64,000 nt of DNA from Flavobacteriaceae bacterium (lineage in GTDB: Bacteria > Bacteroidota > Bacteroidia > Flavobacteriales > Flavobacteriaceae). Position 1 is the first letter of the stretch. Each line of letters starts with the position of its first letter. Of the stretch, positions 1-64,000 are shown piece after piece. The DNA lies in NCBI GenBank assembly GCA_947456955.1, contig CANGTQ010000001.1:348538-412537 (forward strand). Direction: 5' to 3'. Made by a program: the position numbers and the translations under genes. The notes beneath the pieces were generated by a model. It had not been told where the DNA came from. It worked only from the letters and a program-made list of their open reading frames with translations, and did no database searches.

Positions 1-59
1 GATAAAAAAACCTATCAACCCGAAAATTACTTTATCAATTATCTAAAGTGTGTTGAGAA

Positions 60-746
60 TTAATTTTCGCAGCGCCATTTTTTATTAGAAACTGCGTCTT
101 TATTGCTGCCATTTAAATTATAATGCCACCATTCAGATTCAAATATTCTAAAGTTATTTTGTAACATTATATCTTTTAAAAACTTTCTATTGGCCAAAAT
201 TTCATCAGATAAATTTTGGTAATTATGACTAGCTTCTTCACCAAAAAAATCAAACTTCGTTCCCATATTGACTTCCACACCTAACGAGTCTACTAAAGAA
301 ATATCGACTGCACCACCCCGATTATGAATAGAACCTTTCTTTGGATTGGCAACAAAATTAGGATCAGGAACTAGTTGGAACATTTTTTTTTGAATGGCTT
401 TAGGCCGATAACAATCGTAGAGTTTTATTTTGTAACCTTTTTTTAAAAACGATTTGTTAGCTTCTAATAGCGCTTTCACAGTTTTTACTCTGAGAAAACA
501 TTCATCACAAGGATATACTTTTTCTTTCAGGAAATTATCGGCTGTGGCGTATTTCATGTCGAATACAAAATCGTTGCTGTAGTTTCTGAGGTTAACAAAA
601 GCATTACTATCTGCTTCCTTCGAAATATCAAGAAGAATCGGTGATTTTTTAGAATTAAGATAGGTTGATTTGCATGACACAAGCATCAGCAAACTGGCGA
701 AACAATACGATAGCGCTATAACGAATACAAGGATTCTCTTTTTCAT
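60..746 (-). CDS. VanX-like D-Ala-D-Ala dipeptidase lipoprotein (M15D)
   Basis: Predicted zinc dipeptidase of the VanX/DdpX family, which hydrolyses D-Ala-D-Ala. In bacteria without vancomycin resistance genes it probably takes part in peptidoglycan turnover. The M15 metal-binding motifs are visible: SIHNRGGAVD supplies His and Asp, and ESEWWHY supplies the catalytic Glu and third His. The N-terminus MKKRILVFVIAL ending in LLMLVSC is a lipoprotein signal with Cys at about residue 25, so the enzyme should be membrane-anchored and extracytoplasmic. The track start at 764 overlaps the upstream ndh; the ATG at 746 starts right at the signal peptide, 4 bases after the ndh stop, and was chosen. It is the last gene of a rhodanese-ndh-vanX run. 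No vanH/vanA partners are present, so a resistance role is not supported. Confidence 0.85.
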   Translation of the reverse strand: MKKRILVFVIALSYCFASLLMLVSCKSTYLNSKKSPILLDISKEADSNAFVNLRNYSNDFVFDMKYATADNFLKEKVYPCDECFLRVKTVKALLEANKSFLKKGYKIKLYDCYRPKAIQKKMFQLVPDPNFVANPKKGSIHNRGGAVDISLVDSLGVEVNMGTKFDFFGEEASHNYQNLSDEILANRKFLKDIMLQNNFRIFESEWWHYNLNGSNKDAVSNKKWRCEN

Positions 747-750
747 AATT

Positions 751-2055
751 TTAAATCTCATCACTCGTAAACGTAGTAAAACTTTTCTTTTTAAATGGTC
801 TGATGATTAATCGTCCTTCTCGGTCAAATTTAATATAATTATAAACCCAATTCAGAAAAACAACCGCCTTATTTTTGAAACCAATTAATGAAAATAAATG
901 TACAAACATCCATACAAACCATGCAAAAATGCCGCTGAAATGATAATGTGGCAAATCAACTACAGCTAAGTTCCTTCCAATAGTTGCCATTGAACCTTTG
1001 TCTTTATATTCAAATGGAGTCATAGTTTTTTTCTGGATTAATTTAATCAAATTTTCTCCTAATAATTTTCCTTGCTGCATTGCCGGTTGTGCCATCATAG
1101 GATGTCCTTGCGGATATTTCTCGGTTTCCATTGAACAAATATCACCAATGGCAAATATGTTATCATAACCAACCACTTGATTGTATTGGTTTACACGAAC
1201 TCTATCCACTTTTTCTACCAACGATTTGGAATCTAACCCGACTATTTTGACACCTTGAACTCCTGCAGTCCAAATCACGGTAGCAGAATCAAAAGTTAAA
1301 TCGGTATTGGTAGTAATAGTTCTTCCATCGTAATTGGTTACACGAACATTTTTCCAGATTTTCACACCTAAATCCAAAAGAAATTTTTCGGCAGCTGCAG
1401 ACGACTTTTCACTCATCGTATTCAAAATTCGGTCACCACTTTGAATAAGATTAATTTGCATTTTATCAATGTCCAGATCGGGATAATCTTTTTGAAGAAT
1501 CGCTTTTTTCATTTCGGCCAAAGCACCGGCTAGTTCCACACCTGTTGGTCCGGCACCAACTAATACAAAATTGATTAACGTATTTCTATCCGCTTGATTT
1601 TTGGTCAAAACCGCCTGTTCAAAATTTTCCAAAATTAAACTGCGAATATTCAACGATTGCGGAATCGTTTTCATTGACATCGAATTCCGTTCAATTTCTT
1701 TGTTGCCAAAATAATTGGTTTTAGAACCTGAAGCAATGACCAGATAATCATAATGCAGATCACCTATTTCGGTGATTATCTTTTGATGCTTGGTGTCAAT
1801 TTCCTTAACCGAAGTCAAGCGGAAATAAAAGTCTTTATATTTCTGAATAACCTTCCGAATCGGATAAGCAATCGAACCGGCTTCCAATCCGCCTGTAGCA
1901 ACTTGATATAATAAAGGTTGAAATGTGTGGTAATTGTGTTTGTCAATAAGTACCACCTGAACATTCTTGTTTCGAAGTTTTTTTGATAATGCAATTCCAG
2001 CAAAACCACCACCAATAATTACAATACGAGGATATTTTGAAGTTGGAATGTTCAT
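751..2055 (-). CDS. ndh: Type II NADH:quinone oxidoreductase (NDH-2)
   Basis: Single-subunit, non-proton-pumping NADH dehydrogenase that passes electrons from NADH through FAD to the quinone pool at the inner face of the membrane. The N-terminal FAD-binding Rossmann motif IVIIGGGFAG lies at about residues 11-20. A second NAD(P)-binding motif, LVGAGPTGVELAG, lies near residue 170, and NIFAIGDI is the conserved C-terminal FAD contact. The C-terminus carries hydrophobic and amphipathic helices (FAWFVWMFVHLFSLIGF) typical of Bacteroidota NDH-2 and used for membrane association. The length of 434 aa is normal. It lies 8 bases after the rhodanese gene and 4 bases before the VanX-like lipoprotein, so the three are probably cotranscribed. 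Confidence 0.95.
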   Translation of the reverse strand: MNIPTSKYPRIVIIGGGFAGIALSKKLRNKNVQVVLIDKHNYHTFQPLLYQVATGGLEAGSIAYPIRKVIQKYKDFYFRLTSVKEIDTKHQKIITEIGDLHYDYLVIASGSKTNYFGNKEIERNSMSMKTIPQSLNIRSLILENFEQAVLTKNQADRNTLINFVLVGAGPTGVELAGALAEMKKAILQKDYPDLDIDKMQINLIQSGDRILNTMSEKSSAAAEKFLLDLGVKIWKNVRVTNYDGRTITTNTDLTFDSATVIWTAGVQGVKIVGLDSKSLVEKVDRVRVNQYNQVVGYDNIFAIGDICSMETEKYPQGHPMMAQPAMQQGKLLGENLIKLIQKKTMTPFEYKDKGSMATIGRNLAVVDLPHYHFSGIFAWFVWMFVHLFSLIGFKNKAVVFLNWVYNYIKFDREGRLIIRPFKKKSFTTFTSDEI

Positions 2056-2063
2056 TTTCTAAT

Positions 2064-2384
2064 TTAATTTTCGTCTCGAAAGGCAACATCGCCTTTCCAT
2101 TGAGAAAATCCTCCTTCCAGATTAAAGGTGGTTTCAAAACCCATTTGGTTCATAATAGCACAAGCTTGAGCACTTCTACCTCCAGCTTTGCAATAGACAT
2201 AATAGTTTTTGGATTTGTCTAATTCATCTAATTTATAAAGGAATCCTTGTCCTTTGTAAATATCGTTTAAAATAGCATTAGGAATAATCCCTTCATTCCA
2301 TTCATCTTCTGTTCTAACATCAAGAATAACTGCATTAGGATCGTTTTCTAATTTTGTTTTCCAGTCTTGTCGTGATAAATCCAT
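2064..2384 (-). CDS. Rhodanese-like sulfurtransferase, single domain
   Basis: A 106-aa single-domain rhodanese. The active-site loop CKAGGRS has its catalytic Cys at residue 65, and the N-terminal AVILDVRTEDEWNEG is the CH2A-type motif of the fold. Such proteins carry a persulfide on the cysteine and pass sulfur to acceptors such as cyanide or thiols; the physiological acceptor cannot be read from sequence. No signal peptide is present, so it is cytoplasmic. It is the first gene of the run leading into ndh, and a TATATTTG promoter element lies about 20 bases upstream. Family assignment is secure, specific role is not. Confidence 0.9.
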   Translation of the reverse strand: MDLSRQDWKTKLENDPNAVILDVRTEDEWNEGIIPNAILNDIYKGQGFLYKLDELDKSKNYYVYCKAGGRSAQACAIMNQMGFETTFNLEGGFSQWKGDVAFRDEN

Positions 2385-2403
2385 CTTTTATTATTTTGAA
2401 TAA

Positions 2404-2411
2404 CAAATATA
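2404..2411 (-). promoter_or_regulatory. Promoter -7 box of the rhodanese-ndh-vanX operon
   Basis: TATATTTG on the minus strand matches the Bacteroidota -7 consensus TAnnTTTG and sits about 20 bases before the rhodanese ATG. A clear -33 TTG at the usual spacing is not visible. Confidence 0.5.
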
Positions 2412-2517
2412 GTCCTTTGTTATTTTATTTGCCAATGATAAAGAGACAAACTTCCTTACTAATAAAAATTAACAAAAAAACAACATAAACATTTATATTA
2501 ACGACTAAAAATTATTA

Positions 2518-2536
2518 TACATTTGTACCTACAAAT
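2518..2536 (+). promoter_or_regulatory. Promoter with overlapping MarR-type operator
   Basis: TACATTTG (2518-2525) fits TAnnTTTG. Overlapping it is a perfect inverted repeat, ATTTGTA-CC-TACAAAT (2521-2536), 15 bases before the marR start. A 16-18 bp palindrome over the core promoter of its own gene is the usual arrangement for MarR autorepression, so this is the predicted operator for the marR-nitroreductase-yceI run. Confidence 0.6.
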
Positions 2537-2551
2537 ATTGTATTAACAATT

Positions 2552-3013
2552 ATGAAAATTGAACATATAATAAAATCGACAATTCCGTTTGATGATGCAA
2601 AAAAGGTTTTCTTGAACTTTACCTATACTCAAAATGTAATTGGAGATAAGTTTAATGAAATTTTAAAACCTTACGATATATCAAGAGAACAGTATAATGT
2701 ATTGCGGATTTTACGTGGTCAAAAAGGTAATCCTGCAAATATGTGTATCATTCAAGAACGAATGTTATCCAAAAACAGTAACACTACCCGACTCATTGAC
2801 AAATTATTGCTAAAAGAATATGTAACTCGTGAAGTTTGCCCTAATAATCGAAGAAAAATTGAGGTGTTGATTACTCAAAAAGGGTTAGACATACTATATA
2901 AACTTGATCCTATTGTAATGGAACACGAGCAGTTTTTTGCCAACAATTTGACTAAACAAGAATTAAAACAATTGAATAATTTATTAGAAAAATACCGAAC
3001 AATTAATAAATAA
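2552..3013 (+). CDS. MarR family transcriptional regulator
   Basis: Winged-helix dimeric repressor of the MarR/HTH family, 153 aa, the usual length. The recognition-helix region MLSKNSNTTRLIDKLLLKEY and the wing with RREVCPNNRRKIEVLIT-like sequence (REVCPNNRRKIEVLITQKG) are characteristic. The start is the ATG 15 bases after the palindromic operator. The gene lies 2 bases before a nitroreductase gene and is followed by yceI. This marR/nitroreductase/yceI order is common in Flavobacteriaceae and suggests control of a redox or xenobiotic stress response. One Cys in the wing (EVCPNN) could serve redox sensing, but this is inference. Confidence 0.9.
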   Translation: MKIEHIIKSTIPFDDAKKVFLNFTYTQNVIGDKFNEILKPYDISREQYNVLRILRGQKGNPANMCIIQERMLSKNSNTTRLIDKLLLKEYVTREVCPNNRRKIEVLITQKGLDILYKLDPIVMEHEQFFANNLTKQELKQLNNLLEKYRTINK

Positions 3014-3015
3014 CT

Positions 3016-3648
3016 ATGAGCAATTTTATAAAAAACGCTAATTGGCGTTATGCCACCAAAAAATTTGATACTACAAAAAAAGTATCCAAAGAAGATTTAG
3101 AAACTTTAAAAGAAGCCATTCGATTATCTGCTTCTTCTTTCGGCTTACAACCATATAGAGTTTTAATTATTGAAAATCCAGAATTAAGAGCAAAATTACA
3201 ACCTGCAGCATGGGGACAATCACAAATAGTTGATGCTTCACAATTGATTGTCTTTGCTAACATAACCAATTTTGGGGAAACTGAAATTGATGTAAGTATA
3301 GCCAATACAACTAAAACAAGAGGATTGCCTGCCGATGCATTAAAAGGTTATGGCGACTTTATGAAATCTAAAATAGTTGCACTACCAGAAGATGTTAGAA
3401 ATACTTGGGCATCAAAACAAACGTATTTAGCCCTCGGAAATTTAATGAACGCTGCATCCGAATTAAAAATTGACGTTACTCCAATGGAAGGTTTTGAACC
3501 TGCTCAAGTTAATGAAATTCTAGGTTTAGGAAAACTTGGACTTAACGCAACTTTACTAGCAACTATTGGATACCGTCACGAAGAAGACGCTACTCAACAT
3601 TATGCAAAAGTGCGTAAATCAAATGAAGAATTATTTATAAATTTATAA
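3016..3648 (+). CDS. NAD(P)H-dependent nitroreductase (NfsB-like, FMN)
   Basis: Nitroreductase-fold flavoenzyme of 210 aa that uses NAD(P)H to reduce quinones or nitro compounds. The N-terminal NWRYATKKFD is the family signature (RRSxRxF/ATKxFD type). SASSFGLQPYRVLII is the FMN-contacting segment, and the C-terminal LLATIGYRHEEDATQ is typical of the NfsB/YfkO group. No signal peptide. It begins 2 bases after marR, so it is almost certainly translated from the same transcript and repressed by it. The substrate is unknown. Confidence 0.9.
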   Translation: MSNFIKNANWRYATKKFDTTKKVSKEDLETLKEAIRLSASSFGLQPYRVLIIENPELRAKLQPAAWGQSQIVDASQLIVFANITNFGETEIDVSIANTTKTRGLPADALKGYGDFMKSKIVALPEDVRNTWASKQTYLALGNLMNAASELKIDVTPMEGFEPAQVNEILGLGKLGLNATLLATIGYRHEEDATQHYAKVRKSNEELFINL

Positions 3649-3670
3649 TCAATAACTAAATATTAAAACA

Positions 3671-4237
3671 ATGAAAAATTTAAAAACAATCGCAATGGGT
3701 TTGTTAGTAGCTTTTGGTACAACATTAGTTACAGCACAAACAAAAAAAATTAACGCTGAAAAAAGTACTATTAACTGGTTAGGTAAAAAAGTAACTGGCG
3801 AACATAGTGGCACAGTAAATTTAAAAGAAGGAAATTTAATTTTCAAAGATGGTAAAGTTGCTGGTGGAAATTTCACTGTAGATATGACGACTATATCTAC
3901 TACTGATTTGTCTGGTGATTGGAAAACAAAATTAGATGGTCATTTAAAAGCTGATGATTTTTTTGGAACTGAAAAAAACCCAAATGCCACTTTAGTATTC
4001 AAAAAAATTGCTGCAAAAGCAAAAGGTGTTTACACAATAACTGGTGATTTAACCATAAAAGGAATTACGAATCCAGTAACTTTTGATTTGGCAGTAAAAG
4101 GAAATACAGCTTCAACGGTTGTAAAAATAGACCGAACTAAATATGATATCAAATATGGCTCAAAAAGCTTCTTTGAAAGTATTGGAGACAAAGCTATCAA
4201 TGATGATTTTGACCTAACTGTAAACCTACAGTTCTAA
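3671..4237 (+). CDS. YceI-family periplasmic lipid-binding protein
   Basis: YceI-like protein, 188 aa, with a Sec signal peptide (MKNLKTIAMGLLVAFGTTLVTAQ). The mature part is the eight-stranded lipocalin-like barrel, with the family hallmarks STINWLGKKVTGEHSGT near the start, DLTIKGITNPVTFDL in the middle and DDFDLTVNLQF at the C-terminus. Members bind polyisoprenoids or similar amphiphiles in the periplasm. It is the third gene of the marR operon (22 bases after the nitroreductase) and is followed by a strong terminator. The ligand is not known; a quinone or isoprenoid is plausible given the flavoenzyme neighbour. Confidence 0.92.
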   Translation: MKNLKTIAMGLLVAFGTTLVTAQTKKINAEKSTINWLGKKVTGEHSGTVNLKEGNLIFKDGKVAGGNFTVDMTTISTTDLSGDWKTKLDGHLKADDFFGTEKNPNATLVFKKIAAKAKGVYTITGDLTIKGITNPVTFDLAVKGNTASTVVKIDRTKYDIKYGSKSFFESIGDKAINDDFDLTVNLQF

Positions 4238-4257
4238 ATTGGGAACAACTGCTATTA

Positions 4258-4289
4258 AAACCTCGAAAAGAAATTTTCGAGGTTTTTTA
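4258..4289 (+). terminator. Rho-independent terminator after yceI
   Basis: AACCTCGAAAA and TTTTCGAGGTT form an 11-bp stem closed by a short AGAAA-like loop, followed by a T run. It ends the marR-nitroreductase-yceI operon. Confidence 0.85.
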
Positions 4290-4295
4290 TTTTTA

Positions 4296-4325
4296 TTGGA
4301 AATTAAAAACACAATCCTATATTTG
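4296..4325 (+). promoter_or_regulatory. Promoter-like TTG-N19-TATATTTG
   Basis: TTG at 4296-4298 and TATATTTG at 4318-4325 with a 19-base spacer is a full match to the Bacteroidota promoter. It would give a leader of about 170 bases before the pabA-like gene. A 24-codon ORF starts within the leader but has no recognisable attenuator features. Confidence 0.45.
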
Positions 4326-4503
4326 TTTTATCCAAAATTTAAAATGAATAATTCCTCAGACAATAATCGGTTGTGTAAAAGAAATACTAGCGAAAACACA
4401 ATACATTTAAGAATTTAGGTTAATCTGTGATAAGTTTAAAGTAAAATATTTAATACTTAAATAGTATAAATTAGCAGAAACCAATTGAGATAAGTAATAG
4501 ATA

Positions 4504-5073
4504 ATGAAAAAGATAGCAGTAATAGACAATTATGATAGTTTCACATACAACTTAGTTCACTATTTAGAAGATTTAGATAACATGGTAACCGTATTAAGAA
4601 ACGATGAATTTGAATTGGAAGAATTACAAGCTTTTGACAAAATTCTACTTTCGCCTGGCCCCGGAATTCCGGACGAAGCAGGTTTACTTAAAGCTGTGAT
4701 TTCGAAATATGCCGAAAGCAAAAGTATCCTTGGCGTTTGCCTAGGTCAGCAAGCAATTGGTGAAGTCTTTGGTGGAAGTCTAATAAATTTGGATAAAGTA
4801 TATCATGGTGTGGCAACTAAAGTCACTCAATGTGTAAAAGATGAAACACTGTTTAATGGTTTGCCAAATGAATTTGAAGTCGGACGTTATCATTCCTGGG
4901 TTGTTGCTAATGCTAATTTTCCTCCCGTTTTAGAAATCACTTCTAAAGACGACAACGGACAAATTATGTCATTACGACACAGAACACTTGATGTAAAAGG
5001 TGTGCAATTCCATCCTGAAAGTGTTTTGACACCTTTTGGTAAAAAAATTATAGAGAACTGGGTTAATGATTAG
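4504..5073 (+). CDS. pabA: Anthranilate/aminodeoxychorismate synthase glutamine amidotransferase
   Basis: Class I glutamine amidotransferase subunit of 189 aa that supplies ammonia to the chorismate-using partner in folate (PabB) or tryptophan (TrpE) synthesis. Oxyanion segment SPGPGIPDEAG, nucleophile elbow GVCLGQQAIGE with the catalytic Cys, and the His-Glu pair in VQFHPESVLTP are all present. It is isolated here, without trpE/trpD or pabB, which favours the PabA role or a shared subunit. Choosing between PabA and TrpG needs the rest of the genome. Confidence 0.88.
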   Translation: MKKIAVIDNYDSFTYNLVHYLEDLDNMVTVLRNDEFELEELQAFDKILLSPGPGIPDEAGLLKAVISKYAESKSILGVCLGQQAIGEVFGGSLINLDKVYHGVATKVTQCVKDETLFNGLPNEFEVGRYHSWVVANANFPPVLEITSKDDNGQIMSLRHRTLDVKGVQFHPESVLTPFGKKIIENWVND

Positions 5074-5443
5074 TGTTCAATTTTCAGTTGTAGCATTCAG
5101 TAAAAATGAAAACAATTTTAAACTGCAAAACGACTTTTCAGCAAACTACAAAATACCAAAAAGGAACTATCATTGGAAGTAGTTTTATTCAATTTATTGC
5201 TAGCAATCCAATTTCGAGCATTGCTGCTTTTATCCAAAATTTACTTTAATAGATTTAGTTTATAGTATTGATATTTAATGTAATAAATATTTAATATAGA
5301 ATTTATCTATGATACTGATTATCAACAAAGCAATATACTAATTAACTAATTTACAAGTTATTAACAATTTACATATTTTTTGAAAACAATTTATTAAATT
5401 TGATTTAACACTGTCAAAATAGTATTTATTAAATCAATAATTT
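5074..5443. other. 370-base intergenic stretch, no convincing gene
   Basis: AT-rich DNA between the pabA-like gene and a small hypothetical gene. A 47-codon ORF starts at 5106 but shows no recognisable family, signal peptide or context. No clear terminator or hairpin was seen. The last 100 bases are very AT-rich and presumably hold the promoter of the gene at 5444. Confidence 0.4.
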
Positions 5444-5791
5444 ATGGGGATTTTCAATACTCACGAGAAAAAAGTAATCACCGAACTTCGCAAGAAAAGC
5501 GAAGCTGTATGTAATGACATCAGTAAAGAAATTAAAGAACATCTTGATGATTTAAAAACTGATTATGAAGAAAATAAAATAGTCATAAAAGAGTTCAATG
5601 ATTTTGTTAGTGAATTAGAAACAAAACTTTCTCCTCAAGATATAGAAAAACTTCACTCCTTTTCTTCCCGATTATATAAAGTAAAACGTTGTGCCAAAAA
5701 AGGGGTCGAAGCGATGAGAGAATTATCGAGAAATCAAAAAAAGGCAACAAATGAAACTTTAAGAGAATATCAAGAATATCTTTACCTCTAA
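5444..5791 (+). CDS. Hypothetical helical protein, 115 aa
   Basis: Not recognised. The sequence is charged and almost wholly alpha-helical in appearance, with long Glu/Lys heptad-like stretches (KKSEAVCNDISKEIKEHLDDL, ELETKLSPQDIEKLHS) suggesting a coiled coil or helical bundle. No signal peptide or membrane segment, so probably cytoplasmic. It ends 1 base before the stop of convergent yaaA. The C-terminus is Tyr/Leu-rich (REYQEYLYL). Codon use and AT content match the neighbours. It is kept as real because it fills its space and has no overlapping alternative. Confidence 0.65.
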   Translation: MGIFNTHEKKVITELRKKSEAVCNDISKEIKEHLDDLKTDYEENKIVIKEFNDFVSELETKLSPQDIEKLHSFSSRLYKVKRCAKKGVEAMRELSRNQKKATNETLREYQEYLYL

Positions 5792-5792
5792 A

Positions 5793-6551
5793 TTATCTAG
5801 TAAATACAAGCGAATTTCCTTTACTCAAGTTTGCATCAAAAGCATATCCTTCATAATTAAACCCCTTTAAGTCGTCAATAGTTTCTGCATTGGTATCAAT
5901 GATAAAACGAACCATCATGCCTCTCGCCTTTTTGGCAAAGAAACTAATCATCTTTAATTTTCCGTCTTTGTAGTCTTTAAATTCGGGAGTAATTACCGGA
6001 ACTTTCAATGTTTTTACATCAACCGCACTAAAATATTCATTGCTTGCCAAGTTGATAAACAATTCGCCCTTTTCCAATTCGTCGTTTAGTGATTTGGTAA
6101 TGGTTTTTTTCCAAAATTCATATAGATTTTTGTTTTCCCCAATTGGTAATGAAGTACCCATTTCCAATCGATAAGCCTGCATTAAATCTAATGGTCTAAG
6201 TAAACCATACAAACCTGAAAGAATCCGGAGTTTGTTCTGTAAAGCAGCTAATTTATCGTTAGCCAATCCATAAACATCCAAACCGGTATAGACATCACCA
6301 TCAAAAGCATAAATAGCTTGTCTTGCATTTTCCAATGTAAAAGGTAGCTTCCATTCTTGATTGCGTTGCCAATTGAGCTCAGCTAGCTTTTCAGAAATAT
6401 CCATTAACTCTGAAAGTTGGTTTGGCTTTTTCTTTTTTAAGGTATTTTGTATAGTAGTTGCTTGTTTTAAGAACTGTGGTTCTGTATAATTTAAAGTTGG
6501 CAACTGTTTTTCGAAATTCAACGATTTGGCTGGAGATATAACGATTTTCAT
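5793..6551 (-). CDS. yaaA: Peroxide stress protein YaaA
   Basis: YaaA/DUF328 family protein, 252 aa, which lowers intracellular iron availability and limits oxidative DNA damage during peroxide stress; the E. coli protein binds DNA. MKIVISPAKSLNFE at the N-terminus, YGLLRPLDLMQAYRLEMGT in the middle and FINLASNEYFSAV are hallmark segments. The track start at 6599 adds 16 residues of unrelated sequence; the ATG at 6551 opens the conserved N-terminus and was chosen. A TATTTTTG element lies 20 bases upstream. OxyR is encoded 11 kb away in the same window, but no OxyR site was identified here. Confidence 0.92.
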   Translation of the reverse strand: MKIVISPAKSLNFEKQLPTLNYTEPQFLKQATTIQNTLKKKKPNQLSELMDISEKLAELNWQRNQEWKLPFTLENARQAIYAFDGDVYTGLDVYGLANDKLAALQNKLRILSGLYGLLRPLDLMQAYRLEMGTSLPIGENKNLYEFWKKTITKSLNDELEKGELFINLASNEYFSAVDVKTLKVPVITPEFKDYKDGKLKMISFFAKKARGMMVRFIIDTNAETIDDLKGFNYEGYAFDANLSKGNSLVFTR

Positions 6552-6570
6552 TTGATGTGTATTTGGATTC

Positions 6571-6578
6571 CAAAAATA
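6571..6578 (-). promoter_or_regulatory. Promoter -7 box of yaaA
   Basis: TATTTTTG on the minus strand fits TAnnTTTG and lies 20 bases before the chosen yaaA ATG, which also supports that start over the upstream one. Confidence 0.45.
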
Positions 6579-6723
6579 CAAATTCAATATTGAAAACAAT
6601 ATGCAAGAAAATAATAAGTGATCTAAATTTAAATAAAAGATATAGTTATCTATTTTGTTTAGATAGCTAACTATTTTTTTATTTCGTACAAATTCCTATT
6701 TTAGTGGCTTAATACATAAACTT

Positions 6724-7248
6724 ATGAAACTACTAGGAATTGGTTCAAGAATAAATCACGCCGAATATGGCAAAGGTGTTGTAACGAATGTATCTTCTAA
6801 AGAATATTGGGTAACTTTTATTGATGGAGGACTAGAAACTATTGCAATTGACAGTGAATTTGAAGTAATAGAAGCCGCTGAAAATGAAGTTGACACGATT
6901 AGTTTATATGATGTAGAACAAAGTTTACTTTCCATCCTAAAAAAATGGAACGGACTTGGAGAACCTGTAGCTATTGGCGACAAATGGAAAGGTGGCAACA
7001 TGAAATTAGTTCCGGGACAAGCCGGATTGGCGCATAAAGACGTGCCGATAGATGTGTTCTTTCATAAAATTGTAATGCTTCGCGACCGCTTGCGTGTGAT
7101 GGAACAGAAAATAAATGCCAGCAATTTAGAAGAAATAGAAAAAGTTGAATTACAACAATACATTACCCGTATTTATGGTAGTTTAACTACTTTTAATATT
7201 CTCTTTAAATCACAGAATGATCATTTCGTGGGTGAAAAAACAAAATAA
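6724..7248 (+). CDS. Hypothetical protein with N-terminal Tudor/CarD-like barrel
   Basis: A 174-aa cytoplasmic protein. The first 50 residues (GSRINHAEYGKGVVTNVSS...VTFIDGG) resemble the small SH3/Tudor-like barrel found at the C-terminus of UvrD helicases and in CarD, where it binds protein or RNA polymerase. The rest is helical and Leu-rich with conserved-looking KWKGGNMKLVPGQ and VPIDVFFHKIVMLRDRLRV segments. I recognise the pattern as a conserved flavobacterial protein of unknown role. No operon partner is clear; sodC follows after 69 bases. Confidence 0.75.
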   Translation: MKLLGIGSRINHAEYGKGVVTNVSSKEYWVTFIDGGLETIAIDSEFEVIEAAENEVDTISLYDVEQSLLSILKKWNGLGEPVAIGDKWKGGNMKLVPGQAGLAHKDVPIDVFFHKIVMLRDRLRVMEQKINASNLEEIEKVELQQYITRIYGSLTTFNILFKSQNDHFVGEKTK

Positions 7249-7317
7249 ACTTTAACAATTGTAGTGTTATCGAAGGTAATAATTTGAGTACTTTTATAGT
7301 TCAAAAAAGAAGAAATC

Positions 7318-7845
7318 ATGAAAAAAATAATAATCGTTTTTAGCATTATTGGGATTTTGATACTAAGTTGTAAAAGCTCAAGTTCAAATGAAAAGAGTAA
7401 AACAATAAATATCACTTTTGAATCTAAAAGTGGCAGCAAAGTTAATGGCACTGCTACTTTCTCAGAAAAAAAGGGATCAGTTACTTTAACCGCCAATTTC
7501 ACAGGTTTAAAACCTGGTGAACATGCAATACATATTCATGAAAAAGCAGATTGTTCTGCTGTAGATGCTACTTCTACAGGTGGACATTGGAACCCCACAT
7601 TTAAAAAACACGGCCGTTGGACAGATGCTGAGCACCACAAAGGCGATATGGATAATTTTTATGCCAATGCTGATGGAAACGCTACCGTATTATTTAAAAC
7701 CAACGAATGGTGCATAGACTGTGGAGATGAAACCAAAAACATCATTGGTAAAGCAGTAATTGTTCATGAAAAAGCCGATGACTACACTACGCAACCAACA
7801 GGAAATGCTGGCGCAAGAGTGGCTTGTTCTGCTATAATTAAATAG
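7318..7845 (+). CDS. sodC: Cu/Zn superoxide dismutase lipoprotein
   Basis: Copper/zinc superoxide dismutase, 175 aa, dismutating superoxide outside the cytoplasm. The N-terminus MKKIIIVFSIIGILILSC is a lipoprotein signal. Copper ligands appear in HAIHIHEKADC, the zinc/copper bridging region in GGHWNPTFKKHG and EHHKGDM, and the last copper His in VIVHEKADD. The disulfide Cys pair is present (ADCSA and ARVACSA). It lies 9 bases before a LETM1-related gene, so the two may be cotranscribed. The extra CIDCGDE pair near residue 140 is unusual for the family and may bind metal or form a second disulfide. Confidence 0.93.
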   Translation: MKKIIIVFSIIGILILSCKSSSSNEKSKTINITFESKSGSKVNGTATFSEKKGSVTLTANFTGLKPGEHAIHIHEKADCSAVDATSTGGHWNPTFKKHGRWTDAEHHKGDMDNFYANADGNATVLFKTNEWCIDCGDETKNIIGKAVIVHEKADDYTTQPTGNAGARVACSAIIK

Positions 7846-7854
7846 ACTTATCGT

Positions 7855-9054
7855 ATGATAAACCCATCAGCATTTGGCTGGATAGATAAGTTTTTTATTG
7901 AACAGAAAACTAGTGAACAAATTTTTATGGTTTCAGAAGAAGAGTTTTATCTTCAAACCAGAGCCACAGGTTTTATTTTTGGTCATATTATAAGTTTTGA
8001 TACTCTTAAATCAATACCATTAAAAGAAAGACTTGCGGAAGAGATTTCAAAAATTGGAATGCTCAATACTTTATATAAAATGTATTGCTTGGTCAAACAA
8101 GATACAGATAAAGATAAATTCATAAGTGAAGCTGTTTCCTTTTACAATTTGATGACTCCAAAAGGATTTAATCCATTACAGAAAATGCTTCCTAGCAGTT
8201 CTGATTCAAGTAAACTTGAAAAAATAATTCACGACAGAGTACAAACGAATGAAGATTTATTTAGTAAAAGCTTTTCGCATGTAATTACCAATGCTCTGCT
8301 CTTTATTGATGTTTTAGCTTTCAAAAAATACTTAGAAAAAGGCTCATTACCCGAAAAATATTTTAACCGAATTGAAGATAGTGTTATAAGTGTTATTTCG
8401 CTTTCTTTAAAATCTAAAACCGGAATTTCGGTTCATGATGATTTGTTACAAAAACTTTTTGAATCTTCTGTTCGGTATACTAAGTTTTCAGACAAGCATA
8501 TTAAATCTATTGAAGATATTGATTTAAGTAACCTTGAAAATAATTTAGAAAAATTTTACGTAATCGATTTGGCTGGAATAAGTTTATGGAGTGATGAAAA
8601 AGTAGAAAATGAAGAACGCTATTTCTTGTTTAAGTTGGGAGAAAAACTAAACATAGCTCAAAATTTCATTATAGAAAGCATTGATTTTGTAAACGATTTT
8701 ATCATAAAATACAAAACCGAAATTCCGTATTTCAATAATTCTAATCCAGTAAAAAATTTCTATGACCATACAACAGAAAGTGTAGTAGTGTTATTAAACA
8801 GAAATAAAAAACGTTTGGTAAAAGAAGTTTCTCAAAGCAAAGAGTTGATGCAACTTATAGCCAAATCAACTCACAAAGAATTAGACAAAGAAGAGAAGAG
8901 AAAAATTAAAACTCAATTACTTGATATTTGTAAAACAGTACCATCCTTGACCATTTTCTTATTGCCTGGCGGAAGTTTACTTTTGCCAATATTGATAAAA
9001 TTCATTCCACAATTATTACCTTCGTCATTTAACGAAAATGAAGAAAGAGAATAA
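7855..9054 (+). CDS. LETM1-related biofilm-associated protein
   Basis: A 399-aa protein found across Flavobacteriaceae. The C-terminal 80 residues (KELDKEEKRKIKTQLLDICKT followed by VPSLTIFLLPGGSLLLP) match the LETM1 region, whose mitochondrial relative is a membrane cation/proton antiporter. Here there is one hydrophobic hairpin at the C-terminus and a long soluble helical N-terminal part beginning MINPSAFGWIDKFF. The product name reflects family annotation; the biochemical role in bacteria is unknown. It starts 9 bases after sodC and ends 65 bases before the convergent LysR gene. Confidence 0.8.
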   Translation: MINPSAFGWIDKFFIEQKTSEQIFMVSEEEFYLQTRATGFIFGHIISFDTLKSIPLKERLAEEISKIGMLNTLYKMYCLVKQDTDKDKFISEAVSFYNLMTPKGFNPLQKMLPSSSDSSKLEKIIHDRVQTNEDLFSKSFSHVITNALLFIDVLAFKKYLEKGSLPEKYFNRIEDSVISVISLSLKSKTGISVHDDLLQKLFESSVRYTKFSDKHIKSIEDIDLSNLENNLEKFYVIDLAGISLWSDEKVENEERYFLFKLGEKLNIAQNFIIESIDFVNDFIIKYKTEIPYFNNSNPVKNFYDHTTESVVVLLNRNKKRLVKEVSQSKELMQLIAKSTHKELDKEEKRKIKTQLLDICKTVPSLTIFLLPGGSLLLPILIKFIPQLLPSSFNENEERE

Positions 9055-9119
9055 AACCCTTAATAAGTATAGATTGACCAAAAGTTGAATGAAAATTATT
9101 AATTAAATAATGTAAAATA

Positions 9120-10043
9120 TTAATAATTATCAATCCATGAAAAGTAATTAGTTTTCAATTTGCTTTTTTCATCTCGAATATAATTTATGTAAGCTTCAGC
9201 GACTGGACTTAATGATTTGTTTTTTAACCATACCAAGTACCAGTTCGACTTTATTGGAAATCCTTTCATAGAAATAATTTTTAAATCTCCACTTTCAAGT
9301 TCGTTTTTTAACCCAATAATTGGCATTATAGAATAACCTATGCCTGCTATTATAGCTTGCTTTACTGCTTCATTAGAAGTTAATTGCATTTTTTTGGCAG
9401 ACTGAATTCCATTACGCTGAAGGTAGTTCTCCATTACTAATCGAGTAGCTGAACCTTCTTCTCTATATATTAACGGAAATTCATCAAATAAATTTGAATA
9501 ATTATTTTGAATTTGCGAAACAGCATATTGATTTCCAATTAAATACAATTTATTTTCGAGTAAAATCTCGTATTGCAACTGAATACCATCAGGTAAAATA
9601 GAAACTAATGCAAAATCAACTTCATTATTTTCCAAACTCTTAACAACTTTTGATTTGTTAGTTACATCCATAATAAGGTCAATGCCTTTATTCTGATTTA
9701 AAAAATCACACAAAAAATAAGGCATTACATATTTCCCTGTTGAAACTACAGATACCATTAATTTTCCTGACAAAATACCTTTGAAAGTTTTTGATTTATA
9801 GGTTATTGTTTCCACTTCATCTAAAACTTTTTGGGCTGTAATTGCAATCTCTTTTCCAAAATGAGTAATATACAATTGCCTTCCTATTACTTCTGTCAAC
9901 GGAATATCAAATTGATCTTGCAGTTTTTTTAATTGAATAGATACCGCAGGTTGCGTTAAATTTAATTCTTCAGCAGCTTTGGTAATACTCTTTGTTTGAA
10001 CAATTTTTAAGAATATCTGTAATTGATGTAATGTATAATGCAT
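9120..10043 (-). CDS. LysR family transcriptional regulator
   Basis: A 307-aa LysR-type regulator. The N-terminal helix-turn-helix is clear: LHQLQIFLKIVQTKSITKAAEELNLTQPAVS. The remainder is the periplasmic-binding-like effector domain, related in appearance to the CysB/CbbR branch. It is transcribed divergently from NADP-isocitrate dehydrogenase across an 89-base gap, the classic layout for a LysR protein controlling its neighbour, so the icd operon is the likely target. The effector is unknown. A well-formed promoter (TTG-N18-TATATTTG) precedes it. Confidence 0.9.
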   Translation of the reverse strand: MHYTLHQLQIFLKIVQTKSITKAAEELNLTQPAVSIQLKKLQDQFDIPLTEVIGRQLYITHFGKEIAITAQKVLDEVETITYKSKTFKGILSGKLMVSVVSTGKYVMPYFLCDFLNQNKGIDLIMDVTNKSKVVKSLENNEVDFALVSILPDGIQLQYEILLENKLYLIGNQYAVSQIQNNYSNLFDEFPLIYREEGSATRLVMENYLQRNGIQSAKKMQLTSNEAVKQAIIAGIGYSIMPIIGLKNELESGDLKIISMKGFPIKSNWYLVWLKNKSLSPVAEAYINYIRDEKSKLKTNYFSWIDNY

Positions 10044-10067
10044 TAATATATTTTATGCGTTTCATAA

Positions 10068-10096
10068 CAAATATAAATAAAAATATATACTCACAA
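10068..10096 (-). promoter_or_regulatory. Promoter of the LysR gene
   Basis: On the minus strand, TTG at 10096-10094 and TATATTTG at 10075-10068 are separated by 18 bases, a full match to the Bacteroidota promoter, with the start site predicted near 10061. Confidence 0.6.
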
Positions 10097-10101
10097 CGCA
10101 A

Positions 10102-10109
10102 TAGATTTG
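10102..10109 (+). promoter_or_regulatory. Promoter -7 box of icd
   Basis: TAGATTTG fits TAnnTTTG, 24 bases before the icd ATG. It lies back to back with the LysR promoter, so a LysR dimer in this 89-base gap could affect both genes. Confidence 0.5.
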
Positions 10110-10132
10110 CAAAAAAATAACCAAATAAAATT

Positions 10133-11569
10133 ATGCAAAGAATAACTATCGCAAAAGGTGACGGAATAGGTCCAGAGATAATGGACGCTACATTAGAAAT
10201 TATCAAAGCTGCAGGTGCTCAACTAGAGTATGATGAAATTCAGGTTGGTGAGAAAGTATACCTTTCTGGAAATACTTCAGGAATTGCAAAAGAAAGCTGG
10301 GATACCATTATAAAAAACAAAGTGTTTTTAAAAGCGCCAATTACAACTCCTCAAGGTGGTGGTTATAAAAGTTTAAATGTTACCACAAGAAAATTCCTTG
10401 GATTGTATTCGAATGTTAGACCATGTATGAGTTTGCATCCATTTGTCGAAACAAAACATCCAAAAATGGATATCGTTATCATAAGAGAAAATGAAGAAGA
10501 TTTATATGCTGGAATTGAACATCAACAAACTGATGAAGTTATTCAATGCCTAAAAATAATCAGCCGACCTGGTTGTGAAAAAATTGTTCGTTATGCTTTT
10601 GAATTTGCCAAACAATATGGCAGAAAGAAAGTGACTTGCTTTACCAAAGACAATATCATGAAGCAAACGGATGGCTTATTCCACCAAGTGTTTGATGAAA
10701 TTGCAACAGAATATCCAGAAATTGAAAATGAACATTGGATTATTGATATTGGTGCAGCCAAAATGAGTGACACACCGGAAGCATTTGATGTTATTGTAAC
10801 TTTAAATTTATATGGTGATGTTCTTTCTGATATTGCTGCACAAATTGCAGGTTCAGTTGGATTAGCAGGCTCGGCAAATATTGGTGAAGAATGTTCGATG
10901 TTTGAAGCCATTCATGGTTCAGCACCAAGAAGAGCTGGTCAAAACATGGCAAATCCATCAGGATTATTACAAGGTGCTGTGATGATGTTGAATCATTTAG
11001 GTCAAAATGTTGTTGCTACCAAAGTACATAATGCTTGGTTAAAAACTCTAGAAGATGGCATTCATACCTATGATATTTTTAAAGAAGGTGTTAGCACTCA
11101 AAAAGTAGGAACCAAAGAATTTGCTCAAGCTGTTATTGCTAATTTGGGTCAAAAACCTAAAACATTGGCAGCAGTAAATTACGAAAATGGTCAAGCCCTA
11201 AATCTACCAAAATATAAAAAGAGACCACAAGCTAAGAAAGAACTTATTGGTCATGATGTTTTTGTTCACTGGAACGGAACAGACCCTAACGAATTAGCTC
11301 TAAAATTGAGCCAAATTGGAACATCTAATCTGAAATTAAACATGATTACCAATCGTGGAATTAAAGTTTGGCCAGAAGGATTTTCTCAAACATTTTGTAC
11401 CGATCATTGGAGATGCCGATTTAAAACTGAAGAAGGTAAAACCATATCTAAAGAGGAAATAATAGTTCTTCTTCAACAATGCATTCAAAATGATATTGAT
11501 ACTATCAAAACTGAAAATTTATATCAATTTGATGGTAAAATGGCATTTTCACTAGGACAAGGACAATAA
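10133..11569 (+). CDS. icd: NADP-dependent isocitrate dehydrogenase
   Basis: TCA-cycle enzyme converting isocitrate to 2-oxoglutarate and CO2 with NADP. This is the long 478-aa form (Thermus/Rickettsia type), with the isocitrate/isopropylmalate dehydrogenase core in the first 340 residues and a C-terminal extension. Visible motifs are GDGIGPEIMDATLEII, IIRENEEDLYAGIEH (substrate binding), NLYGDVLSDIAAQIAGSVGLAGSANIG (metal and substrate site) and EAIHGSAPRRAGQNMANPSG (coenzyme loop). It heads a tight run continuing through two small genes, a DUF6671-like gene, a Sua5 gene and sbtA with gaps of 3-12 bases. A divergent LysR gene is the probable regulator. Confidence 0.95.
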   Translation: MQRITIAKGDGIGPEIMDATLEIIKAAGAQLEYDEIQVGEKVYLSGNTSGIAKESWDTIIKNKVFLKAPITTPQGGGYKSLNVTTRKFLGLYSNVRPCMSLHPFVETKHPKMDIVIIRENEEDLYAGIEHQQTDEVIQCLKIISRPGCEKIVRYAFEFAKQYGRKKVTCFTKDNIMKQTDGLFHQVFDEIATEYPEIENEHWIIDIGAAKMSDTPEAFDVIVTLNLYGDVLSDIAAQIAGSVGLAGSANIGEECSMFEAIHGSAPRRAGQNMANPSGLLQGAVMMLNHLGQNVVATKVHNAWLKTLEDGIHTYDIFKEGVSTQKVGTKEFAQAVIANLGQKPKTLAAVNYENGQALNLPKYKKRPQAKKELIGHDVFVHWNGTDPNELALKLSQIGTSNLKLNMITNRGIKVWPEGFSQTFCTDHWRCRFKTEEGKTISKEEIIVLLQQCIQNDIDTIKTENLYQFDGKMAFSLGQGQ

Positions 11570-11581
11570 TAAAAGACAATT

Positions 11582-11821
11582 ATGGAACTACAATTATTAA
11601 ATGGCGCCTTTTCTTCAAAAGAATCAATTGAGATTTTAAATCAATTATTCCAAGTAAAAATTAAGTTTCACGAAGATAAAATCAAGACCTCCCAAAATGA
11701 GGAAGATGTAAAAATGCGAGAACGTAAAATTAAGTTCTTACAAAATGAATTAGCCCATGCAAGGCAATTGATTACTACTAAAACAGAATACATTTCACTA
11801 AGTAGTCAAATTATATTATAA
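11582..11821 (+). CDS. Small hypothetical protein A of the icd run, 79 aa
   Basis: No family recognised. It begins MELQLLNGAFSSKESIEIL and shares the pattern L-x-x-G-x-FSS...L...K-x-x-FH with the next gene, so the two appear to be diverged paralogues. Charged and helical with a C-terminal half like a coiled coil (DVKMRERKIKFLQNELAHARQL). No signal or membrane segment. It starts 12 bases after icd and ends 4 bases before gene B, so it should be on the icd transcript. Confidence 0.7.
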   Translation: MELQLLNGAFSSKESIEILNQLFQVKIKFHEDKIKTSQNEEDVKMRERKIKFLQNELAHARQLITTKTEYISLSSQIIL

Positions 11822-11825
11822 AATT

Positions 11826-12098
11826 ATGGATAAATATCAGTTTAAGTTAATAGAAGGTGATTTTTCATCACAGGATGCCAAGACCGTTTTAATGTCAGTT
11901 ATCAATAGTAAAGTTAATTTTCATAATCTCAATGCCTTTAGTGAATTTGTTAAAAACAATGAAGATTGTGAAACATCAAAACAAAGAATTTCAGCATTAT
12001 CAAAAGCAAGTGAAGATATCCTAAAACTAATAGAGGAAAGTGAAAAAAAAGGAATGAAGTTGAAGATTAATGGAGACATTACTGTAGAGTTTATTTAA
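11826..12098 (+). CDS. Small hypothetical protein B of the icd run, 90 aa
   Basis: Unrecognised; probable paralogue of gene A by the shared start pattern (FKLIEGDFSSQDAKTVLMSVINSKVNFH). The C-terminus LKINGDITVEFI looks like a beta strand pair. Cytoplasmic. It begins 4 bases after gene A and is followed 10 bases later by the DUF6671-like gene. Two related small proteins side by side suggest a hetero-oligomer, but this is inference. Confidence 0.7.
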   Translation: MDKYQFKLIEGDFSSQDAKTVLMSVINSKVNFHNLNAFSEFVKNNEDCETSKQRISALSKASEDILKLIEESEKKGMKLKINGDITVEFI

Positions 12099-12108
12099 GC
12101 TAAAGGAT

Positions 12109-12951
12109 TTGGAAATTTTCGAAGGAAGAAGGTTAATCATTGCCACAAAACATAAAAAAGAAAGTGTCATAGCGCCTCTATTAGAGGAACATCTAGGAGT
12201 TCAATGTTTTGTTCCAACTGATTTTGAGACCGATAAGTTGGGAACTTTTACCGGAGAAATTGAGAGAAAAAATGATGCTTTAACCACAGTTAGACAAAAA
12301 TGTCTGCTGGCAATGGAAGAATACCAATGCGATTTAGGGATAGCAAGCGAAGGGTCTTTTGGTCCACATCCATCAATTTTCATGGCACATGCTGATGATG
12401 AATTTTTAATTTTTATTGATAAAAAAAATAATTTAGAAATAATTGTTCGAGAGTTAAGTCTCGACACTAACTTTAATGCAACAACTGTAAATTGTTTTCA
12501 AAATTTGGTTGATTTAGTAAAAACAGTTGGGTTTCCTGAACATGGTGTGATTTTAAAAATCACCTCGGAAGAAGTTCCTACCGTTGTAAAAGGAATTCAA
12601 ACCTGGGAATTATTGGAAGAGAGTTTTAATACGCTCTCCGCTATTAATTCCCAAGTTGTTGCAGAAACCGATATGCGAGCGATGTATAATCCAACTCGTA
12701 TGAAGGTTATTGAAAAAGCTGCTCATAAACTAATTGAAAAAATAAAATCTCTTTGTCCTGAATGTCACGTACCTGGTTTTGGTGTAGTAAACATCAAATC
12801 GGGATTGCCTTGTGAATGGTGTGGTTCACCAACAAATTCAACAAAATCACATATTTTTAAATGTCAGAAATGTAATTTTGAACAGGAAAATATGTTTCCA
12901 AATAACAAGAAAACAGAGGATCCAATGTTTTGTGATTATTGTAATCCATAA
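12109..12951 (+). CDS. DUF6671-like protein with C-terminal zinc ribbon
   Basis: A 280-aa protein. The start is TTG at 12109, preceded by AAAGGA; no in-frame ATG gives the full conserved N-terminus MEIFEGRRLIIATKHKKES. The first 200 residues form an alpha/beta domain with conserved-looking GIASEGSFGPHPS and ETDMRAMYNPTRM segments. The C-terminus has four Cys pairs (CPEC, CEWC, CQKC, CDYC) that make one or two zinc ribbons. The arrangement agrees with the DUF6671 family as I remember it; its reaction is unknown. It lies in the icd-sua5-sbtA run, 3 bases before the Sua5 start. Confidence 0.65.
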   Translation: MEIFEGRRLIIATKHKKESVIAPLLEEHLGVQCFVPTDFETDKLGTFTGEIERKNDALTTVRQKCLLAMEEYQCDLGIASEGSFGPHPSIFMAHADDEFLIFIDKKNNLEIIVRELSLDTNFNATTVNCFQNLVDLVKTVGFPEHGVILKITSEEVPTVVKGIQTWELLEESFNTLSAINSQVVAETDMRAMYNPTRMKVIEKAAHKLIEKIKSLCPECHVPGFGVVNIKSGLPCEWCGSPTNSTKSHIFKCQKCNFEQENMFPNNKKTEDPMFCDYCNP

Positions 12952-12954
12952 GAA

Positions 12955-13905
12955 ATGAAAGTAGAAATTCAAAAAGCAGCTAGCTTATTAAAAGAAGGAA
13001 ATGTAGTTGCTATTCCAACGGAAACTGTATACGGATTAGCAGCCAATGCTTTTAATGAAGATGCTGTCCGAAAAATATTTGAAATCAAAGGCAGACCATT
13101 ATTCAATCCACTTATTATTCATATAAAATCTTTAGCCTTTTTAGAACAGTTAGTTTACAACATTCCACCCAAAGCGTTGCAATTGGCGCGCCATTTTTGG
13201 CCTGGTTCATTAACTTTAATTCTACCAAAAAAGGAGATAGTTCCCAATATTATTACAGCAGGAAAAAATACTGTAGCAGTTCGCGTTCCAAATCATCCAG
13301 TAACATTAGCGCTTTTAAACGCATTAGATTTTCCTCTGGCAGCGCCAAGTGCAAATCCTTTTGGAACCATAAGTCCAACAGAAGCAAAACACGTAACCGA
13401 TTATTTTAAAGAAAAAATTCCAATGGTTTTGGATGGTGGAATTTGTCAAAACGGAATAGAATCTACTATTATTGGGTTTGAGTTTGATGAACCTGTACTC
13501 TATCGTTTGGGTTCAATTACAGTGGAGGAAATAGAAAAAATAGTAGGCAAAATTACTATAAAAAATAAAAAAGAAGTAGCTCCTGATGCACCTGGAATGC
13601 TTTCCAAACATTACGCACCAAAAACCAAAACATTTTTAGAAACAGATATAAATGCATTTTTAAAAAAACATCCAAATAAAAAAATTGGTATACTACTCTT
13701 TAATCAAAGAATAGAGAATAATGAATTTATTCACCAACAAATTTTGTCTGAAAACGGAAACTTTAAACAAGCAGCCGTAAATCTTTATTCCGCCATGCAT
13801 CGATTGGACAAACTTGGATTAGACTTAATTGTTGCCGAACGATTTCCTGAAATTGATTTAGGAAAATCTATTAATGATCGCTTGGAGCGTGCAACTAAAA
13901 ATTAG
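12955..13905 (+). CDS. L-threonylcarbamoyladenylate synthase (Sua5/TsaC)
   Basis: Makes threonylcarbamoyl-AMP from threonine, bicarbonate and ATP, the first step of the t6A37 tRNA modification. The YrdC/TsaC domain covers the first 200 residues: VVAIPTETVYGLAANAF, KGRPLFNPLIIHI, WPGSLTLILP and APSANPFGTISPT are signature segments. At 316 aa it is the long Sua5 form with the C-terminal Sua5 domain after a linker (PGMLSKHYAPKTK). Its use of bicarbonate and its place just before a bicarbonate transporter gene is suggestive, but may be chance. It begins 3 bases after the upstream gene and ends 3 bases before sbtA. Confidence 0.92.
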   Translation: MKVEIQKAASLLKEGNVVAIPTETVYGLAANAFNEDAVRKIFEIKGRPLFNPLIIHIKSLAFLEQLVYNIPPKALQLARHFWPGSLTLILPKKEIVPNIITAGKNTVAVRVPNHPVTLALLNALDFPLAAPSANPFGTISPTEAKHVTDYFKEKIPMVLDGGICQNGIESTIIGFEFDEPVLYRLGSITVEEIEKIVGKITIKNKKEVAPDAPGMLSKHYAPKTKTFLETDINAFLKKHPNKKIGILLFNQRIENNEFIHQQILSENGNFKQAAVNLYSAMHRLDKLGLDLIVAERFPEIDLGKSINDRLERATKN

Positions 13906-13908
13906 CCT

Positions 13909-14871
13909 ATGAATTTTAATTTACTTTTAGATAATTTAACCAATCCGGCATTACTTTTCTTTTTGTTAGGAATAATTGCCACTCGACTTAAAAGCGATTT
14001 GGAAATTCCGCCAAATTCTTCAAAATTTATTTCGTTATATCTTTTATTCTCTATTGGATTTAAAGGTGGTCAGGAATTGGCTCACAGTCATTTTGACCTA
14101 GAGATAATTTACTCTGCAATTTTTGGAGTTTTTATAGCGATTATCATTCCTGTTTATTGTTTTTTTATTTTAAAAAGAAAATTTAGTATTGAAAATTCTG
14201 GTGCTATTGCTGCTGCATATGGCTCTGTGAGTGCCGTTACTTTTGTTACTGCTATTTCTTTTTTAGAAATTCAAAAATATGCATTCAGCGGACATATGGT
14301 TGCAATCATGGCATTAATGGAAGCACCTGCAATTATAATTGGAGTAATTCTAATGAAAATTTTTAATAAAAATGAGGTCATAAAAACCAAAATGAAGTCT
14401 GTCATAAAGCATTCATTAACCAATGGAAGTGTGCTGCTTATTCTGGGTAGTTTATTGATTGGTTATTTAGCAAGTGATCAACAAGCTATGGGAATAAAAC
14501 CTTTTACAACGGACATTTTTAAAGGATTTCTTGCCATTTTCTTACTTGACATGGGTATTTTGAGTGGCAAAAAACTGAATGTTTTTATTAAAAGTGGATG
14601 GTTTCCTGTGGTTTTCGCAATTATAATTCCGTTAATAAATGGCAGTTTAGTTGCACTACTTAGTCAGTTAGTTTCAAATGAAATTGGAAATAGATTCATA
14701 TTTGCTATACTTGCTGCAAGTGCATCCTATATAGCTGTACCGGCAGCAATGAAAATTGTAGCACCAAAAGCAAACCCGGGTTTATTTTTACCCATGGCAT
14801 TGGCTATCACTTTTCCGTTTAATATTACTTTCGGAATGCCAATTTATCTTTCAATTATACTTTACTGTTAA
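13909..14871 (+). CDS. sbtA: SbtA-type sodium-dependent bicarbonate transporter
   Basis: Integral membrane protein of 320 aa with about ten hydrophobic segments, matching the SbtA/DUF897 family that imports bicarbonate with Na+. FFLLGIIATRLKSDLEIPPNSSKFISLYLLFSIGFKGG-type sequence at the N-terminus, AAAYGSVSAVTFVTA and IMALMEAPAIIIGV are the family hallmarks. It is last in the icd run and faces a convergent beta-carbonic anhydrase gene only 7 bases away. Together with the SulP transporter this makes a dissolved-inorganic-carbon module. No PII-like SbtB gene is adjacent. Confidence 0.9.
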   Translation: MNFNLLLDNLTNPALLFFLLGIIATRLKSDLEIPPNSSKFISLYLLFSIGFKGGQELAHSHFDLEIIYSAIFGVFIAIIIPVYCFFILKRKFSIENSGAIAAAYGSVSAVTFVTAISFLEIQKYAFSGHMVAIMALMEAPAIIIGVILMKIFNKNEVIKTKMKSVIKHSLTNGSVLLILGSLLIGYLASDQQAMGIKPFTTDIFKGFLAIFLLDMGILSGKKLNVFIKSGWFPVVFAIIIPLINGSLVALLSQLVSNEIGNRFIFAILAASASYIAVPAAMKIVAPKANPGLFLPMALAITFPFNITFGMPIYLSIILYC

Positions 14872-14878
14872 AAAAAGG

Positions 14879-15523
14879 CTAGTTAGAAAATTTCAAACGA
14901 TATACCTCATCAAGTTCGTTATTTGAACTCATATTTACATCTAAATCAGTTACATAACCCGAGTTTAAACCGTAGGTCCAACCGTGCAATGTTAAATCTT
15001 GTCCGTTTCGCCATGCTCCTTGAACAATGGATGTTTTAGCTAAATCAAAGACTTGTTCTTGAACATTAATCTCTACAAACTTGTTAAATCGATCTTCTTC
15101 ATTTTCAAATGAATTTAAGTAATCTTCGTGTAAACGATACACATCTTTTATATGACGAATCCAATTGTCTATAAGACCTATAGATTGATTACCCATTGCC
15201 GCTTTTACACCACCACAACCATAATGTCCGCAAACAATTACATGCTTTACTTTTAAAACATTTACAGCATAATCCAAAACGCTTAACATATTCATATCAG
15301 AATGAATAACCATATTAGCAATGTTTCTGTGAACAAAAACTTCACCTGGCTTTGCACCTATTATTTCATTTGCAGGTACTCGACTATCAGAACATCCTAT
15401 CCAAAGTAATGGTGGTTGTTGGCCTTTTGCTAAATCTTTGAAATATTCAATATCTAAAGCGAGTTGATTCTCAACCCATTTTTTATTGTTATCAAGTATT
15501 TTTTTATAAAATTCAGTACTCAT
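14879..15523 (-). CDS. Beta-class carbonic anhydrase
   Basis: Zinc enzyme interconverting CO2 and bicarbonate, 214 aa. Zinc ligands are visible as CSDSR (Cys and Asp-Arg dyad) and HYGCGG (His and Cys). The signature GEVFVHRNIANMV and the C-terminal LHGWTYGLNSGYVTDL are typical of the type represented by E. coli Can. No signal peptide, so cytoplasmic. Its start overlaps the end of the SulP gene by 4 bases (ATGA-type overlap), so the two are translationally coupled, and it is convergent with sbtA. Confidence 0.95.
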   Translation of the reverse strand: MSTEFYKKILDNNKKWVENQLALDIEYFKDLAKGQQPPLLWIGCSDSRVPANEIIGAKPGEVFVHRNIANMVIHSDMNMLSVLDYAVNVLKVKHVIVCGHYGCGGVKAAMGNQSIGLIDNWIRHIKDVYRLHEDYLNSFENEEDRFNKFVEINVQEQVFDLAKTSIVQGAWRNGQDLTLHGWTYGLNSGYVTDLDVNMSSNNELDEVYRLKFSN

Positions 15524-17184
15524 AGTTTGTCTTCTTTAAAAATTATTTCTTTATTCTCAATTACTTCCATTTTTCGTTTCATTACATTGTAACGATGCTC
15601 AATAGTAACTTTGTTTTTATAACCATCACTGTTTTCAAGATCATAAGCATCTTTAAAACCAACCAATTTAGTGCTAATATTTAATTCTTTTGACTTTATT
15701 TTTTTAAATTCCTTAATTAAATCTAAAACATCATGAGCAATATAGACAGTGTCTGTTGCATTAATTACAACTTTTGAATTAGAAGGAATATTATTTAAAG
15801 TAGCTTTAATTGCTGCTTTATTTAAAAAAGAAACTTCTTGTGCCAAATCAATGTGAATGATATCGCCTTCTGAATATTCTTCTTTTCTGAAATTATAAGC
15901 ACGTTGCATATTACCTTTTAATACAAATAGCACACTTATAATTATACCTAATGCTACACCTTTTAACAAATCAGTAAAAACAACTGCTATAAATGTTGAA
16001 ATAAACGGAATAAATTGATACTTCCCTTTTTCCCAAAAATGTCTGATGATTTTTGGATTGGCTAATTTATATCCGACTAATAACAAGATTGAAGCTAAAG
16101 TAGCTAACGGAATTTTATTTAATAGTGTTGGAATTGCCAAAACACTAACTAATAATAATAAACCATGTATTATTGCCGACATTTTAGATTTTGCGCCTGC
16201 ATTATTATTAGCAGAGGTTCTAACTACAACAGAAGTCATTGGCAAACCACCTAAAAGAGAACTTAAAATATTTCCTATTCCTTGGGCTTTAAGTTCAATG
16301 TTTGTATCCGTATACCTTTTAAGTGAATCCATTCTATCTGCAGCTTCAATACAAAGTAACGTTTCGATTGAAGCCACAACAGCAATAGTGATAGCAACAA
16401 TCCAAACTTTACTATTCGAAACAGCTAAAAAATCAGGAAAAACAAAAATAGTCTTAAACTCATCAAAACTTTGAGGAACTGGTAAACTAACTAAATGTTC
16501 ACTTCCAATGGCTAAACTACTTCCAGATTGGATAAAAAATTCATTCAGAAGTATTCCAAAAACAACTGCTATTAATGCCGCCGGAACTAATTTTAACTTT
16601 TTAAAAAAATCCACTTTTGTCCAAGCTATTAAAATTGATAAAGATATAATTGTAATTAGAATTGAACCCCACTGAATATAATCAAAAATTGAAAAGAGCT
16701 CTGAAAATGTGTTTTGTCCATCAGACTGTAAAAATGCCTCATCACCCTCATAATCATTATCATAACCAATAGCGTGAGGAATTTGTTTTAAAAAGATAAT
16801 TACTCCAATCCCTGCCAACATTCCTTCTATAACGTTAGTTGGAAAATAATTTGAAATACTTCCTGCCTTTATAAAACCTAATAGCAGCTGTATTATTCCT
16901 GCAATAAATACTGCCAAAAGAAAAGAATTAAAAGTACCTAATTCGGTTATTGCGGTCAACACTATGGCAGTTAATCCAGCAGCTGGACCAGATACACTTA
17001 AATGTGAGTTACTCAAAAAACCTACTACAATACCTCCGACAACACCTGAAATAATCCCTGCGAATAATGGTGCTCCAGAAGCAAGAGCAATACCCAAACA
17101 TAGTGGCAATGCTACTAAAAAAACTACTAAACCAGAAGCAAAATCAGATTTAAGAGTAGCAAATAGATGCCTATTTTTTGTCAT
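15520..17184 (-). CDS. SulP-family anion transporter, probable bicarbonate (BicA-like)
   Basis: SulP transporter of 554 aa: about 10-12 membrane segments, the sulfate-transporter signature region SGLVVFLVALPLCLGIALASG near the N-terminus, LGGLPMTSVVVRTSANNNAGA in the core and a C-terminal STAS-like domain (VVINATDTVYIAHDVLDLI). SulP members carry sulfate, bicarbonate or other anions. Direct coupling to a carbonic anhydrase gene and proximity to sbtA favour bicarbonate, as in BicA; this is inference from context. It is first in the SulP-CA pair, and oxyR lies divergent with a 247-base gap. Confidence 0.9.
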   Translation of the reverse strand: MTKNRHLFATLKSDFASGLVVFLVALPLCLGIALASGAPLFAGIISGVVGGIVVGFLSNSHLSVSGPAAGLTAIVLTAITELGTFNSFLLAVFIAGIIQLLLGFIKAGSISNYFPTNVIEGMLAGIGVIIFLKQIPHAIGYDNDYEGDEAFLQSDGQNTFSELFSIFDYIQWGSILITIISLSILIAWTKVDFFKKLKLVPAALIAVVFGILLNEFFIQSGSSLAIGSEHLVSLPVPQSFDEFKTIFVFPDFLAVSNSKVWIVAITIAVVASIETLLCIEAADRMDSLKRYTDTNIELKAQGIGNILSSLLGGLPMTSVVVRTSANNNAGAKSKMSAIIHGLLLLVSVLAIPTLLNKIPLATLASILLLVGYKLANPKIIRHFWEKGKYQFIPFISTFIAVVFTDLLKGVALGIIISVLFVLKGNMQRAYNFRKEEYSEGDIIHIDLAQEVSFLNKAAIKATLNNIPSNSKVVINATDTVYIAHDVLDLIKEFKKIKSKELNISTKLVGFKDAYDLENSDGYKNKVTIEHRYNVMKRKMEVIENKEIIFKEDKL

Positions 17185-17404
17185 AATAATTGAGTTGTAA
17201 AAAAAAATTAAACAGGAAAATCAAACAAACTTTGTAAAAATATAAATATTTATTTTTAAATATCATAATTATCAAAAAACAAATAGAAATAATTAGAAAT
17301 AAAGTTAGTATTTGATCATCATCAAAGAAAACAAATAAATTGAATGTATAAAATCTTTAACATTAGTTTAAATAAAAGAAGTCATAAATTTATCTTATAG
17401 TTTT

Positions 17405-17412
17405 TATATTTG
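17405..17412 (+). promoter_or_regulatory. Promoter -7 box of oxyR
   Basis: TATATTTG fits TAnnTTTG and lies 19 bases before the oxyR start. The 247-base gap shared with the SulP gene could also hold an OxyR site acting on the SulP-CA pair; none was identified by eye. Confidence 0.5.
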
Positions 17413-17431
17413 CATAAAATATGATTATACT

Positions 17432-18373
17432 ATGACCATTACACAGTTAAAATATGTTCTAGCTGTTGCTGAACACAAAAACTTTACTCTTGCAGCCGAA
17501 AAGTGTTTTGTTACCCAACCAACATTAAGTATGCAAATTCAAAAAATTGAAGAAGAGTTAGGTATTCAGATTTTTGACAGAACTAAGAAACCAATACAGC
17601 TTACCGAAATTGGGCAAAAAATTGTCAATCAATCCAAGAATATTGTTAACGAAGCTGATAGAATTCAGGATATTGTAGACCAGCAAAAAGGATTCATTGG
17701 CGGTGAATTTCGTTTAGGAATCATTCCAACAATAATGCCTACATTATTACCAATGTTCCTAAATAATTTCATCAAAAAATACCCAAAAGTTAAATTGATT
17801 ATTGAAGAGTTGAATACTGACGAAATTATTCAACGACTTAACAATGGCCATCTGGACGCAGCTATAGCAGCAACACCATTAGAAGAAGAAAAAATAAAAG
17901 AAGTTGTTTTATATTTCGAACCTTTTGTAGCTTACATTCCCGAAGGTCACAGTACATTTCAAAAAAAGGAAATTGAAATCGATGATTTAAATATTGATGA
18001 AATCTTATTACTTCAAGACGGACATTGTTTTAGAGACGGTATTTTAAATTTATGCAAGAATACAGTTGCCAACGAAAAATCACATTTCCAAATTGAAAGC
18101 GGAAGTTTTGAAACCTTAATAAAACTTGCCGATGAAGGTTTGGGTACAACACTTCTTCCTTATTTACACACACTGGATTTAAAAGAAAATGATAAGCTTA
18201 AATTACGTCATTTTAAAGAACCAAAACCAGCAAGAGAGGTAAGTCTAATTTTTCCGAAAAACGAATTGAAAATTCATATTATAGATGCATTAAGAAGTAC
18301 TATAGCCGGTGTAGTAAAAGGCGCTATTATCTTTCAGAATGTACAAATCATTAGTCCACTTCAAAAAAAATAA
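17432..18373 (+). CDS. oxyR: Hydrogen-peroxide-sensing regulator OxyR
   Basis: LysR-type activator of 313 aa. The helix-turn-helix is TQLKYVLAVAEHKNFTLAAEKCFVTQPTLS. The redox cysteines appear in GHCFRDGILNLC at residues 199 and 208, the same spacing and numbering as E. coli OxyR, so the protein should form the peroxide-induced disulfide and switch on antioxidant genes. Candidate targets in this window include yaaA, but this is not shown. Its stop codon is part of a bidirectional terminator shared with the next small gene. Confidence 0.93.
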   Translation: MTITQLKYVLAVAEHKNFTLAAEKCFVTQPTLSMQIQKIEEELGIQIFDRTKKPIQLTEIGQKIVNQSKNIVNEADRIQDIVDQQKGFIGGEFRLGIIPTIMPTLLPMFLNNFIKKYPKVKLIIEELNTDEIIQRLNNGHLDAAIAATPLEEEKIKEVVLYFEPFVAYIPEGHSTFQKKEIEIDDLNIDEILLLQDGHCFRDGILNLCKNTVANEKSHFQIESGSFETLIKLADEGLGTTLLPYLHTLDLKENDKLKLRHFKEPKPAREVSLIFPKNELKIHIIDALRSTIAGVVKGAIIFQNVQIISPLQKK

Positions 18374-18400
18374 GGAGCTTTTGCACAAACTCCTTATTTT
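18371..18400. terminator. Bidirectional terminator between oxyR and a small gene
   Basis: TAAGGAG (18371-18377) pairs with CTCCTTA (18390-18396) with T runs on either side, so it serves oxyR on plus and the 64-aa gene on minus. The oxyR stop codon lies in the stem. Confidence 0.8.
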
Positions 18401-18407
18401 CTCTCTG

Positions 18408-18602
18408 CTAACTAACTACAGACAAACATTGTTTTAATTCGGGATGCTCACTCGTAAAGAATTGCAACCACTTTTTTAATTGTTCAACCTCGTAAGGCAA
18501 TAAATTTTTAATCGCCTTTTTTAGTTCTTTTGTAAAAAGAACAGGATCGAAGCTTACTCTTTCGAGTACAGATTTAGTGTAATCATAAATCATTCTAGGC
18601 AT
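18408..18602 (-). CDS. Small conserved-looking protein, paralogue 1 (64 aa)
   Basis: Unrecognised helical protein, MPRMIYDYTKSVLERVSFD. It aligns along its whole length with the 66-aa product at 18955-19155: both have (M)xDxTKxVLxRVSFDxxLFxKELxKAxKxLLPYExExLxxWLxxFxxExPELxxC. About half of the positions are identical. No signal peptide or membrane segment. It ends with a shared terminator and has an upstream CGTTCTTAC 9-mer also found before the paralogue. The conserved Phe/Trp/Leu pattern suggests a small protein-binding helical domain. Function unknown. Confidence 0.8.
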   Translation of the reverse strand: MPRMIYDYTKSVLERVSFDPVLFTKELKKAIKNLLPYEVEQLKKWLQFFTSEHPELKQCLSVVS

Positions 18603-18630
18603 ATTGGTTAAGATTTGGGATTATCTTATT

Positions 18631-18639
18631 GTAAGAACG
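18631..18639 (-). promoter_or_regulatory. Shared 9-mer CGTTCTTAC upstream of paralogue 1
   Basis: CGTTCTTAC lies 28 bases before the 64-aa ORF. The identical 9-mer occurs 32 bases before the 66-aa paralogue at 19188-19196. It may be part of a common promoter or operator; it does not match the TAnnTTTG box. Confidence 0.4.
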
Positions 18640-18927
18640 TTTAGTAAAAGTATACTATAAAAAGTTCTCAAACAAAAGAAATTGCTAAAACATATCGTTA
18701 AAAAACTATTTTTATCGTTTAAATGCATTAATTACTATTATTTTTAGGTTTTAACTTACTAAAATATTTTTATCTAATAGCCCATAAAACCATTATTGCA
18801 TTTCAGGTTTATCAGCTGTATAATATAATAACCAATTGATTAGATTTTCCCAAAATAACATCGTATTAGAATAAATAGTAAATAAGAAATAATTAAGTTA
18901 TTAGTTTCCCTAAATCCTAAATAAAAA

Positions 18928-18948
18928 AAGGAACCGTTTAAGTTCCTT
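18928..18948 (-). terminator. Terminator of the 66-aa gene
   Basis: AAGGAAC and GTTCCTT flank a 7-base loop and are followed on the minus strand by a run of seven T. Confidence 0.75.
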
Positions 18949-18954
18949 TAGTTT

Positions 18955-19155
18955 TTATTTATCATTAATGAGCAACATGCAATGTTGCAGTTCTGGTTTT
19001 TCTTTAATAAATTTTGAAAGCCATAATACTAATTCTTCTAACTCATAAGGTAATAAAACCTTACATGCTTTTTCAAGTTCTTTGCAGAAAAGGGAGACAT
19101 CGAAACTCACTCTTTTCAAAACATTTTTAGTATGGTCTAACATTGATTTAGACAT
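18955..19155 (-). CDS. Small conserved-looking protein, paralogue 2 (66 aa)
   Basis: Paralogue of the 64-aa protein 350 bases away on the same strand: MLDHTKNVLKRVSFDVSLF, then LLPYELEELVLWL and KPELQHC align directly. Unlike paralogue 1 it has a Cys in the first helix (LFCKELEKAC). Each gene has its own terminator and upstream 9-mer, so they are separate transcription units arising by tandem duplication. Cytoplasmic, helical, function unknown. Confidence 0.8.
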   Translation of the reverse strand: MSKSMLDHTKNVLKRVSFDVSLFCKELEKACKVLLPYELEELVLWLSKFIKEKPELQHCMLLINDK

Positions 19156-19187
19156 AAATAACTATTTGATTAAGTTAATATAATTAG

Positions 19188-19196
19188 GTAAGAACG
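19188..19196 (-). promoter_or_regulatory. Shared 9-mer CGTTCTTAC upstream of paralogue 2
   Basis: Identical to the 9-mer upstream of paralogue 1 and at nearly the same distance (32 bases) from the start codon. Confidence 0.4.
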
Positions 19197-19280
19197 GGTT
19201 AGGAAAAACCAAATGTAAAAAATATAATTTTCCACAATTAAAATTTACAAAAAATTTAACGCTTCAGAAATGTTAAAATT

Positions 19281-19970
19281 TCAAATTGCTTTAGTGGCGC
19301 GTAACATCTCTCTTTTACCCGGAGCTCCTGGTAATTTTTCTACAGAAAAACCTGCTGATAACATCGCGTTTTTTATTGAAGTTCGACAAGCGTAGGTCAC
19401 CAAAATGCCATTTGGTTTTAATGCCTTAAACATGGCAACAAATATTTTGTCCGTCCAAAGATCGGGTTGTACCCTGAAGCCAAAGGCATCAAAATAAATC
19501 AGATCAAAAGAAGCTTCATCCTGAATATCCTGAAAAAACTGTTGGCGTTTGGTTAGCATGAAATTATCTGAAAGTTGATTCTTTTGTTCCCAATTAAATT
19601 CGTGCATTTTTTTAAAAACTGTTGTTTCTCTTACATCAATTTCATTTGGGTAATTCATTTGCATCGTCTCATCTATTTCAACCGGATAGGCTTCTACTCC
19701 AACATAATCTATACTTTGATTTGTTTTTTTGGCTTCCACGAAAGTAATAAAAGCATTCAAACCAGTACCAAATCCAATTTCTAAAATAGCAATGGATTTT
19801 ACTTTGAAAAGTGACCCGAGCTTTTGCGAATTGGCGAAGCACAACCCATTTTTTATGAATACATGATATGCCTCTTGAATAGCACCGTGTTTTGAATGAT
19901 AACTTTCATTCCATTCCGGCAAATAAATTGTGGTTGAACCATCATTGGTTTTGATAATTTCGCGTATCAA
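19281..19970 (-). CDS. mnmD: tRNA 5-methylaminomethyl-2-thiouridine methyltransferase MnmD
   Basis: SAM-dependent methyltransferase that completes mnm5s2U34 at the tRNA wobble base; it is the stand-alone version of the MnmC methylase domain. Signature segments are IYLPEWNESYHSKHGAIQEA, ILEIGFGTGLNAF (SAM-binding loop) and DLIYFDAFGFRVQPDLW. The track start (20018) would overlap the upstream cytochrome gene by 46 bases. A TTG at 19970 gives MIREIIKTNDGSTT, the N-terminus expected for the family, directly after the upstream stop, and was preferred. The C-terminal PGAPGKREMLRA is also characteristic. Confidence 0.9.
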   Translation of the reverse strand: MIREIIKTNDGSTTIYLPEWNESYHSKHGAIQEAYHVFIKNGLCFANSQKLGSLFKVKSIAILEIGFGTGLNAFITFVEAKKTNQSIDYVGVEAYPVEIDETMQMNYPNEIDVRETTVFKKMHEFNWEQKNQLSDNFMLTKRQQFFQDIQDEASFDLIYFDAFGFRVQPDLWTDKIFVAMFKALKPNGILVTYACRTSIKNAMLSAGFSVEKLPGAPGKREMLRATKAI

Positions 19971-19972
19971 AA

Positions 19973-20410
19973 TTACTTTATATACAATTTCTTGATTCTC
20001 GGAATTGGTCCACCACATTTAATTTCATGACATTTTATGCAGGCGTCAACACCGACATTAAAATGTTCTTTAGCATTTTTAGGGTCGCTGTAAATTAACT
20101 GTTGTGCGGTTATATAATCCTTTGCTTTTTGTTTAAAGAACAAATCATTTTCTGTTTCGTCTGTAAATTTAGCCGTAAAGATTTTTAAAAAGTGTTTAGG
20201 AAATGTTCCTATAGTATCTCCTTTTTGAATTCGCTCTTTCAATCTTTTATTGTCTACATACATTTGCTCCATCAATGTCGCCATTTCTGACATTTCATAC
20301 ATTTCAAGTTTCTTTTCTTTTACTGAAGTGCATTTTTTTTCTGCTTTTGCCTCTTTCTTTTGACAAGAGAACAGTCCAAAAACTAAAACAAGCACAATTA
20401 TTTTTTTCAT
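19973..20410 (-). CDS. Monoheme c-type cytochrome lipoprotein
   Basis: A 145-aa lipoprotein (MKKIIVLVLVFGLFSC) with one heme c attachment motif, CIKCH, near residue 125, inside CIKCHEIKCGGPI. The preceding helical part with the LMEQMYVDNKRLKERI segment resembles class II cytochrome-like or cytochrome P460-associated folds, but this is not certain. It would carry electrons or sense redox in the periplasm. It is 11 bases downstream of the DUF4920 gene and directly upstream of mnmD. Confidence 0.8.
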   Translation of the reverse strand: MKKIIVLVLVFGLFSCQKKEAKAEKKCTSVKEKKLEMYEMSEMATLMEQMYVDNKRLKERIQKGDTIGTFPKHFLKIFTAKFTDETENDLFFKQKAKDYITAQQLIYSDPKNAKEHFNVGVDACIKCHEIKCGGPIPRIKKLYIK

Positions 20411-20421
20411 TCGACAGAAAA

Positions 20422-20919
20422 TTACTTTTTAATATAAACACCATCTGCCAAAAACGAAAAGGTTACTTCCGGTTTCGTGATTTTGGCAATTTCAGCTGCC
20501 GATTTTCCGCCATCTTTGGCATAATGTTTAAGCGATTCAACCGATTCAACATCTACAAATGCTTTACCATTTACAATGGCTTGACTATTATCAGCATTTA
20601 ACGGAACAAAGAAACCATAATCTTTAAATTTTACAAATGATTCATTGTCACCGGCCAATTCCATTTTCATCCAACAGCCTTTCTTTTTGCAAACTTGTTT
20701 AATATTCGATTGAAACTGAACCGTAATAGTATCCCCTTTTTTAAGTTTTTTATACTTTTTCAACATTTCATTTTTGGTGTAAATTTTGGTTACTTTAAAT
20801 TTATCGCCAAATAGAGCATAATCTTTACTGTCAAAAGCTTTGGATTTTTTCTGAGCCATTGCTGTCGGTACAATGCAAAGTAATAGTATAATTAGGATAA
20901 CATTTATTTTTATACTCAT
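20422..20919 (-). CDS. DUF4920 secreted protein
   Basis: A secreted protein of 165 aa from the chosen ATG at 20919, which opens the signal peptide MSIKINVILIILLLCIVPTAMAQ; the track start at 20994 adds 25 residues without signal character. The mature part matches the DUF4920 pattern: GDTITVQFQSNIKQVCKKKGCWMKMEL, FVKFKDYGFFVPLN and the C-terminal FLADGVYIKK. The KGCWM region with two Cys suggests metal binding. Genes of this type often sit next to a c-type cytochrome, as here. Function unknown. Confidence 0.82.
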   Translation of the reverse strand: MSIKINVILIILLLCIVPTAMAQKKSKAFDSKDYALFGDKFKVTKIYTKNEMLKKYKKLKKGDTITVQFQSNIKQVCKKKGCWMKMELAGDNESFVKFKDYGFFVPLNADNSQAIVNGKAFVDVESVESLKHYAKDGGKSAAEIAKITKPEVTFSFLADGVYIKK

Positions 20920-21272
20920 ACTTAAATAATTGTTTATTTGATATTCTTGAGCTGAGCCTAAATAGCGAAGAGGAGTAGTAATATTAGATTTCATAATAGT
21001 TTTTTTATGTTTTGCGAATATAAACAGTTTAGTAAAATTCAGTTACAAAATTAGTAAATATTTTGAGTTTTTATTATGAAATTATACGCTTAAATGGTCA
21101 AAAAAATACGATTTTAAAAAAAGTTTCTGTTTTTCTTTAACCATGCAATACGCAAACATATTTTTATTAGTTTTACAAAAAATAACAACACCACTTTAAT
21201 TTTTAGAAAACAAATTGTAACATACTAATTTTTAAGTAATTGAACTGTTTTCTATATTAAATCTATTACTAA
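20920..21272. other. Intergenic region between DUF4920 and ilvE genes
   Basis: About 350 AT-rich bases separating divergent genes. No RNA gene, strong hairpin or extra ORF was recognised; a TTTATATTCG segment on the minus strand is a near-match to the -7 box. Confidence 0.4.
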
Positions 21273-22340
21273 ATGATGTTAAAAACAACTAACGAAATCG
21301 ATATAGTTAGAGTAAAAAACTCTAAAATCAATGAGGTCGATTTTGAAAATCTTGCCTTTGGAAATACCTTTACAGACCATATGTTGATTTGTGATTTTAA
21401 AGAAGGTAAATGGCAAAAACCTATCATCAAACCTTACGAACCTTTCTTAATAGATCCTTCAGCAAAAGTGTTTCATTATGGTCAGGCCATTTTTGAAGGA
21501 ATGAAAGCCTATAAAGACGATAACAATGATGTCTGGCTTTTTAGACCTGACCAAAATTTAGATCGTTTCAATAAATCGGCTGTAAGAATGGCTATGCCTG
21601 AAGTTCCAGAAGAAATCTTTATTGGTGGTTTAAAAACCATCGTAGATTTAGAAAGAAATTGGGTAAAGAAAGGAGTTGGAAACACCTTGTATATAAGACC
21701 ATTTATGATTGCGATTGGTTCAGGTGTTATTGCACAACCTTCAACACAATACCGATTTATGATTATCCTTTCACCTGCCCTTTCCTATTACTCTGGGGAA
21801 GTAAAAGTGATTATTGCCGAACATTATAGTCGCGCAGCTAATGGCGGTATTGGTGCAGCCAAAGCGGCCGGAAATTATTCAGCTCAATTTTATCCTCAAA
21901 AATTAGCACAAGAAAAAGGATTCCAACAAATCATTTGGACAGACGATGCTACACATACCAAATTGGAGGAAGCTGGAACAATGAACGTGTTTTTCAGAAT
22001 TAACGACACTATCTTCACGGCGCCTACTAGCGAAAGAATTTTAGATGGAGTCACCCGAAAAAGCTTAATTGATATCGCGCATCGTGACGGCATCAAAGTT
22101 GAAGAGCGTTCGGTATTGGTTTCAGAATTAATAGCTGGTGCTAAAGATGGTAGTTTAAAAGAGATTTTTGGAGCGGGAACAGCTGCGGTAGTTAGTCCAA
22201 TTGCGGGTTTTCAATTCCAGAATGACTATTATGAATTGCCAAAAATTGAAAACTCTATCGCATTACAACTAAAAGACAAACTAACTAAAATTCAGTATAA
22301 ACTGGCTGAAGACACTTTTAAGTGGACAGTAAAAGTTTAA
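21273..22340 (+). CDS. ilvE: Branched-chain-amino-acid aminotransferase
   Basis: PLP-dependent class IV aminotransferase of 355 aa that converts Leu, Ile and Val to their 2-oxo acids and back. The catalytic lysine lies in GGIGAAKAAGNYSAQF. YGQAIFEGMKAY, RMAMPEVPEE and the phosphate-binding LDGVTRKSLIDIA are family hallmarks of the eukaryote-like BCAT II group common in Bacteroidota. Monocistronic, with a strong terminator straight after the stop. Confidence 0.95.
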   Translation: MMLKTTNEIDIVRVKNSKINEVDFENLAFGNTFTDHMLICDFKEGKWQKPIIKPYEPFLIDPSAKVFHYGQAIFEGMKAYKDDNNDVWLFRPDQNLDRFNKSAVRMAMPEVPEEIFIGGLKTIVDLERNWVKKGVGNTLYIRPFMIAIGSGVIAQPSTQYRFMIILSPALSYYSGEVKVIIAEHYSRAANGGIGAAKAAGNYSAQFYPQKLAQEKGFQQIIWTDDATHTKLEEAGTMNVFFRINDTIFTAPTSERILDGVTRKSLIDIAHRDGIKVEERSVLVSELIAGAKDGSLKEIFGAGTAAVVSPIAGFQFQNDYYELPKIENSIALQLKDKLTKIQYKLAEDTFKWTVKV

Positions 22341-22344
22341 AGTA

Positions 22345-22373
22345 AAATCCTCCATTTTGGAGGATTTTTTATT
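22345..22373 (+). terminator. Terminator of ilvE
   Basis: AAATCCTCC and GGAGGATTT form a 9-bp stem with a 5-base loop, then a T run. It overlaps the end of the convergent MazG-like gene. Confidence 0.85.
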
Positions 22374-22752
22374 TTAATATATTTTCAAAACTAGGTTTGA
22401 AATAATTTGGTCCTTTCATCACTTTACCATCTTCACGATAAATAGGATTTCCATCTTCACCGAGTTTGCTCATATTACTTCGCTGAATTTCATCAAACAC
22501 TTCTTCAATCTTGTGTTGCAAACCGTGTTCTAATATAGTTCCGCATAATATATAAAGCATATCTCCAAGTGCATCAGCTACTTCTATCAAATCATTATTC
22601 TGAACGGCTTCAAGGTATTCTTCGTTTTCCTCTTTCATCAGGTTGAATCGAAGCCTATTTTTTTGTTCACCTAAATCTCCTTTCATTTCGTAACTGACAC
22701 CAAGTCCGAATGAGGTATGAAACTCTTTTACTGCGTTAATTTGTTTTTGCAT
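22369..22752 (-). CDS. MazG-like nucleoside triphosphate pyrophosphohydrolase
   Basis: A 127-aa all-alpha NTP pyrophosphatase. The metal-binding pattern is EENEEYLEAVQ...EVADALGDMLYIL, that is EExxE and ExxD motifs, followed by a C-terminal extension RSNMSKLGEDGNPIYREDGKV typical of the HisE-like/phage-type MazG group in Bacteroidota. It probably hydrolyses noncanonical or excess dNTPs. It is convergent with ilvE and ends inside that gene's terminator. Confidence 0.85.
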   Translation of the reverse strand: MQKQINAVKEFHTSFGLGVSYEMKGDLGEQKNRLRFNLMKEENEEYLEAVQNNDLIEVADALGDMLYILCGTILEHGLQHKIEEVFDEIQRSNMSKLGEDGNPIYREDGKVMKGPNYFKPSFENILK

Positions 22753-22794
22753 TACATAATAAATTTATTGTTGATGCAAATTACTACTTTTGGA

Positions 22795-22812
22795 TACATT
22801 TGAGTAAATTTG
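22795..22812 (+). promoter_or_regulatory. Tandem -7 boxes before a small membrane protein gene
   Basis: TACATTTG (22795-22802) and TAAATTTG (22805-22812) both fit TAnnTTTG and lie 18-35 bases before the ATG at 22830. Confidence 0.4.
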
Positions 22813-22829
22813 TTGAAAATTTGAAATAA

Positions 22830-23018
22830 ATGTTCACAACTGGTCAATGGATTTTTGCCGCATTGTTTTTTGTAGCTTTTGTAATCGCTGCTTATTTTGC
22901 CTATGGCAAAGACAAAGTGCTTCACCAAAAAGTCTACAAAGGAAGTTATAAAATACTAATTGCATTTCTGTTATTTATTACTATCCTTTTTGTCATTAAA
23001 ATTGTGACGAAGCATTAA
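22830..23018 (+). CDS. Small two-helix membrane protein, 62 aa
   Basis: MFTTGQWIFAALFFVAFVIAAYFAYGKD forms the first membrane helix and a second follows (ILIAFLLFITILFVIKI). A short basic loop joins them. I know similar unnamed proteins in Flavobacteriaceae; the role is unknown. Own promoter candidates lie upstream, and the next gene on minus is a broken small ORF. Confidence 0.75.
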   Translation: MFTTGQWIFAALFFVAFVIAAYFAYGKDKVLHQKVYKGSYKILIAFLLFITILFVIKIVTKH

Positions 23019-23019
23019 G

Positions 23020-23227
23020 TTATTTTCCTTTCAAAAGGGTAACACTTACAGAAGCTATATCTGAGTTTGGAAACTTAGTAAATACATTTTCATCCGAAAA
23101 CAATCCTGCCTCAGCGGCAATCTTGTGTAATACGTCTATTTCAACTTTTTTTATTGCTTATACTTTTACCGCGATTTGCAAAGGATCCAGTGAATAAAAT
23201 ACAGCGATGTTCACTTTTTGTTTTCAT
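23020..23227 (-). pseudogene. Small gene with a one-base frameshift in an A7 run
   Basis: On the minus strand an ATG at 23227 opens MKTKSEHRCILFTGSFANRG and runs to NKK, where it meets a stop. Removing one A from an A7 tract (T7 near 23146-23152 on plus) joins it to VEIDVLHKIAAEAGLFSDEN, ending at the TAA at 23020. The repaired product is 68 aa with a continuous, protein-like composition. It matches no family I recognise. It may be a real frameshift, a sequencing error in the homopolymer, or a slippage-decoded gene. Confidence 0.45.
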
Positions 23228-23312
23228 CAATTTAAATTTGAATACAAACAAATATTATCAATATTCGTAGTATTAAATTCATAACTTTGTGACACTTAAT
23301 AAACATAGTTTC

Positions 23313-24398
23313 ATGAGAATTTTAAAATATATCTTCTTGTTAATCCTATTGGCTTTAGTTGGAATTACGGTTTATGTAGCCACACAAAAAGGCGATTTTG
23401 AGGTTACTAGAAGCAATATCATAAAAACACCCAGAAGTACCGTTTTTGATTACGTAAATGATTATAAAAATTGGGAAACCTTTGGCTCCTGGATGCAAAA
23501 AGACTCCGATATCAAATTCAATTATGATGCAAAAACAATTGGAGCTGGTGCAAAATGTGCTTTTGAAAACGGTTCCGATGAAGGCAATATTAGAACAGTG
23601 TTCGTAAAAGAAAACGACAGTCTTGCCCAAAAAGCAAACTTCAACGGAACAACAGCCACTATTTCCTGGACCTTCAAAGATACTGTTGGCGGAACCAAAG
23701 TTATAATTCACAGTAAGGGTAAAATGGGCATTATGACTAAAATTACTTCCTTTTTTAAAGGAGGTATAACTTCTATTTTAGGAGATGTTTATGAAAAAAG
23801 CTTGCGTAATCTAGATAAAACTTTGAATTACGAAATGAAAACCTATTCTATTAAAGTGAATGGAATTGTACAACGACCATCTGGTTATTGTTTGAAACAA
23901 ACGGTTTCTTGTCGTATAAAAAGCGTTGGTAAGAACACCAAAATTCTCATGGCGCGAATGGTTCATTTTTTTAAAAAGAACAAAATTCCGATGGCTGGAA
24001 AACCATTTGTTAACTATGATAAATATGATGTAGCCAATGATTTTGCTACCATTTCGATTTGTATTCCTTTAAGTCAACAGATTTCTATCACCTATGGAAG
24101 CGACGTGTCTTTTGGTGAAATCACAGCATTTACATGTTTAAAAACGACTTTAACCGGCGATTATTCTCATAGTAAAGAAGCATGGATAAAAGCCAAAAAG
24201 CATATAGCTGACAATGGTTTAAAAGAAAATTTCGCAGGAAGCTATACAGAAGTTTATATAAAAACTATTGACGAGATCAAGCAACCTTCTAAATGGATTA
24301 CGGAGATTTACATTCCGGTTTTCCCAAAAGCGATATCGTTACCAGAACCAGTTGTGGAATCTCCGGAAATTTCTATACCTTCATCGGAAACACCCTAA
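23313..24398 (+). CDS. SRPBCC + GyrI-like effector-binding protein, membrane-anchored
   Basis: A 361-aa protein starting at the ATG 23313 (MRILKYIFLLILLALVGITVYVA), which opens a membrane anchor; the GTG at 23289 in the track adds 8 residues. Next comes an SRPBCC/polyketide-cyclase-like domain (residues about 35-180: VTRSNIIKTPRSTVFDYVNDYKNW). The C-terminal 170 residues resemble the GyrI-like/AraC effector-binding fold (SQQISITYGSDVSFGEITAF and the GDYSHSKEAWIKAKKHI segment). It ends in a Pro/Glu-rich tail. Ligand unknown. The ECF sigma gene follows on the same strand. Confidence 0.78.
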   Translation: MRILKYIFLLILLALVGITVYVATQKGDFEVTRSNIIKTPRSTVFDYVNDYKNWETFGSWMQKDSDIKFNYDAKTIGAGAKCAFENGSDEGNIRTVFVKENDSLAQKANFNGTTATISWTFKDTVGGTKVIIHSKGKMGIMTKITSFFKGGITSILGDVYEKSLRNLDKTLNYEMKTYSIKVNGIVQRPSGYCLKQTVSCRIKSVGKNTKILMARMVHFFKKNKIPMAGKPFVNYDKYDVANDFATISICIPLSQQISITYGSDVSFGEITAFTCLKTTLTGDYSHSKEAWIKAKKHIADNGLKENFAGSYTEVYIKTIDEIKQPSKWITEIYIPVFPKAISLPEPVVESPEISIPSSETP

Positions 24399-24456
24399 TT
24401 ATATAGTAGATTAAACCTTTTCCGCTATCTTTATTCCAACAAGCTAAATTTTCACT

Positions 24457-24999
24457 TTGCAAGACGAAAAGGATTTTATTCAAGAATTATTAAATCCGAA
24501 GACGCAAAATGTTGCGTTTCAAAAACTCTTGCGGGATTATCAGCGACCGTTGTATAATCACATTCGGAATATTGTTTTAAATCACGATGATGCTGATGAT
24601 GTTTTGCAAAATACATTTATCAAAGTATTTCAGTATTTAAAGGATTTCAAAGGCGAAAGCAAATTATTTTCCTGGATGTATCGAATAGCAACTAATGAAG
24701 CAATAACCTTTATCAAACAAAAAGCAAAGAGGAACGGTACAACCAGCGAATCCATGCAAACCAGAATTGTAGATAACTTAAGAGCTGATACTTTTTTTGA
24801 CGGCAATGAAATTCAAATTAAGTTACAAAAGGCAGTTGCACTATTGCCCGAAAAACAACAATTAGTTTTTAAAATGAAATATTACGAAGAAATAAAATAT
24901 GAAGATCTATCGGAAATTCTCGGAACATCTATTGGCGCACTTAAGGCCTCGTATCATCATGCAGTAAAGAAAATTGAAGATTTTATGAAAAACAATTAA
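24457..24999 (+). CDS. ECF-type RNA polymerase sigma factor
   Basis: Sigma-70 family extracytoplasmic-function factor of 180 aa. Region 2 is YNHIRNIVLNHDDADDVLQNTFIKVF...FSWMYRIATNEAI, region 4 is LPEKQQLVFKMKYYEEIKYEDLSEILGTSIGALKASYHHA. The start is a TTG at 24457. It is followed 30 bases later by a one-helix anti-sigma-like gene and then a Spy-like secreted gene, so it is probably held inactive at the membrane and released by envelope stress. Confidence 0.92.
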   Translation: MQDEKDFIQELLNPKTQNVAFQKLLRDYQRPLYNHIRNIVLNHDDADDVLQNTFIKVFQYLKDFKGESKLFSWMYRIATNEAITFIKQKAKRNGTTSESMQTRIVDNLRADTFFDGNEIQIKLQKAVALLPEKQQLVFKMKYYEEIKYEDLSEILGTSIGALKASYHHAVKKIEDFMKNN

Positions 25000-25029
25000 A
25001 CCATTTAACATTACATTTGTCAAACGCAC

Positions 25030-25443
25030 ATGAAAAATTTTAATCTAGGTAATGAACCTAAAATAACCTCAGGATTTACAACACCTGATGGCTATTTCGA
25101 TACATTCTCAGAAAAAGTTTTAGCGCAATTACCAAAACAAGAAACGAAAGTGATTTCTATTTTCAGTTCCAAAAAAGTTTGGTATTTTGTTGTGGCAGCC
25201 ATTCTCATTCTAATGCTGAGTATTCCATTATTTACTAAATATTCCACCCAACAAGAAGAAATTGATACGGCAACTTTGGAGAATTACATTGCATACCAAT
25301 CAAATATTTCTGAAGAGGAAATTGTAAATTTATTGGAACAAGATGATTTAGATAAAATGAAACTGGATTTCAATATTGATGACGCAGCCATCGAAGACGC
25401 CTTAAAATCAAACTCAAATTTAGAACAATACCTAATAGACTAA
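25030..25443 (+). CDS. Putative anti-sigma factor, single membrane helix
   Basis: A 137-aa protein beginning with a short cytoplasmic part that contains the FTTPDGYFDTFSEKVLAQLP segment common to Bacteroidota proteins downstream of ECF sigma genes. One membrane helix (VWYFVVAAILILMLSIPLF) is followed by an acidic periplasmic tail (EEEIVNLLEQDDLDKMKLD). By position and topology it should bind the sigma factor. No zinc-binding anti-sigma motif is visible. Confidence 0.75.
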   Translation: MKNFNLGNEPKITSGFTTPDGYFDTFSEKVLAQLPKQETKVISIFSSKKVWYFVVAAILILMLSIPLFTKYSTQQEEIDTATLENYIAYQSNISEEEIVNLLEQDDLDKMKLDFNIDDAAIEDALKSNSNLEQYLID

Positions 25444-25447
25444 TACC

Positions 25448-25909
25448 ATGAAAATATCAAAAATACTTCCACTAATTATAGCTTTCACTTCCCTGAATGT
25501 TATTGCCCAAGACGGACCTATTATTCGCAAAAAGAAAGAACAGATTAAAGCACTGAAAGTGGCTTTCATAACCAATGAATTAGCATTAACATCAGATGAA
25601 GCCACAAAATTCTGGCCATTATTCAATACCTTTGAAGAAAAGCAACAAGAAATTAAAAAGCAAAAGCTTAAAGGTTATTTAAAGCGAGTAGATGATGGTT
25701 CTTTTGACAACTTATCTGAAAAAGAAGCTACAACAATGTTGGCTCAAATGGAAAGTACGGAAGATGAATTGTATCAGTTGAAAAAGAAATTTATTTCTAA
25801 TTTGAAAGGTATTATTTCACCCATAAAAATTCTGAAACTTAAAAAAGCGGAAGAAAACTTCAACCGAAAACTATTGCAACAATACCGCGACAGGAAATTG
25901 GATAAATAA
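25448..25909 (+). CDS. Spy/CpxP-like secreted helical protein
   Basis: A 153-aa protein with a signal peptide (MKISKILPLIIAFTSLNVIAQ). The mature protein is helical: an AFITNELALTSDEATKFWPLFN motif like the LTxxQ region of Spy/CpxP chaperones, then long charged helices. It likely senses or buffers misfolded envelope protein and feeds information to the anti-sigma factor upstream. It starts 4 bases after that gene and is followed by a strong terminator, completing a three-gene unit. Confidence 0.75.
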   Translation: MKISKILPLIIAFTSLNVIAQDGPIIRKKKEQIKALKVAFITNELALTSDEATKFWPLFNTFEEKQQEIKKQKLKGYLKRVDDGSFDNLSEKEATTMLAQMESTEDELYQLKKKFISNLKGIISPIKILKLKKAEENFNRKLLQQYRDRKLDK

Positions 25910-25910
25910 T

Positions 25911-25937
25911 AAAAAGAGAGCATTTAGCTCTCTTTTT
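25911..25937 (+). terminator. Terminator of the sigma/anti-sigma/Spy-like operon
   Basis: AAAAAGAGAGC and GCTCTCTTTTT form an 11-bp stem with a 5-base loop. Confidence 0.85.
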
Positions 25938-26141
25938 ATTGAATAAATTATAGATTTAAGCTATAAAGTAGTAGCTAACATTGCCCTTCAATTCAATTAT
26001 TATTTTTATTTATCTAAAAAACAGAGGGGAAATCTAAATACAAAAAGTTAAGATTTGTTTAAAATCTGTTCATATATTCTTATGGCACAGTAATTGGATA
26101 ATTTGAAAAAAAACTATTCAATACTAAAAATAATATACATT

Positions 26142-27143
26142 ATGAAAACAAAAATTTTATCCCTGACAATGCTGTCTATAATGAGTATCACAAGTGTTTT
26201 TGCTCAAGACAGAACTACGGTTACAGCAAACAATACTGAAATTAGTGATAATTTAGATTTACGGGCTGTTGCTTCAATTTTTGGTGATTCCAAAAATTTA
26301 GATGATTTTGAAAGACGTCTGAATGACCCAAAAATTCAAATCTCTAACTTAGATTTAAATGGTGACAACAAAGTTGATTATTTACGAGTGATTGAAACTG
26401 TTGAAGGAAACGTACATTTAATTGTTATTCAATCCGTTCTTGGCCGAAATACTTTTCAAGACATTGCAATCGTAGAAGTGGAACGAGATAGAGATAATAA
26501 AGTTCAAATTCAAGTTGTAGGTGATGTATTTATGTATGGAGATAATTATATTTACGAGCCGGTTTATGCTTATACTCCAGTAATCTACAACTCGTTTTGG
26601 GTTTCTAATTACCGTCCGTACTATTCTGCATGGAATTGGGGTTTCTATCCTAACTTTTATTTTGCATGGACACCATTCCCAATAGTTACCTATCAAAGTC
26701 ACATTAATATCTGTATTAATAATTATCACCATTATAATTATGTGAACTATAGAAGATGTGGTATTGTTTATAATAATTACTATTACCATAGAAGAGGAAA
26801 TGGCTATGAAAGACAACATCCAAACCGTTCATTTGGACATAGAAATAGCGGTTATGCTAATAGATATGAATTGGACAACAACAGACGAACCCAAAATACA
26901 GTTAATAGAAATGAATTTGCTTATAATGGAACCAGAAATTATTCTAATGATATAGGTTCTCCAAGAAGTGTAAGAAATCAAAACAGCTCTAGAGATGTAA
27001 GAAGCGAATCAAGCCCTAGAAGTTATGATGGAAGTCAAAGAATTACAGAATCGCGAAGAAATTCAAGTCCAAGAGAGTTTTCACAACAAAGAGGAAATTC
27101 TCAAAGAGGTGAAGGAAATCCTAAAGGGAACAGAAGAAGTTAA
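26142..27143 (+). CDS. Secreted Tyr/Trp-rich protein with Arg/Ser/Asn-rich tail
   Basis: A 333-aa secreted protein from the ATG at 26142, which opens a clean signal peptide (MKTKILSLTMLSIMSITSVFAQ). Residues about 40-130 form a conserved-looking domain (LDLRAVASIFGDSKNLDDFE and LDLNGDNKVDYLRVIE, the latter resembling a calcium-binding DxNxDxxxD loop). A Tyr/Trp-rich middle (SNYRPYYSAWNWGFYPNFYF) is followed by a low-complexity tail rich in Arg, Ser, Asn and Gly. Similar unnamed proteins occur in Flavobacteriaceae. A cell-surface or nucleic-acid-binding role for the basic tail is a guess. Confidence 0.75.
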   Translation: MKTKILSLTMLSIMSITSVFAQDRTTVTANNTEISDNLDLRAVASIFGDSKNLDDFERRLNDPKIQISNLDLNGDNKVDYLRVIETVEGNVHLIVIQSVLGRNTFQDIAIVEVERDRDNKVQIQVVGDVFMYGDNYIYEPVYAYTPVIYNSFWVSNYRPYYSAWNWGFYPNFYFAWTPFPIVTYQSHINICINNYHHYNYVNYRRCGIVYNNYYYHRRGNGYERQHPNRSFGHRNSGYANRYELDNNRRTQNTVNRNEFAYNGTRNYSNDIGSPRSVRNQNSSRDVRSESSPRSYDGSQRITESRRNSSPREFSQQRGNSQRGEGNPKGNRRS

Positions 27144-27171
27144 AAAAAAGTTTATACTTAAAAAAAAATTA

Positions 27172-27202
27172 AGAGAAGCACTACTGTTTGTAGTGCTTCT
27201 CT
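27172..27202 (+). terminator. Terminator after the Tyr/Trp-rich protein gene
   Basis: AGAGAAGCACTAC and GTAGTGCTTCTCT make a perfect 13-bp stem with a 5-base loop. Confidence 0.85.
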
Positions 27203-27251
27203 GTTTCTAAAAATAATTAAGCATTACTTTACCAAGTATTTGAAAAAGCTA

Positions 27252-27259
27252 TAAATTTG
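27252..27259 (+). promoter_or_regulatory. Promoter -7 box of kup
   Basis: TAAATTTG fits TAnnTTTG, 20 bases before the kup ATG. Confidence 0.45.
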
Positions 27260-27278
27260 CAGTCTTTAACATATTATA

Positions 27279-29255
27279 ATGAGTTCGCATAACCATAGTC
27301 TTCATAGTAAATTATCCATTGGTGGATTATTAGTAACGTTAGGAATAATATATGGAGATATTGGGACTTCCCCACTCTATGTAATGAAAGCCATTATTGG
27401 AATACATGCTATTTCAAGAGATGTAGTTTTAGGCGGGATATCATGTATATTTTGGACTTTAACACTTCAGACTACCATAAAATATGTAATAATAACACTA
27501 AGTGCTGATAATCATGGTGAGGGTGGTATTTTTGCTTTATTTGCATTAGTCAAAAGAACCAAAATTAAATGGTTAATAGTTCCAGCTATTATTGGAGGAA
27601 GTGCATTACTGGCCGATGGAATAATAACTCCTCCAATTTCTGTTTCCTCTGCCGTAGAAGGATTACGAAATTTTAATCCTGAAATAAATACAATACCAAT
27701 TGTAATTGGAATTCTGATAGTACTATTTACCATTCAACAATTTGGTTCTAAACTTGTTGGCAAGTTTTTTGCCCCTATGATGCTAATTTGGTTTGCCATG
27801 CTTGGCATATTAGGTACTATACAAATCCTAAATGACTTTAGTGTTTTTCATGCTATTAACCCTTATTATGCTTACGAGTTATTAAAAATTCATCCTGAAG
27901 GTTTTTTTGTATTAGGTGCAGTTTTTCTTTGTACTACTGGAGCTGAAGCATTATATTCAGATATGGGACACTGTGGAAGAAAAAATATACGAGTGAGTTG
28001 GATATTTGTAAAAGTTATGCTATTGTTAAATTATTTTGGGCAAGGCGCTTATTTAATAAATCACGAAGGATCTACTTTATCTGAACTTGGAGGAAAAGGT
28101 GGAAACCCATTTTATCTTATCATGGCTGAATGGTTTCTACCTATAGGTATTGTAATAGCAACCATGGCTGCAGTAATTGCTTCACAGGCATTAATTAGCG
28201 GTTCATTTACTCTAATTAATGAAGCGATGCGTTTGAATTTTTGGCCAAAAGTAAAAATTAAATATCCTACTGAAGTCAAAGGTCAATTATATATTCCATC
28301 AATCAACTGGCTATTGCTATTAGGATGTATTGGAATCGTATTATATTTTGAAGAATCGTCAAACATGGAACATGCTTATGGATTAGCAATTATCTTATGT
28401 ATGATTATGACAACTATTTTACTCAATTTTTATTTAATAATGAAAAGAGTGAAATTATATTTTATTATTCCTTTAATAACATTATATCTAGCTATTGAGT
28501 TTAGTTTTTTATATGCAAATATTGTAAAATTTTTACATGGTGGTTTTGTAACTTTAATTATCGCAATAGGATTAATTGGGGTTATGGCTACCTGGTATTT
28601 AGCCAAACAAATTAGTAAGAACTACACCAAGATTGTTAAAATTGATGATTATAAAAAAGTGCTTGCCGAATTAAGTGTTGACTTATCTATACCAAAATAT
28701 GCTACTCATTTAGTCTACATGACTAACTCAAACAGAAGTGACGAAATTGAAGAAAAGGTGATGTACTCTATTCTTCAAAAACGTCCTAAACGAGCTGATT
28801 TATATTGGTTTATTCACGTTAATATATTAAGTGAACCCTATAAAAAAGAATATAAAGTAACTGAAATTATTAAAGATGATTTATACAGAATCGATTTTAA
28901 TCTCGGTTTCAGAGAACCTACCAAAATTAATTTAATGTTCAAACAAGTAATTAAAGAAATGGTGGATCGCGGTGAAGTAGATATCACAAGTCGCTATGAA
29001 TCACTTAGTAAAAACAATATTATCGGCGACTTTAAATTTGTGCTTTCTGAAAAATTCTTATCCAATGATGGCGATTTAACCTTCTTTGAAAAAGTGGTAA
29101 TGAACACCTATTTCATTATGAAAAAGCTAAGTTTATCCGAAGAAAAAGGGTTTGGTTTAGATAGTAGTTCTGTGAAAATAGAACAATTTCCATTGGTCCT
29201 TCATCCGCCAGAAAAAATTGAAATGAAACGTATTGAAAATCATTCTCATTTGTAA
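27279..29255 (+). CDS. kup: KUP-family potassium uptake protein
   Basis: Low-affinity K+/H+ symporter of 658 aa with twelve membrane helices and a cytoplasmic C-terminal domain. GIIYGDIGTSPLYVMKAI is the family signature near the N-terminus; LSADNHGEGGIFALFAL and TGAEALYSDMGHCGRKNIR are further conserved pore segments. The cytosolic tail (from about residue 450) is typical. Monocistronic with its own promoter. Potassium uptake needs the proton motive force, which the proteorhodopsin in this window could also support. Confidence 0.96.
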   Translation: MSSHNHSLHSKLSIGGLLVTLGIIYGDIGTSPLYVMKAIIGIHAISRDVVLGGISCIFWTLTLQTTIKYVIITLSADNHGEGGIFALFALVKRTKIKWLIVPAIIGGSALLADGIITPPISVSSAVEGLRNFNPEINTIPIVIGILIVLFTIQQFGSKLVGKFFAPMMLIWFAMLGILGTIQILNDFSVFHAINPYYAYELLKIHPEGFFVLGAVFLCTTGAEALYSDMGHCGRKNIRVSWIFVKVMLLLNYFGQGAYLINHEGSTLSELGGKGGNPFYLIMAEWFLPIGIVIATMAAVIASQALISGSFTLINEAMRLNFWPKVKIKYPTEVKGQLYIPSINWLLLLGCIGIVLYFEESSNMEHAYGLAIILCMIMTTILLNFYLIMKRVKLYFIIPLITLYLAIEFSFLYANIVKFLHGGFVTLIIAIGLIGVMATWYLAKQISKNYTKIVKIDDYKKVLAELSVDLSIPKYATHLVYMTNSNRSDEIEEKVMYSILQKRPKRADLYWFIHVNILSEPYKKEYKVTEIIKDDLYRIDFNLGFREPTKINLMFKQVIKEMVDRGEVDITSRYESLSKNNIIGDFKFVLSEKFLSNDGDLTFFEKVVMNTYFIMKKLSLSEEKGFGLDSSSVKIEQFPLVLHPPEKIEMKRIENHSHL

Positions 29256-29281
29256 TCTATAAAAAGAAAAAATTTAAATTA

Positions 29282-30457
29282 CTATTGTTTAATAAATTTG
29301 CCCTTTTTAATTTTTCCATCAGAAATCAATTCGTAAAAATATATCCCTGTAGTCCATTTTGAAGTATCAATTCTATAATTTTCAACAAAATTAGAATCTA
29401 TTAATTGTCTTAGATTTAGATCGAATATTTTAATCTGATATTTTGTAAAGTTTAAACCATTTATAACAAATGTCTCCTTTACCGGATTTGGATAAATAAC
29501 TATCTCATCTATAGTATTCGAAAAACCATTTTCTAATGAATTACACTGAATACAGTTTTTTAAGTAGGTAACACTAGTATCACCAATTAATTGCGTGTCA
29601 AATAAATTTCCTTGAGTGCAAATTCCTTTCAATTGATAATCCAGCCATGGCCTTAAATAACTAAAAATTTTAGCATGTTGCACACTTCTAGTAATTGTTG
29701 CTGTAGGTGTACAAGTTAATTCACCAAAATTACATAAGCTATTACTATTAGACATTTGACAATGACTAGCACCAATTATACTAATCAGAGTTTTACAAGA
29801 ACTACCTAACCCATTATACATTGGAATTTGATTTGTATTTTGTGGAGTTACGCAATCATTTACTCCCGCGAAAATTAAACTTGGAATCGTTATAGAGGCT
29901 GCAGCAGTAATAGCAGAGGGATTTGTTTCAGCAGGAGCAAAATTTACTAAAGTTTTTATGTTTGAATTTGATTGTGCCGCTAAAAAAGAAGCGCCTCCTC
30001 CCATACTATGTCCCATAACTGCATTCATTATACTGATTCTGTTGAAGAAAAATGAAGTCGAGTTATTACCTAAAGCTACCATTTGGTTCAACACAAATGA
30101 TAAATCTTTACCGAAATCGAGATGAGATGGTGATAAAGAACCTTCTGTTTTAGGAAATGCTATAATATAACCATTTGGTACAAGTGCTTCCCAATAATTT
30201 TGATACGCATCCCAAGTCATAACAAAACCATGGCCAAAACTCAAAACTGGAAAAGTATCAGTTGTTGCCGTAGTCAAAGCAACATTGTCCCCTGCAACAT
30301 CAGATGGATAGTATATTTCAGTTGCAATTACCCTATTATTTCTAGATGCGTCTGTAAAATTAATTGTAGTATGTCCAATTTGAAATGGTTGAGCATAGCT
30401 ATAGTTCAAAAGAAATAAAAATCCTAAAAAAGTATAATGTATATTGTTAAATCTCAT
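29282..30457 (-). CDS. Secreted alpha/beta hydrolase with T9SS type A sorting domain
   Basis: A 391-aa secreted esterase/lipase-like enzyme. After the signal peptide (MRFNNIHYTFLGFLFLLNYSYAQ) comes an alpha/beta hydrolase of the dienelactone-hydrolase/cutinase-like type: nucleophile elbow GHSMGGGASF, Asp in FAGVNDCVTP and His in GASHCQM. The last 75 residues (VIYPNPVKETFVINGL...GIYFYELISDGKIKKGKFIKQ) are a T9SS type A sorting domain, so it is exported and attached to the surface or released. The GHSMGGG elbow and the hydrolase-plus-T9SS layout resemble Bacteroidota polyester hydrolases, but substrate is not proven. Confidence 0.85.
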   Translation of the reverse strand: MRFNNIHYTFLGFLFLLNYSYAQPFQIGHTTINFTDASRNNRVIATEIYYPSDVAGDNVALTTATTDTFPVLSFGHGFVMTWDAYQNYWEALVPNGYIIAFPKTEGSLSPSHLDFGKDLSFVLNQMVALGNNSTSFFFNRISIMNAVMGHSMGGGASFLAAQSNSNIKTLVNFAPAETNPSAITAAASITIPSLIFAGVNDCVTPQNTNQIPMYNGLGSSCKTLISIIGASHCQMSNSNSLCNFGELTCTPTATITRSVQHAKIFSYLRPWLDYQLKGICTQGNLFDTQLIGDTSVTYLKNCIQCNSLENGFSNTIDEIVIYPNPVKETFVINGLNFTKYQIKIFDLNLRQLIDSNFVENYRIDTSKWTTGIYFYELISDGKIKKGKFIKQ

Positions 30458-30556
30458 TCTAAAAATATTTGTTAATCAAATATATGCATTTATACAATAA
30501 AAAAATGGCAATATGTTAAGGCCAATAAAAATTCGGAAAGCATAACAAAAAAGGAA

Positions 30557-30564
30557 TATCTTTG
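30557..30564 (+). promoter_or_regulatory. Promoter -7 box of the rsmB-like gene
   Basis: TATCTTTG fits TAnnTTTG, 21 bases before the ATG. Confidence 0.5.
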
Positions 30565-30584
30565 CACGCTTATTTTTTTACATT

Positions 30585-31805
30585 ATGCGATTACATAGAA
30601 ATTTAGTTTACACCACAATCGATTCTTTAAACGCAATCTTCAATGAAGGTGAATATGCTGATAAAGTGGTTGCACGTGCTTTGAAAAAAGACAAACGTTG
30701 GGGAAGTTCTGACCGTAAATTTGTTGCAGAAACTATCTATGAAGTCGTTCGTTGGAAAAGATTATACGCTGAAATTGCTGAAGTAAGAGAACCTTTTAAC
30801 CGAGAAGATTTATGGAGAATGTTTGCCGTTTGGGCGGTTTTACGTGGGTATCCAATTCCCGATTGGAGACAACTGGAAGGAACTCCGGAACGAAAAATTA
30901 AAGGAAGATTTGACGAGTTTTCTAAAATCAGAAAAATGCGTGAATCTATTCCGGACTGGATGGATGAATTGGGTGTGAAAGAATTGGGTGAAGCACTTTG
31001 GACCAAAGAAATTGCAGCACAAAACCAGCCTGCAAAAGTTATACTTCGTGTCAATACTTTAAAATCAACAAAGGAAAATCTTCGTTCGCTTTTGATGGAT
31101 TTAAATATTGAAACCGAATTTCTTAAAGACCAAGCAGATGCATTAGTTCTCAAAGAAAGAGCAAATGTGTTTTTAACCGATGCGTTCAAAGAAGGACTTT
31201 TTGAAGTACAAGACGCATCCTCTCAATTAGTAGCTGCATTCTTAGATGTTCAACCTGGAATGAGAGTTGTTGATACCTGTGCCGGTGCTGGTGGAAAAAC
31301 GCTACATATGGCATCATTAATGCAAAACAAAGGGCAATTAATTGCCATGGATTTGTATGAAAGTAAGCTAAAACAATTGAAATTAAGAGCCAAAAGAAAC
31401 GGCGCCTTCAATATAGAATACCGAATAATTGACACGACTAAAGTGATCAAAAAACTGCATGAAAAGGCAGATAGAGTCTTAATTGACGCGCCTTGTAGCG
31501 GGTTGGGAGTTTTAAAAAGAAATCCTGATGCGAAGTGGAAATTACAACCTGAATTTATTGACAATATAAAAAAAGTGCAAGCCGAAGTTTTAGAAAATTA
31601 TTCTAAAATAGTAAAACCCGGCGGAAAGTTAGTTTATGCTACCTGCTCTATCTTACCTTCTGAAAATCAGGAGCAAATTAAAAAATTCTTATCAACCGAA
31701 ACAGGAAAATCATTTACATTTGTTAAAGAAACGAAAATCCTTGCTCAAGAAACTGGTTTTGATGGATTTTATATGGCGTTATTAGAAAGAAAAAAAGATA
31801 TATAA
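30585..31805 (+). CDS. rsmB: RsmB/Nop2-family rRNA m5C methyltransferase
   Basis: A 406-aa SAM-dependent RNA cytosine-5 methyltransferase of the RsmB/NOP2/Sun group. The C-terminal catalytic domain shows VVDTCAGAGGKTLHMA (SAM loop), IDAPCSGLGVLKRNPD (motif IV with Cys) and VYATCSILPSENQEQI (motif VI with catalytic Cys). The N-terminal 150 residues are helical and partly NusB-like. The target is probably C967-equivalent of 16S rRNA; the exact paralogue is inferred. A secreted endonuclease gene follows 7 bases later, so readthrough is possible. Confidence 0.88.
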   Translation: MRLHRNLVYTTIDSLNAIFNEGEYADKVVARALKKDKRWGSSDRKFVAETIYEVVRWKRLYAEIAEVREPFNREDLWRMFAVWAVLRGYPIPDWRQLEGTPERKIKGRFDEFSKIRKMRESIPDWMDELGVKELGEALWTKEIAAQNQPAKVILRVNTLKSTKENLRSLLMDLNIETEFLKDQADALVLKERANVFLTDAFKEGLFEVQDASSQLVAAFLDVQPGMRVVDTCAGAGGKTLHMASLMQNKGQLIAMDLYESKLKQLKLRAKRNGAFNIEYRIIDTTKVIKKLHEKADRVLIDAPCSGLGVLKRNPDAKWKLQPEFIDNIKKVQAEVLENYSKIVKPGGKLVYATCSILPSENQEQIKKFLSTETGKSFTFVKETKILAQETGFDGFYMALLERKKDI

Positions 31806-31812
31806 AAACAAA

Positions 31813-32901
31813 ATGAAAAGAATCTTAAGTTCATTATTATTATTATTAAGTTTTACATTGGTAAGTTTGGCTCAACAAGGTGCGCCAGCAAGTCCCTATT
31901 ACAACGGATTTAATTGGACACTCACAGGCACAAATTTAAAAGATGCATTGGCCACAAAAATAATTAGTACCCATACAAATTTATTGACTTACACACCTGG
32001 AGTATGGAATGCTTTAAAAATAGTTGATTTAGATCCTGTAAATAACACTGATGTTCTTTTGGTATACGGTTGGGAAAATGGAACAGATGCTGATGTTACA
32101 AATGATAGATCAAGAAATAAAGATTTTAATAGCGGTACTGACGGCGACTGGAATAGAGAACACATTTTTGCACAATCACTTGGAAATCCAGATTTAGGAC
32201 AGTTAGGACCAGGTGCTGATGCGCACATGCTAAGAGCTTGCGATGTGCAAAGAAATAGCAATAGAGGAAATAGATTATATGCTGCAGGATCCGGAAACTC
32301 TGGTATTGTTGGTTTCAACTGGTATCCAGGTGATGAATGGAAAGGAGATGTTGCTAGAATTATAATGTATATGTATTTACATTATGGTGATCAGTGCCTT
32401 CCTACTTATGTTACTGCTGGAACAACTGCTGTAAGTGATGCTAACATGGTTAACCTTTTACTTCAATGGAATGCTGATGATCCAGTTTCACAATACGAAG
32501 ATAACAGAAACAATTATTTAGGTGGCACACCTAATAGCAATAATTACAAGCAAGGAAATCGAAATCCGTTTATAGACAACCCGTATTTAGCTACAGTAAT
32601 TTGGGGAGGACCAATTGCTCAAAACAGATGGCCTGCTATTTTTCTGGATACTCCAACATTTGATTTAGGAAATGCTATTTCTATTTACCCAAATCCTTCA
32701 TCAAATATTGTAAATATTTCTACTGATATAACTTTAGATGAAATTGATATTATTACTATCAACGGTCAGGTTGTACAACAAATAAAAAAACCTGCTTTTG
32801 AAAATAACAACTATACTATCAGCAATTTGCCAAAAGGATTTTATTTTTTAAAATTATCATCTAATACAAATTCTGTTACTAAAAAAGTATTGATTAACTA
32901 G
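31813..32901 (+). CDS. Secreted endonuclease I with T9SS type A sorting domain
   Basis: Extracellular DNA/RNA nuclease of the EndA/NucM family, 362 aa. The signal peptide is MKRILSSLLLLLSFTLVSLAQ. The beta-beta-alpha-metal core is clear in DGDWNREHIFAQSLGNPD and DAHMLRACDVQRNSNRGNR. The C-terminal 75 residues (ISIYPNPSSNIVNISTDITL...KGFYFLKLSSN) are a T9SS type A sorting domain. Likely used to degrade extracellular nucleic acid for nutrients. A terminator follows the stop. Confidence 0.93.
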   Translation: MKRILSSLLLLLSFTLVSLAQQGAPASPYYNGFNWTLTGTNLKDALATKIISTHTNLLTYTPGVWNALKIVDLDPVNNTDVLLVYGWENGTDADVTNDRSRNKDFNSGTDGDWNREHIFAQSLGNPDLGQLGPGADAHMLRACDVQRNSNRGNRLYAAGSGNSGIVGFNWYPGDEWKGDVARIIMYMYLHYGDQCLPTYVTAGTTAVSDANMVNLLLQWNADDPVSQYEDNRNNYLGGTPNSNNYKQGNRNPFIDNPYLATVIWGGPIAQNRWPAIFLDTPTFDLGNAISIYPNPSSNIVNISTDITLDEIDIITINGQVVQQIKKPAFENNNYTISNLPKGFYFLKLSSNTNSVTKKVLIN

Positions 32902-32922
32902 ATTTCAATCCCAATATAATGT

Positions 32923-32957
32923 AAAACGCTGTCGAAATTCAACAGCGTTTTTTTGTT
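32923..32957 (+). terminator. Terminator of the endonuclease gene
   Basis: AAAACGCTGT and ACAGCGTTTT form a 10-bp stem with a 9-base loop, then a T run. Confidence 0.85.
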
Positions 32958-33081
32958 TTTAATCGAAAGAGCACCCGGATCATTACCAAAATTGTATAGA
33001 AAACACTGATTTTCTTTGAACTTTACTGCATCTTTAGTATCTTTCGCCCTCAAAATGTGTAACCCTTAAAACATTTTAAAA

Positions 33082-35364
33082 ATGTTAGAAGAAATGAATG
33101 ATAACCTGCTCGAAGCAGATGGAAGTGTAAACGATAAGTCACAAGAAGTGAACATCGCTGAAAATCAATTAAAAATAGAAGCTGTTTCAGACTCTGCCGT
33201 TAGCGAATTGGAAGAGCAAACTGTCGCAGAATTAGCAACAGCTAATGAAGAAGTTGAACCAAAAGTTGCCATTTTAACTGAATCTCTTACTGAAGACGAA
33301 CTTGAAGTTGCTGCAGAAACAGAGGCACTTGTTGAAGAAACAATTACTAACGAACTGGGTGAACAAACTGTTGAAGTTACTGCGGATGCAGAAACAGAGT
33401 CTTCTGTTTCAGATACAGAAACAGAGTCTTCTGTAATTGCTGAACCGGAAGCTGAAGTTGAAGAAGAAAAAAATGAAGTGGAAGAAAACATTGTTGAATT
33501 GACTATTGAAGAAGTTGCTGAAGACTCTAGTGATAGCGAAATGATACAGCAAACAGACAGCCAATCAGTAATTAATGCCATTGAAGAAGTTAACGCGGAA
33601 GAAAGTGAAGACGAGACATTAAAAGACCGTCATGAAATTCCAATGCTTGATTACGATACGTTATCAATGGAGCAAATGGTTGATGAATTAGGCGAATTAG
33701 TTTTAGTAGAAAAACTAATGTCGGTAAAAGACCATGTTGAAGAGCTTAAAAAATCATTCCTATCAAAATACCATCATTTTATTGATGAAAAGAAAGAAGA
33801 ATTCCATGCTGAAAATCCAGAAACTACAGAAGATTTTCACTATAATTTTCCTTTAAAAGGAAAATTTGACCAATTATATTCTCAATACAGAGACAAAAAA
33901 AATAATCATTTCCAAAGTTTACAAAACAATCTAAAAGCTAATTTAGAAAATAGGTTGGCTATAGTAGACCAATTGAAAAATCTAATTCACAGTCAGGATA
34001 ACATTCCGGTTACTTTAAAGAAATTTAATGACATCAGAGACCGATGGAAAGTGGCGGGACCAATTCCGAAAGACAAATATAACCACGTATGGAATAATTA
34101 TCACTTTCATTTAGAGAATTTCTATGATGTGCTTCACTTGGACAGAGAAATCCGTGATATAGATTTTAAACACAATTTGGTTCAAAAGCTGAAAATTATT
34201 GATCGTGTTGAAGAATTAGTTAAAGAGGAAGACATCAATAAAGCTTTCCGAGAATTACAGGATTTACATCGTATATGGAAAGAAGATATTGGGCCTGTTT
34301 CAAGAGATAAACGTGAAGAGATTTGGAACAGATTCAGCGAATTAACCAAACAAATGCATGACAAACGCGAAGAATTGTTTGAAAAACTTCGTGAAGTAGA
34401 AACGGCTAATCTGGAAAAGAAAAAAGAAATCATTGCTCAAATAGAAGTATTAGCACAAGAGAAAGTAAACTCGCATACAGCTTGGTTAGTTCAGATTGAG
34501 AAGGTAGAAGCATTACGTAACCAGTTCTTTGGTGCAGGAAAAGTTCCATCGGAAGTTACTGACCAAACTTGGACCGAATTTAAAAATGCGGTTAGAAGCT
34601 TCAACGTATTGAAAAACTCTTTCTATAAAGATATTAAGAAAGATCAAAACGATAATCTTTCTAAAAAACAAGCCTTAGTTGCAAAAGCAATTGAATTGAA
34701 AGACAATGCCGATTTTGCTACAACAACACCCCTTTTTAAACAAATTCAGGAAGAATGGAAGACGATTGGTCATGTTCCAAGAAAATTTTCTGATAAACTT
34801 TGGGGAGAATTCAGAGGGGCTTGTAACGAATATTTTGAAAAGCTAAAAGAACAAAAATCGGAAGCAAATGCTGAAGAAATTGAAGCTTTTGAAAAGAAAA
34901 AATCGTATTTAGAAACCATAAAATCTTTTGAACTCATTGGTGAGCATAAAGCAGATTTGGATGCCATCAAATCACATATCGAAACTTGGAAAAGTTTTGG
35001 TAAAGTTCCTTTTGCACGCAGACATATAGAAGGTAAATTCAATAAAATTCTAGATGCTTTATTTGAAAAGTTAAGTTCAAGCAAGAAAGATAATGAAATG
35101 GTGCGCTATGCAAATCGATTGGATAATCTTTCGGGGGCAGAAAATTCAAGAAAATTAGATAATGAAAAAGTTTTCATCATGCGTAAAATTGAGGAAGTAC
35201 AAAGCAGTCTTTTTCAATTGGAGAATAACATTCAGTTTTTTGGAAGAGCCAAAGCAGATAATCCAATGGTGAAAGAAGTAATGAGAAATATTGAAAAACA
35301 AAAAGAAGAATTAGCCACCTGGAAAGAAAAGCTAAAACAACTTAAAAGTATCAAATCAGAGTAA
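33082..35364 (+). CDS. DUF349 repeat protein with acidic N-terminal region
   Basis: A 760-aa cytoplasmic protein. The first 180 residues are Glu/Val/Thr/Ser-rich and probably disordered, with near-repeats such as ETESSVSDTETESSV. From about residue 200 it consists of helical DUF349 repeats of roughly 70 residues, each with a W-x-x-x-G-P/V-x-x-(K/R) pattern (RWKVAGPIPKDKY, IWKEDIGPVSRDKR, EWKTIGHVPRKFSD). Widely conserved in Bacteroidota, with unknown function. An alternative ATG 12 bases downstream is possible. It is convergent with trxB and shares its terminator. Confidence 0.88.
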   Translation: MLEEMNDNLLEADGSVNDKSQEVNIAENQLKIEAVSDSAVSELEEQTVAELATANEEVEPKVAILTESLTEDELEVAAETEALVEETITNELGEQTVEVTADAETESSVSDTETESSVIAEPEAEVEEEKNEVEENIVELTIEEVAEDSSDSEMIQQTDSQSVINAIEEVNAEESEDETLKDRHEIPMLDYDTLSMEQMVDELGELVLVEKLMSVKDHVEELKKSFLSKYHHFIDEKKEEFHAENPETTEDFHYNFPLKGKFDQLYSQYRDKKNNHFQSLQNNLKANLENRLAIVDQLKNLIHSQDNIPVTLKKFNDIRDRWKVAGPIPKDKYNHVWNNYHFHLENFYDVLHLDREIRDIDFKHNLVQKLKIIDRVEELVKEEDINKAFRELQDLHRIWKEDIGPVSRDKREEIWNRFSELTKQMHDKREELFEKLREVETANLEKKKEIIAQIEVLAQEKVNSHTAWLVQIEKVEALRNQFFGAGKVPSEVTDQTWTEFKNAVRSFNVLKNSFYKDIKKDQNDNLSKKQALVAKAIELKDNADFATTTPLFKQIQEEWKTIGHVPRKFSDKLWGEFRGACNEYFEKLKEQKSEANAEEIEAFEKKKSYLETIKSFELIGEHKADLDAIKSHIETWKSFGKVPFARRHIEGKFNKILDALFEKLSSSKKDNEMVRYANRLDNLSGAENSRKLDNEKVFIMRKIEEVQSSLFQLENNIQFFGRAKADNPMVKEVMRNIEKQKEELATWKEKLKQLKSIKSE

Positions 35365-35368
35365 AACA

Positions 35369-35408
35369 AAAAATCCCGTCTAGTTCCAAAAAACTAGTCG
35401 GGATTTTT
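35369..35408. terminator. Bidirectional terminator between the DUF349 gene and trxB
   Basis: AAAATCCCGTCTAGTT pairs with AACTAGTCGGGATTTT apart from one internal mismatch; A and T runs on both sides let it work for both convergent genes. Confidence 0.85.
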
Positions 35409-35451
35409 ATTTAAAATATAAAAGATAAGTTCTCAGTTAACTAATTAGCTA

Positions 35452-35476
35452 AATTCGTAATTCGCAATTCGTAATT
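35452..35476. repeat. Short heptamer repeat ATTCGYA x3
   Basis: AATTCGTAATTCGCAATTCGTAATT is a three-unit repeat with a 7-base period immediately before the trxB stop codon. Confidence 0.6.
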
Positions 35477-36424
35477 TTATTCTAAAGAGGCCAAATAACG
35501 CTCCGCATCTAAGGCAGCCATACAACCAGTACCTGCAGCAGTTACCGCTTGACGGTAGACATGATCAGCAGCATCTCCGCCAACAAAAACGCCTTTAACA
35601 TTAGTTTTTGAAGTTCCTGGTTCGTTAATGATATAGCCAGTTTCATCTAAATTTAAATAGTCTGCAAAAATATCCGTGTTGGGTTTGTGACCAATTGCCA
35701 CAAAGAAACCTGTTGCCGGAATATCAAAAATTTCATTAGTTGTTTTATTTTTTGCTTTCACCGCATTTACCACTTGCCCATCACCCAATACTTCAACCGT
35801 ATCATGATTCATAAGAATGGTAATGTTTTCCGTTTTGCGAACGCGCTCTTCCATGATTTTAGAAGCTCTGAATTTCTCACTTCTAACCAACATCGTTACT
35901 CTTTTACATAGCTTTGATAAGTAATGTGCTTCTTCACAAGCCGAATCACCGGCACCAACAATCACTACTTCCTGATTTCTATAAAAGAAACCATCACAAA
36001 CCGCACAGGCTGAAACTCCGCCACCCATTTGTAAATAATGCTGCTCCGAAGGTAATCCTAAATATTTTGCCGAAGCACCTGTAGAAATAATTACGGTTTC
36101 AGCATGAATTTCTTTCGTATCGTTAATCCAAACTTTATGAATGCTTCCCGAAAAATCAACTTTGGTAGCCCAGCCATCACGAACATCTGTTCCAAAACGT
36201 TTCGCTTGCTCCATAATATTAATCATCATTTCTGGACCAGTTATTCCTTCAGGATTACCAGGCCAATTCTCTACTTCATTCGTCGTAGTTAATTGCCCAC
36301 CTGGTTGTGTTCCCTGATACAAAACCGGATTCATATTCGCTCTGGATGCATAAATCGCTGCAGTATAACCCGCAGGCCCAGAACCTATAATTAAACATTT
36401 TACTTTTTCAATAGTATCTGACAT
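35477..36424 (-). CDS. trxB: Thioredoxin-disulfide reductase
   Basis: FAD/NADPH flavoenzyme of 315 aa that reduces thioredoxin. N-terminal FAD motif IIGSGPAGYTAAIYASRA, the redox-active CAVC within GGGVSACAVCDGFFYRNQE, NADPH motif VIVGAGDSACEEAHYL and the C-terminal GVFVGGDAADHVYRQAVTAAGTGCMAALDA-type FAD contact are all present. Normal length. Monocistronic; a TACATTTG -7 box lies about 20 bases upstream. Confidence 0.96.
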   Translation of the reverse strand: MSDTIEKVKCLIIGSGPAGYTAAIYASRANMNPVLYQGTQPGGQLTTTNEVENWPGNPEGITGPEMMINIMEQAKRFGTDVRDGWATKVDFSGSIHKVWINDTKEIHAETVIISTGASAKYLGLPSEQHYLQMGGGVSACAVCDGFFYRNQEVVIVGAGDSACEEAHYLSKLCKRVTMLVRSEKFRASKIMEERVRKTENITILMNHDTVEVLGDGQVVNAVKAKNKTTNEIFDIPATGFFVAIGHKPNTDIFADYLNLDETGYIINEPGTSKTNVKGVFVGGDAADHVYRQAVTAAGTGCMAALDAERYLASLE

Positions 36425-36444
36425 GATGTGAATTTATTTGGATG

Positions 36445-36452
36445 CAAATGTA
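36445..36452 (-). promoter_or_regulatory. Promoter -7 box of trxB
   Basis: TACATTTG on the minus strand, 20 bases before the trxB ATG. Confidence 0.5.
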
Positions 36453-36550
36453 AACTTTTCAATTCAAAATAAACTTCGGAAACCAATTACTAAATGCAAT
36501 TTGTGAATAAGATTCGATTATTGTTGAAAACGATTAAGTTTATAATTAGG

Positions 36551-36655
36551 AGCACGAAATTTCCGTATCAAAGAACGTTCAGTCCCGCTGTCCGCGCTAC
36601 ATGGTAGCTCGCTCCCATCGGGGCTAGAGAGAACGTTTTGTTTTCGGAAAGCAAT
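36551..36655. repeat. REP-like element 1, palindromic, with ATCGGGGCTA core
   Basis: An imperfect palindrome: TTTCCG...GAACGTTC on the left and GAACGTTTTG...CGGAAA on the right enclose GTCCCGCTGTCCGCGCTACA and TCGCTCCCATCGGGGCTA. The inner words TCCGCGCTACA, TCGCTCC and ATCGGGGCTA recur at 62517-62610. From memory, related elements are scattered in Flavobacterium genomes. Confidence 0.65.
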
Positions 36656-36717
36656 TAGAAAAGCATTGTCACACAGAGCTTGTCGACGTGCATACTTTTA
36701 TCAGCATAATATTAAAT

Positions 36718-36774
36718 CAGGATTACTCCGTGATCCTGTGTTTGGTCTCTATCACTAGTAAATCCTTTCGCGCT
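36718..36774. repeat. 57-bp direct repeat, copy A
   Basis: Begins CAGGATTACTCCGTGATCCTG and ends CCTTTCGCGCT. It matches copy B (36831-36887) at 51 of 57 positions. Its first 21 bases form a small hairpin (CAGGAT...ATCCTG). Confidence 0.75.
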
Positions 36775-36794
36775 CTTAACAACGTGCTTTTGTC

Positions 36795-36814
36795 ATTCCC
36801 GCGCAGGCGGGAAT
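36795..36814. repeat. ATTCCCGC-GCAG-GCGGGAAT palindrome
   Basis: A perfect 8-bp inverted repeat with a 4-base loop lying between the two copies of the 57-bp direct repeat; GC-rich against an AT-rich background. Confidence 0.7.
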
Positions 36815-36830
36815 CCATCACTACCTTTTG

Positions 36831-36887
36831 CAGGATTACTACGTGATCCTGAATTTGGGCTCTATTACAAGTAAATCCTTTCGCGCT
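36831..36887. repeat. 57-bp direct repeat, copy B
   Basis: Second copy of the 57-bp unit, 113 bases after copy A, also starting with a CAGGAT...ATCCTG hairpin. Confidence 0.75.
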
Positions 36888-36900
36888 TACAGCGCGATGT

Positions 36901-36957
36901 ATTTTTTATTTGAAAAAATAGGGCAAGCAAGCTTGGCTATTTTTTCAAATAAAAAAT
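36901..36957. repeat. Perfect 21-bp inverted repeat
   Basis: ATTTTTTATTTGAAAAAATAG (36901-36921) is the exact reverse complement of 36937-36957. The 15 bases between contain a further CAAGC/GCTTG pair. A long, near-complete cruciform not needed as terminator, since the tRNA-Pro terminator is the separate hairpin beside it. Confidence 0.85.
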
Positions 36958-36983
36958 CCTTTCTACAATTGCAGAAAGGATTT
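36954..36983 (-). terminator. Terminator of tRNA-Pro
   Basis: On the minus strand AAATCCTTTCT and AGAAAGGATTT form an 11-bp stem with an 8-base loop and a T run, 2 bases after the tRNA CCA end. Confidence 0.8.
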
Positions 36984-36985
36984 AC

Positions 36986-37063
36986 TGGTCGGGGTGGCAG
37001 GATTCGAACCTGCGACCTCCTGCTCCCAAAGCAGGCGCGATAACCGGGCTACGCTACACCCCG
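36986..37063 (-). tRNA. tRNA-Pro (anticodon TGG)
   Basis: Cloverleaf on the minus strand: acceptor CGGGGTG pairs with CACCCCG, discriminator A and encoded CCA at the 3' end. The anticodon arm CCTGC-TTTGGGA-GCAGG gives anticodon TGG, and GGTTCGAATCC is the T arm. It has its own TATATTTG box upstream and a terminator downstream. The 71-aa plus-strand ORF of the track that crosses it is an artefact. Confidence 0.97.
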
Positions 37064-37073
37064 AAAGCGAGTG

Positions 37074-37081
37074 CAAATATA
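37074..37081 (-). promoter_or_regulatory. Promoter -7 box of tRNA-Pro
   Basis: TATATTTG on the minus strand ends 11 bases before the mature tRNA 5' end. Confidence 0.6.
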
Positions 37082-37218
37082 GAATTATTAATTAGTAAAT
37101 AAAAGCTTTTTATTTTTTTGTGTATATGCATTACATCAAATTACCCACTTTTTCTTTTCTCCTGAATCTTTTCTCTATTTTCTATTTTCTTTTCTCTAAA
37201 AACTTCCGATATAATTTC

Positions 37219-37226
37219 TATTTTTG
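37219..37226 (+). promoter_or_regulatory. Promoter -7 box of udk
   Basis: TATTTTTG fits TAnnTTTG, 27 bases before the udk ATG. A pyrimidine-rich stretch of TTTTCTATTTTCTTTTCTCT-like repeats lies just upstream. Confidence 0.4.
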
Positions 37227-37252
37227 TTGAAACTAAAACTACACAACTACAT

Positions 37253-37861
37253 ATGCTAATTATTGGAATTGCTGGAGGTACCGGAAGTGGAAAAACAACG
37301 GTTGTACAACAAATTATTAATGAACTGCCTGAGACCGAAGTTGGTGTAATCTCACAGGACTCATACTATAGAGAAAATCATAACTTAAGTTTTGAAGAGA
37401 GAGCACTCATTAATTTTGATCATCCCCGAGCAATCGACTTTGAATTATTGGTAAATCATCTTAAGGCATTAAAAAAAGGAGATACTATTGAACAGCCTGT
37501 GTATTCATTCGTAACACACAATCGAACTGATGATAGCATTATAACACATCCAAGAAAAGTAATGATAGTTGAAGGGATTTTGATTTTAGCCAACGCTGAA
37601 CTTCGCGAAATGTTTGACGTAAAAATATTTGTCCACGCCGATTCAGATGAACGATTGATACGCCGATTAAAACGAGATATTGCCGAACGTGGTCGAGATA
37701 TGGAAGAAGTACTAAACCGTTACCAGACGACTTTAAAACCAATGCACCAACAATTTATTGAACCAACTAAAGCTTTTGCTGATATTATTATTCCAAATGA
37801 TAAATATAATACAGTAGCTATTGATGTGGTAAGAGCTGTTATCAACCAAAGAATTACATAA
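37253..37861 (+). CDS. udk: Uridine kinase
   Basis: Phosphorylates uridine and cytidine with ATP/GTP in pyrimidine salvage, 202 aa. P-loop GIAGGTGSGKTT at the N-terminus, SQDSYYRENHNLSFEERALINFDHP (substrate-binding), VEGILILANAELRE and RRLKRDIAERGRDMEEVL (lid) are typical. It is first of a run udk-divIC-mutA-mutB with gaps of 10, 2 and 3 bases. Confidence 0.95.
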   Translation: MLIIGIAGGTGSGKTTVVQQIINELPETEVGVISQDSYYRENHNLSFEERALINFDHPRAIDFELLVNHLKALKKGDTIEQPVYSFVTHNRTDDSIITHPRKVMIVEGILILANAELREMFDVKIFVHADSDERLIRRLKRDIAERGRDMEEVLNRYQTTLKPMHQQFIEPTKAFADIIIPNDKYNTVAIDVVRAVINQRIT

Positions 37862-37871
37862 ATTTTCTTTT

Positions 37872-38225
37872 ATGAGTAACTTTAAAAATCTAACAAATGC
37901 CTATCCTATTCTGAAAATTCTCGGAAACAGATACGTTATTGTATTGGTTTTTTTTGCGGTTTGGATGCTCTTCTTGGATAATACGTCCTATTTAGAACAT
38001 CGAATTCTGAACAAGCAGCTCAATGAACTGGAAGATAATAAAAAATACTATCAGGATGAAATTCGTAGAGATGATGAAAATATCAAACTACTTAAAAACC
38101 CTGATCAGATAGAAAAATACGCCCGTGAAAAATACTATATGAAACGTGATAGCGAAGACATTTATATCATCGAATTTGAAGACGATACTATTAAAGATGA
38201 ACAGACAAAATCTAAATCTTTATAA
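37872..38225 (+). CDS. FtsB/DivIC-like septum formation protein
   Basis: A 117-aa bitopic protein: short cytoplasmic start, one membrane helix (YVIVLVFFAVWMLFLDNTSY), a coiled coil (LNKQLNELEDNKKYYQDEIRRDDENIKLL) and the family end PDQIEKYAREKYYMKRDSEDIYII. FtsB/DivIC proteins link FtsL and FtsQ in the divisome. It sits between udk and mutA and is probably cotranscribed, a common order in Flavobacteriaceae. Confidence 0.88.
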   Translation: MSNFKNLTNAYPILKILGNRYVIVLVFFAVWMLFLDNTSYLEHRILNKQLNELEDNKKYYQDEIRRDDENIKLLKNPDQIEKYAREKYYMKRDSEDIYIIEFEDDTIKDEQTKSKSL

Positions 38226-38227
38226 TC

Positions 38228-39589
38228 ATGGCTGATAATTTATTTGATGCTTTCGAACCCGTTTCTTCCAAACAATGGAAACAACAAATTCAATACGAAC
38301 TTAAAGGTGCCGATTATAACGAAAACTTAGTATGGGAAAGCCTTGAAGGAATAAAGGTAAGACCATTTTATCATAACGATGAATCGGAAATAAAGTATAC
38401 GCTGAAGGGAAACAACACTCCTTTTTCCATACTTCAAAATATCTATGTTCACGATGTAGCTCTTTCCAACAAAAGAGCAATAGATACGTTAAATCGAGGA
38501 GCCGAAAGCATTCGTTTTACTATTGAAAACGAGAGCGTTATCCTTGCTGACTTAATGCAGAATCTTCCTTTAGAAAACACAACTTATTTTTTTTATTTAC
38601 CGTTTCTATCAATCGATTTTGTAAATCAAATCAATGAATTTGCTGCTAAAAATAATGCCAAGTGCTACATCCAGCTCGACCCAATTGGGCAACTAACCAA
38701 AGACGGAAATTGGTTCGGAAATCTAGAAAAAGACTTCGAAAAACTGAATGCAATTAGCAACAAAACTTCTGTTCCATTTATAACTATTCAATCGGGAATT
38801 TATCAAAATGCCGGAGCCAATATGGTGCAGCAACTCGCCTACACTCTATCCCACATTAATGAATACTTCAATCGCATAAAAAGTATCAGCCAGCCTATAA
38901 CTATAGAGGTTTCCGTTGGCACAAATTACTTTTTTGAAATTGCAAAGTTGAGAGCGTTACGTTTATTATTCAACACTTTGGCAGCTGAATACAATCACAC
39001 TTTCGATTGCCACATTATCGTTACACCAACAAAACGCAACAAAACTTTATACGATTACAATGTGAACATGCTACGTACTACAACTGAATGCATGAGTGCA
39101 GTTTTAGGCGGAGCCAACAGTATTTCCAATCTGCCTTATGATGCGTTGTATCACAAAGACAACGAGTTTGGAGATCGTATTGCACGCAACCAATTACTAA
39201 TTTTAAAACACGAAAGCTATTTTGATAAAGTTAGTAATCCTGCTGATGGCGCCTATTACATTGAAAACCTGACCGAGCAACTAGCTGAAAAAGCATTACT
39301 GTTATTCAAAGAAATAGAGGAGAAAGGTGGTTTTATAACCCAACTTATCGAAGGTAACATTCAAAAGAAAATCAGCGAAAGCGCTACCAAAGAACAGGAA
39401 TTGTTTGATGCAGGAAAAGAAGTCTTATTGGGAACCAACAAATACCCAAATAAGAACGACAAGATGAAACACGATTTGGAAATGTATCCGTTTGTGAAAC
39501 AAAACCCACGCAAAACGCTAATCATACCAATAATCGAAAAGCGTTTGGCAGAGAAATTAGAACAGGAACGTTTAGCTCTGGAAGAATAA
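38228..39589 (+). CDS. mutA: Methylmalonyl-CoA mutase, small subunit
   Basis: Non-catalytic partner of MutB, 453 aa. It keeps the TIM-barrel half (LFDAFEPVSSKQWKQQIQYELKGADY at the start; TTECMSAVLGGANSISNLPYDALYH and NPADGAYYIENLTEQLAEKAL) but ends without the C-terminal cobalamin-binding domain, as usual for Bacteroidota. The heterodimer interconverts succinyl-CoA and methylmalonyl-CoA. It lies 2 bases after divIC and 3 bases before mutB. Confidence 0.93.
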   Translation: MADNLFDAFEPVSSKQWKQQIQYELKGADYNENLVWESLEGIKVRPFYHNDESEIKYTLKGNNTPFSILQNIYVHDVALSNKRAIDTLNRGAESIRFTIENESVILADLMQNLPLENTTYFFYLPFLSIDFVNQINEFAAKNNAKCYIQLDPIGQLTKDGNWFGNLEKDFEKLNAISNKTSVPFITIQSGIYQNAGANMVQQLAYTLSHINEYFNRIKSISQPITIEVSVGTNYFFEIAKLRALRLLFNTLAAEYNHTFDCHIIVTPTKRNKTLYDYNVNMLRTTTECMSAVLGGANSISNLPYDALYHKDNEFGDRIARNQLLILKHESYFDKVSNPADGAYYIENLTEQLAEKALLLFKEIEEKGGFITQLIEGNIQKKISESATKEQELFDAGKEVLLGTNKYPNKNDKMKHDLEMYPFVKQNPRKTLIIPIIEKRLAEKLEQERLALEE

Positions 39590-39592
39590 ACT

Positions 39593-41719
39593 ATGAGAAA
39601 GAACATTCAACATATAAAACTCATCCGAAAACAGAGGACCGACAACCGACAACCGACAACCGACAACTTCCACACTGCCGAAGGCATCGAACTCAAACCT
39701 TCCTATTCAGAAGCAGACATCGAAAACCTCGAACACATTGGTTTTGGAGCAGGCTTTGCCCCTAACCTTGGTGGTCCTTATGCTACGATGTATGTCCGAC
39801 GTCCTTGGACAATTCGTCAATATGCAGGTTTTTCTACAGCCGAAGAAAGTAATGCTTTCTATCGCCGGAATCTGGCAGCAGGACAAAAAGGCCTTTCAGT
39901 TGCTTTTGATTTGGCAACACATAGAGGTTACGATTCTGACCACGAACGCGTAGTGGGAGATGTTGGAAAAGCCGGAGTTGCAATTGACACCGTTGAAGAT
40001 ATGAAAGTCTTATTCGACCAGATTCCGTTAGATGAAATGTCGGTTTCCATGACCATGAACGGTGCTGTTTTGCCCATTATGGCCTTCTATATTGTTGCTG
40101 CCGAAGAACAAGGTGTAACTCCAGAATTGCTTTCGGGAACCATTCAAAATGATATCCTGAAGGAATTCATGGTACGTAATACCTATATCTATCCACCAAC
40201 ACCCTCAATGAAAATCATTGCTGATATTTTTGAATATACCAGCAAAAAAATGCCGAAATTTAACTCGATATCTATATCGGGTTATCACATGCAGGAAGCC
40301 GGAGCTACTGCTGATATTGAATTGGCCTATACTTTAGCAGATGGTTTAGAATATATACGAACAGGTTTAGCAACAGGCATGAAAATAGATGAGTTCGCTC
40401 CACGCCTATCTTTCTTTTGGGCCATTGGTATGAACCATTTTATGGAAATCGCCAAAATGCGCGCAGGAAGAATGTTATGGGCTAAACTATTAAAACAGTT
40501 CAATCCGAATGACGAAAAATCATTAGCGTTGCGTACGCATTGCCAAACATCCGGCTGGAGTTTAACAGAGCAAGACCCATTTAATAATGTGGCGCGAACT
40601 GCCATCGAAGCGGCAGCCGCAGCCTTTGGCGGAACGCAGTCTTTACATACCAATGCCTTAGACGAAGCGATTGCCTTACCAACGGATTTCTCGGCACGTA
40701 TTGCAAGAAATACGCAAATATTTTTACAGGAAGAAACCAAAATCTGCAAAACCGTCGATCCTTGGGCAGGCAGCTATTATGTAGAAAGTCTTACGGCAGA
40801 AATCGCCGAAAAGGCCTGGGCATTGATTGAAGAAGTAGAAGAATTAGGAGGTATGACCAAAGCCATCGAAGCCGGAATCCCAAAACTGCGTATCGAAGAA
40901 GCAGCTGCACGAAAACAAGCACGTATTGACAGTTCACAGGATATTATTGTGGGCGTAAATAAATACCGTCTTGAAAAAGAAGACCCATTGCATATTTTGG
41001 ATGTCGATAACCAAATGGTGCGCAAGCAACAAATCGAGCAATTACAACAAATAAAAGCTACCCGTGATAACAATAAGGTTAAAGCTTGTCTGGAAAAATT
41101 AACCGACTGTGCTAAGAACGCAAATGATAATTTATTATCTTTAGCCGTAGAAGCAGCCCGAAACAGAGCCACACTGGGTGAAATCAGTGATGCACTAGAA
41201 GTGGTTTTCGGCAGATATAAAGCACAAATCAGATCATTTAGTGGCGTGTACAGCAAAGAAATAAAAAACGACAAAAGCTTTGAAAAAGCCAAACAACTAG
41301 CCAACGCTTTCGCTAAGAAAGAAGGTCGTCGTCCGCGTATTATGATTGCCAAAATGGGTCAGGACGGTCACGACCGTGGTGTCAAGGTTGTCGCTACCGG
41401 CTATGCCGATGTAGGTTTTGATGTCGATATTGGACCCCTATTCCAAACCCCACAGGAAGCCGCTAAGCAAGCAGTAGAAAACGACGTTCACATACTCGGA
41501 GTTTCCTCTCTGGCAGCCGGACACAAAACCTTGGTTCCTCAAGTGATCGAAGAGCTTAAAAAATACGGTCGTGAAGATATTATGGTCATCGTTGGCGGTG
41601 TAATACCATCACAGGATTACCAATTCTTATTTGATGCTGGAGCCGTGGCAGTATTTGGACCGGGTACCAAAATAAGCGATGCCGCTATTTGCATTTTGGA
41701 GGTTTTGTTAGAAGACTAA
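39593..41719 (+). CDS. mutB: Methylmalonyl-CoA mutase, large catalytic subunit
   Basis: Adenosylcobalamin-dependent mutase, 708 aa. Barrel part with [21 protein letters not shown], and a C-terminal B12-binding domain with the lower-ligand motif in [11 protein letters not shown], then [14 protein letters not shown] and IVGGVIP. The N-terminal 30 residues contain [10 protein letters not shown] encoded by four copies of the heptamer ACCGACA, which is not a multiple of three; no usable start lies between the repeat and the conserved domain, so a copy-number change would shift the frame. It is last in the udk-divIC-mutA-mutB run. Confidence 0.95.
39638..39667 (+). repeat. Heptanucleotide tandem repeat (ACCGACA)x4 in the mutB start region
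   Basis: Four perfect copies of ACCGACA plus two bases, 45 bases into mutB. A unit length of 7 in coding sequence is the kind of repeat that can cause slippage frameshifts. Confidence 0.9.
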
Positions 41720-41812
41720 ACCAATCAGATGAAATAAGTACACAAAAAGTGTAACACCCTTTTAAAATTCATTCCTATTTTAGCTAGACCTGTCAGGTAT
41801 AGAAATCCAATA

Positions 41813-41935
41813 GGGATGATATTTTATTAAATATACAATCATACTATTTTATAAGCCATATAGATTATATCATCCCTAAAGGGATTTCTTCTATCACTTA
41901 CGCTGTACTACCTATATTGAATCCCTAACGGGATT
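41813..41935. repeat. REP-like cluster of GGGAT inverted repeats after mutB
   Basis: GGGATGATAT (41813-41822) pairs with ATATCATCCC (41867-41876). Overlapping and following it are the small palindromes ATCCCTAAAGGGAT (41872-41885) and AATCCCTAACGGGATT (41920-41935). The layout resembles a REP/BIME-type element in the 396-base gap between mutB and the next gene; the gap holds no gene. Confidence 0.65.
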
Positions 41936-41960
41936 AATCATTTCCTATTTTACAACAACA

Positions 41961-41990
41961 AACACTCACTTTACAAAGGGTGTTTTTTTT
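41961..41990 (+). terminator. Terminator after the mutB intergenic repeats
   Basis: AACACTC and GGGTGTT pair (one G-T wobble) around a 10-base loop and are followed by eight T. Confidence 0.6.
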
Positions 41991-42115
41991 TACAATACCT
42001 CTCAAAATAAAACCCATAATTCTCATATTCCCATAAATAAATCGTAACTTTAGTTGACAAATTGGCCATCTGTTTGCTCCGAAGACTAATTTAATAATCT
42101 TTAAAATCAAACAAT

Positions 42116-42526
42116 ATGAAATCAACAAGAAAAGTCGGTATCTGGTTAGACCATACCACAGCACGTGTAATAGAATACAATATTGAGGAACTCAAAGCAA
42201 CCACAATTAAATCAGACCTACAAGGATTAGACAACCAAGATGGTTTGCAACACAGTGAGAATTTGTTACACAACAAAGAAAACCAAAAACTAAAAGCCTT
42301 TTACAAAGCCATTATAGCCATTGTAGAAAACTATGACGAAATTCTTCTCTTTGGTCCAACCACCGCGAAAAATGAGTTATTTAACCTCATCCGCGAAGAA
42401 CACAAATACGACCATCTGAAAATAGAAACCATGTCTGCCGAAAAAATGACTCCACCCAAGGAACATGATTTTGTGGTTAACCATTTCAAAACGGTACTTA
42501 ATTACGAAAGTCCGTTTACAAAATAA
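42116..42526 (+). CDS. Hypothetical protein, possibly eRF1-domain-like
   Basis: A 136-aa cytoplasmic protein. MKSTRKVGIWLDHTTARVIEYN followed by a central VENYDEILLFGPTTAKNELFNLI and an end with KMTPPKEHDFVVNHF resembles small bacterial proteins with the eRF1/Pelota middle-domain fold (the baeRF type linked to ribosome interaction). I am not sure of that link. It stands alone after the REP cluster and is convergent with the ABC-F gene, itself a ribosome-acting protein. Confidence 0.7.
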   Translation: MKSTRKVGIWLDHTTARVIEYNIEELKATTIKSDLQGLDNQDGLQHSENLLHNKENQKLKAFYKAIIAIVENYDEILLFGPTTAKNELFNLIREEHKYDHLKIETMSAEKMTPPKEHDFVVNHFKTVLNYESPFTK

Positions 42527-42530
42527 AAGT

Positions 42531-44222
<1,692 letters not shown>

Positions 44223-44338
44223 TCAAAAGTGTTCAGTGTTCATTACATAGTTTTAGTTTTTTATGTTACTTTATTTAACTAATGCTTAACAATAAAATCC
44301 ATTATATAGAAATATTTTTGTTAACTATTTTCGAATTT

Positions 44339-45748
44339 ATGCACAGTATAAGAAGTATAAAGTTTTTCATTTTCTTTCTCCCATTTATTACCGTTTTAAG
44401 TTCGTGCAGAAGCGAGTTTAAAGGTTGTGAATATGTCGCTTATTTTGGTGGTGAAGTGGTGAATCCGAATAATCCTTATGTGCTTTTTTGCAAAGACAAT
44501 GAAGTTATTGATACATTAAAACTCGACGAGAACAACCGCTTCTTCACGCAATTCGATTCACTAGCACCCGGATTATATACTTTTAAACACGAACCCGAAT
44601 ATCAATATGTATATTTTGATAAAAACGACAGTATCATGGTTCGAGTGAATTCAAGAGACTTTGATGAGTCAATTATTTTTTGTGGTCGTGGTGAAGAAAA
44701 AAATAATTTCTTAATGGAAATTTATTTAAAAAATGAAAAAGACAAATATAAAATGTTTGACTATTTCGATGATAATTTTGATAACTTTTCCAAAGAAATA
44801 GATTCAACTTTTGCCAATGAAACTACTTTTTACAACACAAAAAAGCAAGAGATTAAATGGAATGATGATTTTGATGTTTTTGCCAAAGCTGCTTTAGATT
44901 TTAATTATTATTCCAAAAAAGAATTATATCCCTTAGTTCACAAAATCAGAACAGGTGAAGATTTGATTGATAAATTGCCGGCTAATTATTATGACTACAG
45001 AAAGACTATAGATTTTAACAACGTCGGACTTTCAAATTATGCTCCTTATGTTATGTATTTGTCACACATGCTTAACAACATGGGTACAATAAATTATCAT
45101 AATCATTTTAGCGAAAAGGATTTGGCATTAAAAACCAATATCAATAAAATGACTATTGCTGATACTTTGATCAAAAATCAAAAGGTGAAAAACAACATTC
45201 TAAACAATATTGCTTTTACCTATTTACTCGAAGATCAGAATATGAGCAATAACAATACTTTTTTGACTTCCTATAAAAAACTTTCTACTGATAAGAGCAA
45301 AAAGAATGAAATAATAACACTATGCAACGCGATTCAGATGCTGAAAGTTGGTGGTACTTTACCCGAAGTACCTTTAATAAATACAAATGGTAATCCTGTT
45401 TCTTTGTCAACTCTGACAAAACCAAATACAGTGTTTTTCTTTTGGACAAAAAACGCAAAGTCTCATTTAGAAGCAGTACACTTAAAAATAATGACACTAA
45501 AATCCAAGTTTCCACAATATAATTTTGTGGCTGTAAATGTTAATGACAGCGAAGAAGACTGGAAAGTAACTTTGGACAACTATAAATTCAAAGGCATTAC
45601 AGAAGTGCATTGTTCCAATTTTGAAATGATAAAAAACAAATGGGCAATCAACAAAATTCATCGTACTATAATCCTTGATAACAAAGGTGTAATCAAAAAT
45701 GCATTTGCTGATATATTTGATTCTCAGTTTGAGGAGAATTTGAAATAA
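44339..45748 (+). CDS. Lipoprotein with C-terminal thioredoxin-like domain lacking CxxC
   Basis: A 469-aa lipoprotein starting at the ATG 44339 (MHSIRSIKFFIFFLPFITVLSSC). The N-terminal part has beta-rich, DUF4369-like character; the middle is helical. The C-terminal 140 residues resemble TlpA/AhpC-type thioredoxin domains (LPEVPLINTNGNPVSLSTLT, then INKIHRTIILDNKGVI), but the active-site position reads FFFWTKNAKSH in place of WCxxC. It therefore cannot do dithiol chemistry and may bind another protein. Such TlpA-like lipoproteins are common in Bacteroidota. Confidence 0.8.
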   Translation: MHSIRSIKFFIFFLPFITVLSSCRSEFKGCEYVAYFGGEVVNPNNPYVLFCKDNEVIDTLKLDENNRFFTQFDSLAPGLYTFKHEPEYQYVYFDKNDSIMVRVNSRDFDESIIFCGRGEEKNNFLMEIYLKNEKDKYKMFDYFDDNFDNFSKEIDSTFANETTFYNTKKQEIKWNDDFDVFAKAALDFNYYSKKELYPLVHKIRTGEDLIDKLPANYYDYRKTIDFNNVGLSNYAPYVMYLSHMLNNMGTINYHNHFSEKDLALKTNINKMTIADTLIKNQKVKNNILNNIAFTYLLEDQNMSNNNTFLTSYKKLSTDKSKKNEIITLCNAIQMLKVGGTLPEVPLINTNGNPVSLSTLTKPNTVFFFWTKNAKSHLEAVHLKIMTLKSKFPQYNFVAVNVNDSEEDWKVTLDNYKFKGITEVHCSNFEMIKNKWAINKIHRTIILDNKGVIKNAFADIFDSQFEENLK

Positions 45749-45769
45749 ATTATTAGATTATTAGAAATA

Positions 45770-45800
45770 AAAAAGGGCTTTCGTTTTGAAAGCCCTTTTT
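45770..45800. terminator. Terminator between the TlpA-like gene and the transaldolase gene
   Basis: AAAAAGGGCTTTC and GAAAGCCCTTTTT form a perfect 13-bp stem with a 5-base loop, usable in both directions. Confidence 0.88.
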
Positions 45801-45818
45801 TATTATAGAATTGTTTTA

Positions 45819-46475
45819 TTACTGATTTCCTTTAGCATAATCAGCCAAGAACTGCGCTAAACCAATATCAGTTAAAGGATGTTTTAACAATCCTAAAATT
45901 GATGATAATGGTCCAGTCATTACATCAGCACCAATCTTGGCACAATTCACAACATGCATTGTGTGACGAATAGAAGCTGCTAAAATTTGAGTTTCAAAAG
46001 CATAATTATCATAGATATCACGAATTTCCTGAATCAAAGCCAAACCATCAGTAGAACAATCGTCTAATCTTCCTAGAAACGGAGAAACATAAGTTGCCCC
46101 CGCTTTAGCCGCTAACAAAGCTTGACCAGCAGAGAAAACTAACGTTACATTGGTCTTAATTCCTTTGTCTGAAAAATATTTACACGCTTTCACTCCTTCT
46201 TTGGTCATTGGCAGTTTTACCACAATTTGCTCGTGTAAATCAGCCAACTCTTCGCCTTCTTTAATCATACCTTCATAGTCAACCGCAATAACTTCGGCAC
46301 TTACATCGCCATCAACAATATTGCAAATGTCAACATAGTGTTTCAAAATATTGTTTTTACCGGTAATTCCTTCTTTTGCCATCAATGAAGGGTTTGTTGT
46401 AACTCCATCAAGTACACCGAGTGCTTGTGCTTCTCTGATGTCCTTTAAATTGGCTGTGTCAATAAAAAATTTCAT
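45819..46475 (-). CDS. Transaldolase of the small FSA/TalC type
   Basis: Class I aldolase of 218 aa related to fructose-6-phosphate aldolase and short transaldolases of the pentose phosphate pathway. [20 protein letters not shown] and [13 protein letters not shown] at the start, [14 protein letters not shown] (Schiff-base lysine region; VKLP), [19 protein letters not shown] and [11 protein letters not shown] are family hallmarks. In organisms lacking other transaldolases this type supplies the activity. It has its own -7 box and a terminator. Confidence 0.93.
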
Positions 46476-46516
46476 AGTGTAATGTTTAAATATAAAAAGT
46501 TGTGTTTTTTGTTGCG

Positions 46517-46524
46517 CAAAATTA
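46517..46524 (-). promoter_or_regulatory. Promoter -7 box of the transaldolase gene
   Basis: TAATTTTG on the minus strand fits TAnnTTTG, about 40 bases before the ATG. Confidence 0.4.
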
Positions 46525-46540
46525 CGTTTTTTTTATGTTG

Positions 46541-46618
46541 CTGAGTTACTGAGCACCTAAGTTTCTGAGTTTTTTTTCACTGAGCTTACTTAGCCTCTAA
46601 GCTACTAAGTCTCTCAAA
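46541..46618. repeat. Degenerate octamer tandem repeat, CTRAGYTN-like
   Basis: CTGAGTTA, CTGAGCAC, CTAAGTTT and CTGAGTTT, then after a T run CTGAGCTTA, CTTAGCCT, CTAAGCTA, CTAAGTCT. The period is 8 bases with drift. It overlaps the end of the SDR gene. Confidence 0.7.
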
Positions 46619-47417
46619 GCTTATAATGATTCATCAACATACTTTCATAAATTCGGTCAGGTAAAATTCGTTTTAAAACGATGGAGAACTTTTGCATAAA
46701 AGCGCCAATTTTATAATGCAGGTTTGGATTTTTATCCTGTATAATATTGTATACTTCTTTGGCGAAATGATTTGGATCTTCACCACTATGCATATGCGAA
46801 TTCATCATGCCTAACGTATTCTCATAAGCCGGTTTGTATGCCGAATTTTCAAGTATTGGCGCATGATAACGATGCGCTGCAATATCAGTTGCAAATTCTC
46901 CTGGAGCAATATTAACTATGTTGATTCCGAAAGGTTTTACTTCAATGCTTACTGCTTCCGAAACCAATTCGAGTGCTCCTTTTGAAGCCGAGTAAATGCC
47001 TCGGTAAGGTAAACCCATATAACCAGCAATCGAAGTAATATTGATAATCATACCCGATTTTTGTTCGCGCATTTGTGGCAAAACCGCCTTAATAACTTCT
47101 ATTGGTCCGAAGAAATTGGTTTCAAAATTATTCCGCATTTCATCGGTTGGCGTTTCTTCAATTGGTCCCGTAATTCCAACTCCGGCATTGTTAATAACTA
47201 CATCTATTCGTTTGGAAATAGAAATTACTTTCTCCACTGCATGCTTTATACTTTCTACACTTCTAACATCCAACGCAATCAAGGGAAATATGGAATTAAT
47301 AACTTTCTCCGGATTACGACTCGTACCGTAAACCGTAAATCCTTTATGAAATAAAAACTCGCCTATGGCTTTCCCAATTCCTGAGGAACCGCCTGTGATT
47401 AAAACTACTTTACTCAT
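46614..47417 (-). CDS. Short-chain dehydrogenase/reductase
   Basis: Classical SDR of 267 aa starting at the ATG 47417 (MSKVVLITGGSSGIGKAIGEF); the track start adds 15 residues. Cofactor loop TGGSSGIG, NNAGVGITG, catalytic Ser in NITSIAGYMG and Tyr-x-x-x-Lys in YSASKGAL are present. The absence of a basic residue after the first beta strand's end is not decisive for NAD or NADP. Substrate unknown. The last codons overlap an octamer repeat array. Confidence 0.9.
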   Translation of the reverse strand: MSKVVLITGGSSGIGKAIGEFLFHKGFTVYGTSRNPEKVINSIFPLIALDVRSVESIKHAVEKVISISKRIDVVINNAGVGITGPIEETPTDEMRNNFETNFFGPIEVIKAVLPQMREQKSGMIINITSIAGYMGLPYRGIYSASKGALELVSEAVSIEVKPFGINIVNIAPGEFATDIAAHRYHAPILENSAYKPAYENTLGMMNSHMHSGEDPNHFAKEVYNIIQDKNPNLHYKIGAFMQKFSIVLKRILPDRIYESMLMNHYKL

Positions 47418-47517
47418 TTTTTTTTTAAGATAAGAGATGAGAAACCGATAGATGAGAGACAATAATTATAAACGAGAATATCTATTATCTATCTGTCTAA
47501 TTTTCGTCTAAATATAA

Positions 47518-48516
47518 TTAGTTTATTCTAATACCCAAACCATGATTTTCGCTTAAATTAATTTTACCATTTACAATTTCACTTCCACAGGCGATATCAT
47601 TTGCAATTAAATTCGCACCATCCAAATCGGCATAGTCGCAAAATGGGGCTAATACAGCTCCGGCTGAAATACCGATAGTTGATTCAGTCATGCAACCCAT
47701 CATGATTTTATAATTTAATTCTTTAGCAACAGCTATCATTTCCATAGCCGGTGTTAGTCCTCCACATTTTACCAGTTTGATATTGATGCTTCTGTAATGT
47801 GGTTGCAATTCCTTTAAAACAGAAACACTTTGACAATCTTCATCAGCCATCCAGTTGGCAAATTTATTGGTATGCAAAACTTTATAATTATCTGAGCCCG
47901 GTTTCATAGGTTGTTCCAAATAAGCGAACTTGGAAACAACTTCATTATTCTCCAACCAATAACAATTTTCTTTGGTAAAACTTCCGTTTGAATCAAGCGC
48001 CAGCGATTTATCTAATTGTAATAATTTAGTAATATCCTTTTCATCAAAATGATTGCACTTTACTTTAAATTTTGTCCAAGCCGATTTTTCAATTTTCTTG
48101 ATTTGGTTCTCAATGGTATCTACACTAATTGTTATTGAAGAATCTGGAAGATTAGTAAAATCTATTTTATTCAATTCCAAAAAAGGTTTCTTTTCGAGCT
48201 TGCCAAACAAATCCCAATAAGCACAATCTAATGCCGAACGAAGAAAACTTGGCAAGTCTAATTGTAAAAGGAAAGCGTAAAATTCGGTTGGATGAATTAT
48301 ACTTTGCTTTTCAATTTGCGACTTTATTTTGGATAAAATAACCTCGAAATCAACAAGACTAATGTGATAATAATCAATGGAAGTACATTCGCCATAACCT
48401 TTACTTTCATTCTTTTGCAATGTTATGATTAAAGCTTCTCTGTATGTATAATTTCCATAAGCAATGGCGAAGGTTTCCTTAAGTTGAAATCGTACTATTT
48501 GCCATGATAAAACCAT
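47518..48516 (-). CDS. Dipeptide epimerase (enolase superfamily, L-Ala-D/L-Glu type)
   Basis: A 332-aa enolase-superfamily enzyme likely epimerising L-Ala-D-Glu during murein recycling. Start at ATG 48516 (MVLSWQIVRFQLKETFAIAYG); the longer track ORF runs into the 4.5S RNA gene. The KxK base is in WTKFKVKCNH, metal ligands in ALDSNGSF, AYLEQPMKPG and MADEDCQS, the second Lys in SINIKLVKCGG, and the dipeptide-epimerase DxDG motif in YADLDGANLI. It fits with the VanX-like peptidase 47 kb away as cell-wall peptide enzymes. Confidence 0.88.
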   Translation of the reverse strand: MVLSWQIVRFQLKETFAIAYGNYTYREALIITLQKNESKGYGECTSIDYYHISLVDFEVILSKIKSQIEKQSIIHPTEFYAFLLQLDLPSFLRSALDCAYWDLFGKLEKKPFLELNKIDFTNLPDSSITISVDTIENQIKKIEKSAWTKFKVKCNHFDEKDITKLLQLDKSLALDSNGSFTKENCYWLENNEVVSKFAYLEQPMKPGSDNYKVLHTNKFANWMADEDCQSVSVLKELQPHYRSINIKLVKCGGLTPAMEMIAVAKELNYKIMMGCMTESTIGISAGAVLAPFCDYADLDGANLIANDIACGSEIVNGKINLSENHGLGIRIN

Positions 48517-48530
48517 ATAGTGTAAAAATA

Positions 48531-48554
48531 AAAAATCCCGATAACTTTCGGGAT
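48531..48554 (-). terminator. Terminator after the 4.5S RNA gene
   Basis: ATCCCGA and TCGGGAT flank a 6-base loop on the minus strand and are followed by a T run, between the RNA gene and the epimerase start. Confidence 0.75.
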
Positions 48555-48570
48555 GCATTTTAGAAAAAAT

Positions 48571-48663
48571 GGCAAGCGACCTACATCGCACCGCTCAACC
48601 ACATACCTTTGCTATGTTCCCATCCTGGAGGATTTTGCAGGAGCTGGTCGTGTAGGACTTGCC
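48571..48663 (-). ncRNA. ffs: 4.5S signal recognition particle RNA (small bacterial SRP RNA)
   Basis: On the minus strand GGCAAGTCCTACACG at the 5' end pairs with CGATGTAGGTCGCTTGCC at the 3' end, giving a long hairpin of about 93 bases. Its apical part CCTCCAGGATGGGAACATAGCAAAGG carries the conserved SRP features: a GGGAAC (GNRA-type) tetraloop and the AGCA of the symmetric loop bound by Ffh. A perfect promoter precedes it and a terminator follows. The RNA partners with Ffh in co-translational membrane targeting, on which proteins such as the rhodopsin depend. Confidence 0.92.
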
Positions 48664-48667
48664 GCTG

Positions 48668-48697
48668 CAAATATACAATCTTTTTATTTTTTTGCAA
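48668..48697 (-). promoter_or_regulatory. Promoter of the 4.5S RNA gene
   Basis: Minus strand TTG at 48697-48695, a 19-base spacer and TATATTTG at 48675-48668; the predicted start is within a few bases of the RNA 5' end. The TTGCAA palindrome is shared with the divergent promoter. Confidence 0.75.
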
Positions 48698-48725
48698 GGA
48701 TTTAAAAGCTTTATAAATATATTTG
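48692..48725 (+). promoter_or_regulatory. Promoter of the glutaminyl cyclase gene
   Basis: TTG at 48692-48694 and TATATTTG at 48718-48725 with a 23-base spacer, 24 bases before the ATG. The -33 box overlaps the divergent ffs -33 box through TTGCAA. Confidence 0.55.
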
Positions 48726-48749
48726 TGAGTGAATAATTAATTATACAAA

Positions 48750-49799
48750 ATGAAACTTTATAACCCATTAATTACCATTTTATTAGCTATAAATATTGCT
48801 GGTTGTGGCGATAGTCAAAAAGATAAAGAAAACTATTTTAGCTTTGATGAAAAGAACTTGAAACCGATATACCAGTCAACCGATAAAGTTGATTTAACCT
48901 TGTTTAATACTAAAAATAAAAGCATTGACAGCGTTGTTTATTTTGTTAATGAGAAAAGAATTTCATCTGTAAAAGGTAATGGCAAATTCGTTTTGGATTT
49001 GATTGGAAAAAAATTAGGGTACCAAAATATAAAAGCACTGGTTTATTTTGAAGGCGATACGATTTCTACCAAAACCAGAGTTGAAGTGGCTTCCGGAATT
49101 GTTCCTAAATTATTGAAATATACCATTGTGAATACTTACAATCACGATGTGGACGCTTTTACAGAAGGCTTTGAATTCTACAGAGACACATTGATTGAAA
49201 GCACGGGACAAAATGGCAAATCGTATTTTGCTAAAATTGATTATAAAACTGGAAAAACTTATAAAAAAGTTGACATTGACCAACAATATTTTGGCGAAGG
49301 AATTACGGTTATCAATAATAAGATTTTCCAATTGACTTGGCAAAACGGTGAAGGATTTATTTTTGATGCCAATACGTTGAAGAAAATAAAAACTTTCCAA
49401 TATGACAAAAAAGTGGAAGGTTGGGGAATGACCAATGACGGAGCAACTATTTACCACTCAGACGGAACAGAAAAAATTTGGACAATGGATCCGGAAACGC
49501 AAAAGCTAACCGATTTTATTAATGTTTACACTAACGATAGTAAAATTAAAAGCGTTAACGAACTGGAATGGATTAACGGAAAAATCTATGGTAATATTTG
49601 GCAAAAAGATGCTATAGCAGTAATCAATCCAAAGACAGGAGCCGTTGAGCAAGTGCTTGATTTATCAGCATTACGTGCAAAAGTTACCAACAAAGAAGCC
49701 GAAGTATTAAATGGAATTGCTTACAATAAAAAAACAAATACCATATTTGTTACTGGAAAAAACTGGAACAAAATGTTTGAGATAAAGGTTAACGAATAA
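48750..49799 (+). CDS. Glutaminyl-peptide cyclotransferase lipoprotein
   Basis: Glutamine cyclotransferase of the plant/bacterial beta-propeller type, 349 aa, forming N-terminal pyroglutamate on exported proteins. Lipoprotein signal MKLYNPLITILLAINIAGC. A beta-sandwich-like N-terminal part of about 110 residues precedes the propeller, which starts TYNHDVDAFTEGFEFYRDTL and includes YFGEGITVINNKIFQLTW and NELEWINGKIYGNIWQ. Many T9SS and other exported proteins here begin with Gln after signal cleavage (AQ), a natural substrate. Confidence 0.92.
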   Translation: MKLYNPLITILLAINIAGCGDSQKDKENYFSFDEKNLKPIYQSTDKVDLTLFNTKNKSIDSVVYFVNEKRISSVKGNGKFVLDLIGKKLGYQNIKALVYFEGDTISTKTRVEVASGIVPKLLKYTIVNTYNHDVDAFTEGFEFYRDTLIESTGQNGKSYFAKIDYKTGKTYKKVDIDQQYFGEGITVINNKIFQLTWQNGEGFIFDANTLKKIKTFQYDKKVEGWGMTNDGATIYHSDGTEKIWTMDPETQKLTDFINVYTNDSKIKSVNELEWINGKIYGNIWQKDAIAVINPKTGAVEQVLDLSALRAKVTNKEAEVLNGIAYNKKTNTIFVTGKNWNKMFEIKVNE

Positions 49800-49822
49800 T
49801 CCATTTAAACTATTTGAAACAA

Positions 49823-49860
49823 AAAATCCCGTCTCTTTACAAAAAATGAGACGGGATTTT
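49823..49860. terminator. Bidirectional terminator
   Basis: AAAATCCCGTCTC and GAGACGGGATTTT form a perfect 13-bp stem between the cyclase gene and the convergent secreted protein gene. Confidence 0.88.
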
Positions 49861-49862
49861 TT

Positions 49863-50441
49863 TTATCTCTTTCTGAACTCAATCTTAACTTTGTCGTAAA
49901 CGAAAGTCGTTTGCTGGGTTTTATTCTTCTGAGTTACCGAACCATCCGAATTTAAAGTGAATTCAAAACCTTCTTTTCTTATTTTTTCTTGGGTTTCGGT
50001 AGCGCCTGTTCCGCCCAAAGACACTTTCTCGGTAATATGATTTGTCAATTGGTAGTTTGAGTATACTTGTTTTTTTGTAGTGACTTCATAAATAACAGAA
50101 TAGATTGTGGTCTTTTCTTCTGTCTTATTTGTCGATTTAGCAGTGCTGAGTTCTGTCCATGTAAGTAAATACAATTTAACACCACTTGCTGAAAATGAAC
50201 TCAATTTGCAATCTTTAGGTGTAAAAGCAGCATCAACATCTTTTATAATTAAGAAATCATTGGTTTTTCCTTTTTCACTAATGGTAACCTGAAATTTTCC
50301 ATTTTTAATTTCAACTTGCAGGTTGTCTACTTTAGGTAAGGCTGAGGCTGAAGATGGTGCTTTGGAACTACTTATCTTTTTTTGGCTAAAACCATTAAGA
50401 GTTAGCAAACCAACACACAAGAATAAAAATATATTTTTCAT
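49863..50441 (-). CDS. Secreted hypothetical protein, 192 aa
   Basis: From the ATG at 50441 a signal peptide (MKNIFLFLCVGLLTLNGFSQ) is followed by a Ser/Lys-rich linker and a beta-rich domain (VEIKNGKFQVTISEKGKTN; KLYLLTWTELSTAKST). The last part contains GFEFTLNSDGSVTQKNKTQQTTFVYDKVKIEF. No family recognised. It lies downstream of the rhodopsin gene on the same strand but beyond that gene's terminator. Confidence 0.75.
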   Translation of the reverse strand: MKNIFLFLCVGLLTLNGFSQKKISSSKAPSSASALPKVDNLQVEIKNGKFQVTISEKGKTNDFLIIKDVDAAFTPKDCKLSSFSASGVKLYLLTWTELSTAKSTNKTEEKTTIYSVIYEVTTKKQVYSNYQLTNHITEKVSLGGTGATETQEKIRKEGFEFTLNSDGSVTQKNKTQQTTFVYDKVKIEFRKR

Positions 50442-50510
50442 AACTAAATAAACTAGGTTAAACAGTAAGCCAATGTACAAAATAATTTATTCGGTAAATG
50501 TTAAATAAAA

Positions 50511-50540
50511 AAACCGTCAAGTGGTTAAACTTGACGGTTT
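50511..50540 (-). terminator. Terminator of the proteorhodopsin gene
   Basis: On the minus strand AAACCGTCAAGT and ACTTGACGGTTT form a 12-bp stem followed by a run of seven T. Confidence 0.85.
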
Positions 50541-50561
50541 GGAATTTTAAAATATAAAAAA

Positions 50562-51287
50562 TTAGTCGTTTTGAGATTTTACTGCTAAAGAGTATATAAC
50601 TAAACCAAAACCAATTTTATTAATTGCATCTGCTATGTTATAGGCAACATCTACATTACCTTTACCCAACATACTTGTGTACCATCCTTCAGTACCTAAC
50701 ATGTAACCTAACGGATAAATAGCCCATCCTACCAATACAAACCAACATAAAATTTTGTGAGCTTCCAGAACATTACCACCAGCTGCTTTAGCTAATTTAG
50801 ATGCTTCACCTAACCAAATTTCATAAACAATTGCGAAGTAAGCGATACCTGAGATTAATCCCCAAATTTGAGCACTTTCCGGATAAACAGCTTCTCCAAA
50901 GTAACCCGTTACTAACATAATTACGGAGTAGAAAATCATTTTTGATAATAAGCTCTTCTTTGCACCGGCAATTTTAAGTATTAAATAAAACTCAAGACAC
51001 ATTAATGGCACTGTTAAAATCCAATCTACATATCGGAAAAAGGTTGGAGATTCTCCAAAACTAGCCCAATAATCTCTCATGTAATAATAATGAACTGCTG
51101 CAATAAAGGTTATAATACCTGAAACCAATACAGAAGTTCTCCACTTTTTATCAAATTGACTTAATGATAAAAAGAAAAAGGCTGAAGCAGCCATCATGGC
51201 CATACAGCCAACAAAAAAAGTAAATCCAACATAATCAGTTGGCAACATTTTCGCAGTAAGCGATGTAGAAAATAATAAATTTGTCAT
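50562..51287 (-). CDS. Green-absorbing proton-pumping proteorhodopsin
   Basis: Seven-helix microbial rhodopsin of 241 aa. Helix C carries RYVDWILTVPLMCLE: Asp88 (counterion), Thr92 and Glu99 (proton donor) give the DTE motif of outward proton pumps, and Met96 at the spectral tuning position indicates green absorption. His66 (VHYYYMRDYW) is the usual His partner of the counterion. The retinal Schiff-base Lys224 is in DAINKIGFG. The NDQ motif of sodium pumps and chloride-pump motifs are absent. It stores light energy as proton motive force. blh is divergent next to it, and no other carotenoid gene is in the window. Confidence 0.97.
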   Translation of the reverse strand: MTNLLFSTSLTAKMLPTDYVGFTFFVGCMAMMAASAFFFLSLSQFDKKWRTSVLVSGIITFIAAVHYYYMRDYWASFGESPTFFRYVDWILTVPLMCLEFYLILKIAGAKKSLLSKMIFYSVIMLVTGYFGEAVYPESAQIWGLISGIAYFAIVYEIWLGEASKLAKAAGGNVLEAHKILCWFVLVGWAIYPLGYMLGTEGWYTSMLGKGNVDVAYNIADAINKIGFGLVIYSLAVKSQND

Positions 51288-51318
51288 AAATTAAAGTTTA
51301 AATTAGTAATTGTTTAAT

Positions 51319-51326
51319 CAAAGCTA
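51319..51326 (-). promoter_or_regulatory. Candidate promoter -7 box of the rhodopsin gene
   Basis: TAGCTTTG on the minus strand fits TAnnTTTG, about 31 bases before the start codon; a TTG at normal -33 spacing is not obvious. Confidence 0.4.
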
Positions 51327-51399
51327 ATAAATACTAAACAAAATAAAAAATAAATTGTTTAATTTTTTTTACTTATTTTTAAATAAAATTTAAAATTAT

Positions 51400-52284
51400 A
51401 TGCAAAAATATTCAAACTTCGCAATATTAGCAAGCTTTTTAGGATTATGGATAAATTCTTTTTTTTCAAATGAGTTTCAATTAATTGTAGGATTTATACT
51501 AATACTTTCATTCGGAATATTACATGGCGCAAACGATTTAGCTCTAATAAAGAATGTAAATCCTAACAATAAAGTCCAAAATTTCTATAAAATCTTATTA
51601 TATTATGTCATAATAGTTATTACAGGCGCCACTCTTTTTTATATTATTCCTTGGTTAGCTTTGACTTTATTTATTATCATTAGTGGCTATCATTTTGGTG
51701 AGCAACAGTGGAATGAACAACTAAAAACAAAAGCGAAATGGATAAAGTTTGCATATGAGATAGTATATGGACTCATAATTCTCTTTTTAATTTTTACATT
51801 TCATGCTACAGAAGTTCAAAAAATAATTCTTGCTATCACTGGTATAGAGGTTCCAAATTTTGCTTTTTTACTTATTCTAAAAATCCTTTTGAGTATTTTT
51901 ACTCTATTGAGTATCTTTTTCTATTTCAAAATTGAAAGATTCAAAAATTACTTCTTTAAAGAACTGTTTTATCTATTTGTGTTTTCAATTATTTTTAAAG
52001 TATCCACTCTTATTTGGGGTTTTGCATTATACTTTATATTTTGGCACAGTATTCCTTCAATGATGGATCAGATTAACTTTCTTTTTGGCAACGTTAACTT
52101 CAATAATTTTAAATTATATTTCCGTTCCGCATTTGCTTATTGGATAGTATCATTATTAGGTATCGCTATACTTTACTTTATATTTAAAGATCAAAAAATA
52201 TTTAATGCATTATTCTTTTCTTTTCTTGCTTCAATTACTTTTCCACATGTATTAGTAATAGTAAAGATGTTTGGAAAGAAATAA
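51400..52284 (+). CDS. blh: Beta-carotene 15,15'-dioxygenase (Brp/Blh family)
   Basis: Membrane enzyme of 294 aa that cleaves beta-carotene into two retinals for the rhodopsin. Iron-binding histidines lie in SFGILHGANDLAL, IISGYHFGEQQW, FIFWHSIPSMMDQ and ITFPHVLVIVKM, the four conserved His sites of the family. Several membrane helices. It is divergent from the proteorhodopsin gene with a 112-base AT-rich gap. Its 3' side borders an IS3 remnant, the left border of the accessory region. Carotene synthesis genes (crtEBIY) must lie elsewhere. Confidence 0.94.
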   Translation: MQKYSNFAILASFLGLWINSFFSNEFQLIVGFILILSFGILHGANDLALIKNVNPNNKVQNFYKILLYYVIIVITGATLFYIIPWLALTLFIIISGYHFGEQQWNEQLKTKAKWIKFAYEIVYGLIILFLIFTFHATEVQKIILAITGIEVPNFAFLLILKILLSIFTLLSIFFYFKIERFKNYFFKELFYLFVFSIIFKVSTLIWGFALYFIFWHSIPSMMDQINFLFGNVNFNNFKLYFRSAFAYWIVSLLGIAILYFIFKDQKIFNALFFSFLASITFPHVLVIVKMFGKK

Positions 52285-52305
52285 GAATAAAAAAACCGGA
52301 TAATT

Positions 52306-52727
52306 TAGACTGCCCCAAAAAGTTAGACACTATTTGGGGGTATTTTTATGGAAAGAAAAGTCAAATATGATTATGCGTTTAAACTACAAAGGAGAACAGG
52401 GTAAAATTGCAACAAAAATTCTAGCCAAAAAATTTAAGGCAACCGCACCAAATCAAAAGTGGGCAACCTATAAAACCGAGTTTAATGTGTTTGGCCAAAA
52501 ATTGTATTTATCGCCGATTATTGATTTCAGAACGACCTGTGTTTAATCAAGTTGTAATGATGCTAAATATAGCTTTTAAGAAAATACCAAACTATAGAAA
52601 CCTAATTCTACATTCAGATCATGAATGCATTTTTTTTTATAGTCGCCTGTCTCACCAAAATAGGCAAATGCATTTGCAGGTTTGGAAAAGTGTAACTGAA
52701 CATTGCTTCCCTAACTCCCTCCCTTAA
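52306..52727 (+). pseudogene. IS3-family insertion sequence remnant
   Basis: TAGACTGCCCCAAAAAGTTAGACAC is an IS3-type left terminal repeat, followed 18 bases later by the start of an orfA (MERKVKYDYAFKL). The sequence then jumps to orfB: KATAPNQKWATYKTEFNVFGQKLYLSPIIDF, and in another frame RPVFNQVVMMLNIAFKKIPN followed by LILHSDHE. The order, frames and missing parts show an internally deleted, multiply frameshifted transposase. No right end or target duplication could be defined. Confidence 0.85.
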
Positions 52728-52834
52728 AAAAAAATAAAATAAAAAACATCATATTTAAAATAAATGGTCTTATCTTATATTTAATGTTTCAAATATTAAA
52801 ATTGGTTGAAAGGTTTAGTTGGTTTATTTTGTCT

Positions 52835-53413
52835 CTATACTTTTATTTCATAACTATTTTGATAAGTAATCAAGGTTTCTCTTTTTTTGAATAACATTTT
52901 GGTATTTTGATGGGAAATATTGTAGAGAAGCAAATTATTATTCATCTCAAGCATTGAAAAATTTAAATCATCCATTGAGAAGTTATCAACAAATATTTCA
53001 TAAGAACCAATATAGCCCAATTCTTTTTGTTCGATATAAATACCCGGAGCATTTATATCATTTATGATTGCTTTTTTGACCTGATATAACGGAAATAAGT
53101 ACTGACTAGGTTCTAAGTCTTGAATATAGATTTTTTCTGTTTTTTTTCCGTTGAGCCAAAATTCAATTTGATGACGGGAGTTATGCATTAAACCACCAAT
53201 CTCTATAGACGCTAGTTTATCTATACTTGGGATTGAGTTTAATCGTAAATGATGATAAAAAAATGGATCTAATAAGGCTTGATGCAAAGGAAGTTTCAAT
53301 CTTGAAGCAATATTTTCAAAATATTCTTGTTCAATAGGGTTTAAAAGCACTTTCTTTAAATTCCATAACTCTCCAAAAAGGTTGATTTTGAGTTTTTGAA
53401 GATGTGAGTGCAT
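52835..53413 (-). CDS. Hypothetical protein, 192 aa
   Basis: Not recognised. No signal peptide or membrane segment; mixed alpha/beta composition with NPIEQEYFENIASRLKLPLHQ near the start, then IEIGGLMHNSRHQIEFWLNGKK and a Tyr/Ile-rich stretch GIYIEQKELGYIGSYEIF. It is AT-rich like the rest of the accessory region. It stands between the IS3 remnant and another orphan gene on the same strand, with about 170 bases to the latter, so cotranscription is uncertain. Confidence 0.6.
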   Translation of the reverse strand: MHSHLQKLKINLFGELWNLKKVLLNPIEQEYFENIASRLKLPLHQALLDPFFYHHLRLNSIPSIDKLASIEIGGLMHNSRHQIEFWLNGKKTEKIYIQDLEPSQYLFPLYQVKKAIINDINAPGIYIEQKELGYIGSYEIFVDNFSMDDLNFSMLEMNNNLLLYNISHQNTKMLFKKRETLITYQNSYEIKV

Positions 53414-53580
53414 AGGTGAATTTTTTGGAAAGAAATTATGTGATTTTATATTTGGAGATTCCCATTTATAAATTTTCTGTTTTTCTATCTTTATAAAAAT
53501 AATTGGTATTACCTTAAAATTTGTATACTAAAGTAAAAATTTTAAATTAAGATTTTTTTACCACATTTTTTTTTACATCG

Positions 53581-54276
53581 CTATTTATCCCACAAATAGT
53601 CGTAGTCATCGGGTAACTTTTCAATTTCATTAATTATTTTAGGCAAATCCTCATGTAGCTGTGCGAACATTTCTTGTACATCGATTTCATCATTCCATTC
53701 ACCCTCTAACATTTCTTCTAAATAATAATAGTGAATATAATTCATTGCTTTGGAAGTTGTATGACCCTGCACTAAGAGAGAATGTGCTACTGATTTCAAA
53801 TAATTTAAATTATCCTCATATTTTGTTGCCGCAAAAAAACCAACTACATAAGATTCATTGAAAATATCACGATCTTTAATTTTGAATTGTTCAAAAAACT
53901 GGTTGAAAGAGGTATTAAAAAAAATAGGATTTTTTTTAAATAATTCCGGAATAATTTTTTCAATAGATTGAGTAAAATCAACATCCCAAAAATGCTCCCA
54001 TAACTGGCATTTATCTACCTCCTCGAGTGTTTCATAATCAAATAACATATCGATTAGCCCTTGTCTAAAAACCAATCTTTTAAGTTGTTTTTTTGTTTTT
54101 ATTGGCTTTGGGTCAGGTGTTAAGTCACTCAGTTCACTTCTTAATTTAGAAACTTTAATAATATCTCCAAATTCAATTCTACCTATACCATTTTCATCAT
54201 CTTCAAACTTTAAATTCTTAACCAAAGCTAAGCATGGAGGCGTTAATTTAGTATAGTCAAATTTTTTATATCTCAT
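53581..54276 (-). CDS. Hypothetical protein, 231 aa
   Basis: Not recognised. The N-terminal 50 residues (RYKKFDYTKLTPPCLALVKNLKFEDDENGIGRIEFGDIIKV) contain an acidic DDENGIG segment. The remainder is helical, with EEVDKCQLWEHFWDVDFTQS, GFFAATKYEDNLNYLKSVAHSLLVQGHTTSKAMNYIHYYYLEEM and an acidic end. No signal or membrane helices. It is the first of the two intact orphan genes on the left of the accessory region; two decayed genes lie upstream. Confidence 0.65.
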   Translation of the reverse strand: MRYKKFDYTKLTPPCLALVKNLKFEDDENGIGRIEFGDIIKVSKLRSELSDLTPDPKPIKTKKQLKRLVFRQGLIDMLFDYETLEEVDKCQLWEHFWDVDFTQSIEKIIPELFKKNPIFFNTSFNQFFEQFKIKDRDIFNESYVVGFFAATKYEDNLNYLKSVAHSLLVQGHTTSKAMNYIHYYYLEEMLEGEWNDEIDVQEMFAQLHEDLPKIINEIEKLPDDYDYLWDK

Positions 54277-54385
54277 ATTTCTATTTTTAATTTAATGCAT
54301 TTTAAATTTTGAATATTAACTTCACTTTTGTACTGTGAAATTAGTTTTAATAATTATCATTTTTAAATGGAATTCAAAAGTAATA

Positions 54386-54805
54386 TTATCTTATTATACA
54401 AACGATTGCCCATTTCTCTGGGATTCCATCAAAGTAGTAAATAGATGCTCCATATTTATCTTTTATTCTCATATATTGTCCATCAACAAAATAGAGTACC
54501 TGTCCATATTTGTCTTTTTGTCTTATGGTTTGACCATCAAAATAATATAAAGCAGCTCCATATTTATCCTTAACACGTAGAGTATTTCCATCTAGAAAGT
54601 AGATTGATTGACCATATTTATCTTTTATTTAAATAGTTTGACCATCATTGTAAAAAAGAGGTGTTCCGTATTTATCTTTAGACCTCAATGTTAAACCATC
54701 AATATAGACAATTGGCTTACCATACTTGTCTTTCTGTTTAATACTTTGGGCTTTTACTGTCATTTGTATGATGAGTATTGGTAAAATTATTAAGATTTTT
54801 TTCAT
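54386..54805 (-). pseudogene. Secreted KDKYG-repeat protein interrupted by one stop codon
   Basis: The minus strand has an ATG at 54805 opening a signal peptide (MKKILIILPILIIQMTVKAQ) and then six imperfect 18-20-residue repeats of the type IKDKYGxxLYYFDGQTIR, ending RWAIV-like EKWAIVCIIR and TAA at 54386. The 139-codon frame has no shifts, but the third unit starts with an in-frame TAA (54629-54631) where the other units have Arg. Each repeat looks like a short beta hairpin. The track shows nothing useful here because of the stop. It is a recent pseudogene or a gene with two fragments. Confidence 0.75.
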
Positions 54806-54913
54806 ATTATTTATTGTTATTTTTTAATTACAGGTGCTATTTAAAAGATAGCAAACTTTTTTAAAATCTGTTTTTTTAATCATTGAAATTTATATATATT
54901 TAGGAGTTCTTTT

Positions 54914-55369
54914 TTAAATTTTGATATGGGTATCACTATTATTAATAAAAGATTTAAATTCCTTTTTAATAATTAATTTTCCTTTGTCTAATACAACAAC
55001 CATGGTCTATAAGGTTTGTTCAGTTTCTTGTTTAAGAAACTCTATCTTATATTTTCCATCTGACAACGTGTAACCAGCACTCCTATCTTCATCATCATTA
55101 TGTATATTTGTAGCGTGAAAATCTTTTTTAGTAAATCTAACTAATTTTCTACAATTGCAATTAACTACTCTTATAATTTCATTAGGCAATGATTTAGCGA
55201 TTACTTGGATTCCATCTCCTTCATCTTTATTTTCAACGACTCTTAATCCTATGCCACCATCTTATAATGGAGCGATACCAATTTTTGTATGAAGTTATGC
55301 TGCCAAAACAATATTTGTTTGTTGTGAATTTGAACCAAAAGGGCAAAACAAAATTAACCTCACAATCAT
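54914..55369 (-). pseudogene. Decayed gene with three in-frame stops
   Basis: A continuous frame from ATG 55369 (MIVRLILFCPFGSNSQQTNIVLAA) to TAA at 54914 is broken by TAA at 55295-55297, TAA at 55262-55264 and TAG at 55007-55009. Between them it reads DGGIGLRVVENKDEGDGIQV, PNEIIRVVNCNCRKLVRF and DGKYKIEFLKQETEQ, then MVVVLDKGKLIIKKEF. The sequence stays protein-like across each stop without frameshifts, so these are point mutations in a former coding region of about 150 codons. The 60-aa ORF of the track is only its middle. Family unknown. Confidence 0.6.
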
Positions 55370-55458
55370 AAACCATAACTTTATCAAATTATAATATAAT
55401 TTCAGAGATAGTTATATTTAATAGTCCTTAATGTCTTTGATAGTTAAAAATGAATTTA

Positions 55459-56073
55459 TTAAGTTAACAAACTTGGATGAACAACTGCTTCAATAGGTTT
55501 GTCAAATAATTTAAAATTTTGAATACGTAAAGGTTCGACAGTCAAATAGGCTTTTGATACTTGATTCTCTAAATAAAAATTTCTTAATTTCATTAATAAT
55601 TGACCTAAAACATTAGCTCCAATTAGGTTATTGGGATTACTCTTATCTTCTTTTGTGCCCCAAAAAAAATCTTTATGGCTAACTTCAACGATAGGTCTAT
55701 TTCCCGTTTTCTTTAATAAATCACCGAAACCGTTAGGATTACAAGCTAGTTTTACTCTCAAACACCAATACATAATCGCCACTTTTTCGTCTTCAAAATC
55801 GGCTCTTGTACATTTTAGTCTATGCGGCTTTGACTTCATTTTTGCAGCCATTGGACTCGTTTGCTTGATAATTTCTTGTTGAATTTCTGGATTATCAGGA
55901 AAACGACAAGCTTGATATAAAGCTTCAGAAGTTAAAATTCTTCTTTTATTTACCAATAATGGATAATCTTTTCCTTTCATATTGGACAATCCACCCCACT
56001 CTGTATCTACTTTTTGAAACCAGCAGGAACCTTTTTTAGAATAGGTTTGGTGGTTGAAATTAACATTTTGCAT
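55459..56073 (-). CDS. NADAR-domain protein (YbiA-like)
   Basis: A 204-aa cytoplasmic protein with a complete NADAR fold. Conserved motifs: WGGLSNMKGKDYPLLVN, SEALYQACRFPDNPEIQ, MAAKMKSKPHR, the Trp region MYWCLRVKLACNP, HKDFFWGTKED and GANVLGQLLMKLR. NADAR proteins are N-glycosidases; some act on riboflavin-pathway intermediates and some remove ADP-ribose from guanine as antitoxins to DarT toxins. No DarT or other ADP-ribosyltransferase gene is next to it, so the substrate is open. Upstream lie two DUF4116 genes on the same strand. Confidence 0.88.
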   Translation of the reverse strand: MQNVNFNHQTYSKKGSCWFQKVDTEWGGLSNMKGKDYPLLVNKRRILTSEALYQACRFPDNPEIQQEIIKQTSPMAAKMKSKPHRLKCTRADFEDEKVAIMYWCLRVKLACNPNGFGDLLKKTGNRPIVEVSHKDFFWGTKEDKSNPNNLIGANVLGQLLMKLRNFYLENQVSKAYLTVEPLRIQNFKLFDKPIEAVVHPSLLT

Positions 56074-56211
56074 ACTTCTCTTTATTTATTAAGATTAAAA
56101 AACTTTATTAAAAATCCTACACTCTTTGTTATAAAGAGAAGTATTTGATGTTTTGTGACAAAAAAGCTTTTAATATATTATTGCAAAGACATCAGGGGTA
56201 TTTCGTAATCT

Positions 56212-57117
56212 TTAGCTGATATAATTTAGAACAGAAGGTTTCTTTCTTACTAATTCTAAAATAAAATCTTTATCATCTTTTATGCTATCTGTAGCAAAAT
56301 GAAGAAATCGTTCAGGTGCTCTAAACCGTTTTTCAGTATCATTTATGATTTCTAAACAGAACGATTTATCATTCATTATCAAACTAGGAATATATCTTAT
56401 TACATAATATTCAATATTTCTCCAATGAGCTGCATCATCAAATAATGGTTCTATACCATTGGCTTCTAGAGCTACTTTAATAATTTCCTTATCCTGCTTT
56501 AATTCATCATTTAAATGAGAATAGTTATAGCATCCTTTTGTCACAGCCATCAATGCAATATCTTTATCGCCATAAAACATATCGTCTAAGTAACAAAACG
56601 AATTAGGCTCAATTTCAAGAATTTTATAAACTACTTCTTTGTCTTTCAAAAGGTTTTCTCCCGCATTTTCCGTAATACTTTTCTTTTCAATTTCACATCT
56701 TAAATTATATTCTATATCAATGATGCCCATTTCATCCCATCGTTCTCCCTCTTCTTGACAACTACTTTTTAGTTTTGAAAAAACATAGTCAGCACCAGTA
56801 TGGGATAATGCAAATAAAAAAAGATCTTTATCTTCTCTTAGTGCTTTAGGTAATTGAGAAAATAAATAGCCACTACAAAGTGGTATCAGCTCTTTTACAA
56901 AATCTTTATTAAAGCGTAAAGTGGCATCAACCAAATCGAAATACTTTAAACCTATAAAAATGTTCGGATATCCATTAAAAAATTCAATATATTCATACCA
57001 AGGTCTATCAAAAGCAGCCGTTGCAAGAGCTTTATCTGCCAGATATTTTTTAGGTACTGTTACTAAAGCATTAAAATCTTGCTTGATTGCTTCTATATAT
57101 TTTGTTTTTTCTGACAT
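56212..57117 (-). CDS. DUF4116-type repeat protein, paralogue 1
   Basis: A 301-aa protein from ATG 57117 (MSEKTKYIEAIKQDFNALVTVPKKYLADK). Helical repeats of about 48 residues of the DUF4116 type are visible: LREDKDLFLFALSHTGADYVFSKL, LLKDKEVVYKILEIEPNSFCYLDDMF and DKDIALMAVTKGCYNYSHLNDELKQDKEIIKVALEAN. Its N-terminal half aligns with the next gene upstream (SEKxxYIExxK...LP/VPKxYLADKxxxTAA...LREDxxxLLFxLxHxG), so the pair arose by duplication. No signal peptide; function unknown. Confidence 0.78.
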   Translation of the reverse strand: MSEKTKYIEAIKQDFNALVTVPKKYLADKALATAAFDRPWYEYIEFFNGYPNIFIGLKYFDLVDATLRFNKDFVKELIPLCSGYLFSQLPKALREDKDLFLFALSHTGADYVFSKLKSSCQEEGERWDEMGIIDIEYNLRCEIEKKSITENAGENLLKDKEVVYKILEIEPNSFCYLDDMFYGDKDIALMAVTKGCYNYSHLNDELKQDKEIIKVALEANGIEPLFDDAAHWRNIEYYVIRYIPSLIMNDKSFCLEIINDTEKRFRAPERFLHFATDSIKDDKDFILELVRKKPSVLNYIS

Positions 57118-57165
57118 ATTGCATAAAATATAATGAAAAGTCTTGAGCGTACGGAGTTCTACCAA

Positions 57166-58086
57166 TTATTTTACTTTTAACGCCAATATATCTGGATCAT
57201 TTTTAAGCCTTTCGCTGGCATATTCTATCAGTTTATAATTTTTACTTACAGCTAATAAAACCAAATCTTTATCATCTTTAAATTCTTTCGAAAAGTGGTA
57301 TAGTGCAAATTCACCACCATGACAATTAATAAGATTAATTAAGAATGATTTGTCGCTTTTCAATCTATCACTTAATGCATCAAAAAAGTCGAAACCTACA
57401 TTAAGCCAACGTCCATAAGCGTCAAATTCAGACCAGTATTCTCCGTATAAATATGCAGCATCTAAAGCAATTTCCTCATCATCTCTAAGTCTATTACTAA
57501 CATATTTAAAATTAGCGCCATCTGTTGAAACGGCCTCAAGAGCGACTTCTTTATCATCCTTTAAAGCATCGCTGAAATAATAAAAACCTTGTTCTTCTAA
57601 TGCTATGGTTTTTAAAACTACTTCTTTATTATTCAAAATAGTTTCTCCTGCATACCGCATTACACTCATTCGTTGGTGTATATGCAGAAACAAATCATAT
57701 CTTATATCCTCAACATGGTCTCTATCATAATCTTCTCCATCAGGCATAGCATCTTCTAGCATTTTATCATAGATGTACTCATATCCCGAATGTTTAAGTG
57801 AAAATAATAAAATTTTCTCGTCTTCTCTTAGCGCTAATGGCAAATACTCAAATAAATATCCGCTACAAGATGCTATTATTTCCTTGACAAAATCTTTGTT
57901 ATATCGTAAAGTAGCATCTGCCAATTTAAACAATTCTAAAACTTCAAAATTAGTATCGTAATCGTACCACTTTCTAACTAATGCTGCCGTAATTATATCT
58001 TTATCCGCTAAATATTCTTTTGGGAGTGTTTTTAATAATTCGGGGTTCTCTTTTAATTTTTCTATATAATTTGCTTTTTCTGACAT
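57166..58086 (-). CDS. DUF4116-type repeat protein, paralogue 2
   Basis: A 306-aa protein from ATG 58086 (MSEKANYIEKLKENPELLKTLPKEYLADKDIITAALV); the track start adds 46 residues of non-homologous sequence. DUF4116-like units: LREDEKILLFSLKHSGYEYI, LNNKEVVLKTIALEEQGFYYFSDALKDDKEVALEAVSTDGANFKYVSNRLRDDEEIAL-type and SKEFKDDKDLVLLAVSKNYKLIEYASERLKND. It lies 48 bases upstream of paralogue 1, same strand. The repeats probably form an alpha solenoid for protein binding. Confidence 0.8.
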   Translation of the reverse strand: MSEKANYIEKLKENPELLKTLPKEYLADKDIITAALVRKWYDYDTNFEVLELFKLADATLRYNKDFVKEIIASCSGYLFEYLPLALREDEKILLFSLKHSGYEYIYDKMLEDAMPDGEDYDRDHVEDIRYDLFLHIHQRMSVMRYAGETILNNKEVVLKTIALEEQGFYYFSDALKDDKEVALEAVSTDGANFKYVSNRLRDDEEIALDAAYLYGEYWSEFDAYGRWLNVGFDFFDALSDRLKSDKSFLINLINCHGGEFALYHFSKEFKDDKDLVLLAVSKNYKLIEYASERLKNDPDILALKVK

Positions 58087-58145
58087 AATAATTTTAATAT
58101 GAATTATATATAATGAATGTTTATTTTTCTTTTTAATTATGACTT

Positions 58146-58292
58146 TTATTTTTTGAGAAGAAATTCGATTAATTGCAATACAAGTCCAAATAAGATTAAA
58201 AACAAAGCAACTAAATATGCACACGGCTGAATTTTCGCTAATTTCAATGCAAAAGCAGAATATGCCTCTTTAAACTCAACACTAGCGTTCAT
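58146..58292 (-). CDS. Small single-helix membrane protein, 48 aa (absent from ORF track)
   Basis: A 48-codon ORF from ATG 58292 to TAA 58146: MNASVEFKEAYSAFALKLAKI followed by one clear membrane helix YLVALFLILFGLVLQLIEFLL and a KK end. An amphipathic N-terminal segment plus a single helix is typical of small membrane proteins. It sits between the DUF4116 pair and another small membrane protein on the same strand, filling most of that gap. An overlapping ATG 4 bases upstream leads to a stop after four codons. Confidence 0.55.
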   Translation of the reverse strand: MNASVEFKEAYSAFALKLAKIQPCAYLVALFLILFGLVLQLIEFLLKK

Positions 58293-58366
58293 TCATTTTA
58301 AAAAAGTTAAGCTGATAAAATACATATAACAAATTACCATAATCCATAAACCTAAAGTTGTGATAG

Positions 58367-58549
58367 TCACGATTTATTATTGTAATAAAGGTACAACCCT
58401 AAATAATTTACAAATACAAACAAGCAAGAAAACCCAGCTGTTAAAAACTGACCACTATGAGTCCAATGATTAACTACACATAACATACCTGCGCTAAGCA
58501 GAGAACCTGCTGCCATACCAAACCCACAAATAATCTTTTTACTTTCCAT
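58367..58549 (-). CDS. Small two-helix membrane protein, 60 aa
   Basis: MESKKIICGFGMAAGSLLSAGMLCVVNHW makes the first helix and FLTAGFSCLFVFVNYLGLYLYY the second, with a short polar loop and a KS end. Unrecognised. It lies 97 bases downstream of the metallopeptidase gene on the same strand and 74 bases upstream of the 48-aa membrane protein. It may belong to the same unit as either. Confidence 0.6.
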   Translation of the reverse strand: MESKKIICGFGMAAGSLLSAGMLCVVNHWTHSGQFLTAGFSCLFVFVNYLGLYLYYNNKS

Positions 58550-58646
58550 AATTATTAAAATTTTTACATTTTACGTTGTTATTAAAAACTTCTTTTATAT
58601 GTAAAGAAAATTATTTGTGGTTTTGTGACAATTTTTAAAAAGTTTT

Positions 58647-60293
58647 TTATAAGCCAAACTTTCCGCCTGTAATATGACCATGATGGTTGGCAAGGATTTC
58701 TCCAATTTTTAAATCATTATTAAAAACTCCCAATTTATATAATTTATCAGCAATTATTATTGGATAGTTTCTGGTGGATACGGTGGTTTCGTCGGTCGGT
58801 AAAATTTTCACAATCAACTCTGAATAAAATTTTACTTGAGCGTTATCTAAAATATATGATGAATTAAGACTATCATTATTTATAGGAGAATTAATTAGTA
58901 TTTTTTTTTCAGTATTAAATTTAATTATAAAAAAATTAAATAAGCTAATTTCATTAGCCATTAAGAAATCAAAATAAAAACCATCACCATACCTTACTTC
59001 TGAATTAGTTATTAAATCATTACTTAAAAAATAATGCTCTCTAATTTCTATTAATTTATTTAAAATTAATGTCTTATTAGTATCTAATAATTTCTTATAT
59101 AAAGCATATGGATTTTCATCTAAAATAGGAGTTAGATGTTCACTTAATAATATTTTTTTTAATTTCTCATTTTCCTGAATAGCCCAATAGGCAATTAATT
59201 GAGCAAAGGATTCATGTGTTTTTTTATCATCTGCTGAATATCCTATTCTCCAATTTTTATTATTCCATTTTGGCCAATGAGATAGCCAATGTCCTAATTC
59301 GTGCATCAAAACGATAAGTGCAAAATGATTTTTATTTAATTTAAAGTTTGAACAATAATCTTTTATTGCTTTAGAATAAATAATTATAATACCTTCTTGT
59401 GTTGTTTTATCATCATTTACTATATATTTATAACAACCAAACCGGTCGGGATTTTCATAAAAATTATCCAATTCATCTAAACAATATTCTTCATCAATAT
59501 ATACTTCAGGAAATCGATTAATCTTAAAACCAATGTCCTCAAAAATCTTTTTAAGTTTAATCATCTTGTTCATTTCTTGTTCTGAAAATCGATATGCTTT
59601 TAAGTGATTTTTTATAATTAATTGAGTTTCTATATAGTTTATAAAATCAGTAATAGTGGTTGTTATTTTAGTACTTTGTTGATTTGCAAATAAAATTAAG
59701 TCTAAAGAAGCTTTATTATTCAAATCCAACAATTTCTCTCTTAGGCGTTGAAATGTTTTCCTAAATGTGCTGTCTTTTTCAGTGAGACCTATTTCAACAG
59801 CCACTTTGTTTAAGTTCTTATAGAATTCACCTTCTAATTCAGCCAATGAAATTTCTATCATTAACAAAAATAGTTCACTTTCCTTTACTGTTAATGTCCC
59901 TCCTTTTATTATTGCATCTGCGTATAGCGAAATGTTTTTGTAATTTTCATTTGGATTTATATTCTCTTCCTGGAGTATTTGATTAAAATATCCATCTTCA
60001 ACAGAATACATCCCTCCTTTTTGTTTATTGTAAGCTTTAGCCAATTCCAAATGAAATCCAGGATTAAGCCAATAAGTAGATAAAATTATTCCACTTGAAT
60101 GTCTTTTGTTTAATATTAAAACCCCTTCAGAAACAATATCTGCTACTGCAAATGTATCCTGATTTATAAGATCTTTAAACCTTCTAAAAAGATTATTCGT
60201 TACTATTTGAACTGCATTGGAGGACCAACTAGGATAATACACTTTTAGATTCTCATTAACTATTTGCCATGCATCATTTCTAGGGTTTTTCAT
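58647..60293 (-). CDS. Large protein with HELGH zinc-metallopeptidase motif
   Basis: A 548-aa cytoplasmic protein, no signal peptide. The N-terminal half is helical without known family. A zincin motif HELGH at residues 331-335 (LIVLMHELGHWLSHW) is followed by KTHESFAQLIAYW, whose Glu361 has the right spacing (HExxH-25-E) to be the third zinc ligand of a gluzincin-type protease. Just before it is an IIIIYSKAIKDYC strand, typical of the edge strand of such domains. The C-terminus GEILANHHGHITGG is unusual. It starts 9 bases after the metallophosphoesterase gene, so the two are coupled. Confidence 0.75.
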   Translation of the reverse strand: MKNPRNDAWQIVNENLKVYYPSWSSNAVQIVTNNLFRRFKDLINQDTFAVADIVSEGVLILNKRHSSGIILSTYWLNPGFHLELAKAYNKQKGGMYSVEDGYFNQILQEENINPNENYKNISLYADAIIKGGTLTVKESELFLLMIEISLAELEGEFYKNLNKVAVEIGLTEKDSTFRKTFQRLREKLLDLNNKASLDLILFANQQSTKITTTITDFINYIETQLIIKNHLKAYRFSEQEMNKMIKLKKIFEDIGFKINRFPEVYIDEEYCLDELDNFYENPDRFGCYKYIVNDDKTTQEGIIIIYSKAIKDYCSNFKLNKNHFALIVLMHELGHWLSHWPKWNNKNWRIGYSADDKKTHESFAQLIAYWAIQENEKLKKILLSEHLTPILDENPYALYKKLLDTNKTLILNKLIEIREHYFLSNDLITNSEVRYGDGFYFDFLMANEISLFNFFIIKFNTEKKILINSPINNDSLNSSYILDNAQVKFYSELIVKILPTDETTVSTRNYPIIIADKLYKLGVFNNDLKIGEILANHHGHITGGKFGL

Positions 60294-60302
60294 TTTTTTA
60301 AA

Positions 60303-61238
60303 TTATTGGTGAGTAACAAAATAATCATCAGACAATTTTTCACTTTGAGTATGCCTATAAGCTACTAAAATACCATCTTTAGCAATACTATAATCTACAC
60401 AACAACTATTGGAACTCATTAATTTCACTTTAGTCGCATCCATCCAATAATGACCAAAGAAAACAGGAATATGTTGATTTTCGTAGTAAAAATCATAATC
60501 GTGATTAAAATCAGAAATATCTTTATCAACCATGTGCTCAGGCAGCGAAGCAAAATCAACGCCGAAGAATGTTCGCTTTCTAGCTTGCCACCATTTAATC
60601 CGAGCTTCTGTTCTTGGTTCTGATCCATGATCTACATAGTGTAAAGCTTCAGGTAATTGAAGTTCTTTTCCTTTCAGTAAGATTTCAATAGACTTATATA
60701 AGTTGGAATCTGCATGAGCAGCTCTTAGACCAGTTTCATCTAATTTCTCTAAAGATGCGTTCTTTAAAACCTCGATAGCATTTTCTTCCCATTGTGCGTG
60801 AACTGCTCTAAAATTTTCGGACTCGAGTGCTATTGGTAATTGAGCCATCCAATCTAAATAACTGTCTAAATCCTTTCCTAAAAAGGCAGCATCTGTCTCT
60901 TTTACTTGATTCCTTTTAGCTTGACTTCTAAAAGTGTTTGCTTCTTTATCTTTATAATTTAATTCTAAAAAGTTTAACTCATGGTTTCCCATTAAAGCAA
61001 TCGCATTGCCTGTTTCTTGCATTTTTTTGACTAAGTCAACCGTATCAAATATTTTAGGTCCGCGGTCTATATAGTCACCTATAAATACAGGATATCGTTC
61101 TGGATGAGTATAGATTCCATCGTTATTAGTATAACCCATTTTATTAAACAATTGCACCAAAGCATCATAATGGCCGTGAATATCACCTATGAAATCAGGT
61201 TGTTTTCTTTGATTGTAATCAATAATTAATTTACTCAT
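60303..61238 (-). CDS. Calcineurin-like (PPP-type) metallophosphoesterase
   Basis: A 311-aa protein phosphatase-like metallophosphoesterase. The dimetal motifs are GDIHG (residues 18-22), GDYIDRG (54-60), GNHE (84-87) and a C-terminal FGHYWM. This set defines the PPP/ApaH/PrpA group: serine/threonine phosphatases or dinucleoside polyphosphate hydrolases. It is longer than PrpA because of an insertion between GNHE and the final His. Next to a metallopeptidase 9 bases downstream and a small membrane protein 5 bases upstream, it is the middle of a compact operon. Confidence 0.85.
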   Translation of the reverse strand: MSKLIIDYNQRKQPDFIGDIHGHYDALVQLFNKMGYTNNDGIYTHPERYPVFIGDYIDRGPKIFDTVDLVKKMQETGNAIALMGNHELNFLELNYKDKEANTFRSQAKRNQVKETDAAFLGKDLDSYLDWMAQLPIALESENFRAVHAQWEENAIEVLKNASLEKLDETGLRAAHADSNLYKSIEILLKGKELQLPEALHYVDHGSEPRTEARIKWWQARKRTFFGVDFASLPEHMVDKDISDFNHDYDFYYENQHIPVFFGHYWMDATKVKLMSSNSCCVDYSIAKDGILVAYRHTQSEKLSDDYFVTHQ

Positions 61239-61243
61239 ATTTG

Positions 61244-61576
61244 TTATTTTACTTTTAATTCTTCTCTCATTATTCTTAAGGTATTAACGGTACATTTTTC
61301 GATTGCTGCATTTTCATCTGTATTTAGAAATTCAGTAATAAAAAAAGCTAAAAAGATACTAATGAACGTGTTTAATAGTAACCGGACTTCATTTTCTGTC
61401 TTGCTAAAATAATATATATTAACTAGCATCATGAAAATGAACAGAAAACCTCTAAAAAAGTTTCTTGAAAATAAGAAACTTAGAAATTTTGAAACTCTAA
61501 TAGAAATCAATAATTCTTCGTCAGTGTGGTTTTTGAATTGTTCTCGGATTGCTTTTGTTTCTTTTGATGTATCCAT
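61244..61576 (-). CDS. Small two-helix membrane protein, 110 aa
   Basis: From ATG 61576: MDTSKETKAIREQFKNHTDEELLI (charged, cytoplasmic), then helices RNFFRGFLFIFMMLVNIYYF and LLLNTFISIFLAFFITEFL, ending with a cytoplasmic tail ENAAIEKCTVNTLRIMREEL. The segment FKNHTDEELLxIxxxxxxF resembles the starts of other unnamed membrane proteins in Bacteroidota. It lies 5 bases before the metallophosphoesterase start, so it heads the operon. Function unknown. Confidence 0.7.
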   Translation of the reverse strand: MDTSKETKAIREQFKNHTDEELLISIRVSKFLSFLFSRNFFRGFLFIFMMLVNIYYFSKTENEVRLLLNTFISIFLAFFITEFLNTDENAAIEKCTVNTLRIMREELKVK

Positions 61577-61720
61577 AACATTAATTTTCAGAGTAATTAA
61601 AATGATAGTCAAATTGCTTATCGTATCTATTCTATTAACTATTGTAGCATCTTTTATTGATCCTAAAAAAGATTTTATAATTTTTCCATTTGAATAAAAA
61701 TCAAAACTATAAATAACATT

Positions 61721-62043
61721 TTATAAATTAAAACTGGTGTCTAAATTTCCGTAAGATTGGAAATCAAAAACATAAAATTTAATATAACTTCCTTCTGACC
61801 AATATTTATCATTATAATATTCATAATAAAGCGATTCATCACAAACTCTTTTTGCAGCATATTTAGATATTATAGTATCTCTTGTGGTAGTAAAAACCTG
61901 GACATTTTTCATACCTAAAACTCTTTGTTTTAGAGAAGTGATTTGTATTAAATCTAATGATTCAGTAAACTTTTCCTTCTTAAATTCCTTAGCATTTATA
62001 GCTAAGTCTAGAAATAGTAAAATAAAAAAGAGTTCTTTTTCAT
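61721..62043 (-). pseudogene. Small secreted protein gene, frameshifted in its signal peptide
   Basis: The 63-aa track ORF is only part. Read upstream in the same frame it gives LFFILLFLDLAINAKEFKKE, a signal peptide, but the ATG at 62043 (ATGAAAAAGAAC) is one base out of frame. Adding one A to the A5 run restores MKKELFFILLFLDL and a protein of 107 aa. The mature part is hydrophilic with YYEYYNDKYWSEGSYIKFYVFD. A homopolymer sequencing error would look the same. Family unknown. Confidence 0.5.
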
Positions 62044-62169
62044 ATTATTTATTTTTAGATTAGTTACTAAATCCAAATTTTAAAAAAGTAATTAATATCA
62101 ATATAACTGATCACTATTCAAAAATAATTTATTAAAATCCACTTGTCAAATATATGGCAGTACAAATAA

Positions 62170-62577
62170 ATGCAAATAACATGGGTGCTGTTATTTATAT
62201 TTGCTTCAGGGTCTTGTGAATCCATGATTCAGCTTATTATCTTTCCATCTATCCATTATTCTTTGAATGAAGTTGGGATTCTAATTGCAATTTATACTTT
62301 CTCGACTAGACTTATCATGTTTATAATAGTAGTATTAGGCTATTTTAGCGCTCAATTATTTGAGTTTAAAAATCAAGAAAAATACCTTGAAACAATTAGC
62401 GCTGCAATTATAGTGATTTGTGGAATTGGAATTTTTTTTTGGAGTGGTAAAAGTTTTTTAGAAGCAGAATCTTTGTACATCCGCCTGCCGGCAGACAAGT
62501 TTTCACCTCTTCTCCTCTATCCGCGCTACAAGCCTGCCAGCAGGCAGGACATATCGCTCCAAATGCAAAGCATTTAA
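62170..62577 (+). pseudogene. Truncated NicO/UreH/TauE-like permease, 3' end made of REP DNA
   Basis: A 135-aa ORF whose first 100 residues fit the C-terminal half of UreH/NicO-like or TauE/SafE-like metal/anion permeases: FASGSCESMIQLIIFPSIHYS corresponds to the family GPCEPLIPLLMYP-type motif, then helices FSTRLIMFIIVVLGYF and LETISAAIIVICGIGIFFW. The N-terminal half is missing. The last 33 residues (YIRLPADKF...) are read from the REP-like element at 62478, so the real 3' end was replaced or lost. It is the only plus-strand coding trace in the accessory region. Confidence 0.5.
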
Positions 62578-62610
62578 AAAATAAACACTCCGTGAAGTAA
62601 TCGGGGCTAT
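62478..62610. repeat. REP-like element 2 with ATCGGGGCTA core
   Basis: CCGCCTGCCGGCAGACAAG and CCTGCCAGCAGGCAGG give two short inverted repeats. Between and after them occur CTATCCGCGCTACA (62517-62530), TCGCTCC (62554-62560) and ATCGGGGCTA (62600-62609), the same ordered words as in element 1 at 36551. The AAATGC-AAA-GCATTT hairpin lies within. The element is GC-rich relative to its surroundings. Confidence 0.65.
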
Positions 62611-62690
62611 AATCACAAATCCATTTATATCACATAAAAAAGCTCAAACTTATCATCAGGGCTTTCATTTATAACTCATAACTCAAATCA

Positions 62691-64000
62691 CTATCGCTTC
62701 ATCGCAAAGTGCGCCTTAAATTGTTTCATTACGCCGTTTTCATCTGCATAATCAACCGTAAACCAATAGTCGTCTGATGGCATAAGATAGCCGTTATACG
62801 TTCCGTCCCAACCTGCTCCTGTTGAACTGATTTGTTTCAATAGTTTGCCATAACGATCAAAGATGAAGATTTTAGCTCCCGGTTGTCCTACTAGTCCAAC
62901 AATGTTCCAAGTGTCGTGAATACCGTCTCCATTTGGAGTGAAGTAATAGGGATAGTCGATGATTTGAACATTTTCTATAATCAATTCCTCACAACTGTAG
63001 GCAATATCGCCTTTGCCATCCCAAACATGGATTACGTGGGTGCCAAAACTAACATTCTCAAATACATTACTCGTTTGTCGTGGCCCGTCATCTAGACTGT
63101 ATTGGTAATCCGGTGCTCCATATCCTTCAATAGTTACCGTAATAGTTTGCAAAGAACTAAAGGCGCTAGTTACTGTATATCCATCTGTTCCTACCGGAAT
63201 AACAGCTTGTCCAGATTGTACAACCGAGAAAGGTAGCGATGTAGTCTGACATGCCAACGGACTGTTGCTTGTTACCGTTACCGTATAGTCTCTAGTAGCT
63301 CCCGTCGGTGACGGTGTGTCAACAGTATAGCTTGGTCCCGTCGCTCCAGGTATTGGTGTGGTGGATGCTCCTTCAAACCACTGGAAATTATAGTTGCTCG
63401 GATTCGTTACACCGCTATTTAATGTCAGTGGTCTTTCCACTTGATCCGTTATAAAGTCAACACAGATTGTCGTTACATTGTTTGCTGTGTTAATAATAGG
63501 GTTCGGTTTACGCTCTACGGTGATGTTTATCGTGGTAATGGCATTACAAAAAGGAGTAATCAAATTACTGCTGTTCTCTACCTTTACCCAAATCGTATCC
63601 GTGTCCGCATCGGTTTGGTATGCTTGAGCTTCTGCCAATGTTAACGCATTGGTTCCTGCCTGCGCATCGGCTAAGCTGGTATAGTAACTCACTAAGAATA
63701 TGGTTGGGTCCTGTCCGTTTAATATTGCCGGTGCGTAAGTGGTTAAATCGATAAGTTCAACCCCATCATACGGATCAGCATAACTATCACATTGATTAAA
63801 CGTTTGTGATCCAGTAGCTGTGGCATACGGCTCTACTGCTAGCGGTAATACACCTGTGTTAACACAACCCGTAGTATTGTTAACTACTCTGATGTAAATA
63901 GTCTGTGCGTTTGGTGATGTTACATTGGTATAACTGTTTGGAAGCGGTGTCTCTCCTGCGTTAGTTAATGGATTAGCGCCTGCTGCCGTTAGATAATAAC
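62691..64000 (-). CDS. Large surface adhesin with T9SS type B sorting domain, partial
   Basis: C-terminal part of a large secreted protein running off the window; the frame stays open to 64000, so the GTG start in the track (63692) is internal. Two tandem modules are visible, each reading roughly YYLTxA-x-A-NPLTNA or YYTSLADAQAGTNALT followed by an AYQTDADTDTIWVKVEN-like strand and a Cys near the end. The last 90 residues (YFTPNGDGIHDTWNIVGL...FDRYGKLLKQIS...GWDGTYNG) are the gliding-motility-associated T9SS type B domain, which ends KAHFAMKR. Probably a cell-surface adhesin used in attachment or gliding. Confidence 0.9.
   Translation of the reverse strand, partial: YYLTAAGANPLTNAGETPLPNSYTNVTSPNAQTIYIRVVNNTTGCVNTGVLPLAVEPYATATGSQTFNQCDSYADPYDGVELIDLTTYAPAILNGQDPTIFLVSYYTSLADAQAGTNALTLAEAQAYQTDADTDTIWVKVENSSNLITPFCNAITTINITVERKPNPIINTANNVTTICVDFITDQVERPLTLNSGVTNPSNYNFQWFEGASTTPIPGATGPSYTVDTPSPTGATRDYTVTVTSNSPLACQTTSLPFSVVQSGQAVIPVGTDGYTVTSAFSSLQTITVTIEGYGAPDYQYSLDDGPRQTSNVFENVSFGTHVIHVWDGKGDIAYSCEELIIENVQIIDYPYYFTPNGDGIHDTWNIVGLVGQPGAKIFIFDRYGKLLKQISSTGAGWDGTYNGYLMPSDDYWFTVDYADENGVMKQFKAHFAMKR

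Follow-up and report, generated by a model that had tools for sequence, protein, structure and literature searches.

A folded non-coding cassette behind tRNA-Pro in a Flavobacteriaceae genome, and the case for its insertion at tRNA ends

Overview

Directly 3′ of a tRNA-Pro(UGG) gene in a Flavobacteriaceae genome of 2.49 Mb lies a non-coding cassette of about 160 bp, a multi-hairpin structure closed by a long-range pairing (P1) and followed by a partial second copy. The stretch of DNA analysed here, 64,000 nucleotides at the end of contig C1, is referred to as the window. Related cassettes stand behind a few tRNA genes of Flavobacterium and its relatives, one of their hairpins usually has the same stem as the T-arm of the neighbouring tRNA, and corresponding sites in several relatives are empty. 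The reading that accounts best for these observations, and which we hold with somewhat better than even confidence, is that of a tRNA-targeted insertion cassette that is likely mobile.

A layered repeat block

The repeats on which the original prediction was based are all real and stand far above what shuffling of the block produces. They comprise a 57-nt direct repeat (36718-36774 and 36831-36887, 51/57 or 89% identical, spacing 113) and a 21-bp inverted repeat without a mismatch (36901-36921 and 36937-36957), both recovered by repeat search, as well as a CCCGC/GCGGG palindrome at 36792-36815; each 57-mer opens, as described, with a hairpin of its own (CAGGAT..ATCCTG). When the block was shuffled 200 times with its dinucleotides preserved, no inverted repeat was longer than 10 bp and no 57-bp repeat better than 32/57. 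The block is richer in G+C than the window (42% vs 32%) and, as originally described, free of genes: a 71-aa ORF at 36828-37043, which runs into the tRNA antisense, was treated as spurious. The relevant unit takes in both 57-mers and the inverted repeat and reaches the tRNA (36986), beyond the limits first drawn. The whole block (36551-36990) is a mosaic and not one REP/MITE, its layers being a decayed Flavo-1 copy, a CGTC-type REP, a third REP-like fragment and the tRNA-tied non-coding cassette. What appears as "repeat-dense" intergenic DNA is here a superposition of one tRNA-tied cassette and two or three independent repeat families.

The sequence originally called a REP element is indeed part of a dispersed repeat, the family being Flavo-1 (RF01705; 36577-36629, minus strand, 34.0 bits, E 2e-5). 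Since it scores below the gathering score of 42, while 18 of the 26 matches found in this genome with the covariance model pass that cut-off, it is taken as a decayed relative. The Flavo-1 RNA motif is listed as a candidate structured RNA (PMC2864571, PMC9723704), and in the Flavobacterium psychrophilum transcriptome its matches lie on both strands and often outside transcripts (PMC9723704). With 26 matches here and none in 14 control genomes, the motif acts in this genome like a repeat dispersed over intergenic sites. It is unrelated to the tRNA cassette.

The palindrome, too, had been rightly placed among dispersed repeats. It is a CGTC-type REP (GTCATTCCCGCGCAGGCGGGAATC, 36792-36815, plus strand) lying between the two units, and its pattern TGTCATTCCCGCGCAGGCGGGAATCCA occurs at 9 places of the genome with at most 3 mismatches, against 0 for a reversed-pattern control. 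The family is defined as a CGTC-tagged palindrome with a CCA tail and is said to have no dedicated enzyme (PMC3733652); the copy in the window shares the GTC at one end, the short-loop palindrome and the CCA tail, but starts with TGTC instead of CGTC, and the class accounts for 36792-36815 only, not for the rest of the block. Because it is missing both from a relative with two units (G266, nothing of the kind between them) and from one in which a single unit precedes the REP-like fragment and Flavo-1 (G343), the CGTC REP probably joined the lineage of the window late. The remaining fragment, a decayed REP-like repeat GTCACACAGAGCTTGTCGACGTGC (36666-36693, plus strand), has similar places on contigs C7 and C4 and a fuller palindrome in G343 (L306). 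Elsewhere in the same genome, a GIY-YIG gene carries CGTC-type REPs on both flanks (L242, C12:67770-68202).

The block had been suggested to be a mobile repeat of the REP/MITE type or a target of a RAYT-like transposase. As an explanation of the block as a whole, a REP/REPIN/MITE family mobilised by a RAYT is very improbable. The notion of mobile repeats suits the Flavo-1 and CGTC REP parts, which the genome-wide search showed to be dispersed (26 matches and 9 places, respectively), but it is rejected for the 57-mers, which have no near copies in their own genome beyond their array and whose relatives cling to tRNA 3′ ends. Moreover, no intact RAYT was detected in the genome, whose only Y1 (Tnp_REP superfamily) match is a broken IS200-like transposase gene with many in-frame stops about 50 kb away (L031:5380-5750). 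The outcome named as a refutation of the original prediction, all units single-copy and absent from relatives, was not observed.

Architecture of the cassette

Alignments yield a common architecture which, read on the tRNA strand, consists of the tRNA, the trailer A, A′ with a U-run, the hairpins hp2 and hp3, A″, a CCC linker and the hairpin hp4. In the window, all of these elements lie on the minus strand. The tRNA-Pro(UGG) gene (36986-37063; ARAGORN; Rfam tRNA 69 bits) encodes its CCA, and the cassette begins directly 3′ of it with the terminator hairpin T1 (A:A′, 36954-36983), recognised by its inverted repeat and sequence and followed by TTTTTTATTT. The 5′ arm of T1 (A, 36974-36986) doubles as the 5′ strand of P1. 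The 21-bp inverted repeat forms the long hairpin hp2 (36901-36957), which has a CAAG-CUUG-CUUG tip and contains the terminator U-run in its 5′ arm, so that the U-run is covered by hp2. It is followed by the GC-rich hairpin hp3 (CGCGCUGUAAGCGCG, 36882-36896), whose sequence varies in relatives with its pairing kept. A″ (GAAAGGATTTACT, 36870-36882) is the 3′ strand of P1, identified by inverted repeat and covariation as complementary to the tRNA trailer A, and the alignments then place a linker with a conserved CCC (36852-36869; CCCAA in unit 1) and hp4 (36831-36851), a T-arm mimic reading CAGGATCACGTAGTAATCCTG where the tRNA T-arm reads GCAGGTTCGAATCCTGC. Copy 1 of the 57-bp repeat (36831-36887) corresponds to the 3′ strand of P1 with the linker and hp4 of the first unit, and copy 2 (36718-36774) to a partial second unit with A″ (36757-36769), linker and hp4 (36718-36738). 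For the copy in the window, the folding energy is −56.4 kcal/mol (z = −8.05). Only tRNA and SRP RNA pass the Rfam gathering threshold within the window, none of them over the cassette, and sub-threshold searches gave no credible match over it either. The SRP RNA is the Bacteroidales small SRP RNA (RF04183, 90.6 bits) at 48566-48671 on the minus strand.

Distribution behind tRNA genes

A pattern scan of the whole GTDB returned 12 stretches, 11 of them behind tRNA-Pro and the twelfth at a contig end, and tRNA-Pro(UGG) adjoins every stretch long enough to show its neighbour. The relatives found by DNA pattern belong mostly to Flavobacterium and to other Flavobacteriaceae. Genome searches, for which an hp3-hp4 unit model was used, gave matches in 55 of 300 Flavobacterium genomes (E up to 0.01, where the weakest may be chance) and, in a sample of 348 genomes drawn from the whole order, in 18 (E up to 0.001). 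Flavobacterium relatives nearly always lie directly 3′ of a tRNA, with tRNA-Pro near the match in 23 of 27 loci scanned; sites were found behind tRNA-Pro(UGG), tRNA-Pro(GGG), tRNA-Tyr(GUA) and tRNA-Ser(GGA) and, in other genera, behind tRNA-Arg and tRNA-Val. In a sample of tRNA-Pro loci taken from the phylum at large, the majority had no cassette. In the genome of the window, there is a distant unit at tRNA-Tyr on contig C9 and a decayed remnant at the second tRNA-Pro; in all, traces of the cassette occur at only 3 of 32 tRNAs, the others that were inspected showing none. The number of units differs among relatives, with at least three in L305, two in L307 and one in L306.

Several candidate occurrences were discarded. 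Some weak matches of the R1 search (L208-L212, L176) have the appearance of chance matches, with no tRNA nearby and the wrong structure. Two matches 10 kb apart in G016, considered as a prophage or island, turned out to be separate arrays at two tRNA-Pro genes with ordinary genes between them. A phage origin was likewise rejected, the hp4 pattern giving 0 copies in viral contigs and blastn no copies in phages. In other Bacteroidota (L070, L078, L120), tandem 5′-truncated copies of tRNA-Pro with altered anticodon or T-loops stand directly behind tRNA-Pro. We found no account of the cassette in the literature on tRNA-linked repeats or on GIY-YIG genes at tRNAs, as covered largely outside subscription journals.

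Covariation of the P1 pairing

P1 is supported by covariation. Across 23 sequence clusters, a trailer pairs with its own A″ at a mean of −18.6 kcal/mol, compared with −9.7 for the A″ of other loci, and the own-partner energy was reached by 0 of 20,000 permutations. In 50 of 52 loci, no more than 3 nt separate the start of the pairing from the tRNA end; where two consecutive units differ in their P1 arms (L055), each is nevertheless self-complementary. Part of this signal could stem from duplication of a terminator arm, A″ resembling A′, a concern which is answered only partly by the extra tRNA-side P1 pairs that are absent from the terminator (2.3 vs 1.4 with swapped partners; maximum 1.7 in 20 swaps). 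The molecule that folds could be RNA or single-stranded DNA, as both fit the P1 data.

One may ask whether the arrays are simply functionless products of tandem slippage in the terminator region, as their variable copy number between relatives would allow. This is quite improbable: the compensatory changes in P1, hp3 and hp4, together with the tracking of the T-stem described below, demand selection or templating, and the covariation already contradicts it. The strongest rival, which we find rather unlikely, is a cis-acting RNA of the tRNA transcript. According to this model, T1 would normally end the tRNA-Pro transcript; in read-through, A″ would displace A′ and hp2 would hide the U-run, while the T-arm mimic would compete for T-arm or processing enzymes and thereby set 3′-end maturation or the tRNA level. 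Such a role is consistent with the joint change of A, A′ and A″, with the covering of the terminator U-run by hp2, with the start of P1 at the tRNA end and with the usual match of hp4 to the adjacent T-stem. It sits poorly with the patchy occurrence of the cassette even within one genus (55 of 300 genomes), most tRNA-Pro genes and all but 3 of the 32 tRNAs of the genome of the window doing without it, and with a switch partner located 3′ of the very terminator whose formation it would need to block; in addition, the A″ of tandem units comes without an A of their own. Were the model correct, a widespread and unrecognised RNA would be carried on tRNA transcripts. A T-box-like pairing of the CCCAA linker with the anticodon loop UUGGG was also considered; it fits most first units, is absent from the later units of L042 and from L052 and L055, and was set aside.

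The T-arm mimic and repeated tRNA 3′ ends

The stem of hp4 is usually that of the T-arm of the adjacent tRNA: CAGG/CCTG at Pro-UGG, Tyr and Arg-UCU, CTGG/CCAG at Pro-GGG and CAAG/CTTG at Arg-ACG. The exceptions are L160 and L189, and the match is partial at Val and Ser-GGA, where hp4 and T-stem have only a GGG/CCC core in common. The T-loop TTCGAAT is replaced in hp4 by ATCA-apex-TAAT, and the apex is closed by C-G (55), T-A (17), G-C (3) or A-T (1) in 76 of 86 units, by T-G in 4 and left unpaired in 6.

Because the hp4 stem usually repeats the T-stem, and in some copies leads on into the acceptor 3′ strand, direct repeats of the tRNA 3′ end delimit the cassette. Some units end in the complete 3′ end of the adjacent tRNA, whose sequence continues for 16-18 nt past hp4 at L042, L055 (twice), L156, L166, L177, L182 and L200; in the window copies, this repeat has only 6-7 nt. 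One unit found without a tRNA (L155) has AATCCTGCCACCCCGAC or a near copy of it on both flanks.

Proposed insertion at tRNA ends

Three features by which tRNA-targeted elements are recognised, namely adjacency to a tRNA 3′ end, a distal direct repeat and an empty site in relatives, were found. In 8 relatives that have tRNA-Pro followed by trxB, a single terminator and no cassette separate the two, and the empty site of G290 keeps a terminator resembling that of filled sites; these sites could also reflect losses of the cassette. Within single genomes, the two tRNA-Pro loci of G409 and of G435 have tRNA and cassette in common (94% and 88%, respectively), and the Pro-GGG and Pro-UGG cassettes of G288 are 85-88% identical, with little alignable DNA outside tRNA and cassette in all three. 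This likeness between tRNA loci of one genome fits copying, either by movement or by gene conversion. The cassette itself encodes no integrase, and no recombinase, transposase or nuclease was tied to it.

Repeats of the tRNA 3′ end flanking the units might alternatively be scars of past phage or island integration at tRNA T-arms, left after deletion, with no element of their own. In keeping with this, tRNA-Pro of G177 (L223) is separated by about 17 kb, an apparent genomic island, from a second copy of its 3′ end, behind which a cassette lies; an autonomous integrase island was not retained there, no obvious integrase being seen by eye behind tRNA-Pro. We regard scars as an improbable explanation, as they would not be expected to share hp2, hp3, P1, linker and hp4, with compensatory changes in different genera and at different tRNAs, and no phage or viral copies were found.

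For the tRNA-targeted insertion cassette, the following mechanism can be proposed. On recombining into the T-arm, the element would rebuild the tRNA from the 3′ end that it brings along and leave the old 3′ end behind hp4, a course of events expected to give the bounding direct repeats. The joining site would be hp4 with AATCCTGC, opposite the T-arm; the presumed crossover identity is limited to AAT and the T-stem, the hp4 loop differing from the T-loop. Insertion could take place by site-specific recombination or by break-repair homing, with an enzyme acting in trans, and P1, hp2 and hp3 may have been retained since a single-stranded DNA or RNA form, the latter presupposing transcription, must fold. 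With age, copies would lose what is left of the acceptor and form tandem duplicates, the state seen in the window; Flavo-1 and the CGTC REP would have entered the block independently. More speculatively, and as a tentative proposal that may well prove wrong, the cassettes could represent a new class of miniature non-coding tRNA-homing elements of Bacteroidota, moving as a folded ssDNA or RNA circle, joining through a T-arm mimic that is adapted to each tRNA occupied, and perhaps mobilised by the GIY-YIG nucleases linked to tRNAs in the same genera. If insertion is the correct reading, geneless elements of about 160 bp at the tRNA ends of a major phylum have been missed by annotation and Rfam, their built-in copy of the target T-arm makes targeting testable, and the GIY-YIG cassettes found at tRNAs gain non-coding partners.

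Relationship to known systems

The cassette shares features with several systems. Like IS200/IS605 elements and REP/RAYT systems, it has hairpin ends, can be viewed among non-coding derivatives and needs no target duplication; unlike them, it was found with no TnpA or RAYT partner, and its target is a tRNA end. Integrative elements targeted to tRNAs, such as islands or phages that have a tyrosine recombinase and an attB in the T-arm, resemble the cassette in their insertion at the tRNA 3′ end, in the distal direct repeat of the tRNA 3′ part and in tandem occupation, whereas the cassette is about 160 bp long, non-coding and strongly folded, no integrase was found for it, and its hp4 loop is not identical to the T-loop.

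In strategy, although not by demonstrated descent, the non-coding cassette may be considered a relative of the homing-type GIY-YIG cassettes. In Flavobacteriaceae, cassettes with small GIY-YIG genes immediately follow tRNA-Pro, tRNA-Met and tRNA-Val (L224, L238, L251, L252, L254), and each ends in the 3′ half of a pseudo-tRNA whose anticodon loop has given way to another hairpin loop. At the tRNA-Pro of G022 (L254), GIY-YIG units of 350 bp are arranged in tandem and are near identical, and in G088 a GIY-YIG coding unit and then a non-coding unit of the cassette type follow one tRNA-Pro. Both kinds of cassette lie directly behind a tRNA and its terminator, end in a tRNA 3′-half copy in which one loop has been exchanged and occur in tandem; the GIY-YIG cassettes encode a small protein and alter the anticodon loop, while the cassette of the window is non-coding and alters the T-loop.
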